Origin: Caballeronia sp. BR00000012568055 | GTDB lineage: Bacteria > Pseudomonadota > Gammaproteobacteria > Burkholderiales > Burkholderiaceae | Direction: 5' to 3' | NCBI RefSeq assembly: GCF_029439455.1 | Contig: NZ_JAQFVG010000358.1 | Span: forward strand, 62,001-126,000 | Length of the DNA stretch: 64,000 nucleotides | Shown here: positions 1 through 64,000 of the stretch, piece after piece | Layout of the letters: each line of letters opens with the position of its first letter | Position numbering within the stretch: the first letter of the stretch is position 1 | Notes under the pieces: generated by a model | What the model was told of the DNA's origin: nothing | The model's database searches: none | Seen by the model: only the letters and a program-made list of their open reading frames with translations | Translations under genes and position numbers: made by a program

Positions 1-485
1 GCGGCCAGCCCGTCTTTCTCGGGGTAATACGCGCGATACGTCGGCCTGGCGGCGGGTTCGTCGTTCTCGATATATTCGGTCGATATCACCGGCCGCACGA
101 AGATAAAGTCATTGTTGAAATACGAGCGATGCAAAATCTGACAGCACACCGAATTAAAAAACGTTTCCGCGCATTCCGGCTGCCGATGCGTCGTCAACAA
201 GCCGATGTAATGCAGCTTGATTTGCTGCCAGATATCGTCGTCGATATTTTCGGCGTCGTATTCATCTTCGAGACTCGTCACACATTCAGCCACCCGATCG
301 TCATACGATGCAATGCGATCGCGCGCGAGCGTTTGAAGCGCGAGCCAGTCGCCTTCTTCGAAATATTGCTTGGCCTGAATCGCGGCATCGCGAAACACGC
401 GGTAGTGGCGATTGAAACCATCGAGCAGCGTTTCGGCCACATCGAAACCGATTTGCGAGGAAAGCAGTTTCGGGAAGTGCTTCAT
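1..485 (-). CDS. aceK: Isocitrate dehydrogenase kinase/phosphatase AceK, N-terminal part (runs off the left edge)
   Basis: The frame starts at ATG 485-483 and stays open to the window edge, giving about 161 N-terminal residues of a protein that is usually near 600. The translation begins [20 protein letters not shown] and contains [50 protein letters not shown] and [14 protein letters not shown], which I recognise as the regulatory N-terminal domain of AceK. AceK phosphorylates and dephosphorylates isocitrate dehydrogenase to divide carbon between the TCA cycle and the glyoxylate shunt. The kinase domain lies outside the window. The start is only 3 nt after the stop of the upstream MerR gene on the same strand, so the two are probably co-transcribed. 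Confidence 0.93.
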
Positions 486-488
486 GTG

Positions 489-914
489 TTACGCAGCCTT
501 CGGTTTGCGCCCGCGTTTTTCCGAATCTGCGCTCAATAACGCGCGCGCCTGATCTTCATATGCGGCGAGTTCCGCGAGCGTGGTGTCGAGGTCTTCGCGC
601 TGACGTTCGAGCACTTCGCGGTGCGCGGCGATGGTATCGGCGAAGGCTTGAAGTTGCGCGGTGGTGCCGGTGGGGGAATCGTAGAGATCGAGCAGCGTGC
701 GGATTTCCGAAAGCGTGAAGCCGAGCCGTTTGCCGCGCAAGGTGAGCTTCAAACGCGTGCGGTCGCGCGGCGAATACACGCGCCGCAGACCGTTCGAACC
801 TTCGCGCGCGGGTGCGAGCAAGCCCTGATCTTCGTAGAAGCGAATGGCGCGCGGCGTGACATCGAATTCGCGCGCGAGTTCGGTGATGGTGAAGTGCATG
901 GTGGACTGAGTCAT
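489..914 (-). CDS. MerR-family transcriptional regulator (LiuR-like)
   Basis: 141 residues starting MTQSTMHFTITELAREFDVT. The N-terminal winged HTH (about residues 6-75, with TPRAIRFYEDQGLLAPAREG and RRVYSPRDRTRLKLTLRGKRLGFTLSEI) is typical MerR. A coiled-coil dimerisation helix follows (about 85-125) and the tail is basic (KRGRKPKAA). No effector cysteines are visible, so it is not a metal sensor. It resembles MerR regulators of branched-chain/acyl-CoA catabolism (LiuR type), which is inference. The ATG at 914 was preferred over a longer upstream extension because the extension would run through the promoter/operator at 940-971. ATG 899 is a possible internal alternative. It is divergent from the MBL-fold gene and directly upstream of aceK. 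Confidence 0.88.
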   Translation of the reverse strand: MTQSTMHFTITELAREFDVTPRAIRFYEDQGLLAPAREGSNGLRRVYSPRDRTRLKLTLRGKRLGFTLSEIRTLLDLYDSPTGTTAQLQAFADTIAAHREVLERQREDLDTTLAELAAYEDQARALLSADSEKRGRKPKAA

Positions 915-939
915 CGCCGGGCGTGTTTTCTCGCGCAAC

Positions 940-971
940 GTTAGAATGTGGAAGTTAACGTTATCGTCAAC
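940..971 (-). promoter_or_regulatory. MerR-type promoter with central dyad operator
   Basis: An inverted repeat, GTTAACG (954-960), TTAT spacer, CGTCAAC (965-971), has one mismatch between arms. Read on the minus strand, TTGACG (970-965) is a good -35, followed by 19 nt and TCTAAC (945-940) as the -10. A 19-bp spacer with a dyad inside it is the hallmark of promoters controlled by MerR proteins. It lies between the merR gene and the divergent MBL-fold gene and could control both. Assignment to the adjacent regulator is inference. Confidence 0.6.
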
Positions 972-1015
972 TTGATCAAATTGCAACGCGGCGCAAACCC
1001 GGAGACACGGATCAC

Positions 1016-2089
1016 ATGAACGCACTCGAACATCAACTCGACTATGTTTTCGGCGATACCTTGCCCGAGGCCGGTCATGTGAAGGAAGTCGCGCCGGGCG
1101 TGTTGTGGCTGCGCATGCCGTTGCCGTTCGCGCTCGATCACATCAATCTCTGGCTGCTGCGCGATGAAATCGATGGCGTGCAAGGCTGGACCGTGGTCGA
1201 TTGCGGCATTTCGGACGCCACGATCCGCAGCAACTGGGAACGCGTATTCGACGAAGCGCTCGACGGTCTGCCCGTGCTGCGCGTAATCGTCACGCATTGC
1301 CATCCGGACCATCTCGGCCTCGCGGACTGGATCTGCAACGGTGGCGACAAGCAGCGCTGGAACGTGCGCCTGTGGATATCGCTTGGCGAATACGCGATGG
1401 GCCGCGTGATGGCCGCAGGCGATGGCTCGAACGCAGGCGGCGAGCGCGCCGCGCTGCATTTCGCAACGCACGGCCTCACTGACGAAGCATCGCTCGATGC
1501 GTTACGCAAACGCGATAGCTATTACCCGACTCTCGTGCCATCGATCCCGCTCGAATACCGGCGCATTCGCGATGGCGATCGCATCGAAATTGGCGGGCGT
1601 GATTGGGAAGTAGTGTCGGGCTACGGTCACTCACCCGAACATAGCGCGCTGTACAACGCGCAAGACAAGCTGCTGATTTCCGGCGATATGGTCTTGCCGC
1701 GTATTTCGACGAACGTGTCGGTGTTCGGACTTGAACCGGAAGGCAATCCGCTTGCGCTGTATCTGGAATCGCTCGGGCGTTACGAATCGATGGCGGAGGA
1801 CGTGCTTGCGTTGCCGTCGCATGGCAAGCCGTTTCGCGGCGTGAAGACGCGGATTGGTCAATTACGCGATCATCATCGCGCGCGTTTGGCGGAAGTGCGC
1901 GAGGCGTGCGCGGAAAAGCCATGCAGCGCGGCGGATATCGTGCCGCTCATGTTCAAACGCAAGCTCGATATCCATCAAATGACGTTCGCGCTCGGTGAAG
2001 CGCTGGCGCATCTGAATCTGCTCTGGCTCGATGGCACGCTGAAACGCCAGACCGGCGACGATGGCGTGATTCGGTTCGCGCCGGTCTGA
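1016..2089 (+). CDS. MBL-fold metallo-hydrolase
   Basis: 357 residues. The metal-binding motif THCHPDHLG (His94, His96, Asp98, His99) follows a beta-strand, and later HSPEHSALY, LISGDMVLP and ALPSHGKPF supply the further His/Asp ligands expected for a dinuclear metallo-beta-lactamase fold. The C-terminal region (about 280-350) is helical and resembles the extension seen in glyoxalase-II-like/beta-lactamase-like hydrolases often found near acyl-CoA catabolism genes. The substrate cannot be told from sequence. A GGAGAC ribosome-binding site precedes the ATG. It is divergent from the MerR gene and probably shares its operator. It converges with the dppA-like gene, with 6 bp between the stops. 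Confidence 0.88.
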   Translation: MNALEHQLDYVFGDTLPEAGHVKEVAPGVLWLRMPLPFALDHINLWLLRDEIDGVQGWTVVDCGISDATIRSNWERVFDEALDGLPVLRVIVTHCHPDHLGLADWICNGGDKQRWNVRLWISLGEYAMGRVMAAGDGSNAGGERAALHFATHGLTDEASLDALRKRDSYYPTLVPSIPLEYRRIRDGDRIEIGGRDWEVVSGYGHSPEHSALYNAQDKLLISGDMVLPRISTNVSVFGLEPEGNPLALYLESLGRYESMAEDVLALPSHGKPFRGVKTRIGQLRDHHRARLAEVREACAEKPCSAADIVPLMFKRKLDIHQMTFALGEALAHLNLLWLDGTLKRQTGDDGVIRFAPV

Positions 2090-2095
2090 CTTCAC

Positions 2096-3682
2096 TTACT
2101 GCACGCTCACCGCCCCAAAATTCACCCGCCCAAACTGACTCACGCTATACCCGCTGACGTTGCCCCGCGTCAGCGCATAAGCCGTCGGATAAACCAGCGG
2201 AATCCACACCGCCTGATCGTGGATGATCTTCTGCGCATCGATATAAGCCTTCGTGCGCTTGCTGACGTCAGCCGTGGTCTTGCCGTCTGAAATCGCCTTG
2301 TCGAGCGTTGGATCGCAGTATCGGGCGAAGTTGATGCCGGACTTCACCGCGTTGCAGCTAAAGAGTGGCGAAAGATAGTTGTCCGGATCGCCGTTGTCGC
2401 CGGCCCAGCCCATGAACAGCATATCGTGGTGGCCTTGCTTGGCTTCCTTGATCAGCTCGCCCCATTCGATCACCTTCACCTGCGCCTTCACGCCGATTTT
2501 CGCGAGATCGGCTTGCAGCAATTCCGCGCCGGCCTTCGGATTCGGATTGAGCACGCTGCCGTTCGGACGCACCCAGATCGTCGTCTCGAAACCGTTCGGC
2601 AAACCTGCATCGGCGAGCAGCTTTTTGGCGGCATCGGGCGAATACTTGTATGCAGCGATGTTCTTGTCGTAGCTCCACGTGTTCGGCGGGTACGGGTTCA
2701 CCGCCGCCGTGCCCGTATTCTCGAACACGGTCTTCATATACGTCGTGCGATCGAACGCCATGTTGAGCGCCTGACGCACCTTCGGATTATCCAGCGGCTT
2801 CTTCTCCGTATTCAACGCGACGAAGGCCGTCATGAACGCGGGCGTTTCGCTGACCTTGAGCGACTTGTCCTTCTTCGCATCGAGCACGTCCTGCGGCTTC
2901 GGCGATAGCGCGATCTGGCATTCGCCCGCCTTGATCTTCTGCGCGCGCACGGTGGCGTCCGGCGTGATCGCGTAGATCAATCGATCGATCTTCGGCTTCG
3001 GTCCCCAGTACGTCGGATTCACGTCATAACGGATCACCGCGTCCTTCGTATAGCTCTTGAGCACGAACGGGCCGGTGCCGATCGGCTTGGCATTCAGATC
3101 GTTTTGCTGATTGGCCTTGAGCAACTTGTCCGCATATTCCGACGAATAGATCGATGCGAAGCCCATCGTGAGAATCGGCACGAAGGTGGCGTTCGGCTCG
3201 TTCAGTTCGAACTTGACGGTTTGATCGTCCACTTTGCTGACGGACTTGATCAGCTTCACGAGACCCATCGACTGTGCGTGCGGGAAGCCGCTCGCGCCCG
3301 CAACCTTGTGCCACGGATTGCTGTCGGACAGCATGCGTTCGAAGGTGAAGACGACGTCATCGGCATTGAGCGCGCGCGTCGGCTTGAACCAGTCGGCGGT
3401 CTGAAACTGCACGTTCGGACGCAGATGGAACGTGACGCTCAGGCCGTCGCTGCTGACGTCCCACTTGTCTGCGAGCGCGGGCACGACTTTCTTCTGCGCT
3501 TCATCGTAGGACACGAGCGTATTGAAGATGACATCCGCCGATGCATTGGTCGTTACCAGCGAATTGAATTGCACGACATCGAAACCATCCGGGCTCGATT
3601 CGGTACACACGGTCAGCGGCTTGGCAAACGCCAGAACCGGAGACAAGGCCAAAGCTACGGCAGCGAATTGTTTCAGACGCAT
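2096..3682 (-). CDS. dppA: ABC transporter substrate-binding protein, dipeptide/oligopeptide type
   Basis: 528 residues with a Sec signal peptide (MRLKQFAAVALALSPVLAFA) and the family-5 solute-binding (SBP_bac_5) pattern: CTESSPDGFDVVQFNS, VVPALADKWDVSSDGLSVTFHLRPNVQFQ, NADDVVFTFERM, GTGPFVLKSYTKDAVIRYDVNPTYWG and RQALNMAFDRTTYM. Length and motifs fit periplasmic DppA, which delivers dipeptides or haem to a DppBCDF importer. No permease or ATPase genes follow within the window (downstream is the convergent MBL gene), so it is an orphan binding protein here. Ribosome-binding site GGGAG is 7 nt upstream of the ATG. The 15-bp palindrome at 3693-3707 sits in its leader. Confidence 0.9.
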   Translation of the reverse strand: MRLKQFAAVALALSPVLAFAKPLTVCTESSPDGFDVVQFNSLVTTNASADVIFNTLVSYDEAQKKVVPALADKWDVSSDGLSVTFHLRPNVQFQTADWFKPTRALNADDVVFTFERMLSDSNPWHKVAGASGFPHAQSMGLVKLIKSVSKVDDQTVKFELNEPNATFVPILTMGFASIYSSEYADKLLKANQQNDLNAKPIGTGPFVLKSYTKDAVIRYDVNPTYWGPKPKIDRLIYAITPDATVRAQKIKAGECQIALSPKPQDVLDAKKDKSLKVSETPAFMTAFVALNTEKKPLDNPKVRQALNMAFDRTTYMKTVFENTGTAAVNPYPPNTWSYDKNIAAYKYSPDAAKKLLADAGLPNGFETTIWVRPNGSVLNPNPKAGAELLQADLAKIGVKAQVKVIEWGELIKEAKQGHHDMLFMGWAGDNGDPDNYLSPLFSCNAVKSGINFARYCDPTLDKAISDGKTTADVSKRTKAYIDAQKIIHDQAVWIPLVYPTAYALTRGNVSGYSVSQFGRVNFGAVSVQ

Positions 3683-3692
3683 GAGATCTCCC

Positions 3693-3707
3693 GTGACCCT
3701 GGGTCAC
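3693..3707. promoter_or_regulatory. Perfect 7-1-7 palindrome upstream of dppA
   Basis: GTGACCCTGGGTCAC is a perfect inverted repeat with a 1-nt centre. It lies 11 nt upstream of the dppA ATG. On the minus strand a TATACC hexamer (3718-3713) just upstream would place the transcription start inside the palindrome, so it could be a repressor operator. No regulator gene is adjacent. The -35 is not convincing. Confidence 0.4.
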
Positions 3708-3892
3708 ACAACGGTATAGCGGATTGTTTTTGTGGCGTTCGTATGACTTGGCGCGAAAGAATGTCCGACAAAAGAGCAAGCATCGCGCCCGCGCGGCCAG
3801 ATTAGCGAAATGATCGATGATCGACAACGATTCGATCGACATACGCATATATTCGCGGCTTGCCGAGTCGGGCCGCATCAGGCTAAACTTGC

Positions 3893-4046
3893 GCCGTCTT
3901 TGGGGAGTAGCCTTCCTTCCGCAATGGGAGGAGAACGCGTCAACATCCTCGGCTATCGTGCCGTGGCGCGTTCGACCGGTCCGGTTTGGCGAGACCATCG
4001 ATGCGGCATGTCGTTCCTGGTCGGACGAGGCATGGCGCATCGTGGT
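3893..4046 (+). ncRNA. yybP-ykoY (manganese-sensing) riboswitch
   Basis: The leader of the cation antiporter carries the conserved blocks of this class in order: GGGGAGTAGCC (from 3902), a short hairpin (CTTCCTTCC...GGGAGGAG), GCGTCAACATCCTCGG (3937-3952), CGTGCCGTGGCGCG, and GGCGAGACC (3988-3996). The last block is followed by a long hairpin closed by CGATGCG (3999-4005) and CGCATCG (4036-4042). This is the architecture of the E. coli mntP/alx leaders. Known members bind Mn2+ and switch on exporters. A T-rich stretch (about 4146-4152) after a GC hairpin lies just before the gene and could be the expression platform. The remaining leader (3708-3892 and 4047-4171) holds no gene I can support. 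Confidence 0.85.
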
Positions 4047-4171
4047 TCGCTGACGTCCGACCTCGGAAACATCGTGTCCCCACAAAAACTATATCTTCCC
4101 CTCGCGCGGTTGCACGCGCGTCTCTCGCACGCGCTTCATCGCTCATTTTTTTGTTCGATGCGAGGTGCCGC

Positions 4172-5182
4172 ATGACGTGGCTATTCATCGAACTCGCGTT
4201 GATGCTCGCGGTCATTCTGATCGCCTCCGAACTCTTCACCAATGCGCTCGAACATCTCGGCGAACGGCTCGGCATTTCCGAAGGCGTGACCGGTTCGCTG
4301 TTCGCCGCGGTCGGCACGGCGCTGCCTGAAACCACGGTGCCGATCATCGCGTTATTGGGCGGCACGCCGAGCCGCGCGGTCAACGAGGAAATCGGCGTCG
4401 GCGCGATTCTCGGCGCGCCGTTGATGCTGGCCACGCTGTCCACGTTTCTGATGACGCTGGCCATCATCAAGTCGCGCGGTTTGAAAGGGCGCGTGGTGCC
4501 CGAGCGCACGGGTTTCACGCGCGATCTCAACTTCTTCCTGTTCGCATTCCTGATCGCCTGCGGCGCGATGTTCGTGCCGCATCACGCGTGGGAAGTGCGC
4601 GCGTTGTTCTCGGCGGGATTGGTCGGCGTGTACGTGACGTATGTGATCTGCACGTTCCGCGCGTCGGCGTCATTGGTCGAAAGCGGGCACGGCACGGAAG
4701 CGCCGGAAGCGTTGTTCATCACGCGCATCGGTCTGAAGACGTCGCTTGGGTCGATCATGTTGCAGTTTCTGATCGGCATCGTGTTGCTGGTCGGCGGCGC
4801 GAAGGGCTTCATTCACGGCGTCGAAGGCGTGTCGCAGGTGTTGGGCGTGTCGGCGCTGCTGCTGTCGCTGATCATCATTCCGATTGCCACCGAGTTGCCG
4901 GAGAAGGTGAACAGCATCATCTGGGCGCGTCGCGGCAAGGACACGCTCGCGTTCGGCAATATCACCGGCGCGATGGTGTTTCAGGGCACGTTGCTGCCCG
5001 CGATCGGCATTATGTTGACGCCGTGGGAACCGCGTATCGAAGTGCTGACGGGCGTATTGATTACGCTGGCCGCTGCCGCGTGGCTGCGGTTCAATGCACG
5101 GGTGAATGGGGTGGTGCTGTGGGCGTTGCTGGGGAATGGCGCGCTTTATGTGGCGTATTTGACGTTGACGCTTGGGCGCTAA
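4172..5182 (+). CDS. CaCA-family sodium/cation antiporter, probable Mn2+/Ca2+ exporter
   Basis: 336 residues, about ten membrane helices. The two alpha-repeats of the calcium/cation antiporter superfamily are visible: GSLFAAVGTALPETTVPIIALLGG (about 44-67) and LLLSLIIIPIATELPEKVNSIIWARRG (about 230-256), each with the acidic residue expected in the ion site. The ATG at 4172 was chosen because GAGGTG lies 5 nt upstream and the hydrophobic N-terminus starts there. Longer in-frame starts would translate the riboswitch. The yybP-ykoY leader suggests manganese-induced export, although the family name would predict Na+/Ca2+ exchange. Confidence 0.87.
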   Translation: MTWLFIELALMLAVILIASELFTNALEHLGERLGISEGVTGSLFAAVGTALPETTVPIIALLGGTPSRAVNEEIGVGAILGAPLMLATLSTFLMTLAIIKSRGLKGRVVPERTGFTRDLNFFLFAFLIACGAMFVPHHAWEVRALFSAGLVGVYVTYVICTFRASASLVESGHGTEAPEALFITRIGLKTSLGSIMLQFLIGIVLLVGGAKGFIHGVEGVSQVLGVSALLLSLIIIPIATELPEKVNSIIWARRGKDTLAFGNITGAMVFQGTLLPAIGIMLTPWEPRIEVLTGVLITLAAAAWLRFNARVNGVVLWALLGNGALYVAYLTLTLGR

Positions 5183-5213
5183 TCACGCGCTAGTCACACG
5201 GTAATCAGCCCTC

Positions 5214-5246
5214 CAAATAAAAAATGCCCGCACGAGGCGGGCATCA
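5214..5246 (-). terminator. Intrinsic terminator after the ATP-grasp gene
   Basis: Stem ATGCCCGC (5224-5231), loop ACGAG, GCGGGCAT (5237-5244). On the minus strand it is followed by a T-rich run, so it ends the minus-strand glycosylation cassette about 100 bp after its last stop codon. It also separates that cassette from the plus-strand antiporter. Confidence 0.8.
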
Positions 5247-5346
5247 AGAGCGAAGCCGCGCCTCTGATCCTGGCGCGTCGTTCTTGTTGTTCTTATTAAG
5301 GTTATCGGAGCGTGGCGGGGAAACTTTAGCCGCCCGCTTCGATTTT

Positions 5347-6684
5347 TTACGATACCCCTTCGACCGACCGTTCACGCACGTCGGACGCACCGCGCGCGTT
5401 CATCGATTCGGCCTGCTGCGTCAGCATTTCGATCATGCTGCAATCGAATGTCGGGATGCCAAGGCGCTTCGTTACATCCAGCCGCTCGCGGAAGCTATCG
5501 TCGATGAAAATCGCGTCCGGCTCGGCGATGTAATCCGCCTTGCTCTCGCCGTCGCGCAGATGAATCACACGATCGAACAATCCGCTCAGGCGATGCCGCC
5601 GCAGCGTCGCATTCAAATCCGACGCGTGTCGCGTAATCAGATTCACGCGCTTGCCCGCGTTGAGGCACTGGAAAATCAGCGCGACAAGACGCGTGTTGAC
5701 GGCGTCGCCAAGAATCAGCGTGTCGTCCAGATCGACATACAGCGTGGCAAAGGAAATTGAATGCCGATAACGATTCACCAGCGCGCGATCGATTTCCACT
5801 TCACCGGGATTCACCAGAATGCCGAGCGGTTTGCGTTCGTGCTCGAAAATGCTCATCAGCGGAAAATTCACGCCAGTCACGCGATGCAGCGCCATCGCGC
5901 CCGCAATTCGCGGTGCGACTTCGAGCAGCGTCAGTTCGCCGTTCGCGGCGCGCTTGAGCTGAAAAAACCACGCGCCGCGCAGACCAAGACGCGCGCCGAT
6001 TTTCGCGGCAAGCGCGGGCACGCCTTCGATATCCTGCGTGATCGAATTCACCGAAATGCCGTTGCGCACGCGCCTGCGTCCGCGCGCCTGCGCGAACAGC
6101 AGACCACGCTCGCGGTCGGAGAAGCAATCGACCGTGTATTCCTCGCCCGGCAAAAATTCGCAGATGATCGATCCGGGCACGTCCGCAAGCGCCGCATCCA
6201 GTTGTTCGCGATTCTCGATACGCCGCGCCCCGAACGATCCCTGCCCGCGATCCGGCTTCACGAAGACGGGAAAACGATCGACATCGGCGGCATCGGCATA
6301 AAGATGCGGCACCGCGACGATGCCCGTCAGCGCCGCATAGGTCTGCGACTTCGAGCGCGTGATTTCGCACGCCTCACGCGGCGAAGTGATGACCGCGGCG
6401 CTCAACTGATCCGAGACGCGCGACAGCGCCACGATGACATCGTCATATGCCGGAATGATGTAGTCGATCGACAGCGTTTCGCACAGATCCTGCAACGCGG
6501 GCAGCCAGTTCGGATCGCCGATATGCGGCAGGCGATGGTACTCGCCATACGCAAACTTGCCGTGATTGGGAATGTCCTGTCCCGCGCCGAACAGCCGGAC
6601 TTCCTTGCAATCCTTCAGCGCGTGTTGAATCTCCAGGCCGATCTCGGTGCCCGCCGGAAACACCAGCACATGACGCGCGCTCAT
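5347..6684 (-). CDS. ATP-grasp ligase fused to a HAD-type domain
   Basis: 445 residues from ATG 6684, which overlaps the aminotransferase stop in an ATGA, so the two are translationally coupled. Residues 1-300 form a carbamoyl-phosphate-synthase/PylC-like ATP-grasp unit: FPVFVKPDRGQGSFGARRI (Lys143), IICEFLPGEEYTVDCF and LTLLEVAPRIAGAMALHRVTGVN (metal-binding Glu255). Residues 314-440 are a HAD domain with LYVDLDDTLILGDAVN (DxDxT 318-322) and AIFIDDSFRERLDV. ATP-grasp enzymes join a carboxylate to an amine, and HAD domains usually hydrolyse phosphate esters. Beside a sugar 4-aminotransferase and a glycosyltransferase it may acylate an amino sugar or handle its precursor. That role is inference. 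Confidence 0.8.
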   Translation of the reverse strand: MSARHVLVFPAGTEIGLEIQHALKDCKEVRLFGAGQDIPNHGKFAYGEYHRLPHIGDPNWLPALQDLCETLSIDYIIPAYDDVIVALSRVSDQLSAAVITSPREACEITRSKSQTYAALTGIVAVPHLYADAADVDRFPVFVKPDRGQGSFGARRIENREQLDAALADVPGSIICEFLPGEEYTVDCFSDRERGLLFAQARGRRRVRNGISVNSITQDIEGVPALAAKIGARLGLRGAWFFQLKRAANGELTLLEVAPRIAGAMALHRVTGVNFPLMSIFEHERKPLGILVNPGEVEIDRALVNRYRHSISFATLYVDLDDTLILGDAVNTRLVALIFQCLNAGKRVNLITRHASDLNATLRRHRLSGLFDRVIHLRDGESKADYIAEPDAIFIDDSFRERLDVTKRLGIPTFDCSMIEMLTQQAESMNARGASDVRERSVEGVS

Positions 6685-7829
6685 TTGATCCCCGCGATGA
6701 CGTCGCAGATGCGATCGACCTGAGCCGCCGTGAGGTCGGCGAACATCGGCAGACAAAGGATGCGCCGCGACGCCTGCGTGGCGACCGGCAGATTCTCTTT
6801 GTTGGCGGAAGGCAAACCGCGATACATCGGGAATTCGGAGATCAGCGGGTAGAAGTAGCGGCGTGCGTAGATATCGTGTTGCTTGAAGTGATCGTAGAGC
6901 GCGTCGCGGTCGATCGGGAAATCGTCTTCGACCTGAATGGCGAAGTACGCGTGATTGGCGACCTTCTCGCTGCCCTTCGGCAGACAGCGGATGCCGCGCA
7001 CGCCGGCCAGCCGCTCGCGATATTGGGCGTCGAAATCCGCGCGGCGCGCGAGTGCGTGATCGATATGTTTGAGCTGCAACATGCCGAAAGCCGCGTTGAT
7101 TTCGCTCATCTTGCCGTTGATGCCGGGCGCGACCACCGTCACTTCATCGACGAAACCGAAGTTCTTCAGGTGATCGATGCGCTGCTTGGTCTTCGCGTCC
7201 GGGCAGATGATCGCGCCGCCTTCGAAGGTGTTGAAGACCTTGGTCGCGTGAAAGCTCAGCACGGACAGATCGCCGTTCGACAGTACGCTGCCGTTTTCCG
7301 TCTGCACGCCGAACGCGTGCGCGGCGTCGTAGATCACCTTCAGGTTGTAGTTGTCGGCGATCTTCTGAATCGCATCGACGTTGCACGGGCGGCCGTAGCA
7401 GTGAACCGGCATGATCGCCGTGGTCTGCGGCGTGATCGCAGCTTCGATGCGCGCCGGGTCGAGATTGAGCGTGTTCGGATCGACATCGACGAATACGGGT
7501 TTGATCCCGTTCCACAGCAGCGAGTGCGCGGTCGCCACGAACGAGTAGGGCGTCGTGATGACTTCGCCGGTGATGCGCAGCGCCTGAAGCGCGGTCACCA
7601 GCGCGAGCGTGCCGTTGGCGAACAGCGAAAGATGCGGCACACCGAGGTATTCGCACAGCGCGCGCTCGAACTGCTGATGGAACGGTCCGGCGTTCGTCAG
7701 CACCTTGCTCGACCAGATTTCTTCGAGATAAGGCAGGAATTCGTTCAGCGGCGGGAGATAAGGCTGAGTGACATAGATGCGGTCACTCACCAGATTCGTT
7801 GTGGCTTGCGACGGAAGGCTGGCGGTCAT
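6681..7829 (-). CDS. vioA: DegT/DnrJ/EryC1/StrS aminotransferase, VioA-like (dTDP-4-amino-4,6-dideoxyglucose forming)
   Basis: 382 residues. PLP-dependent sugar aminotransferase with the Schiff-base lysine in LSFHATKVFNTFEGGA (Lys197), plus NGTLALVTALQAL, ITTPYSFVATAHSLLWNGIKPVFVDVD, MPVHCYGRPCNVD and GINGKMSEINAAFGMLQL. The N-terminal YLPPLNEFLPYLEEIWSSKVLTNAGPFHQQFE closely matches my memory of VioA, which aminates dTDP-4-keto-6-deoxyglucose. The symbol is used in that sense, and a neighbouring specificity such as FdtB/QdtB is possible. The gene is 10 nt downstream of the glycosyltransferase and overlaps the ATP-grasp gene. Flagellins of several Burkholderia carry acylated 4-amino-4,6-dideoxyglucose, which fits this context. 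Confidence 0.82.
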   Translation of the reverse strand: MTASLPSQATTNLVSDRIYVTQPYLPPLNEFLPYLEEIWSSKVLTNAGPFHQQFERALCEYLGVPHLSLFANGTLALVTALQALRITGEVITTPYSFVATAHSLLWNGIKPVFVDVDPNTLNLDPARIEAAITPQTTAIMPVHCYGRPCNVDAIQKIADNYNLKVIYDAAHAFGVQTENGSVLSNGDLSVLSFHATKVFNTFEGGAIICPDAKTKQRIDHLKNFGFVDEVTVVAPGINGKMSEINAAFGMLQLKHIDHALARRADFDAQYRERLAGVRGIRCLPKGSEKVANHAYFAIQVEDDFPIDRDALYDHFKQHDIYARRYFYPLISEFPMYRGLPSANKENLPVATQASRRILCLPMFADLTAAQVDRICDVIAGIK

Positions 7830-7839
7830 GGCGTGCCCC

Positions 7840-10176
7840 TTACGAATTCACGGATGGCAAAGCGTCTGCGCTCGGCAGGCTGACTTCGAAAGATTCGGTG
7901 GCTTGTCCCTTGCACCAGCGCGTCCAGATCGTGCGCAAGGCTTGCGACAAACCGGCTGCGACTTTTGCGGGCTGGAATGCGGCGGATTGCGTGCATCGTT
8001 CGCGCAGGCTGGTTCGCAGTGCGTTGAGCGCGACGGTATCGCGCGACAGGGCGATTGCTTTTTCGACGAAATCGTCGCGATCGCGTGCAATGAATTCGCT
8101 CAATCCGACGTGGCTGAGCCAGCAGGCGCTGCCGCGGCTCGCCAGCGTGTCGCCGGGAATCGTGACGGTCGGCACGCCCATCCATAAGGCGTTGAGCGTG
8201 GTCGTCGAACCGGCGTACGGGAAGGCGTCGAGACACAGATCGACTTGATGATGCTGCTGCAGATACACCGGCACGCCCGCGCGCGGACGGAACGCCAGCC
8301 GCGATGCGTCGATGCCTTCGGCGGCGAACCAGTCGAGGAACTGCTTGCGGTCGAGATCGCGTCCGGTGGCGCCCAGAATCATGCGCGAGGTCGGATCGGC
8401 ATGGAGCACGCGCGCCCACACCGCGATCACATCCGGACGCAGCTTGTTGAGCCGGTTGAAGCTGCCGTAGGTGATATAGCCGTTGTGCAGCGCGGGCAGG
8501 CCATTGACCGGCGGGCAATGCTGCGGCGGCATGAACGGCGCGATGGCGGGCAAACGGATGATCTTTTCCAGATACTGCTTTTCGAACTCACCTTCCGGCG
8601 CGATGAAACGATCCGCGATCTGATAATCCATCGCTTTCAAACCCGTGGTCGCCGGATAGCCGATCCACGAAACCTGCACGGGCGCGGGCTTGCGCGCCAG
8701 CGCGACGAGCCGGTTGCGCCCGGTGTGGCCCGACAGATCGATCAGGATATCGATACGATCGCGGCGCACCTGTGCGGCGAAGGCTTCGTTGGTGAGGCCG
8801 GTGACTTCCTGCCAGCTATCGGCCCAGCCGCGCAGCAGGTCGGTGGTTGCATCGACACGCGGGTCGTTTTGATAGAAGTGCAGCGAAAGGCTCGCGTCCT
8901 CGGTGAGATGGCGAATCACCGGCACGAGATAGGACGAAACCGCGTGATTGAACAAGTCGCCCGAAACCAGGCCGATACGCAGTTGCCGTTCGGTGTCGCG
9001 GTTGTTGGTGTGCTCCGGCCAAAGCGCGCGCACGCGTTCTTCGTGGCGCGCGCCGAAGACGCCGTGCTGTTCGCGCAGATCGTCCGGCGTGATGTTTTCG
9101 TTGTGCGTCAGGCAGAACAGCATATTGCTGTGCGAGACGTCGTCCATCGGATTGAGTTCGATGGCGCGGCGAAAGCTTTCCTCGGCGGCACGCATTACGC
9201 CTTGTTCGAGCAGGATGAACCCGAGCGCGCTGTGTCCCGCCGCGACATTCGGCGCCAGCTCGATAGCCCGTCTGGCCGTGATGATCGCCGCGTCCGAGCG
9301 GCCTTGCGTGGCTTGAGCGAGCGCCAGCAGGCGATGCCCTTCCGCGTGCTGCGGATCGACGGCCAGCAGCGCGCGCGCGGCGGCTTCGCACTCGGCGGAA
9401 CGGCCCAGCAGGCGCAGCGTATCGGCGAGCAGCAAATGCGTGATCGGATCGGCGGGCAGCATGGCCAGCGTTTTCCGCGCGGTTTCGATGGCTTCGAGGA
9501 AATCGCCGTGCTTGTGCAGGGAAATGGTCAGTGCGCGCCACGTCATGCCGTCCGACGGATAGCGTTTCACCAGCTTGCGCGCCGCCGTGACGGCTTCGGT
9601 GAAGCGGCTCTTGGCGAAGTGCATCGCGTGCTGATCCAGCTCGTGCTTGCTGGCGCGGCGGCCGTTATCGGCGGGTTTTTGTTCCGGCGTGCCGGGTTGC
9701 GCCGCGGCTTCGAGCGTGATTTGAATCGGCTGCGCGCCATTGGCGCTGGTCTGGAGCGCAACGCCGGGCGTGGCCATCTGCAAAATCAGGCCGTCGAGCG
9801 CCGGACCATGCACGCCCTGTTTCTGCGCGATTTCCACCGCGATCCACGCCGCAGCGGTCTGCCCGCTCTCACGCAGCGCGTTGATATAGCTGACCCAGTA
9901 ATTGCCGTTGTTCGGCGCAATGCCGAGCGCGGTTTCGAATAGCGCGATGGCATCGGCGGGGCGGTCGGTCTGCACTTTCAGGACCGCGAGGTTGTAGTTC
10001 GCGTCGCCATGATTCGGCACCGCGCCGATGATGGCTTCGTAGAGCGCTTCGGCATCGTCGAAGCGCTCTTCGGTGTGATGCTCGATCGCGCTCTGCATGA
10101 CCAGCGCGATATCGTGCTCGAACTGTTGTTCGGGCGTGAGCGTCGCGGCGGCGGGCGTCAGGGAAATTTCAGTCAT
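7840..10176 (-). CDS. TPR-containing O-GlcNAc-transferase (SPINDLY)-like glycosyltransferase, probable flagellin glycosyltransferase
   Basis: 778 residues. The N-terminal half (about 10-340) is built of tetratricopeptide repeats (for example AEALYEAIIGAVPNHGDANYNLAVL and AEESFRRAIELNPMDDVSHSNMLF). The C-terminal half is a GT41 catalytic region: IGLVSGDLFNHAVSSYLVPVI with the conserved His, DILIDLSGHTGRNRLVALARKPAPVQVSWIGYPATTGL, YGSFNRLNKLRPDVI, and DAFPYAGSTTTLNALWMGVPTVTIPGDTLASRGSACWL. Such enzymes O-glycosylate Ser/Thr of cytoplasmic proteins. Its position just after fliC-fliD-fliT and before two amino-sugar genes points to flagellin as acceptor (inference). A terminator separates it from fliT, so the cassette probably has its own promoter in 10177-10285, which I could not define. 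Confidence 0.88.
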   Translation of the reverse strand: MTEISLTPAAATLTPEQQFEHDIALVMQSAIEHHTEERFDDAEALYEAIIGAVPNHGDANYNLAVLKVQTDRPADAIALFETALGIAPNNGNYWVSYINALRESGQTAAAWIAVEIAQKQGVHGPALDGLILQMATPGVALQTSANGAQPIQITLEAAAQPGTPEQKPADNGRRASKHELDQHAMHFAKSRFTEAVTAARKLVKRYPSDGMTWRALTISLHKHGDFLEAIETARKTLAMLPADPITHLLLADTLRLLGRSAECEAAARALLAVDPQHAEGHRLLALAQATQGRSDAAIITARRAIELAPNVAAGHSALGFILLEQGVMRAAEESFRRAIELNPMDDVSHSNMLFCLTHNENITPDDLREQHGVFGARHEERVRALWPEHTNNRDTERQLRIGLVSGDLFNHAVSSYLVPVIRHLTEDASLSLHFYQNDPRVDATTDLLRGWADSWQEVTGLTNEAFAAQVRRDRIDILIDLSGHTGRNRLVALARKPAPVQVSWIGYPATTGLKAMDYQIADRFIAPEGEFEKQYLEKIIRLPAIAPFMPPQHCPPVNGLPALHNGYITYGSFNRLNKLRPDVIAVWARVLHADPTSRMILGATGRDLDRKQFLDWFAAEGIDASRLAFRPRAGVPVYLQQHHQVDLCLDAFPYAGSTTTLNALWMGVPTVTIPGDTLASRGSACWLSHVGLSEFIARDRDDFVEKAIALSRDTVALNALRTSLRERCTQSAAFQPAKVAAGLSQALRTIWTRWCKGQATESFEVSLPSADALPSVNS

Positions 10177-10282
10177 GGCATGGCGCGTTTAGGATGTAGA
10201 CGGATTATCCCGTCGGTCCCGCGCCGCCGAAGCCGGGAGAAAGCACCAAAAATCCCGCCAAATTGAGCAATCGGCGGCCAAT

Positions 10283-10308
10283 GAAAAAAGCCCTCGCGTG
10301 GAGGGCTT
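10283..10308 (-). terminator. Intrinsic terminator downstream of fliT
   Basis: Stem AAGCCCTC (10288-10295), loop GCGTG, GAGGGCTT (10301-10308), followed on the minus strand by a T-run. It closes the fliD-fliT transcript and insulates the glycosylation cassette. Confidence 0.82.
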
Positions 10309-10333
10309 CGAGTCTGAATCGGCTTGCGCAGCC

Positions 10334-10648
10334 TTACAGCGACGCGGTCCGCTGATACATGCCGACGCTTTTTACACGGCCCATCGCGGCGCGATATTCC
10401 GTTTGCAGCGTGTCCTGCGCCTCGCGTGCGCGCGTGAACAAGGTCGCGGCGCTCGCCTGAATGCGGCGGATCGATTCCATCGCTTCGGGCGTCTGCTCCG
10501 GGCTCAGGCGATGCAGCAGCGCCGTGCGCTCGTCGGCGAGTTGCGCGGCGCGGGTCCAGTCGAGCATCGTGGCGGCGAATTCGATTTCCTGCGTCTTCGC
10601 CAGCAATGCTTCGATCAGTTTTGCCTGGTCCATGCGTTCCATGTTCAT
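10334..10648 (-). CDS. fliT: FliT-like flagellar export chaperone
   Basis: Small all-helical protein of 104 residues (LIEALLAKTQEIEFAATMLDWTRAAQLADERTALLHRL...). Helical content, size and the position 9 nt after fliD match FliT, the cytoplasmic chaperone of the FliD cap protein, which in enterics also binds FlhDC and reduces class II transcription. Sequence conservation in FliT is poor, so the call rests on context as much as on sequence. GGGAG lies only 2 nt before the first ATG but 8 nt before the in-frame ATG at 10642, so translation may begin at the third codon. Confidence 0.75.
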   Translation of the reverse strand: MNMERMDQAKLIEALLAKTQEIEFAATMLDWTRAAQLADERTALLHRLSPEQTPEAMESIRRIQASAATLFTRAREAQDTLQTEYRAAMGRVKSVGMYQRTASL

Positions 10649-10657
10649 CGCTCCCGC

Positions 10658-12157
10658 TTAGCTCTTGGCCGTGGCCAGCGCGCCTGCGCTGTTGGTGCCG
10701 CCGAACAACTGCGTCAGATATTGCGAGTTGTTGTTCATCGTCGCCATCAGCGTGTTCAGCGCGGTGAACTGCGCCTGATACTGCGCCGTCAATTGCGATG
10801 TGTACGTCGCCAGATTCGACTGCTGCGTTGTGAGATTGGTCAGGTCCTTGTTCAGCACCGTCGTGCGCGCCGCGATGATGCCGGTCGTTGAGGTGAACGA
10901 GGTGACCGCATCGTTCAATTGCTTGCCGATACCGTTGGTCGCGTTGAACAGCGAATTCACCGTCGATGCATTGGTGGTCAGCGCAGTGTTGAGCTTGGTG
11001 CTGTCGAGCGCGAGCGTGCCGTCCGCGTTCAGCGAAATGCCGATCGACGCCAGGCTCGAGGTCGTGCCGCCCGACGTCACGCCATGCGCGATGATCGACG
11101 ACACCGTGCTCTTGACCGAGTTCAGCGTCGAATCGCCGAGCAGCGGGCCTTGCGACGACGCGGTGGAATCGTATTTGGTCAGCGTGCTCATCGTCGTGAC
11201 GAGCGTGTTGTAGAGGCTGACGAAGTTGCTGATCGCGCTCGACTGGCTGCTGGTGTCGGAGGCGATCGTCAAGGTTTGCGAATTATTCGCGGAGTTCGCG
11301 GCGGCGGCGCTCAGGTTGATCGTCACGCCCGCGATGGCCGAGTTGATCGCGTTGGTCGAACTCGTGCCCGCAATGCCGTTGATGCTGTACGACGCGTCTT
11401 GCGCCGCCGTGCTCTGCGTCCACGCCGAAGCCGTGTTCGCCGAGGTAATCGTCGATGCACCGCCCGTGCTGCTTGCCGTCGAGGTCACGCCGAGACTGGA
11501 CAGGCCGCCCGAGTCGTCGGTGATGTTGCTGGTCGAGACGCTGATCGCGTTGGCCGAACCCGTCGTAGTGGAGCGCAGCACGATATGCGCGCCGTCCGTA
11601 CCGTTGACGATAGTCGCCGTCACGCCCGGATTGTCGGACGCGCCGTTGATCGCCGCCGCGATGCCGGACAGCGTGTTGTTGGTGCTATCGACACTGATGC
11701 TGCTCGACTTGCCGCCCACGGAAACCGTAAGCGTGCCCGCGCCGAGCGCAGTGGATGCGCCGAATGCCGCGGACGACAAGGCTTGCGAAGAAGCCACGTT
11801 GTTGACCGCGATCGAATAAGAGCCAGCGACAGCGCCGGCAGCCGCGGTCGCGGTAATGCCGGTGCCGCTCATGGTGGCGGTGTACTTGGTGGCGGACGTG
11901 CCATCCGATAACGTCGATAAACCGGTCTGCAACGCGCTCAACGCGGACGACAGCGTGCCGTACGCGGAAATCTGCGTGTTGTCGGAACTGGCCTGGTTTG
12001 CGAGCGTGGCGGTCTGGCCGGCGACCTTCGCATTGACGAGGGTGGAGACCAGCGAGCTGACGTCCATGCTCGAATTGCCGGTCGAGCCGCTGATGATCGA
12101 CTGCGCGGCTTGTTGCAGAGCGGTCTGATCGGCACTGGTCGACGAAACGGTTGACAT
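10658..12157 (-). CDS. fliD: Flagellar hook-associated protein 2 (filament cap) FliD
   Basis: 499 residues, Ser/Thr/Ala rich with very few charged residues, as in exported axial proteins. The N-terminus (MDVSSLVSTLVNAKVAGQTATLANQASSDNTQISAYGTLSSALSALQTGL) and the C-terminal coiled coil (TTVLNKDLTNLTTQQSNLATYTSQLTAQYQAQFTALNTLMATMNNNSQYLTQLFGG) are the FliD_N and FliD_C signatures. FliD forms the cap under which flagellin subunits assemble. A GGAG ribosome-binding site precedes the ATG. It lies between fliC (upstream, 188 bp gap) and fliT. Confidence 0.95.
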   Translation of the reverse strand: MSTVSSTSADQTALQQAAQSIISGSTGNSSMDVSSLVSTLVNAKVAGQTATLANQASSDNTQISAYGTLSSALSALQTGLSTLSDGTSATKYTATMSGTGITATAAAGAVAGSYSIAVNNVASSQALSSAAFGASTALGAGTLTVSVGGKSSSISVDSTNNTLSGIAAAINGASDNPGVTATIVNGTDGAHIVLRSTTTGSANAISVSTSNITDDSGGLSSLGVTSTASSTGGASTITSANTASAWTQSTAAQDASYSINGIAGTSSTNAINSAIAGVTINLSAAAANSANNSQTLTIASDTSSQSSAISNFVSLYNTLVTTMSTLTKYDSTASSQGPLLGDSTLNSVKSTVSSIIAHGVTSGGTTSSLASIGISLNADGTLALDSTKLNTALTTNASTVNSLFNATNGIGKQLNDAVTSFTSTTGIIAARTTVLNKDLTNLTTQQSNLATYTSQLTAQYQAQFTALNTLMATMNNNSQYLTQLFGGTNSAGALATAKS

Positions 12158-12264
12158 CGTAATGCTCCGTGGTTCGGAAATTCAGTAAAACAGACGATGA
12201 TCGGGAGCGCATCGACATCAATATGCTTCGCGCGCGTGCAACCGATCCCGTGAAACAAATGCGT

Positions 12265-12286
12265 GTTGGGAGGCGAGCCTCCCAAC
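12265..12286 (-). terminator. Hairpin in the fliC-fliD intergenic region
   Basis: A perfect 10-bp stem, GTTGGGAGGC / GCCTCCCAAC around GA, lies 60 bp after the fliC stop. On the minus strand a moderately T-rich stretch follows. A second GC hairpin (12304-12327) lies closer to fliC but lacks a T-run. Together they may end or attenuate the abundant fliC transcript or protect its 3' end. Confidence 0.5.
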
Positions 12287-12345
12287 ATTTGCTGCTTTTT
12301 ACTGCGCCGCCCGTCGGAGCGCGGCGCTTTTCTACTTCGTCAAAC

Positions 12346-13509
12346 TTAGCCGAGCAGCTTCAGAACTTGCTGCGGTGCCGAGTTCGCTTGCGCCAGAACC
12401 GAGATACCTGCTTGTTGCAGAACCTGAGCCTTCGACAGATTCGCCGTTTCTTGCGCGAAGTTGGCGTCGGTGATTTGCGACTGAGCCGAGGACAAGTCCG
12501 TCGAAACAGCCTGCTGCGACGAAGCGATTGCCGTGAAGCGGTTTTGTGCTGCGCCGAGCTGAGCTTGCAGGTTGTTCACCGTGGTCAGCGCGTTGTCGAT
12601 CGAAACCATCGCGACGTTTGCACCGCTCACCGTGCTGATGTCGAGGTTCGACACGTTAGCCGGCTTGTTGACCTTGTTGATCTGCGCCACGGCGTTGCTG
12701 ATTGCCGTGAGCGAAGCTGCCGACATACCCGAGCTGGTTGCGCCCGAGCTGAGTGCCAGCGTGGTGATCGGAGCCGTTGCCGAGCCGCCGGTCGTGCCTG
12801 CGCTGAAAATCGTGTTGGCGACTGTGCTGGTCAGTGCCGTGCCGTTCTGGTCGGTGAACGTGAAGCCGCCCGAACCGTCGGACACGACGTTGACCGCCGT
12901 GATCGATGCGCTCGAAGCCGTGCTCGTGTAAGCGCCGGTGGACGACAGTTGCAGGCCGCTGACCGTGCCGACCGTTTGACCCTTCGCCACCACGCCGCCG
13001 CCGAGGCTGTTCGCCGACATGCTGCCCGACAGATCGAGGTTGATCGTCTGACCGACGTTCGCGCCGACCTGGAAGTTCACGATGCCAGCCGAGCCATCGA
13101 GAATGTTCGTGCCGTTGTACGTCGTTTGCGACGCGATACGGTTCACTTCCTGAATTTGCTGCGAAACTTCTTGTTGCAGCGCGGCCTGGTCGCTCGACGA
13201 CATCGTGCCCGTCGAAGCTTGCACAGCCAGCGTACGGATACGTTGCAGGCTGGAGGTCAGCGAGGACAGTGCGCTGGACGCCGTCTGGACCATCGACACG
13301 CCGTCGTTCGCATTCGACACGCCTTGGTTCAGGCCGTTGATCTGCGTTTGCATACGGGTGGAGATCGCGAGACCTGCTGCGTCGTCTGCTGCGCTGTTGA
13401 TGCGCTTGCCCGACGAGAGACGCGAAATAGCCGACGACAGGGCGCTCTGCGTGTTGTTCAGGTTGTTCTGAGCGACGAGCGAGTTGATATTGCTATTGAT
13501 ACCGATCAT
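12346..13509 (-). CDS. fliC: Flagellin FliC
   Basis: 387 residues, cysteine-free. The conserved D0/D1 N-terminus (MIGINSNINSLVAQNNLNNTQ, LSSGKRINSAADDAAGLAISTRMQTQINGLNQGVSNANDGVSMVQTA) and C-terminus (LGAAQNRFTAIASSQQAVSTDLSSAQSQITDANFAQETANLSKAQVLQQAGISVLAQANSAPQQVLKLLG) flank a short Ser/Thr-rich variable centre (about 170-290), the likely O-glycosylation region. A strong AAGGAG ribosome-binding site lies 8 nt upstream of the ATG, and a sigma28 promoter is about 100 bp upstream. It is the major filament subunit, exported by the flagellar type III system. Confidence 0.97.
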   Translation of the reverse strand: MIGINSNINSLVAQNNLNNTQSALSSAISRLSSGKRINSAADDAAGLAISTRMQTQINGLNQGVSNANDGVSMVQTASSALSSLTSSLQRIRTLAVQASTGTMSSSDQAALQQEVSQQIQEVNRIASQTTYNGTNILDGSAGIVNFQVGANVGQTINLDLSGSMSANSLGGGVVAKGQTVGTVSGLQLSSTGAYTSTASSASITAVNVVSDGSGGFTFTDQNGTALTSTVANTIFSAGTTGGSATAPITTLALSSGATSSGMSAASLTAISNAVAQINKVNKPANVSNLDISTVSGANVAMVSIDNALTTVNNLQAQLGAAQNRFTAIASSQQAVSTDLSSAQSQITDANFAQETANLSKAQVLQQAGISVLAQANSAPQQVLKLLG

Positions 13510-13609
13510 TTTAAATTTCTCCTTGGGAGATAAGTCTGGCTTTGGCTTAACACCGATTTTGCTTCTTAGCGAACCTGCTTATTCGGTGATAGCCGGCCGC
13601 TTACTTTGG

Positions 13610-13636
13610 TTTTCGGCCCCTTAGAACAAAACTTAA
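13610..13636 (-). promoter_or_regulatory. Sigma28 (FliA) promoter of fliC
   Basis: On the minus strand: TTAAGTTT (13636-13629), an 11-nt spacer, then GCCGAAAA (13617-13610). The consensus is TAAAGTTT-N11-GCCGATAA, so each element matches 7 of 8 with exact spacing. The implied leader to the fliC ATG at 13509 is about 95 nt. Confidence 0.88.
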
Positions 13637-13786
13637 GAGCCGTTGACTTTATTTGTGTAACGAATCGCAACAGGTGCTCGGGGCTTGCTTGCGCGTACGT
13701 GCGCTCGCTTGCAAACGCCCGCCCGGCAAGGCGGAGCAATCGCGCGTATGCTTTTCCGTTCGTTTCCAATAACTCCCGGAGCATCC

Positions 13787-14737
13787 ATGTCTGCACGCAA
13801 TATCGGCACGTCGGACCTGAAAGTTCAGCCCCTCGTATTCGGTGGCAATGTTTTTGGCTGGACTGCTGACGAGCGAACGTCTTTTTCCATCCTCGATGCC
13901 TTTGTCGATCACGGACTTAACTTCATCGATACCGCCGATGTTTATTCGGCGTGGATCGAAGGACATACCGGCGGCGAGTCGGAAACCATCATCGGCAAAT
14001 GGTTCAAGGAGAGCGGCAAGCGCGACAAAATCGTGCTGGCGACCAAAGTCGGCATGTTGAGCACGCGCGCGGGGCTGTCGGCGGCGAATATCGCGGCGGC
14101 GGTGGGCGACTCCTTGCGCCGCCTGAAAACCGATTACATCGACGTCTATTTCTCCCATCTCGACGACGACAAGACGCCGCTCGACGAGACGCTGAACGCG
14201 TATCAAAAGCTCATCAAGGCGGGCAAGGTGCGCGTGATCGGCGCGTCGAACTACACGGGCGCGCGGCTGGAAGAGGCGCTGAAGGTGGCGAAGGAATCGG
14301 GTTTGCCGGCGTATCAGATTCTTCAGCCGGAGTACAACCTGTACGACCGCGAAGGCTACGAGACCGATCTCGAACCGGTGGCGACGGCGAACAAGGTCGC
14401 GGTGGTGACGTACTTCAGCCTGGCGAGCGGCTTTCTGTCGGGCAAATATCGCTCGAAGGAAGATTTGCAGGGCAAAGCGCGCGGCTCGCGCGTGGAAAAA
14501 TATCTCGATGCGCGCGGCCTGAAAATTCTCGACGCGCTCGACGAAGTCGCCAAACGCAACGACACCACGCCCGCGACCGTCGCGCTGGCGTGGGCGATCG
14601 CGCGGCCGAGCGTCACCGCGCCGATCGCGAGCGCGACGTCGGTCGAGCAACTCGAAAGTCTCGCGCACGCCACGCGCCTCACGCTTTCGTCCGACGACAT
14701 CGAATTGCTCGACGACGCCAGCGCCTGGCAGCGATAA
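13787..14737 (+). CDS. Aldo/keto reductase
   Basis: 316 residues beginning MSARNIGTSDLKVQPLVFGGNVFGW. AKR (beta/alpha)8 barrel motifs: GLNFIDTADVYSAW with the catalytic Asp and Tyr, KIVLATKVG with Lys, YIDVYFSHLDDDKTPLDETL with the fourth-position His, VRVIGASNY, and the NADPH-binding C-terminal part (ARPSVTAPIASATSVEQLESL). It reduces an aldehyde or ketone with NADPH; the substrate is unknown. A CCCGGAGC ribosome-binding site 7 nt upstream supports the ATG at 13787 over longer in-frame starts that would reach into the fliC promoter region. It is divergent from fliC. Confidence 0.9.
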   Translation: MSARNIGTSDLKVQPLVFGGNVFGWTADERTSFSILDAFVDHGLNFIDTADVYSAWIEGHTGGESETIIGKWFKESGKRDKIVLATKVGMLSTRAGLSAANIAAAVGDSLRRLKTDYIDVYFSHLDDDKTPLDETLNAYQKLIKAGKVRVIGASNYTGARLEEALKVAKESGLPAYQILQPEYNLYDREGYETDLEPVATANKVAVVTYFSLASGFLSGKYRSKEDLQGKARGSRVEKYLDARGLKILDALDEVAKRNDTTPATVALAWAIARPSVTAPIASATSVEQLESLAHATRLTLSSDDIELLDDASAWQR

Positions 14738-15076
14738 CGCTGGCGCATCAAGGGCTTGGCGCGGGCGCGATGATCTGGTAACATCGCGCCCGAATCGAGA
14801 AATGTGCCCGATTTCTTGCCGTCGCCGTCGAAAAAGACAATGTCGATCAAAGACAGCGACCGGCTCCGAAATGCGCGCTCTGGCTTTTTCCTCCGAGCAC
14901 GCACACCGCTCACGCGGTTGTTGAAACTCAAACTCTCTCTTTTCCGGCCTCCGTGGCCGCTTTGCTCGTGTCCGTCGCGCCGTTTCATTGCGTGCCGCCG
15001 GACGATCGGAGTGCCGGCGCGCGGCGCATCAACACCGTCGCGCATTTAGAAACACGTTTAGCGAAACAGGATTTCC
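14738..15076 (+). other. Intergenic region upstream of rpsU
   Basis: About 340 bp with no credible gene. It presumably carries the rpsU promoter and a long pyrimidine-rich leader (around 14925-14955). I could not identify a defined promoter or riboswitch. Confidence 0.4.
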
Positions 15077-15289
15077 ATGACCACCATCACCCTCAAAGAA
15101 AACGAGCCGTTCGACGTCGCGATCCGTCGCTTCCGTCGCACCATCGAGCGTAACGGCCTGATCGCCGAACTGCGCGAGCGTCAGTCGTACGAAAAGCCGA
15201 CCACCGAGCGTAAGCGCAAGAAGGCCGCCGCGGTCGCGCGTCTGCGCAAGCGCCTGCGTAGCCAGATGCTGCCGAAGAAGATGCACTAA
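15077..15289 (+). CDS. rpsU: 30S ribosomal protein S21
   Basis: 70 residues: [41 protein letters not shown] and a basic tail [16 protein letters not shown]. Length and composition match bS21, which sits near the platform of the small subunit and helps translation initiation. The gene stands alone here and is not followed by dnaG/rpoD as in many proteobacteria, so it may be one of several rpsU copies in the genome. It is convergent with the unknown gene at 15321. Confidence 0.95.
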
Positions 15290-15320
15290 AGCGTTTTTGT
15301 TTCTGCGTCCGTGGTTTGCT

Positions 15321-15698
15321 TTATGCGAACGCGTGCCGTTTGCCCAGCGCGGCCAGCAAATGCGGCCATTCCTCGACGCTGGCGTCGTCGTGAATCTGCT
15401 CCAGTTCGATCAGCAGATTGATCACGTTCGGATCGTACGCATTCACGTTCGATGCGTAGAGCGTGCGCAGCAGCGCGCCATCCTGCGCGTGCCGATAGTA
15501 CGAAATGCCGACGCCTTCGAGCCTGGCATCGTAAAGATCGTCACGCACCAGCGATCCGATCGCGCACTTGCGGCCATTCGGACTGCGCAGCCGGCACGAC
15601 CCGTTATCGTCTTCCGACACCGCGCCCTGCGCGAGCAAATGCCCGCGCACGTGTTCGTAAATGTCCTGCGGGCTCAACATCTTGATAGGGCTCAACAT
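15321..15698 (-). CDS. Unknown protein, paralogue A of a tandem pair
   Basis: 125 residues, unrecognised. Pattern: DIYEHVRGHLLAQGAV, then RLRSPNGRKCAIGSLVRDDLYDARLEGVGISYY, NVNAYDPNVINLLIELEQIHDD and EEWPHLLAALGKRHAF. The next gene upstream (15715-16140) shows the same ordered landmarks (HL..QG, C.IG, Y...EGV, N.YDP....LL, HD, EW), so the two are tandem paralogues. An 11-nt sequence, GGGCTCAACAT, occurs at 15670-15680 and 15688-15698, so the first codons repeat (MLSPIK MLSPQD), and initiation could be at either ATG. No signal peptide or membrane segment. Function unknown. Confidence 0.7.
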   Translation of the reverse strand: MLSPIKMLSPQDIYEHVRGHLLAQGAVSEDDNGSCRLRSPNGRKCAIGSLVRDDLYDARLEGVGISYYRHAQDGALLRTLYASNVNAYDPNVINLLIELEQIHDDASVEEWPHLLAALGKRHAFA

Positions 15699-15714
15699 CG
15701 CGACACCCGAACGC

Positions 15715-16140
15715 TTACGCAGCCGATTTCAAAAGCTCGGCCGACAGACCGAACTGACGCGCAATCGAAGTAAGACGATCACGCCATTCCCATTTGCCGA
15801 ACACGTCGTGGACGTTTTGCAGGCAGGAGAGCAGTTCGACGGTGGCCGGATCGTAGACGTTGATGCGGGCGCGCAGCAGCGCACGCTTGAGCGCGGCGAC
15901 GCCGACATCCATATAGGCAGGCACCGCGTCCGGCGACTTGTTGATGAAGCGCACCGGCACGCCTTCCATGGCCGTGACGTAATCGCGCGGCTTGATGATG
16001 CCGCCGATCGGGCAGCCGCCGCAGTAACCGCGATAAGCACCGCCACCGTGCGGCAGCAAAGCGGCTTGCCCCTGCACGAAGAGATGCTGGACGGCGTTGT
16101 TGAAAATCTCCTGATGCGTCAGGAAGTTCAGGCTTTTCAT
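15715..16140 (-). CDS. Unknown protein, paralogue B of a tandem pair
   Basis: 141 residues from ATG 16140, chosen because GGGAGAAG lies 4 nt upstream. A longer in-frame start at 16194 has no such site. Residues: EIFNNAVQHLFVQGQAALLPHGGG, CGGCPIGGIIKPRDYVTAMEGVPVRF, AALKRALLRARINVYDPATVELLSCLQNVHD and WEWRDRLTSIARQFGL. The cysteine-containing C.IG motif and the YDP...LL...HD helix are shared with the downstream gene. It appears cytoplasmic and I do not recognise the family. The 16-nt gap between the pair suggests one transcript. Confidence 0.7.
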   Translation of the reverse strand: MKSLNFLTHQEIFNNAVQHLFVQGQAALLPHGGGAYRGYCGGCPIGGIIKPRDYVTAMEGVPVRFINKSPDAVPAYMDVGVAALKRALLRARINVYDPATVELLSCLQNVHDVFGKWEWRDRLTSIARQFGLSAELLKSAA

Positions 16141-16609
16141 GATCTTCTCCCCTGCGCCCCTGCGCAGCGGCCATGCGATTAAGTGTTCGAGCAACCCGCA
16201 CCTGCAACACCGGTCAGCGTGCCGTCGCGCATGACGCGCAACCTAAAGACGCTTGTCGCTTCCCGGCTACTGCTATGGAGCACGACGGTTTTTCGGCTAT
16301 TTCAGCTATGGGCGCTCGGTCTCACCGCGCCTTGGTGCTCACCGCGGTGCCTATCTTGTTAACGGCCCGCACGTGTCAGTTATAACGTTTTGGTCCGGTA
16401 AAAAGGTGCGGCAGCGCACGCGAGGACGACATTTTTACACGAACCGCACGTTCGTGCAGTGCGGAAGAAGCATCGGAAACCCTTATCGGGCGGGCATTTC
16501 GGCGTGCTTCACTGCAAAAAACTTTGCTCCTATCGGGATTTACCCTGAGTCGCGTAGTTTGCGCTCAAGCATGTTGTCAAAAAGCAAAAATCTTTCACGC
16601 CGATGCTGT
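16141..16609. other. Intergenic region between the paralogue pair and tag
   Basis: About 470 bp with no convincing gene. It is less GC-rich than its surroundings around 16375-16620. It must hold the minus-strand promoter of the paralogue pair. An inverted repeat around CGAACCGCACGTTCG (about 16440-16454) is the only clear structure. Confidence 0.4.
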
Positions 16610-17215
16610 TCAGGTTTTTGACTTGGCTGTGGATTTGCGTTTTGTCTTAGGTTTCGTTCGCGCGTCGCAGTCGTCGGCGTGATCGTTGACGAGGCCGGCC
16701 GCCTGCATGAACGCATAGCAAATGGTCGTGCCGACGAACTTGCAGCCGTACTTTTTCAGCGCTTTCGATAGCGCATCCGATTCAGGCGTGGACGCGGGCG
16801 TCGGGTTCTTCGCGTTGCGCGGCGTATCGATCGGTTTGCCATCGACGAAGGACCAGACGAAGTCGGCGAACGATCCGTGTTCGGCTTGAATCTGCTTCAC
16901 GGCGCGCGCATTCAGCAGCGTCGATTCGATCTTCCCGCGATGCCGCACGATCCGCGCATCGCCCACGATCCGATCGACGTCCTTCTCCGTCATGCGCGCA
17001 ACCTTATCGATATCGAAGTCTTTGAATAGCGCGCGATAACCGTCGCGCTTGTTGAGAATGGTTGACCACGACAAGCCCGCCTGCGCGCCTTCGAGCACGA
17101 GCATTTCGAACAAGTGATGATCGTCGTGCGATGGCACGCCCCATTCGGTGTCGTGGTAATGCGCCATCGCATCGGTCGTTGCCCATGCGCAGCGTTTTGC
17201 TTCGGTCGCCTTCAT
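16610..17215 (-). CDS. tag: DNA-3-methyladenine glycosylase I
   Basis: 201 residues. RCAWATTDAMAHYHDTEWGVPSHDDHHLFEMLVLEGAQAGLSWSTILNKRDGYR is the Tag signature, with the catalytic-pocket Glu and Trp residues. A C-terminal HADDC with the N-terminal Cys-His set gives the zinc site of this family. Tag removes 3-methyladenine from alkylated DNA in base-excision repair. The C-terminus is a basic KPKTKRKSTAKSKT tail not needed for the fold. It is divergent from the kinase-like gene at 17327. Confidence 0.93.
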   Translation of the reverse strand: MKATEAKRCAWATTDAMAHYHDTEWGVPSHDDHHLFEMLVLEGAQAGLSWSTILNKRDGYRALFKDFDIDKVARMTEKDVDRIVGDARIVRHRGKIESTLLNARAVKQIQAEHGSFADFVWSFVDGKPIDTPRNAKNPTPASTPESDALSKALKKYGCKFVGTTICYAFMQAAGLVNDHADDCDARTKPKTKRKSTAKSKT

Positions 17216-17326
17216 CGCGATACCCCCGGTTTCAGAATCGCGCCAGCATAGCGGAAGATCGGCGTCGCGCGGCCTATGCCGTTCGGCTGATTGGCGCGCG
17301 TCCTTGTCGCCGGTAAGCTTGCGGGC

Positions 17327-18223
17327 ATGACTCTCACCTCATCTCATTTTTCGGGCGATTTCCTGCTCGGTATCGACGGCGGCGGCAGCGGCACGCGCGT
17401 GATTCTCGCCGATGCAAACGGCATCGAACTCGCGCGCGCCAGCGGCGGTCCGTCGGGCCTCGGGCTTGGCGTCGAGCGTGCGTGGCAATCGATCGGCGAT
17501 GCCTGCAAGCGCGCATTCGATACCGCCGGCCTCGCCTTCGACTGGCGCGCGTGTTCGCTCGGCTGCGGCCTCGCGGGCGTCAATAACGCGGACTGGCTCG
17601 CGGCGTTTCTGGCGCACGCGCCGGACGTCCGTGCGCTCAGCGTCGAAAGCGATGCCTACACGACCGTACTCGGCGCGCACGGCGGCGCGGCGGGCGTGAT
17701 CGTCGCGCTTGGGACGGGCAGCATCGCGGCATCGCTGGATGCGGCGGGCGTGTGTCGCATTTCCGGCGGCTACGGTTTTCCGAGCGGCGACGAAGCCAGT
17801 GGCGCGTGGCTCGGCCTGCGCGCCGTGGTGCATCTTCAACGCGTACTCGATGGCCGCAGCCCCGCCGATGCCTGGTCGCGCGAACTGCTCGCCCGCACCG
17901 GCGCGACGGATCGCGACAGCCTGGTGGTCTGGCTGTGCGCCGCGAACCAAACCGCCTACGCGACGCTCGCGCCCACGGTCTTCGAGTTCCGCGATCATCC
18001 CGAGGCCGCGCGTTTGCTCGAACGCGCGGGCGAGGAAATCGGCCTGCTCGTAACGGCGCTCGATCCGCGCGGCGAGTTACCTGTCGCGTTGTGTGGCGGT
18101 CTCGGCGCGCCCTTCGAACCGTTCGTGCCGATCGCCATTCGCGAGCGCTTGCGCGCACCACGCGCCGATTCCGCCGCCGGTGCGCTGGAACTCGCGCGAA
18201 GGGCCGTCAAAAGCGCGCGATAA
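17327..18223 (+). CDS. BadF/BadG/BcrA/BcrD-type ATPase, N-acetylglucosamine kinase-like
   Basis: 298 residues with the actin/hexokinase ATPase fold: phosphate-1 motif LLGIDGGGSGTRVILAD (about 12-28), GCGLAGVNNADW, phosphate-2 region GVIVALGTGSIAAS, GGYGFPSGDEASGAWLGLRAV and the adenosine-binding VALCGGLGAPF. This set is typical of N-acetylglucosamine or glucosamine kinases acting in cytoplasmic amino-sugar recycling. Substrate is inferred from family only. ATG 17327 was chosen over an upstream in-frame ATG at 17291. The Cof-type phosphatase follows after 46 bp and may be co-transcribed. Confidence 0.82.
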   Translation: MTLTSSHFSGDFLLGIDGGGSGTRVILADANGIELARASGGPSGLGLGVERAWQSIGDACKRAFDTAGLAFDWRACSLGCGLAGVNNADWLAAFLAHAPDVRALSVESDAYTTVLGAHGGAAGVIVALGTGSIAASLDAAGVCRISGGYGFPSGDEASGAWLGLRAVVHLQRVLDGRSPADAWSRELLARTGATDRDSLVVWLCAANQTAYATLAPTVFEFRDHPEAARLLERAGEEIGLLVTALDPRGELPVALCGGLGAPFEPFVPIAIRERLRAPRADSAAGALELARRAVKSAR

Positions 18224-18269
18224 AATAACGCACTTCGCAGCGCCTTCCATCCGCTCAAAAAAGGCAGTC

Positions 18270-19097
18270 ATGTATTCGGTCATCGCAACTGATCTCGACG
18301 GTACGCTGCTGCACAGCGACCACACGCTCGATCCCTTTACAGCTGAAACCGTGCGCACGCTGGCGGCGCGTGGTATCGACATCATCATCGCGACGGGCAG
18401 ACATTACCGCGATGTCGCCGGAATTCGCGATCTGCTCGGCGTGGACGCGTATCTCATTACGTCGAACGGCGCGCGTGTGCATGCGCCTGGCGACGAGTGC
18501 GTCTACTCGCGCAATATCGATCCCGCTTTCGTGCGCCGTCTGGTGCAGCCCGATCTCGCGGGCGGCAGCGGCCGCGTGGTCGTCAATCTCTTCGCCGACG
18601 ACGCCTGGCTGATCGATCGTCACGCTCCCGAACTGCTGGTGTTCCATCAGGATTCCGGCTTCAAGTACGAGGTGATGGATCTGACGCAGCACGACGGCGA
18701 GGACATCGCGAAGGTGCTGTATATCGGCGATCCGGCGGATTTGAAGGAGACCGCCGCCAATCTGGAACGCGAGTTCGGCGATTCGCTCTACGTCACGTAT
18801 TCGCTTCCCGATTGCCTTGAAGTCATGACCTGCGATGTATCGAAAGGGCGCGCGCTGCGCTTCGTGCTGGATCGGCTGGATGCGAGTCCGAAGCAGTGTG
18901 TGGCCTTCGGCGACAACATGAACGATATCGACTTGCTGGAAACGGCTGGGCATCCGTTCATGATGAACAACGCGAATCCCGACCTCATCAAGCGTTTGCC
19001 GAACGTGCCGCGTATTGGCTCGAACTTCGAGGCGGGCGTCGCGCATCAGCTTCGCAAGCTGTTCGAGATTCGCGACGACCTCGCCTCGGGCGCTTGA
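18270..19097 (+). CDS. Cof-type HAD-IIB family hydrolase (YbiV-like sugar/nucleotide phosphatase)
   Basis: 275 residues. HAD motif I IATDLDGTLLHSDHTL (Asp8, Asp10), motif II ITSNGARV, motif III Lys in DVSKGRALRFVL, and motif IV VAFGDNMNDIDLLETAG with the Mg2+ aspartates. The class IIB cap lies between motifs II and III. These enzymes dephosphorylate sugar phosphates, FMN or pyridoxal phosphate with broad specificity. AAAAGGCAG upstream supports the ATG at 18270. It may work with the adjacent sugar-kinase-like protein, but this is only suggested by proximity. Confidence 0.88.
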   Translation: MYSVIATDLDGTLLHSDHTLDPFTAETVRTLAARGIDIIIATGRHYRDVAGIRDLLGVDAYLITSNGARVHAPGDECVYSRNIDPAFVRRLVQPDLAGGSGRVVVNLFADDAWLIDRHAPELLVFHQDSGFKYEVMDLTQHDGEDIAKVLYIGDPADLKETAANLEREFGDSLYVTYSLPDCLEVMTCDVSKGRALRFVLDRLDASPKQCVAFGDNMNDIDLLETAGHPFMMNNANPDLIKRLPNVPRIGSNFEAGVAHQLRKLFEIRDDLASGA

Positions 19098-19114
19098 GCC
19101 TCATTTAACTGCGC

Positions 19115-19396
19115 TTATCCACGACGGCCCCAGTTGCCGTGATCGGGACCGTGATCCCAGCCGGCGCGGTTCCAGTGGCCGTTGTCATGACGATAGTTGT
19201 CGTGCCAGCGGGGTTCATCGTGACGATAGTACGGCGCGCGATAAACCGGCGGCGCGGGTCGCACGTACACCGGCGCAGCGTAAGCCGGCGCGCCGAGCGA
19301 CAGTCCGATGTTCAGGTCGGTGTGAGCCTGAGCCGCGCCGACTGCACCGATCGCGAGGCCGGCAGCTACGAGCATATGGGTGACGATGCGCTTCAT
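19115..19396 (-). CDS. Small secreted protein rich in His, Tyr, Pro, Trp and Arg
   Basis: 93 residues: signal peptide MKRIVTHMLVAAGLAIGAVGAAQA, then a mature part of about 69 residues (PVYVRPAPPVYRAPYYRHDEPRWHDNYRHDNGHWNRAGWDHGPDHGNWGRRG) of low complexity with repeated H-D/N and W residues. Similar periplasmic/surface proteins with PXPV or YXWGXW repeats are common in Burkholderiales, where they are uncharacterised. The histidines could bind metal, but this is speculation. An AAAGGAGAACC ribosome-binding site precedes the ATG. Confidence 0.8.
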   Translation of the reverse strand: MKRIVTHMLVAAGLAIGAVGAAQAHTDLNIGLSLGAPAYAAPVYVRPAPPVYRAPYYRHDEPRWHDNYRHDNGHWNRAGWDHGPDHGNWGRRG

Positions 19397-19647
19397 TGTG
19401 GTTCTCCTTTAGAGCGACGCGTGTCGCATGAGTCCAATGTAAGCGCCGCCCGTCTTACACGCTTCGACGACTTGTTACTGTGTGCAAGCGAGGCGAAAGG
19501 ATGGTTTTGGCGTTGTGATTGCCGCGAAAGCCTTATGTGGCAAGGCTTTATATTCCGCCGATGAATCCCGCAACGAAAATAATAAGCATGCTTCGTAATT
19601 GCCGATTACATTTGTCGCGCCGTTTTAATCCTGACGGCGGAAAAGCA
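19397..19647. other. Intergenic region with an inverted repeat
   Basis: No gene seen. AAAGCCTT (19527-19534) and AAGGCTTT (19542-19549) form an 8-bp inverted repeat with a 7-nt loop. It has no T-run on the minus strand and only ATATT on the plus strand, so it is either a weak terminator or an operator for the secreted-protein gene. Confidence 0.4.
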
Positions 19648-19678
19648 AAACGGGCGCATGAAGCGCCCGTTTCTTTTA
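19645..19678. terminator. Bidirectional intrinsic terminator after aqpZ
   Basis: 10-bp stem AAACGGGCGC (19648-19657), loop ATGAA, GCGCCCGTTT (19663-19672), with T-rich sequence on either strand. It lies 21 bp after the aqpZ stop. Confidence 0.85.
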
Positions 19679-19698
19679 CAGCGTGAACTACTGGCCGA

Positions 19699-20427
19699 TT
19701 AACGCGCCACCACGCCCGCAACGTGCGAACGCGTTTCACGCGTCAGTGCCGGATAAACGATACCGGCGATGATCGCGCCAGCGATCGGCGCAATCCAGAA
19801 CAGCCACAACTGATCCAGCGCCCAGCCGCCAACGAACAATGCCGGACCCGTCGAGCGAGCCGGATTCACCGACGTGTTGGTGACCGGAATCGAAATCAGG
19901 TGGATCAGCGTCAGGCACAGACCGATGGCGATCGGTGCGAAGCCCTTCGGTGCGCGGTCATCGGTGGCGCCGAGGATCACGAACAGGAAGAAGAACGTCA
20001 TCACGACTTCGCAGATCAGCGCTGCGATCATCGAATAGCCGCCCGGCGAGTGCTCGCCGAAGCCGTTTGCAGCAAAGCCGCTGGCGACCAGATCGAAGCC
20101 CGGCGCGCCGGTTGCGATCATCGACAGCACCCACGCGCCCAGCGTTGCGCCGATCACTTGCGCCACGATATACGGCACGAGGTCACGCACCGGGAAACGG
20201 CCAGCCGCCGCGAGACCGATGCTGACAGCCGGATTCAGATGGCAGCCCGACACGTGGCCGATAGCGAACGCCATGGTGAGCACGGTAAGGCCGAACGCCA
20301 GCGAAACGCCAGCCAGACCGATACCAACGTGAGGGAAGGCTGCGGCGAGCACGGCGCTTCCGCAACCGCCCAGCACGAGCCAGAAAGTACCGAAAATTTC
20401 AGCGCCGAGACGCTTGGTCAGATGCAT
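19699..20427 (-). CDS. aqpZ: Aquaporin Z
   Basis: 242 residues, six membrane helices plus two half-helices with both NPA motifs: [13 protein letters not shown] and [16 protein letters not shown]. The N-terminus [28 protein letters not shown] matches AqpZ closely. It is a water-selective inner-membrane channel. AGGA lies upstream of the ATG at 20427. Longer in-frame starts would add a non-hydrophobic extension not found in the family. It is a single-gene transcript flanked by strong terminators. Confidence 0.94.
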
Positions 20428-20635
20428 GATCCTGCCTACTTGAAGTGGTGAACGACTATTTGTCAAATGCAAGAGCAACCGCGCTCGATGCGGAGCGCAG
20501 TTTAATGGCGAGTTCTTTTGCAAACTGTCAAAATTGGTCGATCGGCGCTCAAATTACAGCAAGTAGGCTGAAACTTCGGATTATTCCGGTTCGAGACTGG
20601 TTGCAATCGGGGAAACTGTTTCGCTTTTATAAGAT

Positions 20636-20671
20636 AAAAAAGCCGCCCCATCGAAATGGGGCGGCTTTTTC
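20636..20671. terminator. Strong bidirectional terminator after the GT4 gene
   Basis: Stem AGCCGCCCCAT (20641-20651), loop CGAA, ATGGGGCGGCT (20656-20666), flanked by an A-run before and a T-run after. It ends the minus-strand glycosyltransferase gene, 28 bp past its stop. Confidence 0.9.
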
Positions 20672-20698
20672 GTTCTACGCAGACAGTCGGAACAGGTC

Positions 20699-21763
20699 TT
20701 AGCCCACCGCAACCTGACGCAGCACCGGACGCTTGGCGGCCTGAAGCATCGCCGTGTAGCTATCGACGTAGTTTTGCGCCATCGTCTTTGCGCTGAAGCG
20801 GCGCTCGAACTGCGCGCGAATTTCCGTGCGATTCAGTTCATCGATCCGATGCAGCGCGCCCACTGCGCCTTGCACGTCTTCGCAGATAAAGCCGGTCACG
20901 CCGTGATCGATCACTTCCGGCACCGAACCACGATTGAACGCGATCACCGGCGTGCCGCACGCCATCGCTTCGATCATCACGAGGCCGAACGGCTCGTTCC
21001 AGTCGATCGGGAACAGCAGCGCCTTCGCGCCCGAAAGGAATTCTGGCTTCTGCGCCTCGTTGATCTCGCCGATGAACTCGACATGCGCCTGCGACAGCAG
21101 CGGTTCGATCGTCGATTTGAAGTATTCCTGATCGACCTTGTCCACCTTCGCAGCGATCTTCAGCGGCAACCCGCTTTGCGCGGCGATCTTGATCGCCAGA
21201 TCAGCGCGCTTTTCCGGGCAAATACGGCCCAGAAACGCCAGATATTCCGGCTTCTTGTCCGTACGCGGCGTCAGCAGATCGTCCGGCAGACCGTGATAAA
21301 CCGTGTTCAGCCAATTTGCCTGCGGCAGCGGTCCGCGCTGGTTATCCGAAATCGAAATCACGTTCGCCTTCGTGAACGTATTGAAGATCGGTTGCAGTTC
21401 GGGCAGGTCGAGACGGCCGTGCAGCGTCGTCACGAACGGCGTGTCCATCTGCGTGAACAGCGGGAACGGCATGTAATCGAGGTGGAAATGCAGCACGTCG
21501 AATTCGTGCGCGCGGCGGCGGACGTTTTCGAGCAGCAGCATGTGCGGCGCGAGCGCATCGCGGATGGTCGGATCGAGACGCAGCGCGCGCGGCCAGGCCG
21601 CTTCGAGCGTTGCCTTCGTTTGCGAATCGCCGCTGGCGAACAAGGTTACATCGTGGCCGAGATCGACGAGTGCATCGGTCAGATACGACACGACGCGCTC
21701 AGTGCCGCCGTAAAACTTCGGGGGAACTGCTTCGTGCAACGGTGCAATTTGTGCGATTCGCAT
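20699..21763 (-). CDS. Glycosyltransferase family 4 protein
   Basis: 354 residues, GT-B fold. N-terminal glycine loop PPKFYGGTERVVSYLTDALVDLGHDVTLFASG; C-terminal nucleotide-sugar site PEYLAFLGRICPEKRADLAIKIA and the EX7E motif in WNEPFGLVMIEAMACGTPVIAFNRGSVPEVI. It is cytoplasmic or membrane-associated. Donor and acceptor are not predictable; many Burkholderia carry a similar solitary gene. It is a monocistronic unit divergent from flhDC with a 592-bp shared upstream region, and need not be linked to motility. Confidence 0.88.
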   Translation of the reverse strand: MRIAQIAPLHEAVPPKFYGGTERVVSYLTDALVDLGHDVTLFASGDSQTKATLEAAWPRALRLDPTIRDALAPHMLLLENVRRRAHEFDVLHFHLDYMPFPLFTQMDTPFVTTLHGRLDLPELQPIFNTFTKANVISISDNQRGPLPQANWLNTVYHGLPDDLLTPRTDKKPEYLAFLGRICPEKRADLAIKIAAQSGLPLKIAAKVDKVDQEYFKSTIEPLLSQAHVEFIGEINEAQKPEFLSGAKALLFPIDWNEPFGLVMIEAMACGTPVIAFNRGSVPEVIDHGVTGFICEDVQGAVGALHRIDELNRTEIRAQFERRFSAKTMAQNYVDSYTAMLQAAKRPVLRQVAVG

Positions 21764-22090
21764 AACGTGACTCTCCTTATTGGTTAGGCATTGCAGTCAC
21801 GCTCCGGTCGAGCGCTCAACATGCCATTCGGGCGGGCCGCGTGTGTCTGGTGACGCCGCCCGAGATCGGCCCGGAAATACGAAGTGCTCGTGACCGGGTT
21901 ATCCCTTAATGCTCATTATCGGGATCGAGAGCGGCATTTCACGTCATTTTTCAATCGCTTATCGTTGTTACAGCGCGAAACAACTGCTGTTACGAAGTCG
22001 AAAATTGCACTGTTTCCTACGATGAAGGTCGATATGGAGCATCCCGCTTGCCGCGAAGAAGGGCTTTAGCATTGCGTGTGCCTGCGCGTA

Positions 22091-22117
22091 TTAAGTAAGA
22101 CGAATACGCGCCGATAT
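22091..22117 (+). promoter_or_regulatory. Candidate sigma28 promoter upstream of flhDC
   Basis: TTAAGTAA (22091-22098), an 11-nt spacer, then GCCGATAT (22110-22117). The -10 matches the FliA consensus at 7 of 8 positions and the spacing is exact, but the -35 matches only 5 of 8. It lies about 240 bp before the flhD ATG. If real, it would let the late sigma factor feed back on the master regulator. Confidence 0.45.
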
Positions 22118-22151
22118 ACATTTCCGCCGCCGCCAACCCGTACCGGAATCG

Positions 22152-22176
22152 ACGTGTAAGAAGAATTCCTACACGT
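22152..22176. promoter_or_regulatory. Imperfect 25-bp dyad upstream of flhD
   Basis: Outer arms ACGTGTA (22152-22158) and TACACGT (22170-22176) are perfectly inverted, and 10 of the 12 arm positions pair overall. It sits 35 bp downstream of the sigma28-like -10 and about 180 bp upstream of flhD, a plausible operator or leader hairpin. Confidence 0.45.
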
Positions 22177-22355
22177 AAACTCGAAAATTTCCGGCTCGCT
22201 CTCGGCGCGTTCATCCGATACCCCCGCGCACAGACCTGGCTCACAATCGCGTCGAAACTACGAGCGGGACCGGATCGCCCAGCCCGAACACGAGGCGAAT
22301 CCGAGCAAACGTTTCCCGCACGGCCTGACCAGCCATGTATCGACTCGGGGAAAAA

Positions 22356-22679
22356 ATGACGGCCAGCCATACCAGTACGCTCGCGGAAATCCGCGAGGTG
22401 AATCTGTCGTACTTGCTCCTCGCGCAGCGTCTGTTACACGAAGACCGCGTGTCGGCGATGTACCGTCTCGGACTATCGGAACAAGTCGCGCAGGTGCTGA
22501 GTTCGCTTTCGCTTGCGCAGGCGGTGAAGGTGGCGTCGTCCAGCCATTTGCTGTGCCGCTTCCGTTTCGACGATCACACCATCCTCGCGACGCTCGCCGA
22601 CAAGGAAAAGAGCGCTGCGCTCTCCCACGCGCACGCCGCGATTCTGCTGGCCGACGCGCCCACCGAACAGATCGGCTGA
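22356..22679 (+). CDS. flhD: Flagellar transcriptional regulator FlhD
   Basis: 107 residues, MTASHTSTLAEIREVNLSYLLLAQRLLHEDRVSAMYRLGLSEQVAQVLSSLSLAQAVKVASSSHLLCRFRFDDHTIL. This is FlhD: an all-helical dimer with the conserved LNLSYLLLAQRL-like helix and the cysteine region near 69. With FlhC it forms the FlhD4C2 activator of class II flagellar genes. GGGGAAAAAA precedes the ATG at 22356. flhC starts 32 bp after the stop. Confidence 0.94.
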   Translation: MTASHTSTLAEIREVNLSYLLLAQRLLHEDRVSAMYRLGLSEQVAQVLSSLSLAQAVKVASSSHLLCRFRFDDHTILATLADKEKSAALSHAHAAILLADAPTEQIG

Positions 22680-22711
22680 GCGGCTCGTTGGCTCTCCAGC
22701 GCCGCGGGCCG

Positions 22712-23269
22712 ATGGCTACGCGCAGCGTCGTCGCGGAAGTTCGCGAGATCACCCTGGCGATCGAACTGATCGAAATGGGGGCGCGGCTGCAATTGCTCGA
22801 AACTGAGACCAGCCTGTCGCGCGACCGGCTCGTCAAGCTCTACAAGGAGCTGAAGGGCGCGTCGCCGCCGAAAGGCATGCTGCCGTTCTCGACCGACTGG
22901 TTCATGACGTGGCAGCCGAATATCCATTCGTCCCTGTTTCACGCGATCTACCGATTCGTTTCCACACACGACCCCGCGCAGCCGACGATTCAAGCAATCG
23001 TCAAAAGCTACCGTTTATATCTGGAGCATCTCGGCCTGCATGGCGATGAACCCGTGCTGACGCTCACGCGCGCCTGGACGCTGGTCCGCTACTTCGATTC
23101 GAAGATGCTGCAAACCACCGTCTGCACGCGTTGCGGCGGACGTTTCGTCGCGCATGCCTACGATTCGCGGCCCGGTTACATATGCGGCTTATGCCAGCCG
23201 CCATCGCGTGCCGGAAAAACCCGCCGGGCGCAATTTCCAGACATAGCGCGTCACACAACCGCTGCCTAA
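22712..23269 (+). CDS. flhC: Flagellar transcriptional regulator FlhC
   Basis: 185 residues from ATG 22712 (MATRSVVAEVREITLAIELIEMGARLQLLETETSLSRDRLVKLYKE). The family signature GASPPKGMLPFSTDWFMTWQPNIHSSLF is present. The four-cysteine zinc site is VCTRCGGRFVAHAYDSRPGYICGLC. FlhC is the DNA-binding partner of FlhD. No clear Shine-Dalgarno precedes this ATG, but homologues begin at the equivalent residue. The motor/chemotaxis operon follows 158 bp downstream behind its own sigma28 promoter. Confidence 0.94.
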   Translation: MATRSVVAEVREITLAIELIEMGARLQLLETETSLSRDRLVKLYKELKGASPPKGMLPFSTDWFMTWQPNIHSSLFHAIYRFVSTHDPAQPTIQAIVKSYRLYLEHLGLHGDEPVLTLTRAWTLVRYFDSKMLQTTVCTRCGGRFVAHAYDSRPGYICGLCQPPSRAGKTRRAQFPDIARHTTAA

Positions 23270-23353
23270 AAACAGTAAAAACGACGCCGCATCAATCAGC
23301 CACAGCCAATCCCCGCGTGGCTTTTACCGTTTGCCCGGTTAGAAACGTCCTAC

Positions 23354-23380
23354 CAAAGTTTTTTTGTCGAGTGCCGTAAA
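23354..23380 (+). promoter_or_regulatory. Sigma28 (FliA) promoter of the mot-che operon
   Basis: CAAAGTTT (23354-23361, 7 of 8 to consensus), 11-nt spacer, GCCGTAAA (23373-23380, 6 of 8). It lies 48 bp before the motA start codon and makes the downstream operon a class III flagellar unit. Confidence 0.82.
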
Positions 23381-23427
23381 CCAACATAACGGCGGTCATC
23401 CCGCATGCAAATTATGAGGACTCGACT

Positions 23428-24288
23428 GTGCTGATTTTCGTTGGAACGCTCGTGACATTGCTGTCCGTCTTTGGCGGATACGCCATCGAAGGCGGTCACC
23501 TTGGCGCGCTCATGCAGCCCGTCGAAATTCTCATGATCGGTGGCGCGGGCATTGGCGCATTTCTGCTCGGCAACAACATGAAGACGATCAAGGCGACGCT
23601 GCGCGTCATTCCCACCTTGTTCAAAGGCTCCAAGTACAGCAAGGACGTGTACATGGAACTGATGGGTCTGCTCTACGTGTTGCTGGCCAAGGCGCGCAAG
23701 GAAGGCACGCTCGCGCTCGAATCCGATATCGACGATCCCTTCAAGAGCCCGATCTTCAATCAGTATCCGAACGTGCTCGCGGATCATCACATCGTCGAAT
23801 TCATTACGGATTATCTGCGCCTGATGGTCGGCGGCAACATGAATGCGTTCGAGATCGAAAGCCTCATGGACGAGGAAATCGAAACGCATCACGTCGAAGG
23901 CGAAGCGCCGGCGCAGGCGCTGCATAAAGTCGGTGACGCGATGCCTGCGTTCGGTATCGTCGCGGCGGTGATGGGCGTGGTGCACACCATGGCCTCGGCC
24001 GATCAACCGCCCGCTATCCTCGGCGAAATGATCGCGCAGGCGCTGGTCGGCACCTTCCTCGGCATTCTCCTTTCCTACGGTTTCATCGGTCCGATGGCGG
24101 GCGTGGCGGAACAACGTCTTGCCGAGCAAACCAAGATGCTTCAGTGCATCAAGGTGACGATTCTCGCCAGCCTCAACGGCTACGCGCCGTCGATTGCCGT
24201 GGAGTTCGGCCGCAAGGTGTTGTTCTCGACCGAGCGTCCGTCGTTCTCGGAACTCGAAGAGCACGTGCGCAAGGTCAAGGCCAAGTAA
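23428..24288 (+). CDS. motA: Flagellar motor stator protein MotA
   Basis: 286 residues with four membrane helices: LIFVGTLVTLLSVFGGYAIEGG, QPVEILMIGGAGIGAFLLG, and, after a large cytoplasmic loop (about 55-165), MPAFGIVAAVMGVVHTM and IAQALVGTFLGILLSYGFIGPMA. The conserved prolines (PAFG, GPM) and the charged loop residues that contact FliG are present. MotA/MotB is a proton-driven stator. The ATG follows the sigma28 promoter. motB begins 4 nt after the stop. Confidence 0.96.
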   Translation: MLIFVGTLVTLLSVFGGYAIEGGHLGALMQPVEILMIGGAGIGAFLLGNNMKTIKATLRVIPTLFKGSKYSKDVYMELMGLLYVLLAKARKEGTLALESDIDDPFKSPIFNQYPNVLADHHIVEFITDYLRLMVGGNMNAFEIESLMDEEIETHHVEGEAPAQALHKVGDAMPAFGIVAAVMGVVHTMASADQPPAILGEMIAQALVGTFLGILLSYGFIGPMAGVAEQRLAEQTKMLQCIKVTILASLNGYAPSIAVEFGRKVLFSTERPSFSELEEHVRKVKAK

Positions 24289-24291
24289 GCC

Positions 24292-25302
24292 ATGAGCACT
24301 TCCGAAAAAGACCGGCCCATTTTCGTCAAGAAGATCGTCAAGGGTGCGAAAGGGCATCACGGCGGCGCGTGGAAGCTCGCGTATGCGGACTTCATGACCG
24401 CGATGATGGCGTTCTTCCTCTTGATGTGGCTGTTGTCATCGACCTCGCCGGTGCAGCGTCGCGGTATCGCCGAATATTTTCAGATGCCGCTCAAGGCCGC
24501 AATGGTCGGTGGCAAGACCGTCGGCATGGACAACAGCATTCTCGAAGGCGGCGGTCGCGATATCTCCAGCACGGAACCCGGCGCCGCACGCAGAACCGAT
24601 GGCAAGACGCAACTCGCGCAACGTTCATCGAACCAGAGGACGGACGACGAGTTGCTCAAGGCGGCGGCCAACGAAATGGAACGCCGCGAGCAAGAGCGTC
24701 TGCACGATCTGCAAATCAAGCTGATGGCCGCGATCGAAGCCAATCCGACCATGCGCCAGTTCAAGCAGCAGATTCGCATCGAGACCACGCAGCAAGGCTT
24801 GCGCATCGAAATTGTCGATACCCAAAAGCGGCCGATGTTCGCGCTCTCCAGCAACAACGTGCAGCCGTATATGCGCGACATTCTGCGCGAGATCGGCAAG
24901 ACGCTGAACGGCGTGCCGAATCACATCGTCGTGCAGGGACATACGGATGCCGTGCAGTACGCGGGCGGCGAGAAGGGCTACAGCAACTGGGAACTGTCGG
25001 CGGATCGCGCGAACGCGTCGCGGCGCGAACTGGTTGCGGGCGGCATGGATGAAGCGAAGGTGCTGCGCGTGCTCGGGCTGGCATCGACACAGAACCTGAA
25101 TCGAAAAGATCCGATGGACCCGGAAAACCGGCGCATCAGCGTGATCGTGCTCAATCGACGCGCGGAAGCGCAGATGGTGCAGGACGACGGCAGCGGCAGC
25201 GCGGGCACGACCATCGACAACGGCAGCGGCGCGGGCGTGCTCGACTCGACGCTGCCGCGCGCGGGGATCGCGCGCACGTCGGCTTCGATGGCTCAGCAAT
25301 AA
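24292..25302 (+). CDS. motB: Flagellar motor stator protein MotB
   Basis: 336 residues. Single N-terminal membrane helix with the proton-binding aspartate: LAYADFMTAMMAFFLLMWLLSS (Asp33). The plug/linker region follows (about 60-150), then a C-terminal OmpA-like peptidoglycan-binding domain with IVVQGHTDAVQY, NWELSADRANASRRELVAGGM and DPENRRISVIVLNR. The tail after about 290 is Gly/Ser rich. It anchors the stator to the cell wall. Confidence 0.95.
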   Translation: MSTSEKDRPIFVKKIVKGAKGHHGGAWKLAYADFMTAMMAFFLLMWLLSSTSPVQRRGIAEYFQMPLKAAMVGGKTVGMDNSILEGGGRDISSTEPGAARRTDGKTQLAQRSSNQRTDDELLKAAANEMERREQERLHDLQIKLMAAIEANPTMRQFKQQIRIETTQQGLRIEIVDTQKRPMFALSSNNVQPYMRDILREIGKTLNGVPNHIVVQGHTDAVQYAGGEKGYSNWELSADRANASRRELVAGGMDEAKVLRVLGLASTQNLNRKDPMDPENRRISVIVLNRRAEAQMVQDDGSGSAGTTIDNGSGAGVLDSTLPRAGIARTSASMAQQ

Positions 25303-25375
25303 ATCGACTCAAGACTTCTGCTAATCGCGCCGTCAACCGAACAAGAACTTGCGCAGCAAGCCACCAAGGCAACAC

Positions 25376-25756
25376 ATGATCAAGAACATCCTGGCAATCG
25401 ACGATTCAGCCGCCATGCGGCAAATCCTCTCGGCCACGCTGACCAGCGCGGGCTACGAAGTGACGGTCGCATCCGACGGCAACGAAGGTCTGGAATGGGC
25501 GCTCGCCGAACGCTTCGATCTCGTGCTGACCGATCAGCATATGCCGAAGAAAAACGGCCTCGATCTGATCGTCGAATTGCGCGCGAATCACGCTTACCGC
25601 GCGACGCCGATTCTGGTGCTGACCACCGAATCCGGCGAGCCGTTCAAGGATGCAGCGCGCGAAGCCGGCGCGACGGGTTGGGTCGAAAAGCCGGTCGATC
25701 CGGATTTGCTGACCGAACTGGTCGCAGCCCTCTCGGAACCTCAAGAGCAGCATTGA
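25376..25756 (+). CDS. cheY: CheY-type response regulator (first copy)
   Basis: 126 residues, a single receiver domain: acidic pair Asp9-Asp10, phospho-acceptor Asp53 (LVLTDQHMPKKNG), switch Thr in LVLTTESGE and Lys in WVEKPVDP. It precedes cheA and differs clearly from the second CheY gene at the end of the operon, so it may serve as a phosphate sink or another output rather than the motor-binding CheY. The ATG at 25376 was chosen because the receiver fold starts immediately and AAGG lies upstream. Confidence 0.92.
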   Translation: MIKNILAIDDSAAMRQILSATLTSAGYEVTVASDGNEGLEWALAERFDLVLTDQHMPKKNGLDLIVELRANHAYRATPILVLTTESGEPFKDAAREAGATGWVEKPVDPDLLTELVAALSEPQEQH

Positions 25757-25782
25757 GCAATTAAAAAGCGGTGATTCTTAGC

Positions 25783-28071
25783 ATGACTCTCGACATTACC
25801 CAGTTTTATCAAACCTTCTTCGACGAGGCCGATGAACTCCTCGCGCAGATGGAGCAATTGCTGCTCGTGCTCGATATCGCGAATCCCGATCCCGAGGATC
25901 TCGCGGCGATCTTCCGCGCGGCACATTCGATCAAGGGCGGCGCGGCCACGTTCGGCTTCACCGCCTTGACCGAAACCACGCACATTCTCGAATCGCTGCT
26001 GGATCGCGCGCGCAATAACGAACTCGTTCTGCGCCGCGACATGATCGATACGTTCCTCGCGACGAAGGACGTGTTGCAGGATCAGCTTGCCGCGTATCGC
26101 GCGAGCGCCGAGCCGGATATGGAAGCGGCGATCGCGATTTGCGCGAAGCTGGAACGCCTGAAGAACGAAGACGCGAAAGCGCCGGTTGCGGAGCCCGTGC
26201 TCCTGCCGGAGATCAACGCGAACGCACCGGCCATGTATGAAGGCGAGAACGCACCGCCGCCGCACGTCATCGCGCAAGCGATGGAAGCGATCGAAGACGA
26301 CGGCAATTGGGACGGCGCGTTCGAACTGAAAGATAGCGCACAAGATGCAGGAAACGCTGCCGATAATAAGGTTAACGAACTAGCAGCAAATGTTGGATCC
26401 CACCTGAAAATTACGCTACGGGGGGTGGGCGCGAAGGACCTGGAGACGCTGACTGAAGAGTTGGGGAATCTGGGCAATATCGTCGGGGAGCAAAAGACCG
26501 ATGCCGAACTCGTGCTGTGGCTCGAGTCGGACGTCGGCGCCGACGACATCGTGGCCGTGTGCTGTTTCGTGATCGACGAAAGTCAAATCACGATCAGCCG
26601 CGGCCAGGCGACGGAGCCAGTCGCACATAAAGAACCGTCGAACACGGCGGCAAAAACAGTGGCTGTTTCAGAAGCACAGGCAGCACCGGCAGTCATGGAA
26701 GCACCCGCAGTACATCACGCGCTGCAAAAACCGGGCGTATCGCAGGCGCAGGAAGGGTCTGCATCCGCATCGGTGAACAAGAACGAGGAACCGGCGAAGG
26801 CGGTCAGTGAACCGGCCGCCTTGCCACCCAAGGCCGCAGCAGCGGACGCAGAAAAGAAAGCCCGCCCGCAAGCCGCCGCATCGGCGGAAGGCAGCTCGAT
26901 TCGCGTGGGCGTGGAAAAGGTCGATCAGCTTATCAATCTGGTCGGCGAACTGGTCATTACTCAGGCGATGCTCGCGGAAACGACGAGCGCATTCGATCCC
27001 GCGCTGCATGATCGTCTGTTCAACGGCATGGCGCAGTTGGAGCGCAACGCGCGCGACCTGCAAGAGGCCGTCATGTCCATCCGCATGATGCCGATGGATT
27101 ACGTATTCAGCCGCTTCCCGCGACTCGTGCGCGATATTGCCGGCAAGCTCGGCAAGGAAGTGGAACTCGTCACCTTCGGTCAGGCGACCGAACTGGACAA
27201 GAGCCTGATCGAACGCATCATCGATCCGTTGACGCACCTGGTGCGCAACTCGCTCGATCACGGTATCGAAACGGTGGAAGCGCGTCGCGCGGCGGGCAAG
27301 CCGACGACTGGTCAGCTCGTGCTGTCGGCGGCGCATCACGGCGGCAATATCGTGATCGAAGTCAGCGACGACGGCGCGGGTCTGCGTCGCGACAAGATTC
27401 TCGCCAAGGCGCAGAAACAAGGTCTCGCCGTCAGCGACTCGATGTCCGATGAAGACGTCTGGCAACTCATCTTCATGCCGGGCTTTTCGACCGCAGAACA
27501 AGTCACCGATATCTCCGGCCGCGGCGTCGGCATGGACGTGGTGAAGCGCAACATCCAGTCGATGGGCGGTCACGTCGAAATCATGTCGCGTCAGGGCGCG
27601 GGCACCACGACCAAGATCGTGCTGCCGCTCACGCTGGCGATCCTCGACGGCATGTCGGTGAAGGTCGGCAACGAGATCTTCATTCTGCCGCTGAACTTCG
27701 TCATGGAGTCGCTGCAACCCGTCGCCGACGATATCTACACGGTCGCCAACGGCGAACGCGTGGTGCGCGTGCGCGGCGAATATCTGCCGCTGGTCGCGCT
27801 GCATCAGGTGTTCGATGTGGACGGCGCACGCACGGAACCGACGCAAGGCATCGTCACGATCCTGCAAACGGAAGGCCGACGCATGGCCATGCTGATCGAC
27901 GAACTCGTTGGCCAGCAGCAAGTGGTCGTGAAGAACCTCGAAACCAATTACCGCAAGGTGCACGGCATTTCCGCCGCGACCATCCTGGGCGACGGCAGTG
28001 TCGCGCTGATCGTCGACGTTGCCGCGCTCAATCGCGAATCGCGTGCCGCGCACGCATCGCAGACTCATTAA
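25783..28071 (+). CDS. cheA: Chemotaxis histidine kinase CheA
   Basis: 762 residues from ATG 25783 (a GTG 12 nt upstream is possible). HPt domain with phosphorylated His48 ([17 protein letters not shown]). A P2-like module lies around 205-270. An Ala/Lys/Pro-rich linker follows (about 280-365), then dimerisation/H-box region [25 protein letters not shown], ATPase N and G boxes ([47 protein letters not shown]) and a CheW-like C-terminal domain. It transfers phosphate to CheY and CheB in response to the receptors. Confidence 0.97.
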
Positions 28072-28090
28072 AAGACTGTTGGGGGCTTTT

Positions 28091-28600
28091 GTGGCTGATA
28101 TTCAATCGATCCATCCCGCTTCGCGTCACGACGCGCAGCACGGCGAAGCCGCCGGTCAGGAATTTCTCGTCTTCACGCTCGGCGCGGAAGAGTACGGCAT
28201 CGACATTCTGAAGGTGCAGGAAATTCGCGGTTACGACAGCGTGACGCGGATTGCGAATGCGCCGGGTTTCATCAAAGGCGTGATCAATCTGCGCGGCATT
28301 ATCGTGCCGATCGTGGATATGCGCATCAAGTTCAATCTGGGTCGCGTGGAGTATGACAACCAGACGGTCGTCATCATTCTGAACGTGGCGCATCGCGTGG
28401 TCGGCATGGTGGTGGACGGCGTGTCCGACGTGCTCACGCTCTCGCCCGAACAAGTGATGCCCGCGCCGGAATTCGGCCAGACGCTCAACACGGAATATCT
28501 CACCGGACTCGGCACGGTCGATGGCCGCATGCTGATTCTGATGGACATCGAGAAGCTCATGACGAGCCGCGAGATGGAACTGATCGACACTGTCGCTTAA
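28091..28600 (+). CDS. cheW: Chemotaxis coupling protein CheW
   Basis: 169 residues from a GTG start at 28091 ([19 protein letters not shown]...). It is preferred because GGGGG lies 5 nt upstream and the family begins here; upstream in-frame codons would overlap the end of cheA. The SH3-like CheW fold shows [56 protein letters not shown]. It links receptors to CheA. Confidence 0.95.
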
Positions 28601-28618
28601 GCCAACAAGAAGATAGCC

Positions 28619-30394
28619 ATGCTAAAGAAGTTGTCGATTCGCACGACGCTCACGCTCGTCGGTTTGTTGTTCGTCGCCAGCGCCGCCGTGATCGGCGGGT
28701 TGTCGGTAGTCGGTCTGAATTCGGCCAGCACGTCGATTTCCACGCTCGCGCAACAGGATATGGTCGCGGCGCGCGCGCTGTCGGAAGCGTCGTCGTATTT
28801 GCTGCGTTCGCGCGTGACGCTGGATCGCGTGCGCTCGCTGATCGAAGCGGGCAACACGGCCGAGTCGCAGAAAGCGATGGAGCGCGGCCAGTATCTGCTC
28901 GACAAGAGCAACGAGAACTGGAAGCTTTATCTCGACACGGTTCAATCGACCTTGCCGCGCGCGACGATGGACGAACTCATTTCGCAGCACGACACGCTGT
29001 TGAAGAGCGGCGTCGAACCCGAGTTCACCGCGATCCGCGCCAACGATATGGCCGCGTATCACGCCATCGCCGACACGAAGATCAGCCCGATGTTCGTATC
29101 GTTCGATAACGCAGTGGTTGCCGCCGTTCAGGCGCAGCAAAAGCACGCGGAAGATTTGCGCGCGAACACGGCATCGAATATTTCGACGTTGAATGTGACG
29201 ATCGGCGTGTTGCTGGTGTTGTCGGTGCTGATTCTGATTGGTACGCGCTTCGCGCTGCGCAGTCTGATCGTGCAGCCGATCGAAGACGCGGTGGAGCACT
29301 TCGAGCGCATTTCGCGCGGCGATCTCACGCAGTCGGCGCACACGGAGAGCACGAACGAAATCGGTCGCTTGTTCGCGGGTATCGAACGCATGCGCACCAA
29401 TCTCACGTCGATGGTCGGCTCGGTGCATCGCGGCGCGGAATCGATCGATGTCGGCGCGCGGGAAATTGCCAGCGGCAACACGGATTTGTCGCAGCGTACG
29501 GAGGAGCAGGCTGCATCGCTGCAAGAGACGGCTTCGAGCATGGAGCAACTCACGAGCACCGTGAAGCAGAACGCCGACAACGCACGTCAGGCGAGCCAGC
29601 TTGCGGTGAACGCATCGGATATCGCGTCGCGTGGCGGTGAAGTCGTCGAGCAAGTCGTCGATACGATGAACGCGATTGCATCGAGTTCGAGCAAGGTGGT
29701 GGACATCATCGGCGTGATCGAAGGCATCGCGTTTCAGACCAATATTCTTGCGTTGAACGCGGCGGTTGAAGCGGCACGCGCCGGTGAAGAAGGACGCGGA
29801 TTCGCGGTCGTTGCAGGCGAAGTGCGATCGCTGGCGCAGCGTAGCGCGGCGGCGGCGAAGGAAATCAAATCGCTGATCGGCGATTCGGCCGAGAAGGTGC
29901 AGAACGGCTCGGAACTCGTCGCGCAGGCTGGCGAAACGATGGGCGAGATCGTGCAGGCCGTGCGTCGTGTGACGGACATCATGGGCGAGATCAGCGCGGC
30001 ATCGGAAGAACAATCCGATGGCATCGCGCAGGTCAATCTCGCCGTCACGCAGATGGACAGCGTCACGCAACAGAACGCGGCCCTGGTGGAAGAAGCGGCG
30101 GCGGCTGCTGCATCGCTCGAAGAACAGACGCGTCAGTTGAAGGGCGTGGTCGGTCAATGGCGCGTGGAAATGGCGAGCGTATCTGTAGCTAAAGCAACGC
30201 CCGCAGCGCTCGCAGCACGCGTCGAACCGAAGGTTGCAGCGGCGAAAAAACCTGCTGTCGCGATCTCGAAAGTTTCACACGAGCCCGCCGTTATCAAGGA
30301 AGCAGCAGTGAAAAAGCCGGTGGCGCAAACCCCGGCACCCGCACCGCGCGCAACCAAAACCACCGTCGATGCCGGCGACTGGGAAACCTTCTAA
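28619..30394 (+). CDS. Methyl-accepting chemotaxis protein with C-terminal WETF tether
   Basis: 591 residues. TM1 about 7-30, periplasmic four-helix (TarH-like) sensor about 31-188, TM2 about 189-210, HAMP ([25 protein letters not shown]), methylation helices and the strictly conserved hairpin tip [49 protein letters not shown]. After about 525 a flexible Ala/Lys/Pro tail ends in DAGDWETF, the pentapeptide type that recruits CheR and CheB. It is Tsr/Tar-like; the ligand is unknown. It lies between cheW and cheR. Confidence 0.95.
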
Positions 30395-30536
30395 GTAAAA
30401 GCGTTCGGACCGATACGACCATGCAAGCCGCACTCGCAACATACAAGCAGCACGCGCAGGCATGGTCGATCGTCGCCGATCAATCGAAACCGACCACGCG
30501 GCGCGCGATCAACACGCCAGGAAATCACAAAGCATC

Positions 30537-31466
30537 ATGACGGCCACGCGCAACGCACGCCTCGACACCGCGCCCGCAACTTCAGCGCGCGGCACGGAAG
30601 TCGAACGCGATTTCGAATTCACATCGGCGGATTTCGCCCGCATTCGCGAGCTGATTCATCGCCGCGCGGGCATCTCGCTGTCCGATCACAAGCGCGACAT
30701 GGCGTACAGCCGTCTCGCACGCCGTCTGCGCGCCTGTGGTCTCGACACGTTCCGCCAGTATCTCGATCGTCTCGAATCGAACGATGACAACGCCGAGTGG
30801 GAAGCCTTCACGAACGCGCTGACGACCAACCTCACGGCCTTCTTCCGCGAGTCGCATCACTTTCCGATTCTCGCGGATTTCGCCAAACGCCGTCAGCAGC
30901 CGATGAGCGTGTGGTGTTCGGCGGCATCGACGGGTGAAGAGCCGTATTCGATCGCGATGACGCTGATCGAAGCGCTCGGCGATCACGCCGCGCGTCAGTG
31001 CACGGTATTCGCCAGCGATATCGACAGTCAGGTGTTGGCGAAAGCCGAAGCAGGCGTCTACTCGCTCGATCAGGTCAAGACGCTTTCGGTGGATCGGCTG
31101 AAGCGCTTCTTCCTCAAAGGCACCGGCTCGCACGCGGGCCTGGTGAAAGTGCGCCCCGAACTGCGCGCGATGGTGAACTTCGGCCGCGTGAATCTGACCG
31201 ATGCGCGTTACGACATCAAAGGTCCGTTCGACGCCATTTTCTGCCGCAACGTGATGATCTACTTCGACAAGCCGACGCAAGGTCAAGTGCTGTCGCGCTT
31301 CGAACCGCTGATGAAGCCGGGCGCGCTGCTGTTCGCCGGTCATTCGGAGAACTTCACGTATGTGACGCAGGCGTTCAGATTGCGCGGCCAGACCGTGTAT
31401 GAACTGACACGCGATTCGAAGAGCACGACCACGGCCAGGCGTGCGCTCGCAGGAGAAGTCGCATGA
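30537..31466 (+). CDS. cheR: Chemotaxis protein methyltransferase CheR
   Basis: 309 residues from ATG 30537. N-terminal helical domain ([41 protein letters not shown]), [15 protein letters not shown]-binding [57 protein letters not shown] and FAGHSENF. It methylates receptor glutamates with S-adenosylmethionine. Its stop overlaps the cheD start (ATGA at 31463-31466). Confidence 0.96.
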
Positions 31467-32185
31467 GCGCGCTGCCGATCGCATCGAACCTGTATTTCGA
31501 TAATCACTTCAAGAAGCCGGGCGTAAAGCTGTTGCCCAACGAGTTCTACATGACGAGCGAAGACATGGTGCTCGTGACCGTGCTCGGCTCGTGCGTGGCG
31601 GCGTGCATCAACGACCGCACCGCGGGCATCGGCGGAATGAATCATTTCATGTTGCCCGATGACGGCGCCGACGCGTCGCACGCTACTTCGGATTCCATGC
31701 GCTACGGCTCGTACGCGATGGAAGTGCTGATCAACGAACTCATCAAGCGCGGCGGACGCCGTGAGCGTTTCGAAGCCAAGGTGTTCGGCGGCGGCGCGGT
31801 GTTGGCGGGCATGACGACCATCAATATCGGCGATCGCAATTCGGAATTTGTGCGGCGCTATCTGGCGCTGGAAAAGATTCGCATCGTCGCCGAGGACTTG
31901 CAGGGCATGCATCCGCGCAAGGTCGCTTTCATGCCGCGTTCCGGTCAGGTGATGGTCAAGAAGTTGATGACGCAGCAAGACCCGGTCGTGATCGAGCGTG
32001 AAGCCGCGCTCGTGCAGCGTACGCCGGAACAGCGCGCAGAGAGGCTCGCGAAAGCGCGGGCGCGCGTCGAATTGTTTTCCAACAACGCAACCGCGAAGCC
32101 GCGTGCGGAACTCTTCACTGCGCAGCCTAAGCCGCGCGTCGAAATGTTCAAGCCGCGCGGCATAAGAACCGCGGAGGAAGCATGA
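31463..32185 (+). CDS. cheD: Chemoreceptor glutamine deamidase CheD
   Basis: 240 residues. Catalytic Cys44 in [13 protein letters not shown] and His61 in [12 protein letters not shown]. The later [37 protein letters not shown] matches CheD. It deamidates receptor Gln to Glu. The C-terminus is extended past the core (about 180 onward) with three copies of a short motif, ARVELF, PRAELF and PRVEMF. The gene is coupled by 4-nt overlaps to cheR and cheB. Confidence 0.95.
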
Positions 32186-33279
32186 GCACAGGAAACAAAA
32201 TCAAGGTGCTGTGCGTCGATGATTCGGCGCTGGTGCGCAGCCTGATGACCGAGATCATCAACTCGCAGCCCGATATGCACGTGTGCGCCACCGCGCCCGA
32301 TCCGCTCGTTGCGCGTGAACTCATCAAGCTGCATAACCCGGATGTGCTGACGCTCGATGTCGAAATGCCGCGTATGGACGGCCTCGACTTCCTCGAAAAG
32401 CTGATGCGCCTCCGGCCGATGCCGGTGGTGATGGTGTCGTCGCTGACGGAGCGCGGCAATGAAATCACGTTGCGCGCGCTGGAACTCGGCGCGGTCGATT
32501 TCGTGACCAAGCCGAAAGTCGGCATCCGCGACGGCATGCTCGATTACGCATCGCTGCTGGCGGACAAAGTGCGCGCGGCATCGCGGGCGCGCGTGAAGCA
32601 GAGCACGCATGCGGCGAGCGCATCGGCACACGCCGCGCAGGACGTGCACAAGCCGACGCCGCATCTGAACAACCCGTTGCTATCGACGGAAAAGCTGGTG
32701 ATCGTCGGGGCATCGACGGGTGGCACGGAAGCGATCCGCGAAGTGCTCACGCCGCTGCCGCCCGATGCGCCCGCTGTCTTGATCGCGCAGCACATGCCGC
32801 CGGGATTCACGAAATCGTTCGCGCAGCGCCTGAACGGGCTGTGCCGCATCACGGTGAAGGAAGCGGAGCACGGCGAGCGCGTCTTGCCGGGTCATGCGTA
32901 TATCGCGCCTGGGCATTCGCATTTGCTGCTGGCGCGCAGCGGGGCGAACTACGTCGCGCATCTGTCGGATGCCGCGCCGGTGAACCGGCATCGGCCATCA
33001 GTCGATGTGCTGTTCCGCTCGGCCGCCACACATGCGGGCAAGAACGCGATCGGCGTGATTCTCACCGGCATGGGCCGCGACGGCGCGGCTGGCTTGCTGG
33101 AAATGCAGAACGCGGGCGCATACACGTTCGCGCAGGACGAAGCGAGTTGCGTGGTGTTCGGCATGCCGCGCGAAGCAATTGCAATGGGGGGCGCGAGCGA
33201 AATCGCGCCGCTGTCGGAAATGAGCCGTCGCGTGATGACGCGGCTGGCATCGATGGGCGAACGCGTTCAGCGCGTCTGA
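32182..33279 (+). CDS. cheB: Protein-glutamate methylesterase CheB
   Basis: 365 residues. Receiver domain ([14 protein letters not shown]; phospho-Asp in [15 protein letters not shown]), Ala/His linker (about 135-165), then the methylesterase domain with catalytic Ser in [12 protein letters not shown], His in [14 protein letters not shown] and Asp in [13 protein letters not shown]. It removes receptor methyl groups when phosphorylated by CheA. Its ATGA overlaps cheD. Confidence 0.97.
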
Positions 33280-33332
33280 AATCTTTAAGTTACGCGGCAT
33301 CGCCGCATTGAATGGAACACACGGGAGCAGCA

Positions 33333-33728
33333 ATGGACAAGAACATGAAAATCCTCATCGTCGATGACTTCCCGACGATGCGCCGTATCGTGCGCAACCT
33401 GCTCAAGGAGCTGGGTTACACGAACGTCGACGAAGCGGAAGACGGCGCAGCGGGTCTTGCGCGCCTGCGCGGCGGCGGCTTCGATTTCGTGATCTCCGAC
33501 TGGAACATGCCGAACCTCGACGGTCTCGCGATGCTCCAGCAAATCCGCGCCGACGCGACCATGTCGCATCTGCCGGTGCTGATGGTGACGGCGGAATCGA
33601 AGAAGGAAAACATCATCGCGGCGGCGCAGGCCGGCGCGAACGGTTATGTCGTGAAGCCATTCACGGCTGCGACGCTCGACGAGAAGGTCACCAAGATTCT
33701 CGAGAAGATGGCTAAAGCGGGGAGCTGA
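33333..33728 (+). CDS. cheY: Chemotaxis response regulator CheY (motor type, second copy)
   Basis: 131 residues. [38 protein letters not shown] is the classical CheY N-terminus. The phospho-acceptor is Asp56 ([13 protein letters not shown]), with [12 protein letters not shown] and [11 protein letters not shown]. Phospho-CheY binds FliM and reverses the motor. GGGAGCAGCA precedes the ATG at 33333. cheZ follows 2 nt after the stop. Confidence 0.97.
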
Positions 33729-33730
33729 TC

Positions 33731-34432
33731 TTGAACGATCTGACCTCCGAACTGGCCGCCGCCGTCGCCGATATGGAAGGCGATCAATCGAGCGATCGCA
33801 TTCTCGCGCGCATCGGGCAACTCACGCGCACGCTGCGTGATTCGATGCGCGAACTCGGCCTCGACAAGCAACTGGAAGCGGCCGCGCAAGCCGTCCCCGA
33901 CGCGCGCGATCGCCTGAAGTACGTCGCGACGATGACCGAGCAGGCCGCCGAACGCGCGCTCAACGCGATCGAAAAAGCCCAGCCGCTTCAGGAAGCGATG
34001 CAGCGTGAAGCGCAGTCGCTGGAAGCGCGCTGGTCGCAATGGTATGGCGAGCCGCTGCCGCAGGGCGAAGCGGGCCAACTGCTGGCCGAGACGCGCACGT
34101 TTTTGCAGAGCGTGCCGGAACGCACGCAAGCGACGCACGCGCAACTGATGGAAATCATGCTTGCGCAGGATTTTCAGGATCTCACCGGTCAAGTCATCAA
34201 AAAGATCACCGACGTGGTGTATCTCATCGAACAGCAGTTGCTGGGCGTGCTGCTGGAGAACATCGCGCCGGAGCGGCGGGAGCAGTTCGCGGCATCGGCG
34301 GCGGCGCTGATGTCGGCGAGCGGCAGCCCGGAAAGCCTGCTGAACGGTCCGCAGATCAATCCGGAAGGCAAGAGCGACGTGGTGCAGGATCAGTCGCAAG
34401 TGGACGATCTGCTGGCGAGCCTCGGCTTCTGA
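33731..34432 (+). CDS. cheZ: CheY-P phosphatase CheZ
   Basis: 233 residues from a TTG start (33731), supported by GGAG 9 nt upstream and by the family N-terminus. Long helices carry the catalytic region LAQDFQDLTGQVIKKITDVV (Asp-Gln pair), and the C-terminal CheY-binding peptide is QVDDLLASLGF. It dephosphorylates CheY-P. Last gene of the operon. Confidence 0.95.
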   Translation: MNDLTSELAAAVADMEGDQSSDRILARIGQLTRTLRDSMRELGLDKQLEAAAQAVPDARDRLKYVATMTEQAAERALNAIEKAQPLQEAMQREAQSLEARWSQWYGEPLPQGEAGQLLAETRTFLQSVPERTQATHAQLMEIMLAQDFQDLTGQVIKKITDVVYLIEQQLLGVLLENIAPERREQFAASAAALMSASGSPESLLNGPQINPEGKSDVVQDQSQVDDLLASLGF

Positions 34433-34484
34433 CGGCGCGTGCCGTTTTAGGCGCTTGCAGGCTGCGACGACCCGCAAATCAAGC

Positions 34485-34521
34485 AACGCGATGTGCATGC
34501 AAATGCGCATCGCGTTTTTTG
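34485..34521 (+). terminator. Terminator of the mot-che operon
   Basis: Long hairpin: ACGCGATG (34486-34493) pairs with CATCGCGT (34508-34515). The stem continues inward (GCAT/ATGC) to a GCAA tetraloop, and a six-T run follows. It lies about 50 bp past the cheZ stop. Confidence 0.9.
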
Positions 34522-34684
34522 TGGAAATTTGCGAACGTTAGGACTATTCCGCTTGGCTGGCATACTAGTGCATTCGCATGGAGAAATAATGCGAACCAAG
34601 CGGTGACAGATCTGTCAGTTGAACGTCAGAATTCGGATGCACAGTTTTTAACGCATTCGGTTAAAAACCGATCGGAGAGGCCCA

Positions 34685-35209
34685 GTGAAGGCAATGAAGC
34701 AGCCCCGTAACGGGCATCGGATTAAAGCGTTGGCGATGCTCGCCAGCGCGATCGGCGCGTGCGTGGCGATGCCCGCGTTCGCCGTCCTCGGCGGTGCGCC
34801 TTCCAGCGCGCCCGAAGGCGCAGTGGCGACAAGCAAGGCTGTCGTGCGCGCGGCGGCGGCGTCTGGGGCATCGACGACGGCCACGAAGGCCGCGAATTAC
34901 TCGGTCAACACGACCACGTACGCCAGCGGCACCACCGTCAACGAATACACGGGCAGCGACGGCACGGTCTTCGGCATCGCCTGGAAAGGGCCGCGCGTGC
35001 CCGATCTCGCCACCTTGCTCGGAACCTATTTCCCGCAGTATCAGCAGGGCCTGAAGGCGCAGCGCGTCGCGCGCGGCGGGCGCGGGCCGGTGAGCGTGCA
35101 GGACTCGGGCCTCGTGGTCCAGTCGAGCGGCCATATGGGCTCGTTCGCGGGCAATGCGTACCTGCCTCAAGCGTTGCCGGCGGGCGTTTCCGCCAGCGAC
35201 ATTCAGTAA
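34685..35209 (+). CDS. DUF2844-family exported protein
   Basis: 174 residues from a GTG start (GGAGAGG 4 nt upstream; an ATG at 34694 is possible). Signal peptide with cleavage near MPAFA-VLGG, then a small domain including ANYSVNTTTYASGTTVNEYTGSDGTVFGIAWKGPRVPDLATLLGTYFPQYQQGL, which I associate with DUF2844. Function unknown. In Burkholderia it is regularly paired with a DUF3443 gene, as here (18-bp gap), suggesting one functional unit. Confidence 0.8.
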   Translation: MKAMKQPRNGHRIKALAMLASAIGACVAMPAFAVLGGAPSSAPEGAVATSKAVVRAAAASGASTTATKAANYSVNTTTYASGTTVNEYTGSDGTVFGIAWKGPRVPDLATLLGTYFPQYQQGLKAQRVARGGRGPVSVQDSGLVVQSSGHMGSFAGNAYLPQALPAGVSASDIQ

Positions 35210-35227
35210 GCGACCGGAGAATCCTGC

Positions 35228-36541
35228 ATGCGTGTATCGACTTCAGGCGCTTCGGTGTCTTCACTTTCTCGCTGGTTCGGCGCGCTTTTGCTCGCGCTGA
35301 TGCTCGCCGCGTGCGGCGGTGGCGGCGACAACAATTCCAGTTCCAGCTCGGGCGGATCGTCGTCCGGCGGCAGTTCGGGCGGCTCGGGCGGTTCGTCCGG
35401 CGGCAGCAGCGGCGGAACCAGCACGGCCAACGCGCAGCCCAGCGCCCCCAACGGCACGAACGCCGTGCCGATTTCGGTCAATGCGGGCGCGGCGGGCTTC
35501 GTCAACATTCCGAATGTATCGGTGACGGTGTGCGCGCCGGGGACGTCGGTGTGTCAGACCATCAACAATATTCAGCTCGATACGGCGTCCTTCGGTCTGC
35601 GTATTCTCAGCTCGGCGGCCACGGGCGTGCTCGGCAACCTGCCGAACACCAAGGCATCGAATGGCGGGCAACTTGCCGAATGTGCGGGCTTCGCGGACGG
35701 TTATACGTGGGGCACGGTGCGCACGGCGGACGTGAAGATGGGCACCGAAGTGGCATCGAACGTGCCGGTGCAGATCATCGGCGACCTGTCATCGACGTCA
35801 GCGCCGACCGGGGCGAACGGCTGTCCTTCGGGCAACGATGAAAACACGCTCGGCGATATCGGCGCGAACGGTATTCTCGGCGTCGGATCGGCGACGTACG
35901 ACTGCGGTTCGTCGTGCGCCAGCACCGCGCAAAACGCGATGTACTTCTCCTGCACCAACGGCGCGAATTGCACGGGCGTCGCCGTGCCGCTCGCGCAGCA
36001 GGTGACCAATCCGGTCACGAAGTTCGCCTCCGACAACAACGGCGTGATCGTGCAGTTGCCGCCCGTCGCGGATACCGGCTCGGCCAGCGCCAGCGGCACG
36101 CTGATATTCGGCATCGGCACGCAAAGCAATAACACGCTGACCGGCGTAACCAAGTACGGCACCGACGGCTACGGCGACCTGACCGGCAGCTACAAAGGCA
36201 CGGCGAATCAGACCTTCTTCGACACCGGATCGAACGGCAACTTCTTCCAGGACAGCTTCACGCTCTGTTCGAGCACGAGCGCGTTCTATTGCCCGAGTTC
36301 GGAGCAGTCGTTGTCGGCGGTCATTACGGGCGTGACTTCGAACACCAACAGCGTGACGGTGCCGTTCTCGCTGGTAAGCGCTCGCACGCTGACGTCGGGC
36401 GGCGGGAAGTACGCGTTCAACAGCCTTGGCGGGCAGTTGGGCATGACCGGCTACTTCGACTTCGGTCTGCCGTTCTTCTTCGGCCGTCACGTGTATGTCG
36501 GCTATGACGTGCAGGGAAGCTCGCCTTACGTGGCGTTCTGA
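35228..36541 (+). CDS. DUF3443-family lipoprotein, possible pepsin-like aspartic protease fold
   Basis: 437 residues. Lipobox LMLAACGGG (Cys29), then a Ser/Gly-rich spacer (31-65). The globular part shows NNIQLDTASFGLRILSS (Asp118), DIGANGILGVGSATYDCG (214-220, like pepsin DGILGLG) and TFFDTGSNGNFFQ (Asp332), the order and spacing of the two catalytic D-T-G/A-S loops of bilobal aspartic peptidases. The family is annotated only as DUF3443 as far as I know, so the fold assignment is inference. Several cysteines (about 102-250) may form disulfides. It is cell-surface or periplasmic, in an operon with DUF2844. Confidence 0.82.
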   Translation: MRVSTSGASVSSLSRWFGALLLALMLAACGGGGDNNSSSSSGGSSSGGSSGGSGGSSGGSSGGTSTANAQPSAPNGTNAVPISVNAGAAGFVNIPNVSVTVCAPGTSVCQTINNIQLDTASFGLRILSSAATGVLGNLPNTKASNGGQLAECAGFADGYTWGTVRTADVKMGTEVASNVPVQIIGDLSSTSAPTGANGCPSGNDENTLGDIGANGILGVGSATYDCGSSCASTAQNAMYFSCTNGANCTGVAVPLAQQVTNPVTKFASDNNGVIVQLPPVADTGSASASGTLIFGIGTQSNNTLTGVTKYGTDGYGDLTGSYKGTANQTFFDTGSNGNFFQDSFTLCSSTSAFYCPSSEQSLSAVITGVTSNTNSVTVPFSLVSARTLTSGGGKYAFNSLGGQLGMTGYFDFGLPFFFGRHVYVGYDVQGSSPYVAF

Positions 36542-36561
36542 TTTTCTGCTTTGGATGTAGA

Positions 36562-36602
36562 TAGAAAAACCGGCTGCGTTTTGCGACGCAGCCGGTTTTT
36601 TT
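36562..36602. terminator. Bidirectional terminator between DUF3443 and SDR genes
   Basis: Stem ACCGGCTGCGT (36569-36579) and ACGCAGCCGGT (36586-36596), with A-run and T-run flanks. It serves two convergent genes. Confidence 0.9.
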
Positions 36603-36618
36603 ATGGGCGTTTATTCTT

Positions 36619-37392
36619 TTATTCGCTCGCGCGAGGCTTGCGCGGCGCGCGCTCGAACGCGAAGTCGTAGAGCCAGCGAGGCAGCACATGCAGCGCCATG
36701 CCGACGATACGCATCTGCCACGGAAACGTCGCGTATCGCACTTTCTGGGCGATGGCGTTGGCGACCTTGGCGGCGAAGCGGTCGGCGTTCATAAGGAAGG
36801 GCATCGGATACGGATTGTGCGCGGTCATTTCCGATCGCACATAGCCCGGCGCGATGGTCACCACGGAAATGCCCTGCGGCCGCATTTCCACCCGCAACGA
36901 TTCCAGATACTTCGCCGCCGCCGATTTCGACGCGCTGTACGCGCCCGATCCCGGCAGCCCGCGCACGCCCGCGACGCTCGCCAAACCGACCAGCGTGCCG
37001 CTCCGCGATGCGCGCATCGACTCGATGAACGGCTCGAAGGTCGCGACCATGCCGAAGTAATTGACGTCCATGACCGCGCGGAAGGCGTTCAGATCACCGT
37101 GGCCGGTGAGCGCGCCCTGACTGATGCCCGCGTTCGCGATCACGATATCCGCGCCGCCATGCTGCGCGATAAAGCTGCGTGCGGCATCGGCGAGCGCGTC
37201 GGCGTCGCGGACATCGGCGGGGTAGATCGAAACGGAGGATTGGGGAAAGCGTGCGGCGAATGCCGCGAGAGAATCGGCGCGTCGGGCGACGAGGCCGAGC
37301 ACGGCCCCGCGCTTCACATACTCTTCGGCCAGCGCCAGGCCGATCCCGCTGGACGCGCCGGTGATGAAAACTCTGAGCGGAGTTGCAGTCAT
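36619..37392 (-). CDS. Short-chain dehydrogenase/reductase
   Basis: 257 residues. Rossmann motif VFITGASSGIGLALAEEY, NAG motif VIANAGIS, catalytic Ser and YxxxK in GLASVAGVRGLPGSGAYSASKSAAAKYLESL. NAD(P)-dependent oxidoreductase. The C-terminal PWQMRIVGMALHVLPRWLYDFAFERAPRKPR is hydrophobic/basic, as in membrane-associated DltE/YqjQ-type SDRs. Substrate unknown. It starts 16 bp after dsbA on the same strand. Confidence 0.9.
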   Translation of the reverse strand: MTATPLRVFITGASSGIGLALAEEYVKRGAVLGLVARRADSLAAFAARFPQSSVSIYPADVRDADALADAARSFIAQHGGADIVIANAGISQGALTGHGDLNAFRAVMDVNYFGMVATFEPFIESMRASRSGTLVGLASVAGVRGLPGSGAYSASKSAAAKYLESLRVEMRPQGISVVTIAPGYVRSEMTAHNPYPMPFLMNADRFAAKVANAIAQKVRYATFPWQMRIVGMALHVLPRWLYDFAFERAPRKPRASE

Positions 37393-37408
37393 GCCGGCGC
37401 GTGCGTCA

Positions 37409-38065
37409 TTACATCTTTTTGTCGCGAACTTGCTGGACCAGGAAGTCCATCACTTGCGTGGTGCCTTGCAGGCTGTTGGTCTGCGCCGGGCCGGTCACGT
37501 ACTTGCCCTGCACGACAACCGTCGGCACGCCGTCGATCTTGTAGTCCTGAAGCATCTTGTTGTCGCGCTGGATATCGCTCTGAATCGAGAACGAGTTATA
37601 CGCGTCCAGATACTTCTTCTTGTCGATACCCTGCGTGGCGAGGAAGTCCGCCTGCGCCTGCGGCGTCAGCAGATAGTTCTTCTTCACGTGGATTTCGTTG
37701 AACACGGCCGGCGTGACCTTCTCCGCGACGCCCAGCGCCACCAGCGCGTGATACATCTTCGAATGCGGGACGAAGTCGTCACGGAAAGCCACCGGAACCC
37801 GCTTGAACACGACGTCCGGACCTTGCTTCTTCTCCCATGCTTCCAGAACCGGTTCGAATTCGTTGCAGTGCGGGCAGCCGTACCAGAAGAACTCGATCAC
37901 TTCGACCTTGCCCGCAGGCGCGCCGACCGGCTGCGGCGCTTGCAGCACCGTGTAGTCCTTGCCAGCGGCGGGCGCTGCCGGCGGTGCATTGGCCGCGCTC
38001 GCAACGCACAACGACGCGGCAGCGATGCCAAGGGAAAGAGCGACGGCGCTAAACAGTTTTTTCAT
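37409..38065 (-). CDS. dsbA: Thiol:disulfide interchange protein DsbA
   Basis: 218 residues. Signal peptide MKKLFSAVALSLGIAAASLCVASA, redox motif VIEFFWYGCPHCNEFEP (CPHC), cis-proline loop IDGVPTVVVQGKYVT and the inserted helical domain. It introduces disulfides into periplasmic proteins. The ATG at 38065 was chosen because the signal peptide begins there. Its leader has no purine-rich ribosome-binding site and instead carries ACCTCCTTT (complement of 38081-38089), unusual for an abundant protein. Confidence 0.95.
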   Translation of the reverse strand: MKKLFSAVALSLGIAAASLCVASAANAPPAAPAAGKDYTVLQAPQPVGAPAGKVEVIEFFWYGCPHCNEFEPVLEAWEKKQGPDVVFKRVPVAFRDDFVPHSKMYHALVALGVAEKVTPAVFNEIHVKKNYLLTPQAQADFLATQGIDKKKYLDAYNSFSIQSDIQRDNKMLQDYKIDGVPTVVVQGKYVTGPAQTNSLQGTTQVMDFLVQQVRDKKM

Positions 38066-38196
38066 GATTAAAGGGGATGCAAAGGAGGTCCATAAGTGGG
38101 ACATACGACGCTTAAGCCTGGCTTAAAGGCAGTGGACGATGAAGGCTTTCCCGCTCATGTCCACTACCCGGAACGCCGCCCGCGTATTCCTTGTGC

Positions 38197-38955
38197 TTAC
38201 TGCTTGGAGAAACGGATCACTGCGGTATCGACACCCGCATCCGACAGACGCTGACGCGCCGTGTTCATCTCTTCGAACTTCGCGAACGGACCAACACGGA
38301 CGCGGTAATACGTCACCCCGCCTGCATCACGCTGCGTCACTTTCGATTCGAAGCCCTGAAAGCCCAGACGCGCACGCTGCTGTTCGGCATCCTGCTGCGT
38401 CTTGTATGCACCGACTTGCAGGTAATAACCGGTGTTCACATCGCCGGGAGCGGGCGGGTTGGTCTTGGCGGTCGCATTCGGCTGCGAGCCGTTCTTCGGC
38501 GCGGAAGCGTTGGCGCTGCTGGTCGCGGCAGGCGCGCTGGCCTGATTCTTCGCCGTATTCTTCGATTCCGAAGCCGCGTTGCCTGAAGGCGGCACTTCGA
38601 CAATCTGCGGTTCGTCCAGCATGCCCGACGACTGCGATTGATTGCTGCTCTGGCCCGGCGCGGTGTTCGGCGGCGTGGGCTGCGCGGCTTGCGGCACGGC
38701 CTGACCCGGCGTCTTGCCTTGAAGCGGGCGGTTCGGATCGTAAGGCTGAGCGGACGAGGAGGACTGCGATGCCGAATTGTCCGAAGGCGGCGGTGTGACC
38801 TTTGCCACGAACGGCGTGGGCGCGCGCGTGATGTACAGCGCGACGATCACCGCGATCGCGAGGCCGACGATCAGGCCCAGCACGATGCCGATAAAGGTGC
38901 CCCCGGTTTGCTTCGACTGCTTGCCCTGGCTAGTTGTGCGGCGTGGTTTTGCCAT
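38197..38955 (-). CDS. SPOR-domain membrane protein (FtsN-like)
   Basis: 252 residues from ATG 38955. Short basic cytoplasmic tail (MAKPRRTTSQGKQSKQTGG), one membrane helix (TFIGIVLGLIVGLAIAVIVALYI), a long Pro/Ser/Asn-rich linker (about 50-170) and a C-terminal SPOR domain (GYYLQVGAYKTQQDAEQQRARLGFQGFESKVTQRDAGGVTYYRVRVGPF). SPOR domains bind denuded septal peptidoglycan, and this layout is FtsN-like. It lies between argS and dsbA, a conserved arrangement in Burkholderiales. Confidence 0.88.
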   Translation of the reverse strand: MAKPRRTTSQGKQSKQTGGTFIGIVLGLIVGLAIAVIVALYITRAPTPFVAKVTPPPSDNSASQSSSSAQPYDPNRPLQGKTPGQAVPQAAQPTPPNTAPGQSSNQSQSSGMLDEPQIVEVPPSGNAASESKNTAKNQASAPAATSSANASAPKNGSQPNATAKTNPPAPGDVNTGYYLQVGAYKTQQDAEQQRARLGFQGFESKVTQRDAGGVTYYRVRVGPFAKFEEMNTARQRLSDAGVDTAVIRFSKQ

Positions 38956-39081
38956 CGTATGAATAACCTGCGAAAAGTCTTCGAGTTGGCCGACGATTAT
39001 AGCTGCGCGACAAGGCAAGCCCGCGCCATGACGCCGTTCGCGCACGCCGAAACGTTGCGCGAAAACGGCATAGCATGAGAT

Positions 39082-40866
39082 TTACATTTTTTGCGGAGCC
39101 GACACGCCGATGGTCGCAAGCCCGTTCTCCAGCGCCTGACGCGTGGCCGCCAGCAGCGCGATGCGCGCGTTGCGCTCGAGCGCTTCGTCCACCAGCACGC
39201 GCTCGGCATTGTAGAACGAGTGAAATTCACCGGCGAGATCGCGCAGATAGAACGCGACCGCGTGCGGTGCGAGTTCATCGGCGGCGTGCGACAGCATTTC
39301 CGGATACTCGGCGAGCTTGTTGAGCAGCGCCATCGCGCGGTCGCTGGACAGCGGCGAGAGGTCGGCCTTCGCGGCTTGCGCGAGATCGCCGGCGTAGCGC
39401 TCCTTCCAGTCGTTCAGAATCGTGCAGATGCGCGCGTGCGCGTATTGCACGTAGTACACCGGATTCTCGTCGTTCTGCTTGAGCGCTAGGTCGATATCGA
39501 ACGTGAACTCGGTGTCGGCTTTACGCGAGATCAGGAAGAAGCGCACGGCATCGCGGCCGCGACGGATGGTGTCTTCATCGATCTGATCTGGCGCGGTCTC
39601 GTGGCCCGGCGCGAGTCCGCCCGACCATTCGATCAGATCGCGCACCGTGACATAGCTGCCCGCACGCTTGGAAATTTTCACTTCCTGACCGTTGCGCATA
39701 ACGGTGACCATCTTGTGCAGCACGTAGTCGGGATAACCCTTCGGAATGCCGATTCCCAGGCCTTGCAAACCCGCCCGCACCCGCGCGATGGTCCCGTGAT
39801 GGTCCGAACCCTGCACGTTGATGACCTTGGTGAAGCCGCGCTGGAACTTGGTGACGTGATAAGCCACGTCCGGCACGAAGTACGTGTACGTGCCATCGGA
39901 CTTGCGCATGACACGATCCTTGTCGTCGCCGTCGTCGGTGGTGCGCAGCCACAGCGCGTTTTCCTGCTCGTAGGTCTTGCCTGCATCGATCAGGGCGCTC
40001 ACGGTCTGATCGACGCGGCCTTCCTTGTAGAGCGACGACTCCAGATAGAACTGATCGAACTTCACGCCGAACGCGGTCAGATCCAGATCCTGTTCGTGAC
40101 GCAGATACGCGACCGCGAAGTGGCGAATGGCTTCGAGATCTTCGACGTCACCCTTGCCCTTGACCGGCTCGCCGTCTTTGGCGGCGACGGTCGCGCCCGC
40201 CATGTAGTCACGCGCGATATCCGCGATGTACTCGCCGTTGTACGCGGCTTCCGGCCATTGCGGATCATCGGGCGTGAGGCCGCGCGCGCGCAGTTGTGTG
40301 GACGTGGCGAGGTTGTTGATCTGCACGCCCGCGTCGTTGTAGTAAAACTCGCGGTGCACATCGTAGCCTTGCGTGGCGAGCAAATTCGACAGCGCGTCGC
40401 CGAGCGCGGCCTGACGGCCGTGGCCCACGTGGAGCGGACCCGTCGGATTCGCCGATACGAACTCGACCAGCACCTGCTTGCCTGCATCGCGCGTCGATTG
40501 TCCGTATGCTGCGCCTTCGCTGAGCACGGCCGGGATCACGTCTTGCTTCGCCGATGCCGCGAGACGCAGATTGATGAAGCCCGGACCCGCCACTTCCGCG
40601 CCCTCGACCAGACCCTTCGCGGAAGGATGGCCGAGCACCGCATCGACGATCTGCTGAGCGAGCTGACGCGGATTCGCGCGCAGCGGCTTGGCGAGCTGCA
40701 TCGCGACGTTGGACGCGACGTCGCCGTGCGCGGCGACTTTCGGTCGTTCGAGCACGATGGTCGGCGAAACGAAAGCGGCTTCGGTCGCACCTTGCGTGGC
40801 TTGCGCGACCTGCTTGACCGCGTCGGAGAGGAGCGTTTCCAGAGTTTCTTTGTGTGCGGGCAGCAT
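39082..40866 (-). CDS. argS: Arginyl-tRNA synthetase
   Basis: 594 residues, class I. HIGH motif as [20 protein letters not shown] (about 120-140), KMSK-equivalent [18 protein letters not shown], an N-terminal additional domain and a C-terminal DALR anticodon-binding domain ([39 protein letters not shown]). It charges tRNA-Arg. First gene of a probable argS-SPOR-dsbA-SDR run. Divergent from the DUF1840 gene. Confidence 0.97.
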
Positions 40867-41048
40867 GCTGATTCTGATCTAGTAGAACGTGATGACTACG
40901 CGGTGATTACGCGATGTCTAAGTGATATCACGATTTTAGCAGGGTGCTAGACTGTCAAAAGATGGTTCAGGGCAGCAAGGATCGGCTCATCGGCGCGTCT
41001 CACACAAAGACCAGTTGTCATCCAACATAAGGAAAAGGACCTTCCATC

Positions 41049-41375
41049 ATGCTGATCACATTCAAAAGTCCCGCTACGCCGGACGTCATGATGCTCGACA
41101 ATCTCGCTGAGTATCTGCTGGGTATCATCGGCAAGCATCTCACCGAACGGGGCGTCATTACGGTCGATGAAATGCCCGGCGCGATTCAGAAACTCGAAGC
41201 CGCCGTCAGCACCGACAAGCAAAAGCGTGCCGAAGGCGACGGTCACTTCCACGAAGGCGAGGAAGGGCACGAGCCGCACGAGATTCCGATTGGCCTGGCG
41301 CAGCGCGCGTATCCGTTTCTCGACATGCTGCGACTCGCGCATAAAGAGAACAAAGATATTCTCTGGGGCGTTTGA
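41049..41375 (+). CDS. DUF1840-domain protein
   Basis: 108 residues: MLITFKSPATPDVMMLDNLAEYLLGIIGKHLTERGVITVDEMPGAIQKLEAAV, then an acidic His-rich stretch, and IGLAQRAYPFLDMLRLAHKENKDILWGV. I recognise this as the DUF1840 family of small cytoplasmic proteins confined mainly to beta/gammaproteobacteria. No function known. AAGGAAAAGGACC upstream gives a strong ribosome-binding site. Confidence 0.85.
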   Translation: MLITFKSPATPDVMMLDNLAEYLLGIIGKHLTERGVITVDEMPGAIQKLEAAVSTDKQKRAEGDGHFHEGEEGHEPHEIPIGLAQRAYPFLDMLRLAHKENKDILWGV

Positions 41376-41397
41376 CGCTGGCTTGGCGGTCGCGAAA

Positions 41398-41436
41398 ACA
41401 AAAGCCCGCATCGTTCGACGATGCGGGCTTTTTTGT
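41398..41436. terminator. Bidirectional terminator
   Basis: Stem GCCCGCATCG (41404-41413), loop TTCGA, CGATGCGGGC (41419-41428), with A-run before and T-run after. It lies between the DUF1840 gene and the convergent small secreted-protein gene. Confidence 0.9.
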
Positions 41437-41479
41437 CCGACGAAATAACGCGGTGAAGCAACGCCGTGACGTTTGCTGC

Positions 41480-41686
41480 TTACTGCGACTGACCGCTTTC
41501 CGGCTTGGCGGGTTGAGCTGGCGTTCTCGGCTTCTTGGGTTTCTTCGGTTTCTTCTTGTGCTCCGACTGCGGCGGCGAATACGACGACGCCTGAGTGGAA
41601 CTGGCCTGCGCAAAGGCGGCCGAACTCGATGCCACGAGCACAGCCGCGGCGATCGCTGCGGATACGGCGGACGTCATCTTCTTCAT
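41480..41686 (-). CDS. Small exported Lys/Pro-rich protein
   Basis: 68 residues: signal peptide MKKMTSAVSAAIAAAVLVASSSAAFA, then a mature part of about 42 residues, SYSPPQSEHKKKPKKPKKPRTPAQPAKPESGQSQ, strongly basic and disordered. GAGAAAGTCGC precedes the ATG. It may interact with cell-wall or surface polyanions, but no function is known. Confidence 0.65.
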   Translation of the reverse strand: MKKMTSAVSAAIAAAVLVASSSAAFAQASSTQASSYSPPQSEHKKKPKKPKKPRTPAQPAKPESGQSQ

Positions 41687-41829
41687 GCGACTTTCTCCGT
41701 GACGGATTGAGTGCGTGGCCGTCCTCGTGACGGCTTATCGCGGAGACAGTCTACGGAAATCAAAAAATTCCCGCCGATAGCGTGTGTTTTTTTCGATATC
41801 ACGTTGGCGATATGTTGCTTACACGCGAT

Positions 41830-44547
41830 TTAGCGTAGAGGCGCGAGCGCGCGCTCCGCGTCCTTCGTGCTGATGGCCATGCGCTCCGCGAAACTCGCCA
41901 CCTGATCGTCACCGATCTTGCCGACCGAAAAGTACGTGCTGTCCGGATGCGCGAGATAAAAGCCCGACACGCTGGCGGCCGGCAGCATCGCCAAAGATTC
42001 GGTGAGCGTCATGCCGATCTCGCCTGCCTGAAGCACTTCGAACATATCGTTTTTCACTAGATGGTCCGGACATGCCGGATAACCCGGCGCAGGCCGAATG
42101 CCGACGTACTTCTCGGCGATCAGCGCGTCGTTATCGAGCGATTCGTTGGCCGCGTATCCCCACAATTCGCGGCGCACGCGCGCGTGCAGCGCTTCGGCGA
42201 AGGCTTCCGCGAAACGATCGGCGAGCGCCTTGAGCATGATCGCGCTGTAGTCGTCGTGATCGTCTTCGAACTGGCGTTCCTTTTTATCGACGCCCAGACC
42301 CGCCGTCACCGCGAACATGCCGATATAGTCAGCCACGCCCGAATCCTTCGGCGCGATGAAATCCGCCAGCGACCGGTTCGGGCGCATCACGCCATCGACG
42401 ACCGGACGCACGCTTTGCTGACGCAGATTGCGCCAGGTCATGGCCACTTGCGTGCGCGACTCGTCCGTATAAATTTCGATGTCGTCATCGTTCACGGTGT
42501 TGGCGGGCAAGAGCGTAATGACGCCATTTGCCGTGAGCCAGCGGCCCTGAATGATGCGCGAGAGCATCGACTTGCCGTCCGAGAACACGCGACGCGCACT
42601 TTCACCGACGATTTCATCGTTGAGAATGGCCGGGTAGGGACCGGCGAGATCCCAGGTCTGGAAGAACGGCGCCCAGTCGATGTAATTCGCCAGTTCGGCC
42701 AGATCGTAGTTCTTGATCACGCGACGGCCGATAAAGCTCGGCTTCTTCGGCGTGTACGCGCTCCAGTCGATCTTCGTTTTGTTGGCGCGCGCCTCGGCGT
42801 ACGTGACCATCGGCTGCGCCTTTTTGTTGGCGTGCTGATCGCGGATGCGGTCGTAATCGGTCTTCAGGTCATCGAGATACTTCGCCGCGCCTTCGTCCGA
42901 CAACAAACTCGACGCCACCGACACCGAACGCGATGCATCCGGCACATACACGACCGGTCCTTCGTAGTGCGGCGCGATTTTCACGGCGGTGTGCACGCGC
43001 GACGTGGTTGCGCCGCCGATAAGTAGCGGCGTTTGCTTGCCACGGAAATATTCGTCGCGCTGCATTTCGGAGGCGACGTAAGCCATCTCTTCGAGACTCG
43101 GCGTAATCAGCCCCGACAAGCCGATGATATCCGCGCCTTCTTCCTTCGCCTTCTGAAGGATGGTCGCGCAGGGCACCATCACGCCCATATTGACCACTTC
43201 GAAGTTATTGCACTGAAGCACGACCGAGACGATGTTCTTGCCGATATCGTGCACATCGCCCTTGACGGTCGCGATCACGATCTTGCCCTTCGAGCGCACA
43301 TCCGCGCCCGCTTCGGCGAGCCGCTTCTTCTCTTCTTCGATAAACGGAATCAGATGCGCGACCGCCTGCTTCATCACACGCGCCGACTTCACGACTTGTG
43401 GCAGGAACATCTTGCCCTGCCCGAACAGATCGCCGACGACGTTCATGCCGTCCATCAGCGGCCCTTCGATCACGTTGATCGGACGCCCGCCGGCGGCATC
43501 GATCTTCTGGCGCACCTCTTCCGTATCTTCGACGATAAAGTTAGTAATCCCATGCACCAGCGCGTGCGAGAGGCGCGCTTCGACCGGCTGATTGCGCCAT
43601 TCGAGATTCTCTTCCTTCTTGGCCGCGCCAGTTTTGAATTTATCGGCGACTTCGAGCAGACGATCCGTACCGTCTTCACGACGATTCAGCACCACGTCTT
43701 CCACTTTCTCGCGCAGTTCGGCATCGAGATCGGCATACACGCCGAGTTGTCCCGCGTTGACGATGCCCATATCCATGCCCGCCTGAATCGCGTGATACAG
43801 GAACACGGTATGGATGGCTTCGCGCACCGGATCATTGCCCCGGAACGAGAACGACACGTTCGATACACCGCCGCTGATCTTCGCGTGCGGCAGATTCTGT
43901 TTGATCCAGCGCGTCGCGTTGATGAAATCGACCGCGTAGTTGTTGTGCTCTTCGATGCCCGTTGCGATGGCGAAGATATTCGGGTCGAAGATGATGTCTT
44001 CGGGCGGGAAGCCGACTTCGTTCACCAGTATCTCGTAGGAGCGTTTGCAGATTTCGGTCTTGCGCTCGAAGGTATCGGCCTGGCCTTTTTCGTCGAACGC
44101 CATCACGACCGATGCCGCGCCGTATCGGCGGATCAGTTTGGCGTGGTGAAGGAACTGCTCCTTGCCTTCCTTGAGCGAGATCGAATTGACGATCGCCTTG
44201 CCTTGCACGCACTTCAGGCCCGCTTCGATCACTTCCCACTTCGACGAGTCGATCATGATCGGCACGCGCGCGATATCCGGCTCGGACGCGATCAGATTCA
44301 GAAAGCGCACCATCGCGGCTTTCGAATCGAGCATGGCTTCGTCCATGTTGATATCGATAACCTGCGCGCCGTTTTCCACTTGCTGGCGCGCGACGGCGAG
44401 CGCTTCATCGAACTGGCCGTTCAGGATCATGCGCGCGAACGCCTTCGAGCCGGTCACGTTCGTGCGCTCGCCGACGTTGATAAACAGCGAGCCGTCGGTG
44501 ACGTTGAAGGGCTCGAGGCCGGAGAGACGCATCGTGTGATCGGTCAT
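41830..44547 (-). CDS. metH: Methionine synthase, folate/B12/activation subunit (MetH C-terminal portion)
   Basis: 905 residues from ATG 44547. Pterin-binding (methyl-THF) domain ([28 protein letters not shown]), cobalamin cap (about 330-420), B12-binding domain with the ligand motif [13 protein letters not shown] and [13 protein letters not shown], and the AdoMet activation domain ([30 protein letters not shown]). The homocysteine-binding module is a separate gene immediately upstream, so the enzyme is a split B12-dependent methionine synthase. Homologous split arrangements occur in Burkholderia. Confidence 0.95.
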
Positions 44548-44567
44548 GTTTTTTCTCTTGTTCGATG

Positions 44568-45629
44568 TCAGGCCGCGTCGCGGTATTGCGAGGGAAACTT
44601 GCGCGGCTTCACATCCGCCAGCGCCTTGGCAATCTCCGCAATATGCTCCGGTGTCGTGCCACAGCAACCACCCGCGAGATTCACCAATCCAGCCGTCGCG
44701 AATTCCTTCAGCAATCCCGACGTTACGTCCGGCGTTTCATCGAAGCCCGTATCGCTCATAGGGTTCGGCAGGCCGGCGTTCGGATAGCACGACACGAACG
44801 TGTCGCAGAGCTTCGAAAGTTCGGCGATGTAAGGCCGCATCAGCGCAGCGCCCAGCGCGCAGTTCAATCCAAACGTCAGCGGCCGCGCATGACGCAGCGA
44901 ATTCCAGAACGCTTCCACCGTTTGCCCCGACAGAATGCGGCCCGATGCATCCGTGACCGTGCCGGAAATCATGATCGGCAACAGCTCGCCGGTGTCATCG
45001 AACAATTGGTCCAAAGCAAACAACGCGGCTTTTGCGTTCAACGTGTCGAAGATGGTTTCGACGAGGAACAGATCGCAGCCCGCATCCATCAGCGCTTTGG
45101 CTTGTTCGTAGTACGCATCGCGCAATTCGTCGAAGGTGACGTTGCGCGCGCCGGGATCGTTCACGTCGGGGGAAATGCTCGCGGTTTTCGGCGTCGGTCC
45201 GATCGCGCCCGCGACGAAACGCGGCTTGTCGGGCGTCGAATACTTGTCGCAGGCTTCGCGCGCCAGCTTCGCCGACTCGATATTCATCTCCGCCGACAAG
45301 TCTTCCATGCCGTAGTCGGCCTGCGCCACACGCGTCGCGCCGAATGTATTCGTTTCCAGAATGTCCGCGCCTGCCGCGAGGTATTGCTCGTGAATTTCGC
45401 GGATCACCTGCGGCTGCGTGAGCGACAGCAATTCGTTGTTGCCTTTGATATCGCGTCCGTAGTCCGCAAAGCGCTCGCCGCGATACGCCGCTTCGTCGAG
45501 CTTGTAGCGCTGGATCATCGTGCCCATCGCGCCGTCGAGGATCAGGATGCGCTGTTGCAGCAGCGCAGGGAGCGCGGCGCCGCGCGTATAGGCGCGCGCG
45601 GGAGCTTTCGAATTGGCGGTCGGGTTCAT
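44568..45629 (-). CDS. metH: Methionine synthase, homocysteine S-methyltransferase subunit (MetH N-terminal portion)
   Basis: 353 residues from ATG 45629. [62 protein letters not shown] zinc-domain helices, GLNCALGA with the first zinc Cys, and [14 protein letters not shown] with the Cys-Cys pair. This domain binds zinc and homocysteine. It ends 20 bp before the second metH gene. TACAAT around 45673-45668 (minus strand) is a likely -10, which rules out the longer in-frame start at 45671. Confidence 0.94.
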
Positions 45630-45713
45630 GGCGGACGGACCTTGTGACGCGTGTGTGAAATAGTCTGGCATTGTAGCCGGACCACGATAGCGCCGCCGCG
45701 CGTGGCGGTGCGC

Positions 45714-45745
45714 GCCAAAAAATAACCCCGCCGTGAAGGCGGGGT
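45714..45745 (-). terminator. Terminator after the DUF3567 gene
   Basis: Stem ACCCCGCC (45725-45732), loop GTGAA, GGCGGGGT (45738-45745). A T-rich run follows on the minus strand. It insulates the metH promoter from the upstream gene. Confidence 0.85.
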
Positions 45746-45796
45746 GCGTGGATGTCGCCGTGACGGACGGCGGCGAGCCGTCCGCGCGTTGCTGCG

Positions 45797-46054
45797 TTAG
45801 TGAAGCACGACCGGTTGATTCATCAAGATATCGAACTGACCGAGGAATTCGTCCACATCTTCGAGCGACGGTTCTTCTTCGATCAGCTTCTGCACATGCT
45901 CCCGAAACTTCGCGGCGAGCGCACCGTCGATGAAAATCTCCCGTTGCGTGTTTTTATCGACGATCTCGTAGCCGCCCGACATCATCGCGAGATGGTTGTC
46001 TTGCGGCGGAAACTCGACGACGCAGTAGTTCGGGCTGTTGTAGATCATTTGCAT
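45797..46054 (-). CDS. DUF3567-family small protein
   Basis: 85 residues: [86 protein letters not shown] recognise it as a conserved betaproteobacterial family (DUF3567), acidic and cytoplasmic, of unknown function. AAGGAGTGTCGCC gives a strong ribosome-binding site for the ATG at 46054. Confidence 0.85.
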
Positions 46055-46179
46055 GGCGACACTCCTTATTCCTGTTTGCTCCGTGGCAATCTGCTGCCTA
46101 GATGGAGCGATCGGGTGGGAATTCAAGGGGTGGCCTCGACGTAATGCCTGGGGTATCGAGGCTTATTTGTCAAATATTC

Positions 46180-46968
46180 TCAAACCGCGTTGTGCAAAAA
46201 CCCATCCAATAATGCGCTGAAGCGCTGCGACTGCTCGACTGGACTCAGGTGCGCGGCATCGAGTGATTGGAATTGCGCGCCCTTCACCGTATCGGCGATC
46301 ACCTTCGACTGAGCAGGTGTCGTGCCACTGTCGCGTTCGCCTGCGACAACCAGCGTGCGTGCATCGATGGACGCGAGTTTGTCGCGCGCATCGAAACGAC
46401 TCACTGCAACAGCCGCGCGTGCGAAACCCTCGGGTGACGTACGCGCAATCGTTTCGCCGATCTGCTCGACGACTTCCGGATGTGCCTTCCGGAATTCTGG
46501 CGTGAGCCATCGTTCGAGCGTTGGATCCACGATACTCGCAGCGCCGTTTTCGCGCACGGATTCCGCACGCTGCGCAAAGGTTGGCCGTGCGTCTTCGGGG
46601 ATGAACGCGGGTGCGCCGACGACGGTCAGCGAATCGACCTTGTCGGCGTGATTCGCCGCAAAGGTCTGCGCAACCATTCCGCCGATCGATAAACCGACCA
46701 CGTGCGTCGAAGGCGCGCCGAGTTTGTCGAGCAACTCCGAAAGATCGTCGGACAGATCGTCGATGGTGAAGTCGTCGGGCGATACCGTGGTGCCGCCATG
46801 ACCGCGCAGGTCGTAGCGTAAAACGGTGAACTTGTGCCGAAAGTAGCCGGCCATCTGGTCCCACACGGAGTGGTCGCCAGCGAGTTGATGGATGAAGGTC
46901 AGCCAGGGACCGCCGCCTTCGTTGTCGAGTACATAACGCGTGTCGATGCGATTGATCGTCAACTGCAT
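46180..46968 (-). CDS. Alpha/beta-hydrolase, 3-oxoadipate enol-lactonase (PcaD)-like
   Basis: 262 residues from ATG 46968 (CGGAG upstream). Oxyanion region GGGPWLTFIHQLAGDHSVWDQMAGYF, RYDLRGHGGTTVSPDDF, nucleophile elbow HVVGLSIGGMVAQ and a C-terminal His in LDAAHLSPVEQSQRF; the acid is probably the Asp in LVVAGERD. The pattern resembles PcaD of the beta-ketoadipate pathway, but no pca genes are adjacent, so another ester or lactone substrate is possible. Confidence 0.8.
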   Translation of the reverse strand: MQLTINRIDTRYVLDNEGGGPWLTFIHQLAGDHSVWDQMAGYFRHKFTVLRYDLRGHGGTTVSPDDFTIDDLSDDLSELLDKLGAPSTHVVGLSIGGMVAQTFAANHADKVDSLTVVGAPAFIPEDARPTFAQRAESVRENGAASIVDPTLERWLTPEFRKAHPEVVEQIGETIARTSPEGFARAAVAVSRFDARDKLASIDARTLVVAGERDSGTTPAQSKVIADTVKGAQFQSLDAAHLSPVEQSQRFSALLDGFLHNAV

Positions 46969-47070
46969 ATCGGCTCCGTAGAGAATGCGGTTCGCGATGC
47001 CTTGCATGGCGCATTGCCGCACTTTTCGCCGCTTTCTACGGTACCGGTCTGGTGTGACAAATCACCGGCA

Positions 47071-48264
47071 TTACGGTCGAAGCGGCGCGGGCGCGGCAGG
47101 CGCGGATTCTTCAGACGCAGCTTGCGTGCCAGCCTCCTCGCCTTGCTGCGACGCGCCAGGCGGCTGGAGTTTGCCCGCCCAGAGCAGTTCGATTTGCATT
47201 CCGTTCGGTTCGGTTTGAAGAATTCGCACCGGCAGCCAGCCGAGCGATGGCGCGAGCCAGATATCGAGTTTTCGCTTGTCGCCTTCGCGGCGTGGCAGGC
47301 GCGTGAAGTGGCGTGCCGTGGTAAATCCGCCGCGCGTTTGCACGGATTCGTCGCCGACGGTTTCGATCGGCCAGATTTCGTTGCTGTCGTTGTCCGCGAC
47401 ACTGAACTGGCGTGTGACGCCCGGCTTGTACTTGTCGGGTGCGCCGCGCACGAGGCTGGCGAGTTGCATCACCACGCTGAAGCGATCCTGCGCGCCGTCC
47501 GCGAGCGGCTGCGACTGCGGCGTTTTCGTGTAGACGATCTGCTTGTTTTCGCGATTGAAGATGGCGATATCGGCGGCGCGGCGGCCGCGTTGTTCCGAGT
47601 ACTGCTCCGGCGCGATACCGAAGCCATCGATATGGCCTTTGCTCGAATACACGTACGGTCCGACAAAGGGCAGCGGGATCGATACGACCATCTCGTAGTG
47701 CTGGCCATCGTTGGACCAGTGGATCGTGCCGGTCTGATTCATCATGCCGTTGACGAGCGTGTCGTAACGCAGTTCGCCGGCGGGCGGGACGCTGAATTTA
47801 TCGCCGGATTCCTTGGCTGCTGGCGGTTGAGCCGGCGCGGGAGCCGATGCTGCTGCTTGTGCTGCTGACGTCGCGCTTGCGGCGGGTTCTGCGGGTGCCG
47901 CGGTTTCCGCAGGCGCAGTTGCGTTCGCGTCGGGCATTTTCGCGCTCAATACCGGTTCTGCTTTCGCGGGCCTGCGCGCGACGGGCTTCGGCGGCGCGGG
48001 CTTTACAGGAACCGGAGCAGGCGCAGGCGGCTGTGGCGCAGGCTGCGCAATCGGCTTCGGCGTCAGCAATTCCACCTGCACAGGCGGCGGTTCGACCTTC
48101 GTTTCATTCGATGGCAAACGCGCACGGTCGATCCACCGCATCGCGCTGAAATGCAATATGGCGACGATCAGGATCGCGAGCGCCCATCGCCACCAGCGGC
48201 GCGGCGGCGTGGATTGATCGGAACCGCTATCGGGTGAAGGGCGGTGGAACGGGAATAACGACAT
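47071..48264 (-). CDS. DUF3108-domain inner-membrane/periplasmic protein
   Basis: 397 residues from ATG 48264. One N-terminal membrane helix (WWRWALAILIVAILHFSAMRW, about 25-45), a long Pro/Ala-rich periplasmic spacer (about 60-165) resembling TonB-type spacers, and a C-terminal beta-rich DUF3108 domain (ELRYDTLVNGMMNQTGTIHWSNDGQHYEMVVSIPLPFVGPYVYSSKGHI...). The family is predicted to bind hydrophobic or cell-envelope ligands, but its role is unknown. A start 16 codons upstream is possible. Confidence 0.8.
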   Translation of the reverse strand: MSLFPFHRPSPDSGSDQSTPPRRWWRWALAILIVAILHFSAMRWIDRARLPSNETKVEPPPVQVELLTPKPIAQPAPQPPAPAPVPVKPAPPKPVARRPAKAEPVLSAKMPDANATAPAETAAPAEPAASATSAAQAAASAPAPAQPPAAKESGDKFSVPPAGELRYDTLVNGMMNQTGTIHWSNDGQHYEMVVSIPLPFVGPYVYSSKGHIDGFGIAPEQYSEQRGRRAADIAIFNRENKQIVYTKTPQSQPLADGAQDRFSVVMQLASLVRGAPDKYKPGVTRQFSVADNDSNEIWPIETVGDESVQTRGGFTTARHFTRLPRREGDKRKLDIWLAPSLGWLPVRILQTEPNGMQIELLWAGKLQPPGASQQGEEAGTQAASEESAPAAPAPLRP

Positions 48265-48351
48265 CGGCTGGAGAAAAGGCGTAATGCGCGTAACTGTTAC
48301 GTTACGGAACACTCGGAACGTTTAGGACACGCGCGGACGGAACGATGTTCC

Positions 48352-49161
48352 TCAGCGCTCGCCCGCCTTATACCCCAATTCGTACGATAGCCCGCTCGCG
48401 CATTCGCGTAATGCGGAATCGATTACACCGCCCCAGCGCGTATCGAACGAGCCTTCGTGACCGAGCGCGATCAGTCCGATGGCCAGATCGCCGGTCGAAT
48501 CGAAAACAGGCATGCAGAACGCATGAATGGTCGGCAGCAGCATGCCTTCGACGCGCGCCGCGCCGTGTTCGCGCACTTCGGTGAATAGCGGCTCGACATC
48601 GGCGAGTGTCTTGCGCAGGGCGGCGAGTTCGCGATCGAGCATCGCCTGCGTCTTGCTGCGCGGCAGATACGCGGCGTACAGCAAACCGGTGGCCGAAGTA
48701 AGCAGCGGCATCACATCGCCCAATTTGAGCGATGCCTTCGCCGGGTGACTCGACTCCATCCAGTGCACCACCGTCGGCCCCTGATTACCCCAAACGGCGA
48801 TACCGACCGTGATATCCATGCGATCGCGCAATTCGGCAAGCGCCAGACGCGCGAGCTTCACGCCATCGACACGTGCGAGCCGCGCGAGTCCCATCTGCAA
48901 CGCGAAGCCGCCAAGCTCGTAACGCCCCGACACCGGATCCTGCGACGCCAGCCCGAGCCTCACAAAACTCACCAGATACCGATGCGCCTTCGCCGGACTC
49001 ATGCCCGCGCGCTGCGCCAGATCGCGCAGCATCATGGCGCGCGGCTCGTTGGTCAGGACATCAAGCAGTTTGAAGCCGACTTCGATCGACTGTATGCCGG
49101 AGCGCGTTTTCTCTTCGGTGGCGTCATTGATGTCGTCGTCGTCGTTCTCGATGGTCTGCAT
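48352..49161 (-). CDS. IclR-family transcriptional regulator
   Basis: 269 residues. An acidic N-terminal tail (ENDDDDINDATEEK), a winged HTH (SIEVGFKLLDVLTNEPRAMMLRDLAQRAGMSPAKAHRYLVSFVRLGLASQD) and the IclR effector domain (GPTVVHWMESSHPAKASLKLGDVMPLLTSATGLLYAAYLP). It is divergent from the FAH gene with 95 bp between start codons, so it probably controls the FAH-LivJ-enoyl-CoA hydratase cluster in response to an aromatic or carboxylic acid (inference). Confidence 0.92.
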   Translation of the reverse strand: MQTIENDDDDINDATEEKTRSGIQSIEVGFKLLDVLTNEPRAMMLRDLAQRAGMSPAKAHRYLVSFVRLGLASQDPVSGRYELGGFALQMGLARLARVDGVKLARLALAELRDRMDITVGIAVWGNQGPTVVHWMESSHPAKASLKLGDVMPLLTSATGLLYAAYLPRSKTQAMLDRELAALRKTLADVEPLFTEVREHGAARVEGMLLPTIHAFCMPVFDSTGDLAIGLIALGHEGSFDTRWGGVIDSALRECASGLSYELGYKAGER

Positions 49162-49256
49162 GAAAATGTGTGCAAAAGGCTTATGCCGTTCGGCTGAGTC
49201 GTCGGGCGGGATTCACCATCGTAAAATACATTTCCTCCAACGTCACTGACTGCTCC

Positions 49257-50243
49257 ATGAAGCTCGCAACCCTGAAGGACGGCACGCGCGACGGCCAACT
49301 CGTCGTCGTCTCGCGCGATTTGCGCACGGCCGCCATTGCCGATCAGATCGTCTCCACGCTGCAACGCGCGCTGGACGACTGGACCTTCTACGCGCCGCAA
49401 CTCATCGAGCTATATGAAGCGCTGAACCAGGGCCGCGCGCGCAACACCTTTTCCTTCGATGCCAAAGCCTGCATGGCGCCATTGCCTCGCGCCTATCAAT
49501 GGGCGGACGGCTCGTCCTATGTGAATCACGTCGAACTGGTTCGACGAGCGCGCGGCGCGGAAATGCCGCCCGAATTCTGGACCGATCCGCTGATGTACCA
49601 AGGCGGCAGCGACGACTTTATCGGACCGACGGACGATATCGTGTGCGCGACGGAATCGTATGGCATCGACTTCGAGGCGGAAGTCGCGGTGATTACGTCG
49701 GACGTGGATATGGCGTCCACGCCCGACGAAGCCTTGCGGCAAGTGCGCCTGCTGATGCTCGTCAACGATGTCTCGCTGCGCAATCTCATTCCCGCCGAAC
49801 TCGCGAAAGGTTTCGGCTTCTTCCAGAGCAAGCCCGCGACGGCGTTCTCGCCGGTCGCCGTCACGCCCGACGAACTCGGCGATGCCTGGCGCGAAGGCCG
49901 CGTGCATCGGCCGATGATCGTGCATTGGAACGGCAAGAAGGTCGGCCAGCCGGATTGCGGCACGGACATGGTGTTTCACTTCGGCCAGTTGATCGCGCAT
50001 GCGTCGAAGACGCGCAATCTGCGCGCGGGGTCCATCGTCGGTTCGGGCACGATCTCGAACAAGGACGCGAAGCGCGGGTATTGCTGTATCGCGGAGAAGC
50101 GCTGCCTGGAAACCATCGAACACGGCGCGGCGCAGACCGAATTCATGAAGTTCGGCGACAGCGTGAAAATCGAAATGTTCGATGAAGACGGCAAGTCCAT
50201 CTTCGGCGCGATCGATCAGGCGGTTCTGCAGCCGGAGTACTGA
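49257..50243 (+). CDS. Fumarylacetoacetate hydrolase-family protein
   Basis: 328 residues from ATG 49257. FAH-fold metal site YGIDFEAEVAVITSDVDM, followed by LMLVNDVSLRNLIPAELAKGFGFFQSKPATAFSPVAV and GSIVGSGTISNKD. FAH-family enzymes cleave C-C bonds in fumarylacetoacetate or in aromatic-ring-cleavage products. Length is close to two-domain bacterial FAHs of the gentisate/homogentisate type. There is no clear ribosome-binding site; TAAAAT (49222-49227) may be the -10, giving a short leader. First gene of a probable catabolic operon. Confidence 0.88.
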   Translation: MKLATLKDGTRDGQLVVVSRDLRTAAIADQIVSTLQRALDDWTFYAPQLIELYEALNQGRARNTFSFDAKACMAPLPRAYQWADGSSYVNHVELVRRARGAEMPPEFWTDPLMYQGGSDDFIGPTDDIVCATESYGIDFEAEVAVITSDVDMASTPDEALRQVRLLMLVNDVSLRNLIPAELAKGFGFFQSKPATAFSPVAVTPDELGDAWREGRVHRPMIVHWNGKKVGQPDCGTDMVFHFGQLIAHASKTRNLRAGSIVGSGTISNKDAKRGYCCIAEKRCLETIEHGAAQTEFMKFGDSVKIEMFDEDGKSIFGAIDQAVLQPEY

Positions 50244-50324
50244 AGGAAGTACTGAGTCGCCCGAATCGCGGTAAGAACGCAGCCGCCTTACACTTGCCGC
50301 GATGAAAATAACAAGGAGACATCG

Positions 50325-51491
50325 ATGGTTGCAGGCGGCAAGTTTCTGATCGCGGCGATGCTGGCGTTGTCGGCATCGACATCGGCGTTTGCGCAGCAGG
50401 CGCAGCACGTGAAAATCGGCCTGGTGTTGTCGCTCACGGGACCGGCGGCATCGCTCGGCATTCCCGCGCGCGACACGGTGGCGCTGCTGCCGAAGGAAAT
50501 GGGCGGCAAGCCCGTCGATTACATCGTGCTGGATGATGCTTCCGACACCACGCAGGCCGTGCAGACCACCAAGAAGCTGATCAGCGAAGATCAGGTCGAT
50601 GCGATTATCGGATCGTCCATCACGCCGAACTCGCTGGCCATGATCGATGTCGTCGCGCAAGGGCAGACGCCAATGATCTCGCTGGCGTCATCGGCGAAGA
50701 TTATCGAACCGGTGGATGACAAGCGCCGCTGGGTCTTCAAGACGCCACAGACCGACGCGATGATGGCATCCGCGATCATCGAACATGCGAGCAATCATGG
50801 CGTGAAGACGCTGGCGTATATCGGTCAGGCGGATGCGCTCGGCGAGACGTTCTACGCCGAAGTCGCCAAGTTCGCGCAGTTGCACAAGATCGACGTGGTG
50901 GCGAACGAGCGCTTCAATCGCACTGATCCCAGCGTGACCGGGCAGATTCTCAAGATCCTCGCCGCAAAGCCGGACGCGGTCGTAGTCGGCGCGGCCGGCA
51001 CGCCCGCCGCGTTGCCGCCAAAGACGCTCGCCCAGCGAGGATTCAAAGGCAAGGTCTATCACAACCACGGCGTAGGCAATCGCGACTTCCTGCGCGTGTG
51101 CGGCGCGGATTGCAACGGCACCTTCCTGCCGACAAGTCCCGTGCTCGTTGCCGCGCAGTTGCCCGACGATCATCCCGCCAAACGCCTCGCGCTCGACTAC
51201 ATCAAACTGTACGAGGCGAAGCAGGGCGCGGGTTCGGTGTCGGCGTTCGGCTCGTATGCGTGGGACGCGGGCATGTTGCTCAACCGCGCCGCGCCGATCG
51301 CGATGAAAGCGGGCGCGCCCGGCACGCCCGCGTTCCGTGCAGCCCTGCGCGACGCGCTCGAAGGCACGAAGAATTTCGCGGATACCAACGGGCAGGTCAA
51401 CATGTCGCCCAACGATCACATCGGCCTCGATCAACGCGCGCGCGTGATGGTCGAGATTCGCGACGGCAAGTGGGTTTATCAGCCGCGCTGA
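50325..51491 (+). CDS. Branched-chain amino acid/aromatic acid ABC transporter substrate-binding protein (LivJ type)
   Basis: 388 residues. Signal peptide MVAGGKFLIAAMLALSASTSAFA, then a type-I periplasmic binding protein: HVKIGLVLSLTGPAASLGIPARDTVALLP, VLDDASDTTQAVQTTKKLISEDQVDAIIGSSITPNSLAMIDV. The ligand class is probably an aromatic carboxylate, given the neighbours (inference). No LivHMGF permease or ATPase genes are next to it, so it must use a transporter encoded elsewhere. AAGGAG precedes the ATG. Confidence 0.9.
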   Translation: MVAGGKFLIAAMLALSASTSAFAQQAQHVKIGLVLSLTGPAASLGIPARDTVALLPKEMGGKPVDYIVLDDASDTTQAVQTTKKLISEDQVDAIIGSSITPNSLAMIDVVAQGQTPMISLASSAKIIEPVDDKRRWVFKTPQTDAMMASAIIEHASNHGVKTLAYIGQADALGETFYAEVAKFAQLHKIDVVANERFNRTDPSVTGQILKILAAKPDAVVVGAAGTPAALPPKTLAQRGFKGKVYHNHGVGNRDFLRVCGADCNGTFLPTSPVLVAAQLPDDHPAKRLALDYIKLYEAKQGAGSVSAFGSYAWDAGMLLNRAAPIAMKAGAPGTPAFRAALRDALEGTKNFADTNGQVNMSPNDHIGLDQRARVMVEIRDGKWVYQPR

Positions 51492-51509
51492 CAATTTGTG
51501 CGAGAGAAC

Positions 51510-52337
51510 ATGAGCGATCTTTCGATGTACTCGGGCTATCAATCGCTCGAACTGCGCCGTCATCCGCATGGCGTGCTGGAAGTGGTGATGAACGGTGCGG
51601 GCGCGAACAAGAGCGGCCTCTCTACCGCCGATGCCAATATGCATCGCGAACTCGCGGAAATCTGGCGCGATATCGACCGTGATCCTGAAACGCGCGTCGC
51701 GCTGATCCGCGGCGAAGGCAAGGGATTTTCGGCGGGCGGCGATCTCGGTCTGGTCGAAGACATGGCGAATGACTTCGATGTGCGTGCACGCGTGTGGCGC
51801 GAAGCCCGTGACCTCGTGTACAACGTAATCAATTGCAGCAAGCCGATCGTTTCCGCGATGCACGGCCCGGCGGTCGGCGCGGGGCTGGTCGCGGGTTTGC
51901 TGGCCGATGTCTCGATCGCGTCTAAATCGGCGCGCATCATCGACGGGCATACGCGGCTCGGCGTCGCGGCGGGCGATCACGCGGCGATCGTGTGGCCGCT
52001 GCTGTGTGGCATGGCGAAGGCCAAGTACTATCTGCTGCTGTGCGAGCCGGTGAGCGGCGAGGAAGCGGAGCGTATCGGACTGGTGTCGCTGGCAGTGGAT
52101 GAGAACGAATTGCTGCCGAAGGCGATGGACGTGGCGAATCGTCTGGCGCACGGTTCGCAAACGGCAATACGCTGGACCAAGTACGCGTTGAACAACTGGC
52201 TGCGCTCAGCCGGGCCGACTTTCGATACATCGCTCGCGCTGGAATTCATGGGCTTCGCCGGGCCGGACGTACACGAAGGCATGCGTTCGCTGCGCGAGCG
52301 GCGCGCGCCGGATTTTCCCGGCGGTTCGCCGTTCTGA
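51510..52337 (+). CDS. Enoyl-CoA hydratase/isomerase-family protein
   Basis: 275 residues from ATG 51510 (GAGAGAAC upstream; a GTG 12 nt earlier is possible). Crotonase motifs: [18 protein letters not shown] (first oxyanion-hole strand), [57 protein letters not shown]. The usual catalytic glutamate positions are replaced ([13 protein letters not shown]), so it may be a variant crotonase such as an isomerase or hydrolase. It lies 18 bp after the binding protein, in the same catabolic operon. Confidence 0.88.
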
Positions 52338-52384
52338 ACACGACACACGCAAGAAAACCGAACATCAGAAAAGAGGACACGCAA

Positions 52385-53113
52385 ATGACCGACAACTCGG
52401 GCGGCACGCCGCCATTCTCGATTCCCGGTTTTCCCGGATTCGGCCAGGCCGACATGATGGGCAAGATGTGGGAACTGATGCGCCTGAATCCCTTCACCGC
52501 CGCAATGCAGGGCGGCGCTCAGGGCGGCGTTCCCTCTCTTTCGATGATGTCCGACATGCTCGCTCCGCTCACCAATATCGAAGAACTCGACAAGCGCGTG
52601 ACCGACATGCGCGCGGTCGAGCATTGGCTCAAGCTGAACCTGAATATGCTGCAATCGGCCATTCAGGCGCTCGAAGTGCAGCGCGCGACGCTGGCCACGC
52701 TGCGCGCGTTCGGCGCGTATGCGCAGTCGTCCGTGGAAGGCGCGCAAAAGGCGGCATCGGAGAAACCGGCTGCGCCCGGATGGCCGATGAACGCCGTGCC
52801 GAAAACGCCGAAGCCGGAACCGGAAGCACGCAACGAAAGCACCGCCGAAGAAAAAATTACCAACGATCCGCCGCCGCCCGGCTTCGATCCCAGCGGTTGG
52901 TGGAACGTACTGCAATCGCAGTTCAATCAACTTGCCCATCTCGCGATGATTCAGCCCGGCATGGCTAATCCTGAGGCGGCGGCATCCGGCGCGGCGGATG
53001 AAACCAACGCTTCTGCAACTGCAAGTGACGAGGACAAAGCGCCCGGCGCCGCAGCCCGAAAAGCGCCGGCGAAAAAGGCCGCGCCGCGCAAGAAGCCGAA
53101 CCCTTCGGAATGA
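52385..53113 (+). CDS. phaM: PHA granule-associated protein PhaM
   Basis: 242 residues. The N-terminal [35 protein letters not shown] and the helical middle ([54 protein letters not shown]) match PhaM, which activates PHA synthase and attaches granules to the nucleoid. The C-terminus [25 protein letters not shown] is a histone-H1-like PAKKA tail for DNA binding. A ribosome-binding site (AAGAGGACACGCAA) is present. It starts 48 bp after the hydratase gene. Confidence 0.88.
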
Positions 53114-53467
53114 TATGACGGTCCGGCGGACGCCCGTCCGCCGAGCTTGGGCCAGATTCAGCCAGATTCGGTGCGGCGCTCGTCCGCACTCTACATTCCT
53201 TTCACGCTCGTTCGTCTTCGACAGATCTTCCGTACGATGCATCCGTCGGGCGCGCTGATGCGTATCGATCAATACGCAGGCGGGTTGTATTGTTTCGCGA
53301 TACGAAAAGCTTCATCCGGCCGCGGATGCAGATGCTGGCTGCACATTTGTCTGCGACCGTGAAATCTGTCTATGATGAAGCGTTCGACGAGAGATGGCTT
53401 GTCTACCCGCGCTGCTATGGCACGCATTGTGCATCGACGTGTAGAGCTGTCTATATTTTGACTGTCC
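53114..53467 (+). promoter_or_regulatory. Upstream region of the CarH-like gene with repeated CTGTCYAT elements
   Basis: 354 bp without a gene. Three direct copies of CTGTC(T/C)AT occur at 53366-53375, 53447-53456 and 53462-53471. The last two are 15 bp apart and overlap the start codon. TTGTGC (53427-53432), 19 nt and TATATT (53452-53457) form a possible promoter overlapped by the repeats, which would fit autorepression. If correct, the transcript begins only a few nt before ATG 53468. Confidence 0.45.
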
Positions 53468-54481
53468 ATGACAAATTCATCTGAACAAGAATTCGAGCCG
53501 GATTCGTCGGCTGGCGACTCCGATCAGTTGACCTCGTTGCCGGATCGGCTCGACGGGCCCGCTAACGATTCCGCGATGGTCGGCATCGGCATTGGCGCGA
53601 TCGCGCAGGAAATTGGTCTGACGAAGGACACACTTCGCGTGTGGGAGCGACGATACGGTTTCCCGCAACCCATGCGTTCGGCGGGCGGCGAGCGGCTGTA
53701 TCCGCAGGAGCAGGTGTCGAAGCTGCGGCTGGTGAAGCGCCTGCTGGACGCGGGGCATCGGCCGAGCAAGGTGCTGGCACAGTCGATCGAGACGTTGCAG
53801 CACCTGGCGGAATCGTCGGGAATCGGGCAGGACGCGCCGGACTTGGAGCTCGATCATATGATCGCCTTGCTGCGGGCTGGCAACTACGAAGATTTCCGTT
53901 ACGAACTGCTCAAACGCGCCACGCGGGAAGGCCTGGAACGCTTCACGGTCGATGTCGCCGCGCCGCTTTCCGCGCGCATCGGCAATGCGTGGGCGGCGGG
54001 CACGCTTCAGGTTTATCACGAGCATCTTTTTAGCGAAGCGATTACCGGAGCGTTGCGCGCGCTGATGCGTCCGCTATCCGACGCGCTGCGTGGTCGCGGC
54101 GGCCGTCCGCGTGTGTTGCTGACCACGTTGTCGGGCGAAGGTCACGGTCTCGGCATCTTGATGGCCGAAGCCATGTTCACGCTCTCCGAGTGCGAGTGCA
54201 TTCAGCTTGGCTTGCAGACGCCGCTGCACGATATCGTCGATGCCGTGAACGCTCATAACGTGGATATCGTTGCGCTGTCGTTTTCGTCGGTGCTGCCCGC
54301 GCAGACCATCGCTAACGGGCTCGTCGATCTGCGCAAGATTTTGCCGCCGCACGTGCGCGTGTGGGTCGGCGGAAGCAGTCCGGCCTTGCGGCGCAAGGCG
54401 CACGACGGTATCGATCACATCGCGGGATTAGGCCCTATCGACGAAACGGTCGCCGATTGGCGTCAAACCGCCGTGCTATGA
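53468..54481 (+). CDS. MerR-family regulator with B12-binding domain, CarH/LitR-type photoreceptor
   Basis: 337 residues. MerR HTH with the CarA/CarH hallmark DTLRVWERRYGFPQPMR (about 54-70). The helical cap has W175 then nine residues then E185-H186 (GNAWAAGTLQVYHEHLF), exactly the W-x9-EH motif that contacts 5'-deoxyadenosylcobalamin in CarH. The Rossmann B12 domain has E224-x-H226-xx-G229 (LSGEGHGLGIL), where His is the lower axial ligand. All residues needed for AdoCbl photochemistry are thus present. Such proteins repress in the dark and release DNA in light. An alternative start is ATG 53576, since the first 36 residues are disordered. Confidence 0.87.
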   Translation: MTNSSEQEFEPDSSAGDSDQLTSLPDRLDGPANDSAMVGIGIGAIAQEIGLTKDTLRVWERRYGFPQPMRSAGGERLYPQEQVSKLRLVKRLLDAGHRPSKVLAQSIETLQHLAESSGIGQDAPDLELDHMIALLRAGNYEDFRYELLKRATREGLERFTVDVAAPLSARIGNAWAAGTLQVYHEHLFSEAITGALRALMRPLSDALRGRGGRPRVLLTTLSGEGHGLGILMAEAMFTLSECECIQLGLQTPLHDIVDAVNAHNVDIVALSFSSVLPAQTIANGLVDLRKILPPHVRVWVGGSSPALRRKAHDGIDHIAGLGPIDETVADWRQTAVL

Positions 54482-54908
54482 TCAAAAACGCCCGATTCGC
54501 CGACCGTGAATCGGGTGTGGCCGCAGCGTCGGGCGAGCTCATCGGCTTCCGGCGCGCGCGGGAATTCGCATCGTTGTCACGCTGATGCGGCATACTGCGC
54601 GGCCCGCGTGGACCGCCGGCAGACAGGCTGTTCTTCATACCTCAGGCACAGGTTTCGCTCCTCACCCACGGTAGAGCAAGACGCAAACAACGTAACATTC
54701 GCACGGGGAAGTGCAGTGTTTTCGCGGCGCGCGACGCGTTGCCGCAGCGTCAGAATGTGGCGCTTCGTTGTCGGATTACGTCTATGGCCGCCGGAATCCC
54801 GCGTAAAATTGAAAGCTTGGTTGCTCGCGCTCAACGGTTTTAACCGCTCATCGCGTGCCGATGGTCAATACAGATATAACGTCGCATAAGTGGCTTCAGG
54901 GGTGGACA
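54482..54908. other. Intergenic region with a minus-strand terminator and no gene; sRNA candidate
   Basis: 427 bp. Stem CCCGATTC (54491-54498) and GAATCGGG (54508-54515) is followed, only on the minus strand, by CG and five Ts, so it looks like a terminator for leftward transcription. No minus-strand protein gene ends here: the leftward frames have no ribosome-binding site and read as shadows. A leftward non-coding RNA or an antisense stop for carH is possible. The promoter of the diiron gene must lie at the right end. Confidence 0.4.
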
Positions 54909-55775
54909 ATGAACACCATGCTTTATCCGGAACTTTATAAATCGCTGGAATCCGTCCGTTGGGATATGGAGAAGGACATCCCCTGGGACAAATTCGATGC
55001 GTCGCTGCTCACCGACGAGCAGGCCAAGACCATCAAGATGAACGCGATCACCGAATGGTCCGCTCTTCCCGCAACCGAGATGTTCTTGCGCGACAACCAC
55101 AACGACAGCGACTTCTCCGCGTTCATCAGCGTGTGGTTCTTCGAAGAGCAAAAGCACTCGCTCGTGCTGATGGAATACCTGCGCCGCTTCAAGCCCGAAT
55201 TCGTGCCAAGCGAGGAAGAACTGCACGCCGTGCGCTTCGAGTTCGATCCGGCGCCGCCGCTGGAAACCCTCATGTTGCACTTCTGCGGCGAAATCCGCTT
55301 GAACCACTGGTATCGCCGTGCTGCTGAATGGCATACGGAACCGGTCATCAAGCATATCTACGAAACCATTTCGCGCGACGAAGCCCGTCACGGCGGCGCG
55401 TATCTGCGTTACATGAAAAAGTCGCTGGTTCAGGCTGGCGATACGGCGCGCGCGGCGTTCGCTAAGATCGGCGTGCTGATGGCGTCGGCGCGTCGCACGG
55501 AAAAGCCGCTGCATCCCACGAATCTGCACGTCAATCAGGCGCTTTTCCCGCGCGATACGGTGCAGTCGCGTCTGCCAGACCCGGAATGGCTCGAGCGCTG
55601 GCTCGACGATCAAATCCGTTTTGACGATAGCTGGGAGAAAAAGGTTGTCGAACGCATTCTGCACAACCTGTCGATTTTGTTCGAACGCTCGTTCGCGACG
55701 GCGCAGGAATTGAACCGATATCGCAAGGAAGTGACGTTGCGGTTGCAGGCTTCGGGCGGTGAACAGCCCGCTTAA
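54909..55775 (+). CDS. Diiron ferritin-like/acyl-ACP-desaturase-like protein
   Basis: 288 residues from ATG 54909, chosen because CAGGGGTGGACA lies just upstream; GTG 54855 and ATG 54861 are in frame but lack such a site. The four-helix diiron ligand set is complete: a Glu in EWSALPATE (49 or 57), E80-x-x-H83 (FFEEQKHS), E128 (CGEIRLNHWY) and E158-x-x-H161 (SRDEARHGG). The paired ExxH pattern is that of ribonucleotide-reductase-like and stearoyl-ACP-desaturase proteins. It probably oxidises an organic substrate with O2; the substrate is unknown. Neighbour of the CarH-like regulator. Confidence 0.82.
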   Translation: MNTMLYPELYKSLESVRWDMEKDIPWDKFDASLLTDEQAKTIKMNAITEWSALPATEMFLRDNHNDSDFSAFISVWFFEEQKHSLVLMEYLRRFKPEFVPSEEELHAVRFEFDPAPPLETLMLHFCGEIRLNHWYRRAAEWHTEPVIKHIYETISRDEARHGGAYLRYMKKSLVQAGDTARAAFAKIGVLMASARRTEKPLHPTNLHVNQALFPRDTVQSRLPDPEWLERWLDDQIRFDDSWEKKVVERILHNLSILFERSFATAQELNRYRKEVTLRLQASGGEQPA

Positions 55776-55799
55776 GTTTGCCTAAAAGAGCATCAAACA

Positions 55800-55838
55800 A
55801 CGGCCTGCCGGGGAAACCTTGGCGGGCCGTTTTCGTTT
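55800..55838 (+). terminator. Terminator after the diiron gene
   Basis: Stem ACGGCCTGCC (55800-55809) and GGCGGGCCGT (55821-55830) with one wobble pair, followed by TTTCGTTTG. Confidence 0.75.
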
Positions 55839-55930
55839 GTGCGCGCCGAGGCTGCGTTCGCGCGAAGCCAAAGCCACCAATGCTGCATGAGACAATGCGC
55901 GCTTTCAGCACATCGCAATCGAGCGACGCC

Positions 55931-56413
55931 ATGCCCGCCATCTTCGAACGCAAAATCTTCACGCGCGATGCGCTCGCCGCGCTCCGTCCCACGCTCAACG
56001 GACCGGTCGTTTTCACCAACGGCGTGTTCGACATTCTCCATCGCGGTCACGTCACTTATCTCGCCGATGCCAAAGCGCTCGGCGCGACGCTGATCGTCGG
56101 CGTCAATAGCGATTCTTCCGTGCGAACGCTCGGCAAGGGCGACGATCGGCCAATCAATAACGAGAACGACCGCATGGCGCTGCTCGCGGCGCTGGAAAGC
56201 GTGGATTACGTGGTGAAGTTCGAGGAATCGACGCCGCTGGAACTGATCGGCGCGGTGCATCCGGACGTGCTCGTGAAAGGCGGCGATTACGACATGGACA
56301 AACTCGCGGAATCGGCGTTGGTGCGCGGCTGGGGCGGCAAGGCGCTCGCCATCGCCTTCGAACATGACCGATCGACGACCGCGCTGCTCAAAAAAGTTCG
56401 CGCGCAGTCCTGA
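55931..56413 (+). CDS. rfaE2: D-glycero-beta-D-manno-heptose 1-phosphate adenylyltransferase
   Basis: 160 residues from ATG 55931. Nucleotidyltransferase fold with VVFTNGVFDILHRGHVTYLADAKALGATLIVGVNSD (HxGH as HRGH), GDDRPINNENDRMALLAALESVDYVVKFEESTPLELI and PDVLVKGGDYDMDKL. This is the stand-alone second domain of HldE/RfaE, which makes ADP-heptose for the lipopolysaccharide core; the kinase domain is encoded elsewhere. In-frame ATGs at 55880 and 55895 would add a short non-conserved extension. Confidence 0.92.
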   Translation: MPAIFERKIFTRDALAALRPTLNGPVVFTNGVFDILHRGHVTYLADAKALGATLIVGVNSDSSVRTLGKGDDRPINNENDRMALLAALESVDYVVKFEESTPLELIGAVHPDVLVKGGDYDMDKLAESALVRGWGGKALAIAFEHDRSTTALLKKVRAQS

Positions 56414-56416
56414 TTC

Positions 56417-56656
56417 TTATTGATTCAGCGGCGACGCCTGCACATTCGCGGCAGGCGCGGGACCGCCGACTTGCGGCGCATCGACTGCGTCTTCGGGATG
56501 CAGCGGGCGCACGTTCAGCGCTTCCGGATGCACCTGCTGCAACAGATGATGCGGCTCGCGCGCGCCGGCTGCGGGCAGCGGCCCGAACATGCCCTGCACG
56601 ACCGCGACCATCAGCAAGTTGGCCAGAATGAGTAAGGCGATCAGCCAGCGCAGCAT
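56417..56656 (-). CDS. Small membrane-anchored protein of unknown function
   Basis: 79 residues: an N-terminal hydrophobic helix MLRWLIALLILANLLMVAVVQGMFG, then a Pro/Ala/His-rich periplasmic tail (REPHHLLQQVHPEALNVRPLHPEDAVDAPQVGGPAPAANVQASPLNQ). It lies 10 bp after coaX on the same strand. Longer relatives in this position can carry a SPOR domain; none is present here, so this may be a truncated or minimal form. Confidence 0.65.
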   Translation of the reverse strand: MLRWLIALLILANLLMVAVVQGMFGPLPAAGAREPHHLLQQVHPEALNVRPLHPEDAVDAPQVGGPAPAANVQASPLNQ

Positions 56657-56666
56657 GCGTGCTCCA

Positions 56667-57437
56667 TCAAAGCGTTGAGGATGCGGCCGCGTCGCGCGCG
56701 ATCAGCGCGAGGCCGGACAGCACCAGAGAGTCGTGTCGGGTATGCGGAACGCGCAGCGCGCCCGCGATTTCATTCGCCGCGCCGCCGCTGAGGACGAGGC
56801 GGATATCGGCTTGCCAGTCTGCCTGAAGATCGCGATACGCGCGTTCGATAAGACTGGCCTGCGCCAGCACGCAGCCTGCGGAGAGCGCGGCAGCGGTGTC
56901 GGTCGCGAAGCGGTTCGATACGGTGTCGAGCACGCGGCGGGCGTCGTCGGCGTCGAGTGTCGGGAGTTGCGCGGTGTGATGGCCGAGCGAATGCATCATC
57001 AGCGACCAGCCCGGCGCGATCAGGCCGCCGGTGAACATGCCGTCGGCGCGCAAGGCTTCGAGCGTCGTCGCGGTGCCGAAAGTGGCAATCAGCACGTTCT
57101 CTTCGGGATAAGCCGCACGCGCGCCGATCAGGCCGCACCAGCGGTCGCTGCCGAGTTGCGTGGGTTCCGTGTAGCCGTTCTTCACGCCGCATTGCTGCGC
57201 TTTCGCACGCACGACGGTGCGCGGCAAGTTTGGCCAATGCGTGTCGATCATTCGCTCGATGCGCGCCAGCACCGCTGCGCCCGCCACGTTCGAAATCCAC
57301 GCGCTGCCCGGCTTGCCGAGCGATGACCATGCGGCGAATCGATCGTCGTCATGTTCGAACGCGCCGCTCGCAGCGGACGCAGACCACTTGATGCGGCTAT
57401 TGCCCGCATCGATCAGCAGATACGGCGTGTCGCTCAC
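56667..57437 (-). CDS. coaX: Type III pantothenate kinase
   Basis: 256 residues. [16 protein letters not shown] (P-loop-like Asp of the acetate/sugar kinase fold), [53 protein letters not shown], and the C-terminal [12 protein letters not shown]. It catalyses the first step of coenzyme A synthesis and is not feedback-inhibited by CoA. Its start overlaps the birA stop (57434-57437), a coupling common in betaproteobacteria. Confidence 0.94.
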
Positions 57438-58327
57438 GGACGCTCCCGCGCGAGCCGCAAGCTGAGTTCGCCGGTCGCGACGGTGCGCGGACCTTCGGGC
57501 GTTTCGATCAGCAATTGCCCGCGATCGTCAACGCCCGCCGCGATGCCGCGCGTCACTTCCTGCCCCTGATCGAGCAGCGCGACTTCGCGTCCGGCATAGG
57601 CGTGTGCGTCGGACCAGCGCTGGCGGAAGGGCTTGAGGCCGTGCGCCTCGAAGCGCGGCAGCGCGTCGTCGAGGGCGTTGAGCAGGGCGGCGAGGGCATC
57701 GGTGAGATTGGCGTCGGGCCACGCGCGCGCGAGTGCCGCGGGTGCCGCGCCCGGCACGATGGACGCCGCTTGCCGATTGGCTTCATCGACCTGAGCGGCG
57801 AGTTGATCCGCGCCATGCAGATTCACGCCGATTCCGATCACCACCGCCGTCGCGCTCGCCGTGCTCCACGCCGTTTCGATAAGAATGCCGGCGAGCTTGC
57901 CATCGTCGAGCAGGACGTCGTTTGGCCACTTCAGCGCGGGGCGCGCGGAGGGCGACAGCGGCAAGCGCGCGAGGGCATCGAGCACGGCAGTGCCAATGGC
58001 GAGGCTCAGTCCCGACAAGCCTTCGATCGGCCTTTTGAGCACGCATCCCACCGACATCAACAATGCATTGCCGGGTTCCGCGAGCCACGTCCGGCCGCGC
58101 CGTCCGCGCCCCGCCGTCTGCGAATACGCGATACGCGCGATCGGCTCCTGATGCGCGGCTTCACGCGGCAACGCGCGAAGCTGCTCCAGCAGGTCGGCAT
58201 TCGTCGAACCTGTTTCATCGACGATCTCGATGGTCCAGTCGTGCGCGGGCCGCTCGGCGAGTTGTGCGAGCCGGTTGCGGTCGATGCGCCACGGGGCGTC
58301 GGGGGCGAAAGAGGGCGGCAGGTTCAT
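57434..58327 (-). CDS. birA: Biotin-[acetyl-CoA-carboxylase] ligase
   Basis: 297 residues. Biotin/ATP site [40 protein letters not shown] (the GRGRRG loop), [22 protein letters not shown] and a C-terminal SH3-like domain ([34 protein letters not shown]). There is no N-terminal winged-helix domain, so it is a monofunctional (group I) ligase and not a repressor. Confidence 0.94.
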
Positions 58328-58365
58328 GGCGGGTATTGTAGCGGGGCGGTTTAACTGGAACGCGC

Positions 58366-58698
58366 TCAGACGAGCGTGATCCGCAGCGACTTGCCGCAGG
58401 CTCTGGCGTATTTCTTCAACGTGGCGAAAGTCGGCGAATGCTTTTCCCTCACGATCGCGCCTTCGAGTCGCGCGACGGCGGAGGCGGTCGTGCCCATTCG
58501 TTCGGCGACTTGCGCCTGCGTGAGTCCAGCTTCCTTGCGTGCCTTGAGCAAGGCATCGAGTGCCGCGTATTCCTCTTCCAGCGCGTCGTAAGCGGCCTTC
58601 AACTCTGGATCTTCGAACAACCGTTTCCGATCCTCTTTTGTCTCCGCAACCGGCTTGTATCGACGAGCGAGTTCGCGTTGAAGTTGCGCTTTATCCAT
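58366..58698 (-). CDS. XRE-family HTH protein, solitary HigA/RelB-type antitoxin-like
   Basis: 110 residues. An N-terminal helical half (about 15-50) precedes a Cro/C1 HTH: LLKARKEAGLTQAQVAERMGTTASAVARLEGAIVREKHSPTFATLKKYARACGKSLRITLV. This layout is that of antitoxins of HigBA-2-type modules, where a RelE-like toxin gene normally lies immediately upstream. Here only about 200 bp separate it from the divergent MCE operon and they hold no toxin, so it is either an orphan antitoxin or a domesticated regulator. Also possible is autoregulation through its own promoter. Confidence 0.8.
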   Translation of the reverse strand: MDKAQLQRELARRYKPVAETKEDRKRLFEDPELKAAYDALEEEYAALDALLKARKEAGLTQAQVAERMGTTASAVARLEGAIVREKHSPTFATLKKYARACGKSLRITLV

Positions 58699-58907
58699 GA
58701 TCTTTCACCTCATTTTGCGTCGTTCGATATTAGCATCTTTGCTATGTTTGGAAAGTAGAGTCATCGACGCTCTAGTCTTCCGTCGCACGCGCTTTCCCGA
58801 TATTCGGCCGAATGGCATAGGCCATCCGACACCATTCGACGCCAGCCAAGCACTTCCCGCTAGAATGTCCCTTCCCCCTTAACCCGCGCGCCTCGCGCCC
58901 AGAACCC

Positions 58908-60035
58908 TTGGACTTCGACACGCCGCCACGCCTTCGGGTTGAAGCAGGTCAGCAAGGCAAGGTCGTCCGGCTTTCGGGCCAGTGGACCGCGCTCGCGCTC
59001 GCGCGCGACCGCGCCAAGAGCGGCGTTACGCGCAGGCTTCGCGCCATCGGGCGGGAGGCGATCGGGCATTGGGACTTGCAGGCGATTGAGCGGCTCGATC
59101 ATGTCGGCGGTCAGGCGTTGTGGCGCATCTGGGGCAGGCGCATGCCCGCCACCGTCGAACTGAGCGATACCCAACGCGAAATCTTCGAGCGCGTCGCGTT
59201 GCTCGATCAGGAGCGCGAGGAGCCCGACGTCATCGATCATGTCGATCCGGTTACGCGTCTCGGCCAGCTTATCTTCGAGTTCTTCGATCACTTGCACGGC
59301 GGCCTGGCGATGTTCGGCGGCTTCGTGCTCGATTTGTTTTCGCTGATCCGCCGCCCGCAGCGCACGCCGTGGACGGAGATCTCCGCGAACATCTACAGCG
59401 CCGGCGCGCAGGCTTTGGCGATCACCGCGCTGGTCGCGTTTCTGATCGGCATCGTGCTGAGTTATCTGTCGGCGCAGCAGTTGCGCGTGTTCGGCGCGAA
59501 CCAGTACATCGTGAACATTCTCGGGCTGTCGGTGATCCGCGAACTCGGGCCGGTGCTGTCCGCGATTCTCGTCGCCGGGCGCTCGGGTTCGGCGATCACC
59601 GCGCAGATCGGCGTGATGCGCGTCACCGAAGAACTCGACGCCATGCAGGTGATGGGCATTCCGCACGGCCTGCGCCTCGTGCTGCCGCGCGTAATCGCGC
59701 TCGGCGTGGCAATGCCGCTGCTCGTCATGTGGACCAATATCATCGCGCTGACGGGCGGGGCGCTCGCGGCGAAGCTGGTGTTGTCGATCGATATGTCGTT
59801 CTTTATTCGCTCGCTGCCGAGCGTGGTGCCGATTGCCAATCTGTGGATCGGTTTAGGCAAAGGCGTGGTGTTCGGCATGCTGATCGCGCTGACCGCGTGT
59901 CACTTCGGGTTCCGCATCAAGGCGAATTCGCAGAGTCTCGGTGAAGGCACGACGACATCCGTGGTTACGTCGATCACCGTCGTGATTCTTGCGGACGCCG
60001 TGTTCGCCATCCTGTTTCAGAACGTGGGCTTATAG
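58908..60035 (+). CDS. MlaE-family lipid ABC transporter permease with N-terminal STAS-like domain
   Basis: 375 residues from a TTG at 58908; no better start or ribosome-binding site is visible and the frame is open further upstream. Residues 1-110 resemble a STAS domain (PPRLRVEAGQQGKVVRLSGQWTALAL, DLQAIERLDHVGGQALWRIWG). Residues 125-375 are a MlaE permease with IVLSYLSAQQLRVFGANQYIVNILGLSVIRELGPVLSAILVAGRSGSAITAQIGVMRVTEELDAMQVMGI. Inner-membrane part of an MCE phospholipid or lipid transporter; the next three genes encode its partners. Confidence 0.9.
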   Translation: MDFDTPPRLRVEAGQQGKVVRLSGQWTALALARDRAKSGVTRRLRAIGREAIGHWDLQAIERLDHVGGQALWRIWGRRMPATVELSDTQREIFERVALLDQEREEPDVIDHVDPVTRLGQLIFEFFDHLHGGLAMFGGFVLDLFSLIRRPQRTPWTEISANIYSAGAQALAITALVAFLIGIVLSYLSAQQLRVFGANQYIVNILGLSVIRELGPVLSAILVAGRSGSAITAQIGVMRVTEELDAMQVMGIPHGLRLVLPRVIALGVAMPLLVMWTNIIALTGGALAAKLVLSIDMSFFIRSLPSVVPIANLWIGLGKGVVFGMLIALTACHFGFRIKANSQSLGEGTTTSVVTSITVVILADAVFAILFQNVGL

Positions 60036-60050
60036 AAAGAGAAAGCGATC

Positions 60051-60929
60051 ATGTCCACCACGCTCGCCACTGCCGTTCGACATCAGCCGCCGCCCGTTAT
60101 CGCGGAGCCGGTGATCGAAGTGCGCGATCTCAGCAAGCGATACGGCCGCACGGTCATTCACGAGCATCTGAATCTGGATGTACGGCGCGGTGAAATCGTC
60201 GCGCTGCTCGGCGGTTCGGGTTCGGGCAAGACCACGCTCGTGCGCCAGATTTTGGGTCTCGAATTTCCGACGTCCGGCACCATCCGCGTGCTCGGCGAGG
60301 AATGGGCGCGCATGGACGAGGAAACCGCCAAGATGCTGCGCACGCGCTCCGGCATGATGTTTCAACAGGGCGCGTTGTTCTCGTCGCTGTCGGTGTACGA
60401 CAACATCGCGCAGCCGTTTCGCGAACTCGGCAAGATTCCCGAGGATCTGATCCGCGAGTTCGTCATGCTGAAATTGGAGATGGTTGGCTTGTCGTGCAAA
60501 CACGCGAGCAAAATGCCATCGGCGTTGTCGGGCGGCATGGTGAAGCGCGTCGGCATTGCGCGGGCGATTGCGCTCGAACCCGAGCTGCTGTTCCTCGATG
60601 AACCCACCGCCGGTCTGGACCCGAAGGCATCGGACGAATTCGTCGATTTGATTGCGACGTTGCATCGCGCGCTGGGTCTGACGGTCGTGATGGTTACGCA
60701 CGATCTCGATACCATGGTCGCGCTGTCCACGCGCGTCGCCGTGCTCGCGGACCGGCGCGTGCTGGTCGCCGCGCCCGTGGAAGAGGCGTGCGCGGTGGAT
60801 CATCCGTTCATCCACGAGTATTTTCTGGGGCGGCGCGGACGGCGCGCATTGCAGGCGCTGCCGCCCGAGCGCCGCGCGAAGCTGCCCGCCGCCGCGCTCG
60901 AAGATGCACCGCTCAGCGTGAACAAATAA
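60051..60929 (+). CDS. MlaF-family ABC transporter ATP-binding protein
   Basis: 292 residues. Walker A LLGGSGSGKTTLVRQI, Q-loop MFQQGALFSSLSVYDNI, signature ALSGGMVKRVGIARAIA, Walker B ELLFLDEPTAGLDP, H-loop VMVTHDLDTM. The LSGGM(V/A)KR form is characteristic of MlaF. It energises the STAS-MlaE permease, whose stop is 15 bp upstream. Confidence 0.93.
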   Translation: MSTTLATAVRHQPPPVIAEPVIEVRDLSKRYGRTVIHEHLNLDVRRGEIVALLGGSGSGKTTLVRQILGLEFPTSGTIRVLGEEWARMDEETAKMLRTRSGMMFQQGALFSSLSVYDNIAQPFRELGKIPEDLIREFVMLKLEMVGLSCKHASKMPSALSGGMVKRVGIARAIALEPELLFLDEPTAGLDPKASDEFVDLIATLHRALGLTVVMVTHDLDTMVALSTRVAVLADRRVLVAAPVEEACAVDHPFIHEYFLGRRGRRALQALPPERRAKLPAAALEDAPLSVNK

Positions 60930-60970
60930 TCGCCGGAAACCGCACAAGGCGATGCCTAAGGAACCTGCCG

Positions 60971-61930
60971 ATGGAAAACAAATCACACGCGTTCTGGACC
61001 GGGCTATTCACGATCGTGCTCGTGCTGGCGATTGCGTTCGCGGTGTTCTTCTTCAACGTCGATCGCACCGTGCGCGTGCCTTACGATCTGATCGCGCGCA
61101 CCAACGTCACCGGACTGTTCACCGATGCCGCCGTGCGTTATCGCGGTCTGGGCGTGGGCAAGGTCGAGTCGATTCGCTTCGATAAAGCGCATCCGGGGCA
61201 AATCCGCATTCGCATTCTCGTCGATCAGAACGCGCCGATGACGCACTCCACGTACGCCACGCTCGGCTTTCAGGGCGTGACGGGCATCGCTTTCGTGCAA
61301 CTCGACGACACCGGCAAGGACACCAGCGCGCTCGCTTCATCGCCGCAACACGTCGCCGAAGTGCCGATGCGCGCGGGTCTTTTTGAGCAGTTGCAGGAGC
61401 GCGGCGACGTGATCCTGAAGAAGTTCGAACGCCTCTCCGAAGACGCCGACAAGTTCCTCTCCGACGACGTACGTACTCAGTTGATGGACACGACCAAGAG
61501 CCTGAAGAACGCCGCCGATGGCATCGCCACGTTGACGAATCAGGTCTCGCCCGCGACCGCACAATTGCCGCAGACGCTTAAGCAGATCAACACCACGCTG
61601 GCATCGACGAATCAGTTGGTGCAAAACCTCAATCGTCCCGATGGCCCGTTCGTCACCAATCTGAACAAGGCGGGCAAGGCGGCGGAAGATGCGAGCGCGG
61701 CGCTCGCGGACATGAACGAATCGCTGCGCGTGGTGACGGCGCGCGTGGGCTTCGAAGCCTTGCCGCGTCTCTATTCGTTGGGCGACGACGTGGGCAGCGC
61801 GGCGCGTTCCATCGACCGCGCGGCCGATGCCTTCAGCACCAATCCGCGCAGCGTGCTGTTCGGCGCGCCGCAGCAGGCGCCGGGTCCGGGCGAGCCGGGC
61901 TTCACGTGGCCCGCGCAGCCGGCGCATTGA
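60971..61930 (+). CDS. MlaD-family (MCE-domain) periplasmic substrate-binding protein
   Basis: 319 residues from ATG 60971 (AAGGAACC upstream). One membrane anchor (FWTGLFTIVLVLAIAFAVFFF), a single MCE domain (VPYDLIARTNVTGLFTDAAVRYRGLGVGKVESIRFDKAHPGQIRIRILVD), and a long helical C-terminal part (about 150-290) rich in Asn/Thr/Leu, as in longer MCE proteins such as PqiB/YebT relatives. MCE hexamers form lipid channels across the periplasm. Confidence 0.92.
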   Translation: MENKSHAFWTGLFTIVLVLAIAFAVFFFNVDRTVRVPYDLIARTNVTGLFTDAAVRYRGLGVGKVESIRFDKAHPGQIRIRILVDQNAPMTHSTYATLGFQGVTGIAFVQLDDTGKDTSALASSPQHVAEVPMRAGLFEQLQERGDVILKKFERLSEDADKFLSDDVRTQLMDTTKSLKNAADGIATLTNQVSPATAQLPQTLKQINTTLASTNQLVQNLNRPDGPFVTNLNKAGKAAEDASAALADMNESLRVVTARVGFEALPRLYSLGDDVGSAARSIDRAADAFSTNPRSVLFGAPQQAPGPGEPGFTWPAQPAH

Positions 61931-61948
61931 TCGATCGGGATAAGAAAA

Positions 61949-62569
61949 ATGCCAATCAACCACTTCAAGCTGTTGGCCGCGGCGCTTGCGTTCGCGGTCG
62001 TGCTGACGGGCTGCGCGTCGCAACCGAACGCAATGCCGAACGAGCGATACGACCTCGGTGCGTTGTCCACTCAACCCGCGAACACCAACGCAGCGCCGAT
62101 GCCGCCGGTGAAAGTGCTCGCCGTCAGCGCGCCGCGCAGTCTGGAAGCCGATTCGTTCGTCTATCGCCTGAGCTATGTGGATGCGCAACGCACCGGCACC
62201 TACTCCAACAGCCATTGGACGATGCCGCCCGCGCAACTCCTGACGCAACGCCTGCGCGATGCGCTCGCCGCGCGCGGCCCGATTCTCTCCGGTGCCGACC
62301 CCGTGCGCGCCGTGCCGATGCTTGACGTGGAACTGACGAACTTCGAGCAGGACTTCGACGCGCCTCAGCAAAGCCACGGCCTCGTCGCCGTGCGCGCGAC
62401 GATCACGCAGCAAGGCCGCGTGGTCGCGCAGCGGAGCTTTTCGGCAAGCGCCCCCGCACCGACCGCCGACGCACCCGGCGGCGCGCGCGCGCTGGCGGCG
62501 GCATCGGACGATGTGATCGCGCAGCTTGCATCGTGGCTCGCGGCGCAACCTCTCACTGCAGGACGATGA
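61949..62569 (+). CDS. ABC-type transport auxiliary lipoprotein (PqiC-like)
   Basis: 206 residues. Lipobox VVLTGCASQPN (Cys about 23), then a domain with RYDLGALSTQPAN, VLAVSAPRSLEADSFVYRLSYVDAQRTGTYSNSHWTMPPAQLLTQRLRDAL, like the ABC_trans_aux/PqiC (DUF330) family. It is probably an outer-membrane lipoprotein that receives lipid from, or docks, the MCE protein. It replaces the MlaC/MlaA partners of the classical Mla system. Confidence 0.87.
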   Translation: MPINHFKLLAAALAFAVVLTGCASQPNAMPNERYDLGALSTQPANTNAAPMPPVKVLAVSAPRSLEADSFVYRLSYVDAQRTGTYSNSHWTMPPAQLLTQRLRDALAARGPILSGADPVRAVPMLDVELTNFEQDFDAPQQSHGLVAVRATITQQGRVVAQRSFSASAPAPTADAPGGARALAAASDDVIAQLASWLAAQPLTAGR

Positions 62570-62594
62570 TCGCCCGTTTCTTCATCGCCGGAAC

Positions 62595-63794
62595 ATGACC
62601 ATCAAGCAGTGGCAGCGCCGCCCATCGGCGTTTTCGCGGCAGGCGCTCGGCGCGTACATGGCGCTGGTCGTGTACGGCTCGCTGTATCCGTTTTCGGGCT
62701 GGCGCACGCTCGGCATCGGGCCGTTCGCCTATCTCGGCGACCCGCTGCCGCAATACATCACCGTGTTCGATGTGGTCACCAATGTGATCGGCTATATGCC
62801 GCTCGGCGCGTTGATCGTGCTGGCGCTGTATCCGCGCTGGCGTGGATCGATCGCGGTGTGCGCGGCGCTGTTCGGCGGCGCGTTGCTCTCGGGCACGATG
62901 GAAGCGATCCAGACGTATCTGCCGACACGCGTCGCCTCGAATCTCGATCTCGCCGCGAACGCGTTCGGCGCGCTGATCGGCGGCATGCTGATCGCGCCCG
63001 CGACGAGCGCGCTGCTCGATCGTGGTTTGCTGCGACGTATGCGCTTCGCGTGGTTCGAGCGCGATGCGGCGTATGTCATCGGCTTATCGGCGCTGTGGCC
63101 GTTCGCGGCGCTGTTTCCATCGCCATATCTGTTCGGTGGCGGCGACTTGCCGCGCGTGCTGTGGGACGGTCTCGATCCGGCGATGCAGGACGCGATTCTC
63201 GCGTGGCTGCCCGCTTCATGGGATATCGAAACCTGGCCGGATCGCTTCTCCGCGTTGCTGCCGGACGATTCGTGGGAAGCGCTGATCACGTCGTCGAATC
63301 TGTTTGCCGCGCTGGTGCTCGCCACGTTGCTGACACGTCAGCGCGCGCCGCGTATCCGCCTGATGATCCTGCTGACCGCCGGCACCTTGTTCGCGAAGGC
63401 TGCGGCTTCGTTCATGCAATCGCGCGCCGGTCTCACCTTCGACTGGGCGACGGATGGCGCGCTGGAAGGCATTGGTATCGGCTTCGTGGCGGGCGTGTTG
63501 TCGGTGACTTTGCCGCGTGCGTGGCGTGCGGCGGCGGCGGGCGCGGCGCTGGTTGTCGCGCTCGTGCTGGCGAATCTCTTGCCGGTGAATCCGTACTTCG
63601 ATATCGTGCTCGCGGACTGGCGGCAGGGGCGTTATCTGCACTTCAACGGTCTGCTGCACTGGCTCGCGTGGATGTGGCCGTACGCGGCGCTCGGCTGGCT
63701 CGCATCGGCGGCGGAGCATGCGTTTATCGCGTGGCGGCGGGCGCGCAGGGGGAAAAACGATGGCAACGGCGGGCACGAACATCGCTCGTTATAA
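62595..63794 (+). CDS. VanZ-like integral membrane protein
   Basis: 399 residues from ATG 62595. About eight to ten membrane helices. The N-terminal half has the VanZ-like pattern LVVYGSLYPFSGWRTLG, DVVTNVIGYMPLGALIVLALYPRW, GALLSGTMEAIQTYLPTRVASNLDLAANAFGALIGG, with conserved Glu and Asn/Asp residues in the membrane. The C-terminal half repeats a similar arrangement (HFNGLLHWLAWMWPY). Function unknown; VanZ domains modulate teicoplanin/lipopeptide resistance. It begins 25 bp after the lipoprotein gene and is probably co-transcribed with the MCE operon. Confidence 0.82.
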   Translation: MTIKQWQRRPSAFSRQALGAYMALVVYGSLYPFSGWRTLGIGPFAYLGDPLPQYITVFDVVTNVIGYMPLGALIVLALYPRWRGSIAVCAALFGGALLSGTMEAIQTYLPTRVASNLDLAANAFGALIGGMLIAPATSALLDRGLLRRMRFAWFERDAAYVIGLSALWPFAALFPSPYLFGGGDLPRVLWDGLDPAMQDAILAWLPASWDIETWPDRFSALLPDDSWEALITSSNLFAALVLATLLTRQRAPRIRLMILLTAGTLFAKAAASFMQSRAGLTFDWATDGALEGIGIGFVAGVLSVTLPRAWRAAAAGAALVVALVLANLLPVNPYFDIVLADWRQGRYLHFNGLLHWLAWMWPYAALGWLASAAEHAFIAWRRARRGKNDGNGGHEHRSL

Positions 63795-63820
63795 TCGATC
63801 GATACCAAAAAAGGCCGCAT

Positions 63821-64000
63821 ATGGATTCCTTCTACAAGTATCACGTGTTCTTCTGCCTGAATCAGCGCGATGCCGACGCAGCGCGCCCGAGCTGCGCGAA
63901 TTGCAATGCGCAGGCCATGCAGGAACACGCGAAAAAGCGCGTTAAGCAACTCGGTCTCGCAGGCGACGGCAAGGTACGCATCAACAAGGCCGGTTGTCTG
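63821..64000 (+). CDS. Thioredoxin-like [2Fe-2S] ferredoxin (runs off the right edge)
   Basis: The first 60 residues: MDSFYKYHVFFCLNQRDADA, then ARPSCANCNAQAMQEHAKKRVKQLGLAGDGKVRINKAGCL. The cysteine arrangement near the N-terminus (FFCLNQR ... SCANC) followed by RINKAGCL is that of thioredoxin-like [2Fe-2S] ferredoxins, where four cysteines bind the cluster. The remainder lies beyond the window. AAGGCCGCAT precedes the ATG. It starts 26 bp after the VanZ-like gene. Confidence 0.85.
   Translation, partial: MDSFYKYHVFFCLNQRDADAARPSCANCNAQAMQEHAKKRVKQLGLAGDGKVRINKAGCL

Follow-up and report, generated by a model that had tools for sequence, protein, structure and literature searches.

A probable B12-dependent light-sensing repressor of the CarH/LitR kind, lacking His132, in a Caballeronia genome

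The closest described systems are MerR-type regulators of light or photo-oxidative responses. In the CarH protein of Thermus thermophilus (a class I LitR; structures 3whp and 5c8d), His132 serves as upper ligand to the cobalt once the protein has been illuminated, and the operator consists of three 11-bp direct repeats; the general form of the CarH operator is given as tandem 11-bp direct repeats nnnnTnnACAn with the repeat motif TnnACA (PMC9304148). CtMerR (8jbs) is a MerR-type B12 photoreceptor, described together with a signature of this photoreceptor class made of GxxW, EH, GxxH and GxxxP (PMC11796333); it has the four elements, carries Arg at the position of His132, and its DNA-binding domain shares only 25% identity with the one in CarH. 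The class II LitR proteins of Pseudomonas (PplR and PmlR) have kept nothing of the B12-binding region beyond its four-helix part, have a LOV protein as partner and TGTACA-N12-TGTACA as operator, and are reported to control photolyase, CryB, FolE and UfaM genes (PMC9758184), a set similar to the genes that neighbour carH in the relatives studied here. The class III LitR of Burkholderia multivorans, from a related genus, is also of MerR type and shows light-dependent absorption according to the same source (PMC9758184), but its C-terminus has no similarity to the B12 domain. Finally, V. cholerae VCA0056 is described as a MerR-type regulator found alongside the ECF sigma system ChrR/sigmaE in the photo-oxidative response and is said to respond to ROS (PMC5241685).

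The gene that we compare with these systems was found in a 64,000-nucleotide stretch of a Caballeronia genome (hereafter the window, meaning the whole stretch analysed). It occupies positions 53468..54481 on the forward strand, where the first-pass annotation had reported a MerR-type protein, and the open reading frame of 337 aa there confirms that report. ORF, Pfam, alignment and AlphaFold evidence together give a MerR HTH followed by a four-helix B12 cap and a B12 Rossmann domain, the domain order of Thermus CarH and the domain set of class I LitR/CarH; the presence of the B12 domain places the protein outside class III. All three Pfam families exceed their cut-offs (MerR_1; B12-binding_2, 27.5 bits; B12-binding, 49.2 bits). 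The closest solved structures are those of Thermus CarH (E about 6e-23), also when a profile of 49 relatives is used, and CtMerR is among the matches in both the single-sequence and the profile search. The NCBIfam CarH equivalog model (NF052513) gives 121.2 bits where 400 are required, so that, unlike Thermus CarH, the protein falls below the cut-off; the same model matches all 49 members of our alignment A2 at E <= 1e-10. The AlphaFold model has a mean pLDDT of 84.9, with blocks of the B12 domain at 79-98 and a poorly predicted N-terminal tail of ~35 residues. The window genome also encodes a CobA/CobO/BtuR adenosyltransferase and a photolyase. A second CarH in this genome was considered and rejected: of the two matches, one is weak (L002, E 1.8e-4) and by eye belongs to another MerR-type protein.

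The motifs listed in the first-pass annotation are each present in the translation. WERRYGFP spans residues 59-66; W175-x9-E185-H186 (codons 175-186, 53990..54025, forward strand) corresponds to CarH residues that contact the adenosyl group; and E224-x-H226-xx-G229 (codons 224-229, 54137..54154, forward strand) contains the predicted lower cobalt ligand, H226. Alignment with Thermus CarH, which had been suggested as a check, sets W175, E185, H186, E224, H226 and G229 opposite W131, E141, H142, E175, H177 and G180 (CarH numbering from PMC10442372 and PMC11796333, except that E175 and G180 were counted in this analysis). The published four-element signature is complete as well (G172-W175, E185-H186, G223-H226 and G248-P252), although G223 is poorly kept in the wider set (37 out of 81 rows). 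The six residues are invariant in 18 aligned sequences with identity down to 41%. Among 81 rows (the window protein and 80 loci), W175, E185, H186 and E224 are found in all and H226 and G229 in 80, the lone exception being a gap in a broken gene (L217); the 80 loci are biased towards keeping these residues, because the peptide patterns by which they were partly found included EHL and HxxG. In a set of 34 proteins from a whole-protein search, 33 keep all six, the exception being L069. On domains and residues, it is probable that the window protein is of class I LitR/CarH type. The earlier claim that it holds every landmark of the family is right for the listed motifs and fails for one residue of Thermus CarH: the position of His132 is taken by Ala176. 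This histidine varies among known class I members and is not strictly defining.

carH matches are found in 52 of the 58 genomes of the genus Caballeronia, in 26 of the 150 genomes (eight of 25 genera) of a family sample, and in 125 of the 399 genomes of an order sample at E <= 1e-25. Two of the 26 family matches (G043 and G121) consist of the HTH only, and the one that was scanned (L026) has no B12 domain. In the genus, no match was found in G542, G552, G553, G569 and G572, which are among the smaller genomes (2.4-5.1 Mb), or in G576 (10.1 Mb); other small genomes hold fragments (G538, G540, G544, G548 and G568), and G571 (5.1 Mb) has the whole gene. carH is in pieces in Candidatus Paraburkholderia calva (L217). 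Additional copies away from the usual place occur in three genomes (L136-L140 in G536, G560 and G551); L136, L137 and L138 retain the upstream box TTTTGTCTATGATARAA; the search of L139 and L140 gave no TTGTCYAY box. Four orthologues in genus g8 (L019, L020, L021 and L023) have an intact HTH and the lower His and have lost the W, EH, E and G, and are possibly naturally blind CarH proteins. No publication on a Caballeronia CarH was found among the literature matches listed (the best 10 of 123 in one query, with subscription papers mostly outside its scope).

The genomic context of carH in its relatives points to photoprotection. Neighbours were counted in 80 loci (52 outside the genus and 28 from Caballeronia and near kin), up to 7 kb on each side and less in some. 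In many of them carH is divergent from an operon encoding a flavin amine oxidase, a DUF1365 protein, a CMAS/CFA synthase, a chalcone-isomerase-like protein, an MFS transporter and a DUF3833 protein, and glutathione peroxidase, FolE2 or the photolyase-related DPRP is found nearby in some. Outside the genus, the flavin amine oxidase gene is near carH in 45 out of 52 loci, for the most part accompanied by DUF1365 and CFA-synthase genes; in Caballeronia and near kin the count is seven out of 28. Over all 80 loci the counts are 49 for DUF1365, 47 for CFA, 28 for GPx, 19 for FolE2 and 12 for DPRP. Furan-fatty-acid synthesis involves UfaO, which belongs to the DUF1365 proteins, and the SAM-dependent fatty-acid methylase UfaM (PMC7380195), and the gene order oxidase-DUF1365-CFA resembles ufaD-ufaO-ufaM of that pathway, in which case the oxidase beside carH would be UfaD. 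These photo-oxidative lipid genes distinguish the relatives from the Thermus system in a comparison that covered the neighbour genes named above. Because photoprotection-type genes adjoin carH in most loci outside the genus, a light role for the regulator is supported.

The same relatives share a candidate operator. With at most one arm mismatch, the palindrome TTTGTCNNNGACAAA has 52 sites upstream of carH, in 41 of the 52 loci outside the genus, and a single site elsewhere in the 640,021 bases of these loci; swapped-arm and reversed-arm controls give six and one. With at most two mismatches there are 72 sites in 49 loci and 11 elsewhere (controls, 36 and 10). The palindrome is missing at the stricter threshold from 11 of the 52 loci and from 10 of the 34 loci of the whole-protein search, the other 24 of which have it, L069 with its broken signature included. 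Over 34 loci, five of which belong to the genus, 20 boxes were counted where 1.6 were expected. A search of 58 genus genomes for the exact pattern TTTGTCYATGAYRAA gave 52 matches, spread over 41 of them (reversed control, two), and cross-comparison of the carH and box searches puts 46 of the 52 at carH copies or remnants; one of the six others (L150) lies in a frame that by eye resembles an RND adaptor. The half-site TRGACA fits the CarH repeat motif TnnACA, and TnnACA half-sites occur mainly as the 15-bp palindrome, in a comparison that scored palindromes. On that count the main operator-like element of this group appears to be a palindrome, in place of the direct repeats of Thermus CarH.

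Of the 52 one-mismatch sites, 22 are followed, 0-4 bp beyond the palindrome, by the start of a sigma-70-like promoter directed away from carH; the other 30 have no adjoining promoter by the rule used, and none of the 52 has one directed towards carH (random places in the same stretches, 47 out of 4160). A site just upstream of the -35 element is a typical activator position. At these 22 sites only 0-4 bp separate the palindrome from a TTG-type -35 hexamer. Activation is therefore conceivable, and the protein could be an activator or dual regulator that aids RNA polymerase in one light state, an arrangement compatible with AdoCbl light sensing. The MerR-like protein beside phr in V. cholerae is described as either suppressing or enhancing genes of the light response (PMC5241685). 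The characterised CarH proteins, however, are described as dark repressors (PMC9304148), and the repressor CarA of M. xanthus also has an inverted repeat upstream of a -35 element, although its source paper prefers direct repeats as the true site. We therefore consider activation unlikely, and repression in the dark the better reading.

The absence of His132 bears on how light would be sensed. At this position the 81 rows have A (52), M (22), T (three), L (two), S (one) and R (one); His is found in none of them, nor in any of the 34 proteins of the whole-protein search. The bis-His latch of Thermus CarH is thus unavailable for light-induced release. The Thermus H132A variant is reported to be mostly tetrameric in light, having earlier been said to dissociate in light (PMC10442372), and CtMerR, with Arg at this position, goes from tetramer to monomer in light (PMC11796333). 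Since CtMerR monomerises in light without His132, it is plausible that the window protein senses light by a route without bis-His ligation. If it behaved like the mostly tetrameric H132A variant, it could instead sense the level of cobalamin: AdoCbl would drive oligomerisation and DNA binding, and light would swap the upper ligand without release of DNA. The replacement of His132 by Ala176 favours this possibility, but the pocket for the adenosyl group (W175 and E185) is retained, CtMerR provides a precedent for light release without the histidine, and the neighbours of carH in relatives are photoprotection genes; pure cobalamin sensing appears rather improbable. The first-pass reading of the protein as a photoreceptor stands in part: an AdoCbl-type sensor domain with all the published signature elements and the photo-oxidative protection genes near carH in relatives speak for it, and it is qualified by the absence of His132, which makes a bis-His latch impossible, and by the missed NCBIfam cut-off (121 of 400 bits).

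The context in the window itself is different from that in most relatives. The photoprotection operon is absent beside carH in the window and in its clade, and from the presence of the operon in most other loci we infer that it has been lost in this Caballeronia clade. A DUF1365 gene lies within 5 kb of carH in 15 of the 36 genus genomes that have one, and no genus genome was seen with both a carH-linked and an unlinked copy; G576 has the operon and no carH match. In 17 out of 58 genomes a full-length carH match occurs with no DUF1365 gene, and carH therefore persists without the operon. The only DUF1365 gene of the window genome is on another contig (L125:8611-16071), with an oxidase, two CFA synthases, a lipocalin, a DUF1295 protein, an RskA-type anti-sigma factor and an ECF sigma factor, which appears to be a differently wired photo-oxidative lipid module; this ECF/anti-sigma pair beside another such lipid operon recalls, by description, the V. 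cholerae VCA0056 system. Within the set compared, the best counterparts of the module's oxidase, of its DUF1365 protein and of the first of its CFA synthases show 46-60% identity, and no TTGTCYAY box comes within about 1.5 kb of the cluster.

In the window, carH is preceded by a gene for a PhaM-family PHA granule protein (52385..53113, forward strand) and followed by one for a ferritin-like/AurF-like protein (54909..55775, forward strand; domain search and neighbour comparison), which is also found in many relatives. A similar PhaM-like coding tail precedes carH in 11 of 15 aligned genus loci and is missing in the four of the operon-bearing clade. The flanking genes had been proposed as readouts of light regulation; neither the PhaM nor the ferritin-like gene is an evident target, and both are probably not main targets, as the recognised operator-like boxes sit at carH and none were recognised elsewhere among the flanking genes. 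Between carH and the ferritin-like gene lies a 26-nt element, CAGGCACAGGTTTCGCTCCTCACCCA (54643-54668), nearly identical across the Caballeronia loci seen, with one copy in each genome having it; it occurs in one of 25 genera of the family sample (eight of 100 genomes, at most three mismatches), matches no Rfam family at gathering score, and is not tied to carH, since it is also present in G576, where carH was not found. A manganese (yybP-ykoY) riboswitch is found at 3888-4058 (63.4 bits).

Loci of the genus share conserved, repeated boxes resembling TTTGTCYAY in the stretch ahead of carH. In the window, an operator-like palindrome, ACTGTCCATGACAAA (53461..53475), with two mismatches to TTTGTCNNNGACAAA, overlaps the start codon; it is in the same place (at -7, with 0-2 mismatches) in all 20 loci checked out of 28 in the Caballeronia group, and is partly coding sequence. 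A second operator-like box, TCTGTCTATGATGAA (53365..53379, three mismatches), is conserved in most genus loci examined and includes TATGAT, which could act as -10 element in the promoter of carH; a promoter scan gives a weak (9/12) sigma-70-like match there, TTGTCT-18-TATGAT (53347..53376, forward strand), and such matches number two in the region against 0.5 in shuffles. By sequence reading there is also a TGTCYA box (TGTCTA, 53400..53405), 33 bp from the TGTCTA at 53367. The exact TTTGTCYATGAYRAA box is absent from the window's own genome. Two scans of this genome for distant operator sites gave no clear target: six matches (one at carH) against five in the control, and 14 (two at carH) against two in the control, one of the 14 resembling a TetR-type site by eye. 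The remaining recognisable target in the window's clade would be carH itself.

It could be argued that in the window species the regulator is a relic, its target operon gone and the protein decaying or its sensor function lost. The missing operon, the degenerate boxes (two and three mismatches), the broken or missing carH of the reduced genomes in the genus and the four g8 orthologues without W, EH, E and G all fit such a fate. The dN/dS of carH in the operon-less clade, however, is 0.13-0.24 over eight chosen comparisons (0.11-0.24 for the cap and B12 domains), so that carH is under purifying selection there; every motif residue is retained in the window protein, and carH persists without a DUF1365 gene in the 17 genomes noted above. 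Decay is therefore very unlikely. That another regulator binds the palindrome, its location before carH being incidental, would agree with the site kept at L069 despite the broken signature, but is hardly to be expected given that, over 52 divergent loci and 58 genomes, almost all sites lie in the stretch upstream of carH and that their half-site fits the CarH repeat motif.

We consider it likely, from sequence comparison, that the window protein is a light-sensitive AdoCbl repressor of class I LitR/CarH type, without the His132 latch, with an autoregulated carH gene and a palindrome-based operator. In the dark, AdoCbl would be bound between the cap domain (W175, E185 and H186) and the Rossmann domain, with H226 as lower cobalt ligand; the AdoCbl-bound protein would oligomerise, and the oligomer would bind, as a repressor, to palindromic sites of the TTTGTCNNNGACAAA type. 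On illumination the Co-C bond would break, the adenosyl group would depart and the protein would release the DNA; with Ala in place of His132, the departure of the adenosyl group would itself bring about release, on the CtMerR pattern, and bis-His locking would play no part. The target would be the divergent photo-oxidative protection operon in most Burkholderiales relatives, and in the window's clade, where the operon is absent, the target left would be carH itself. The domains, residues, conservation, purifying selection and joint occurrence of operator, promoter and operon at the loci of relatives are computed results; AdoCbl binding, binding of the palindrome by the window protein, repression, light release and autoregulation are inferred.

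The gene at 53468-54481 thus probably encodes a B12 light-sensing repressor, a variant of the known CarH/LitR kind without His132. More tentatively, and with slightly less than even confidence, we suggest that a large clade of Burkholderiales has B12 photoreceptors free of the His132 latch, with a TTTGTCNNNGACAAA operator next to the -35 element and with furan-fatty-acid photoprotection in place of carotenoids, and that in one Caballeronia clade the receptor has been cut loose from the operon and kept under selection for another light-regulated task, the operon's role having either been lost or been taken over by a copy linked to an ECF sigma factor. The need for a bis-His switch in B12 photoreception is disputed, as reports on Thermus H132A conflict and CtMerR lacks the His; the question could be tested directly in a clade where no member seen has this His and where a candidate operator comes with an obvious target operon. 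Should the proposal be true, direct light sensing would extend to Burkholderiales of soil and fresh water, and a new green-light operator/regulator pair would become available.
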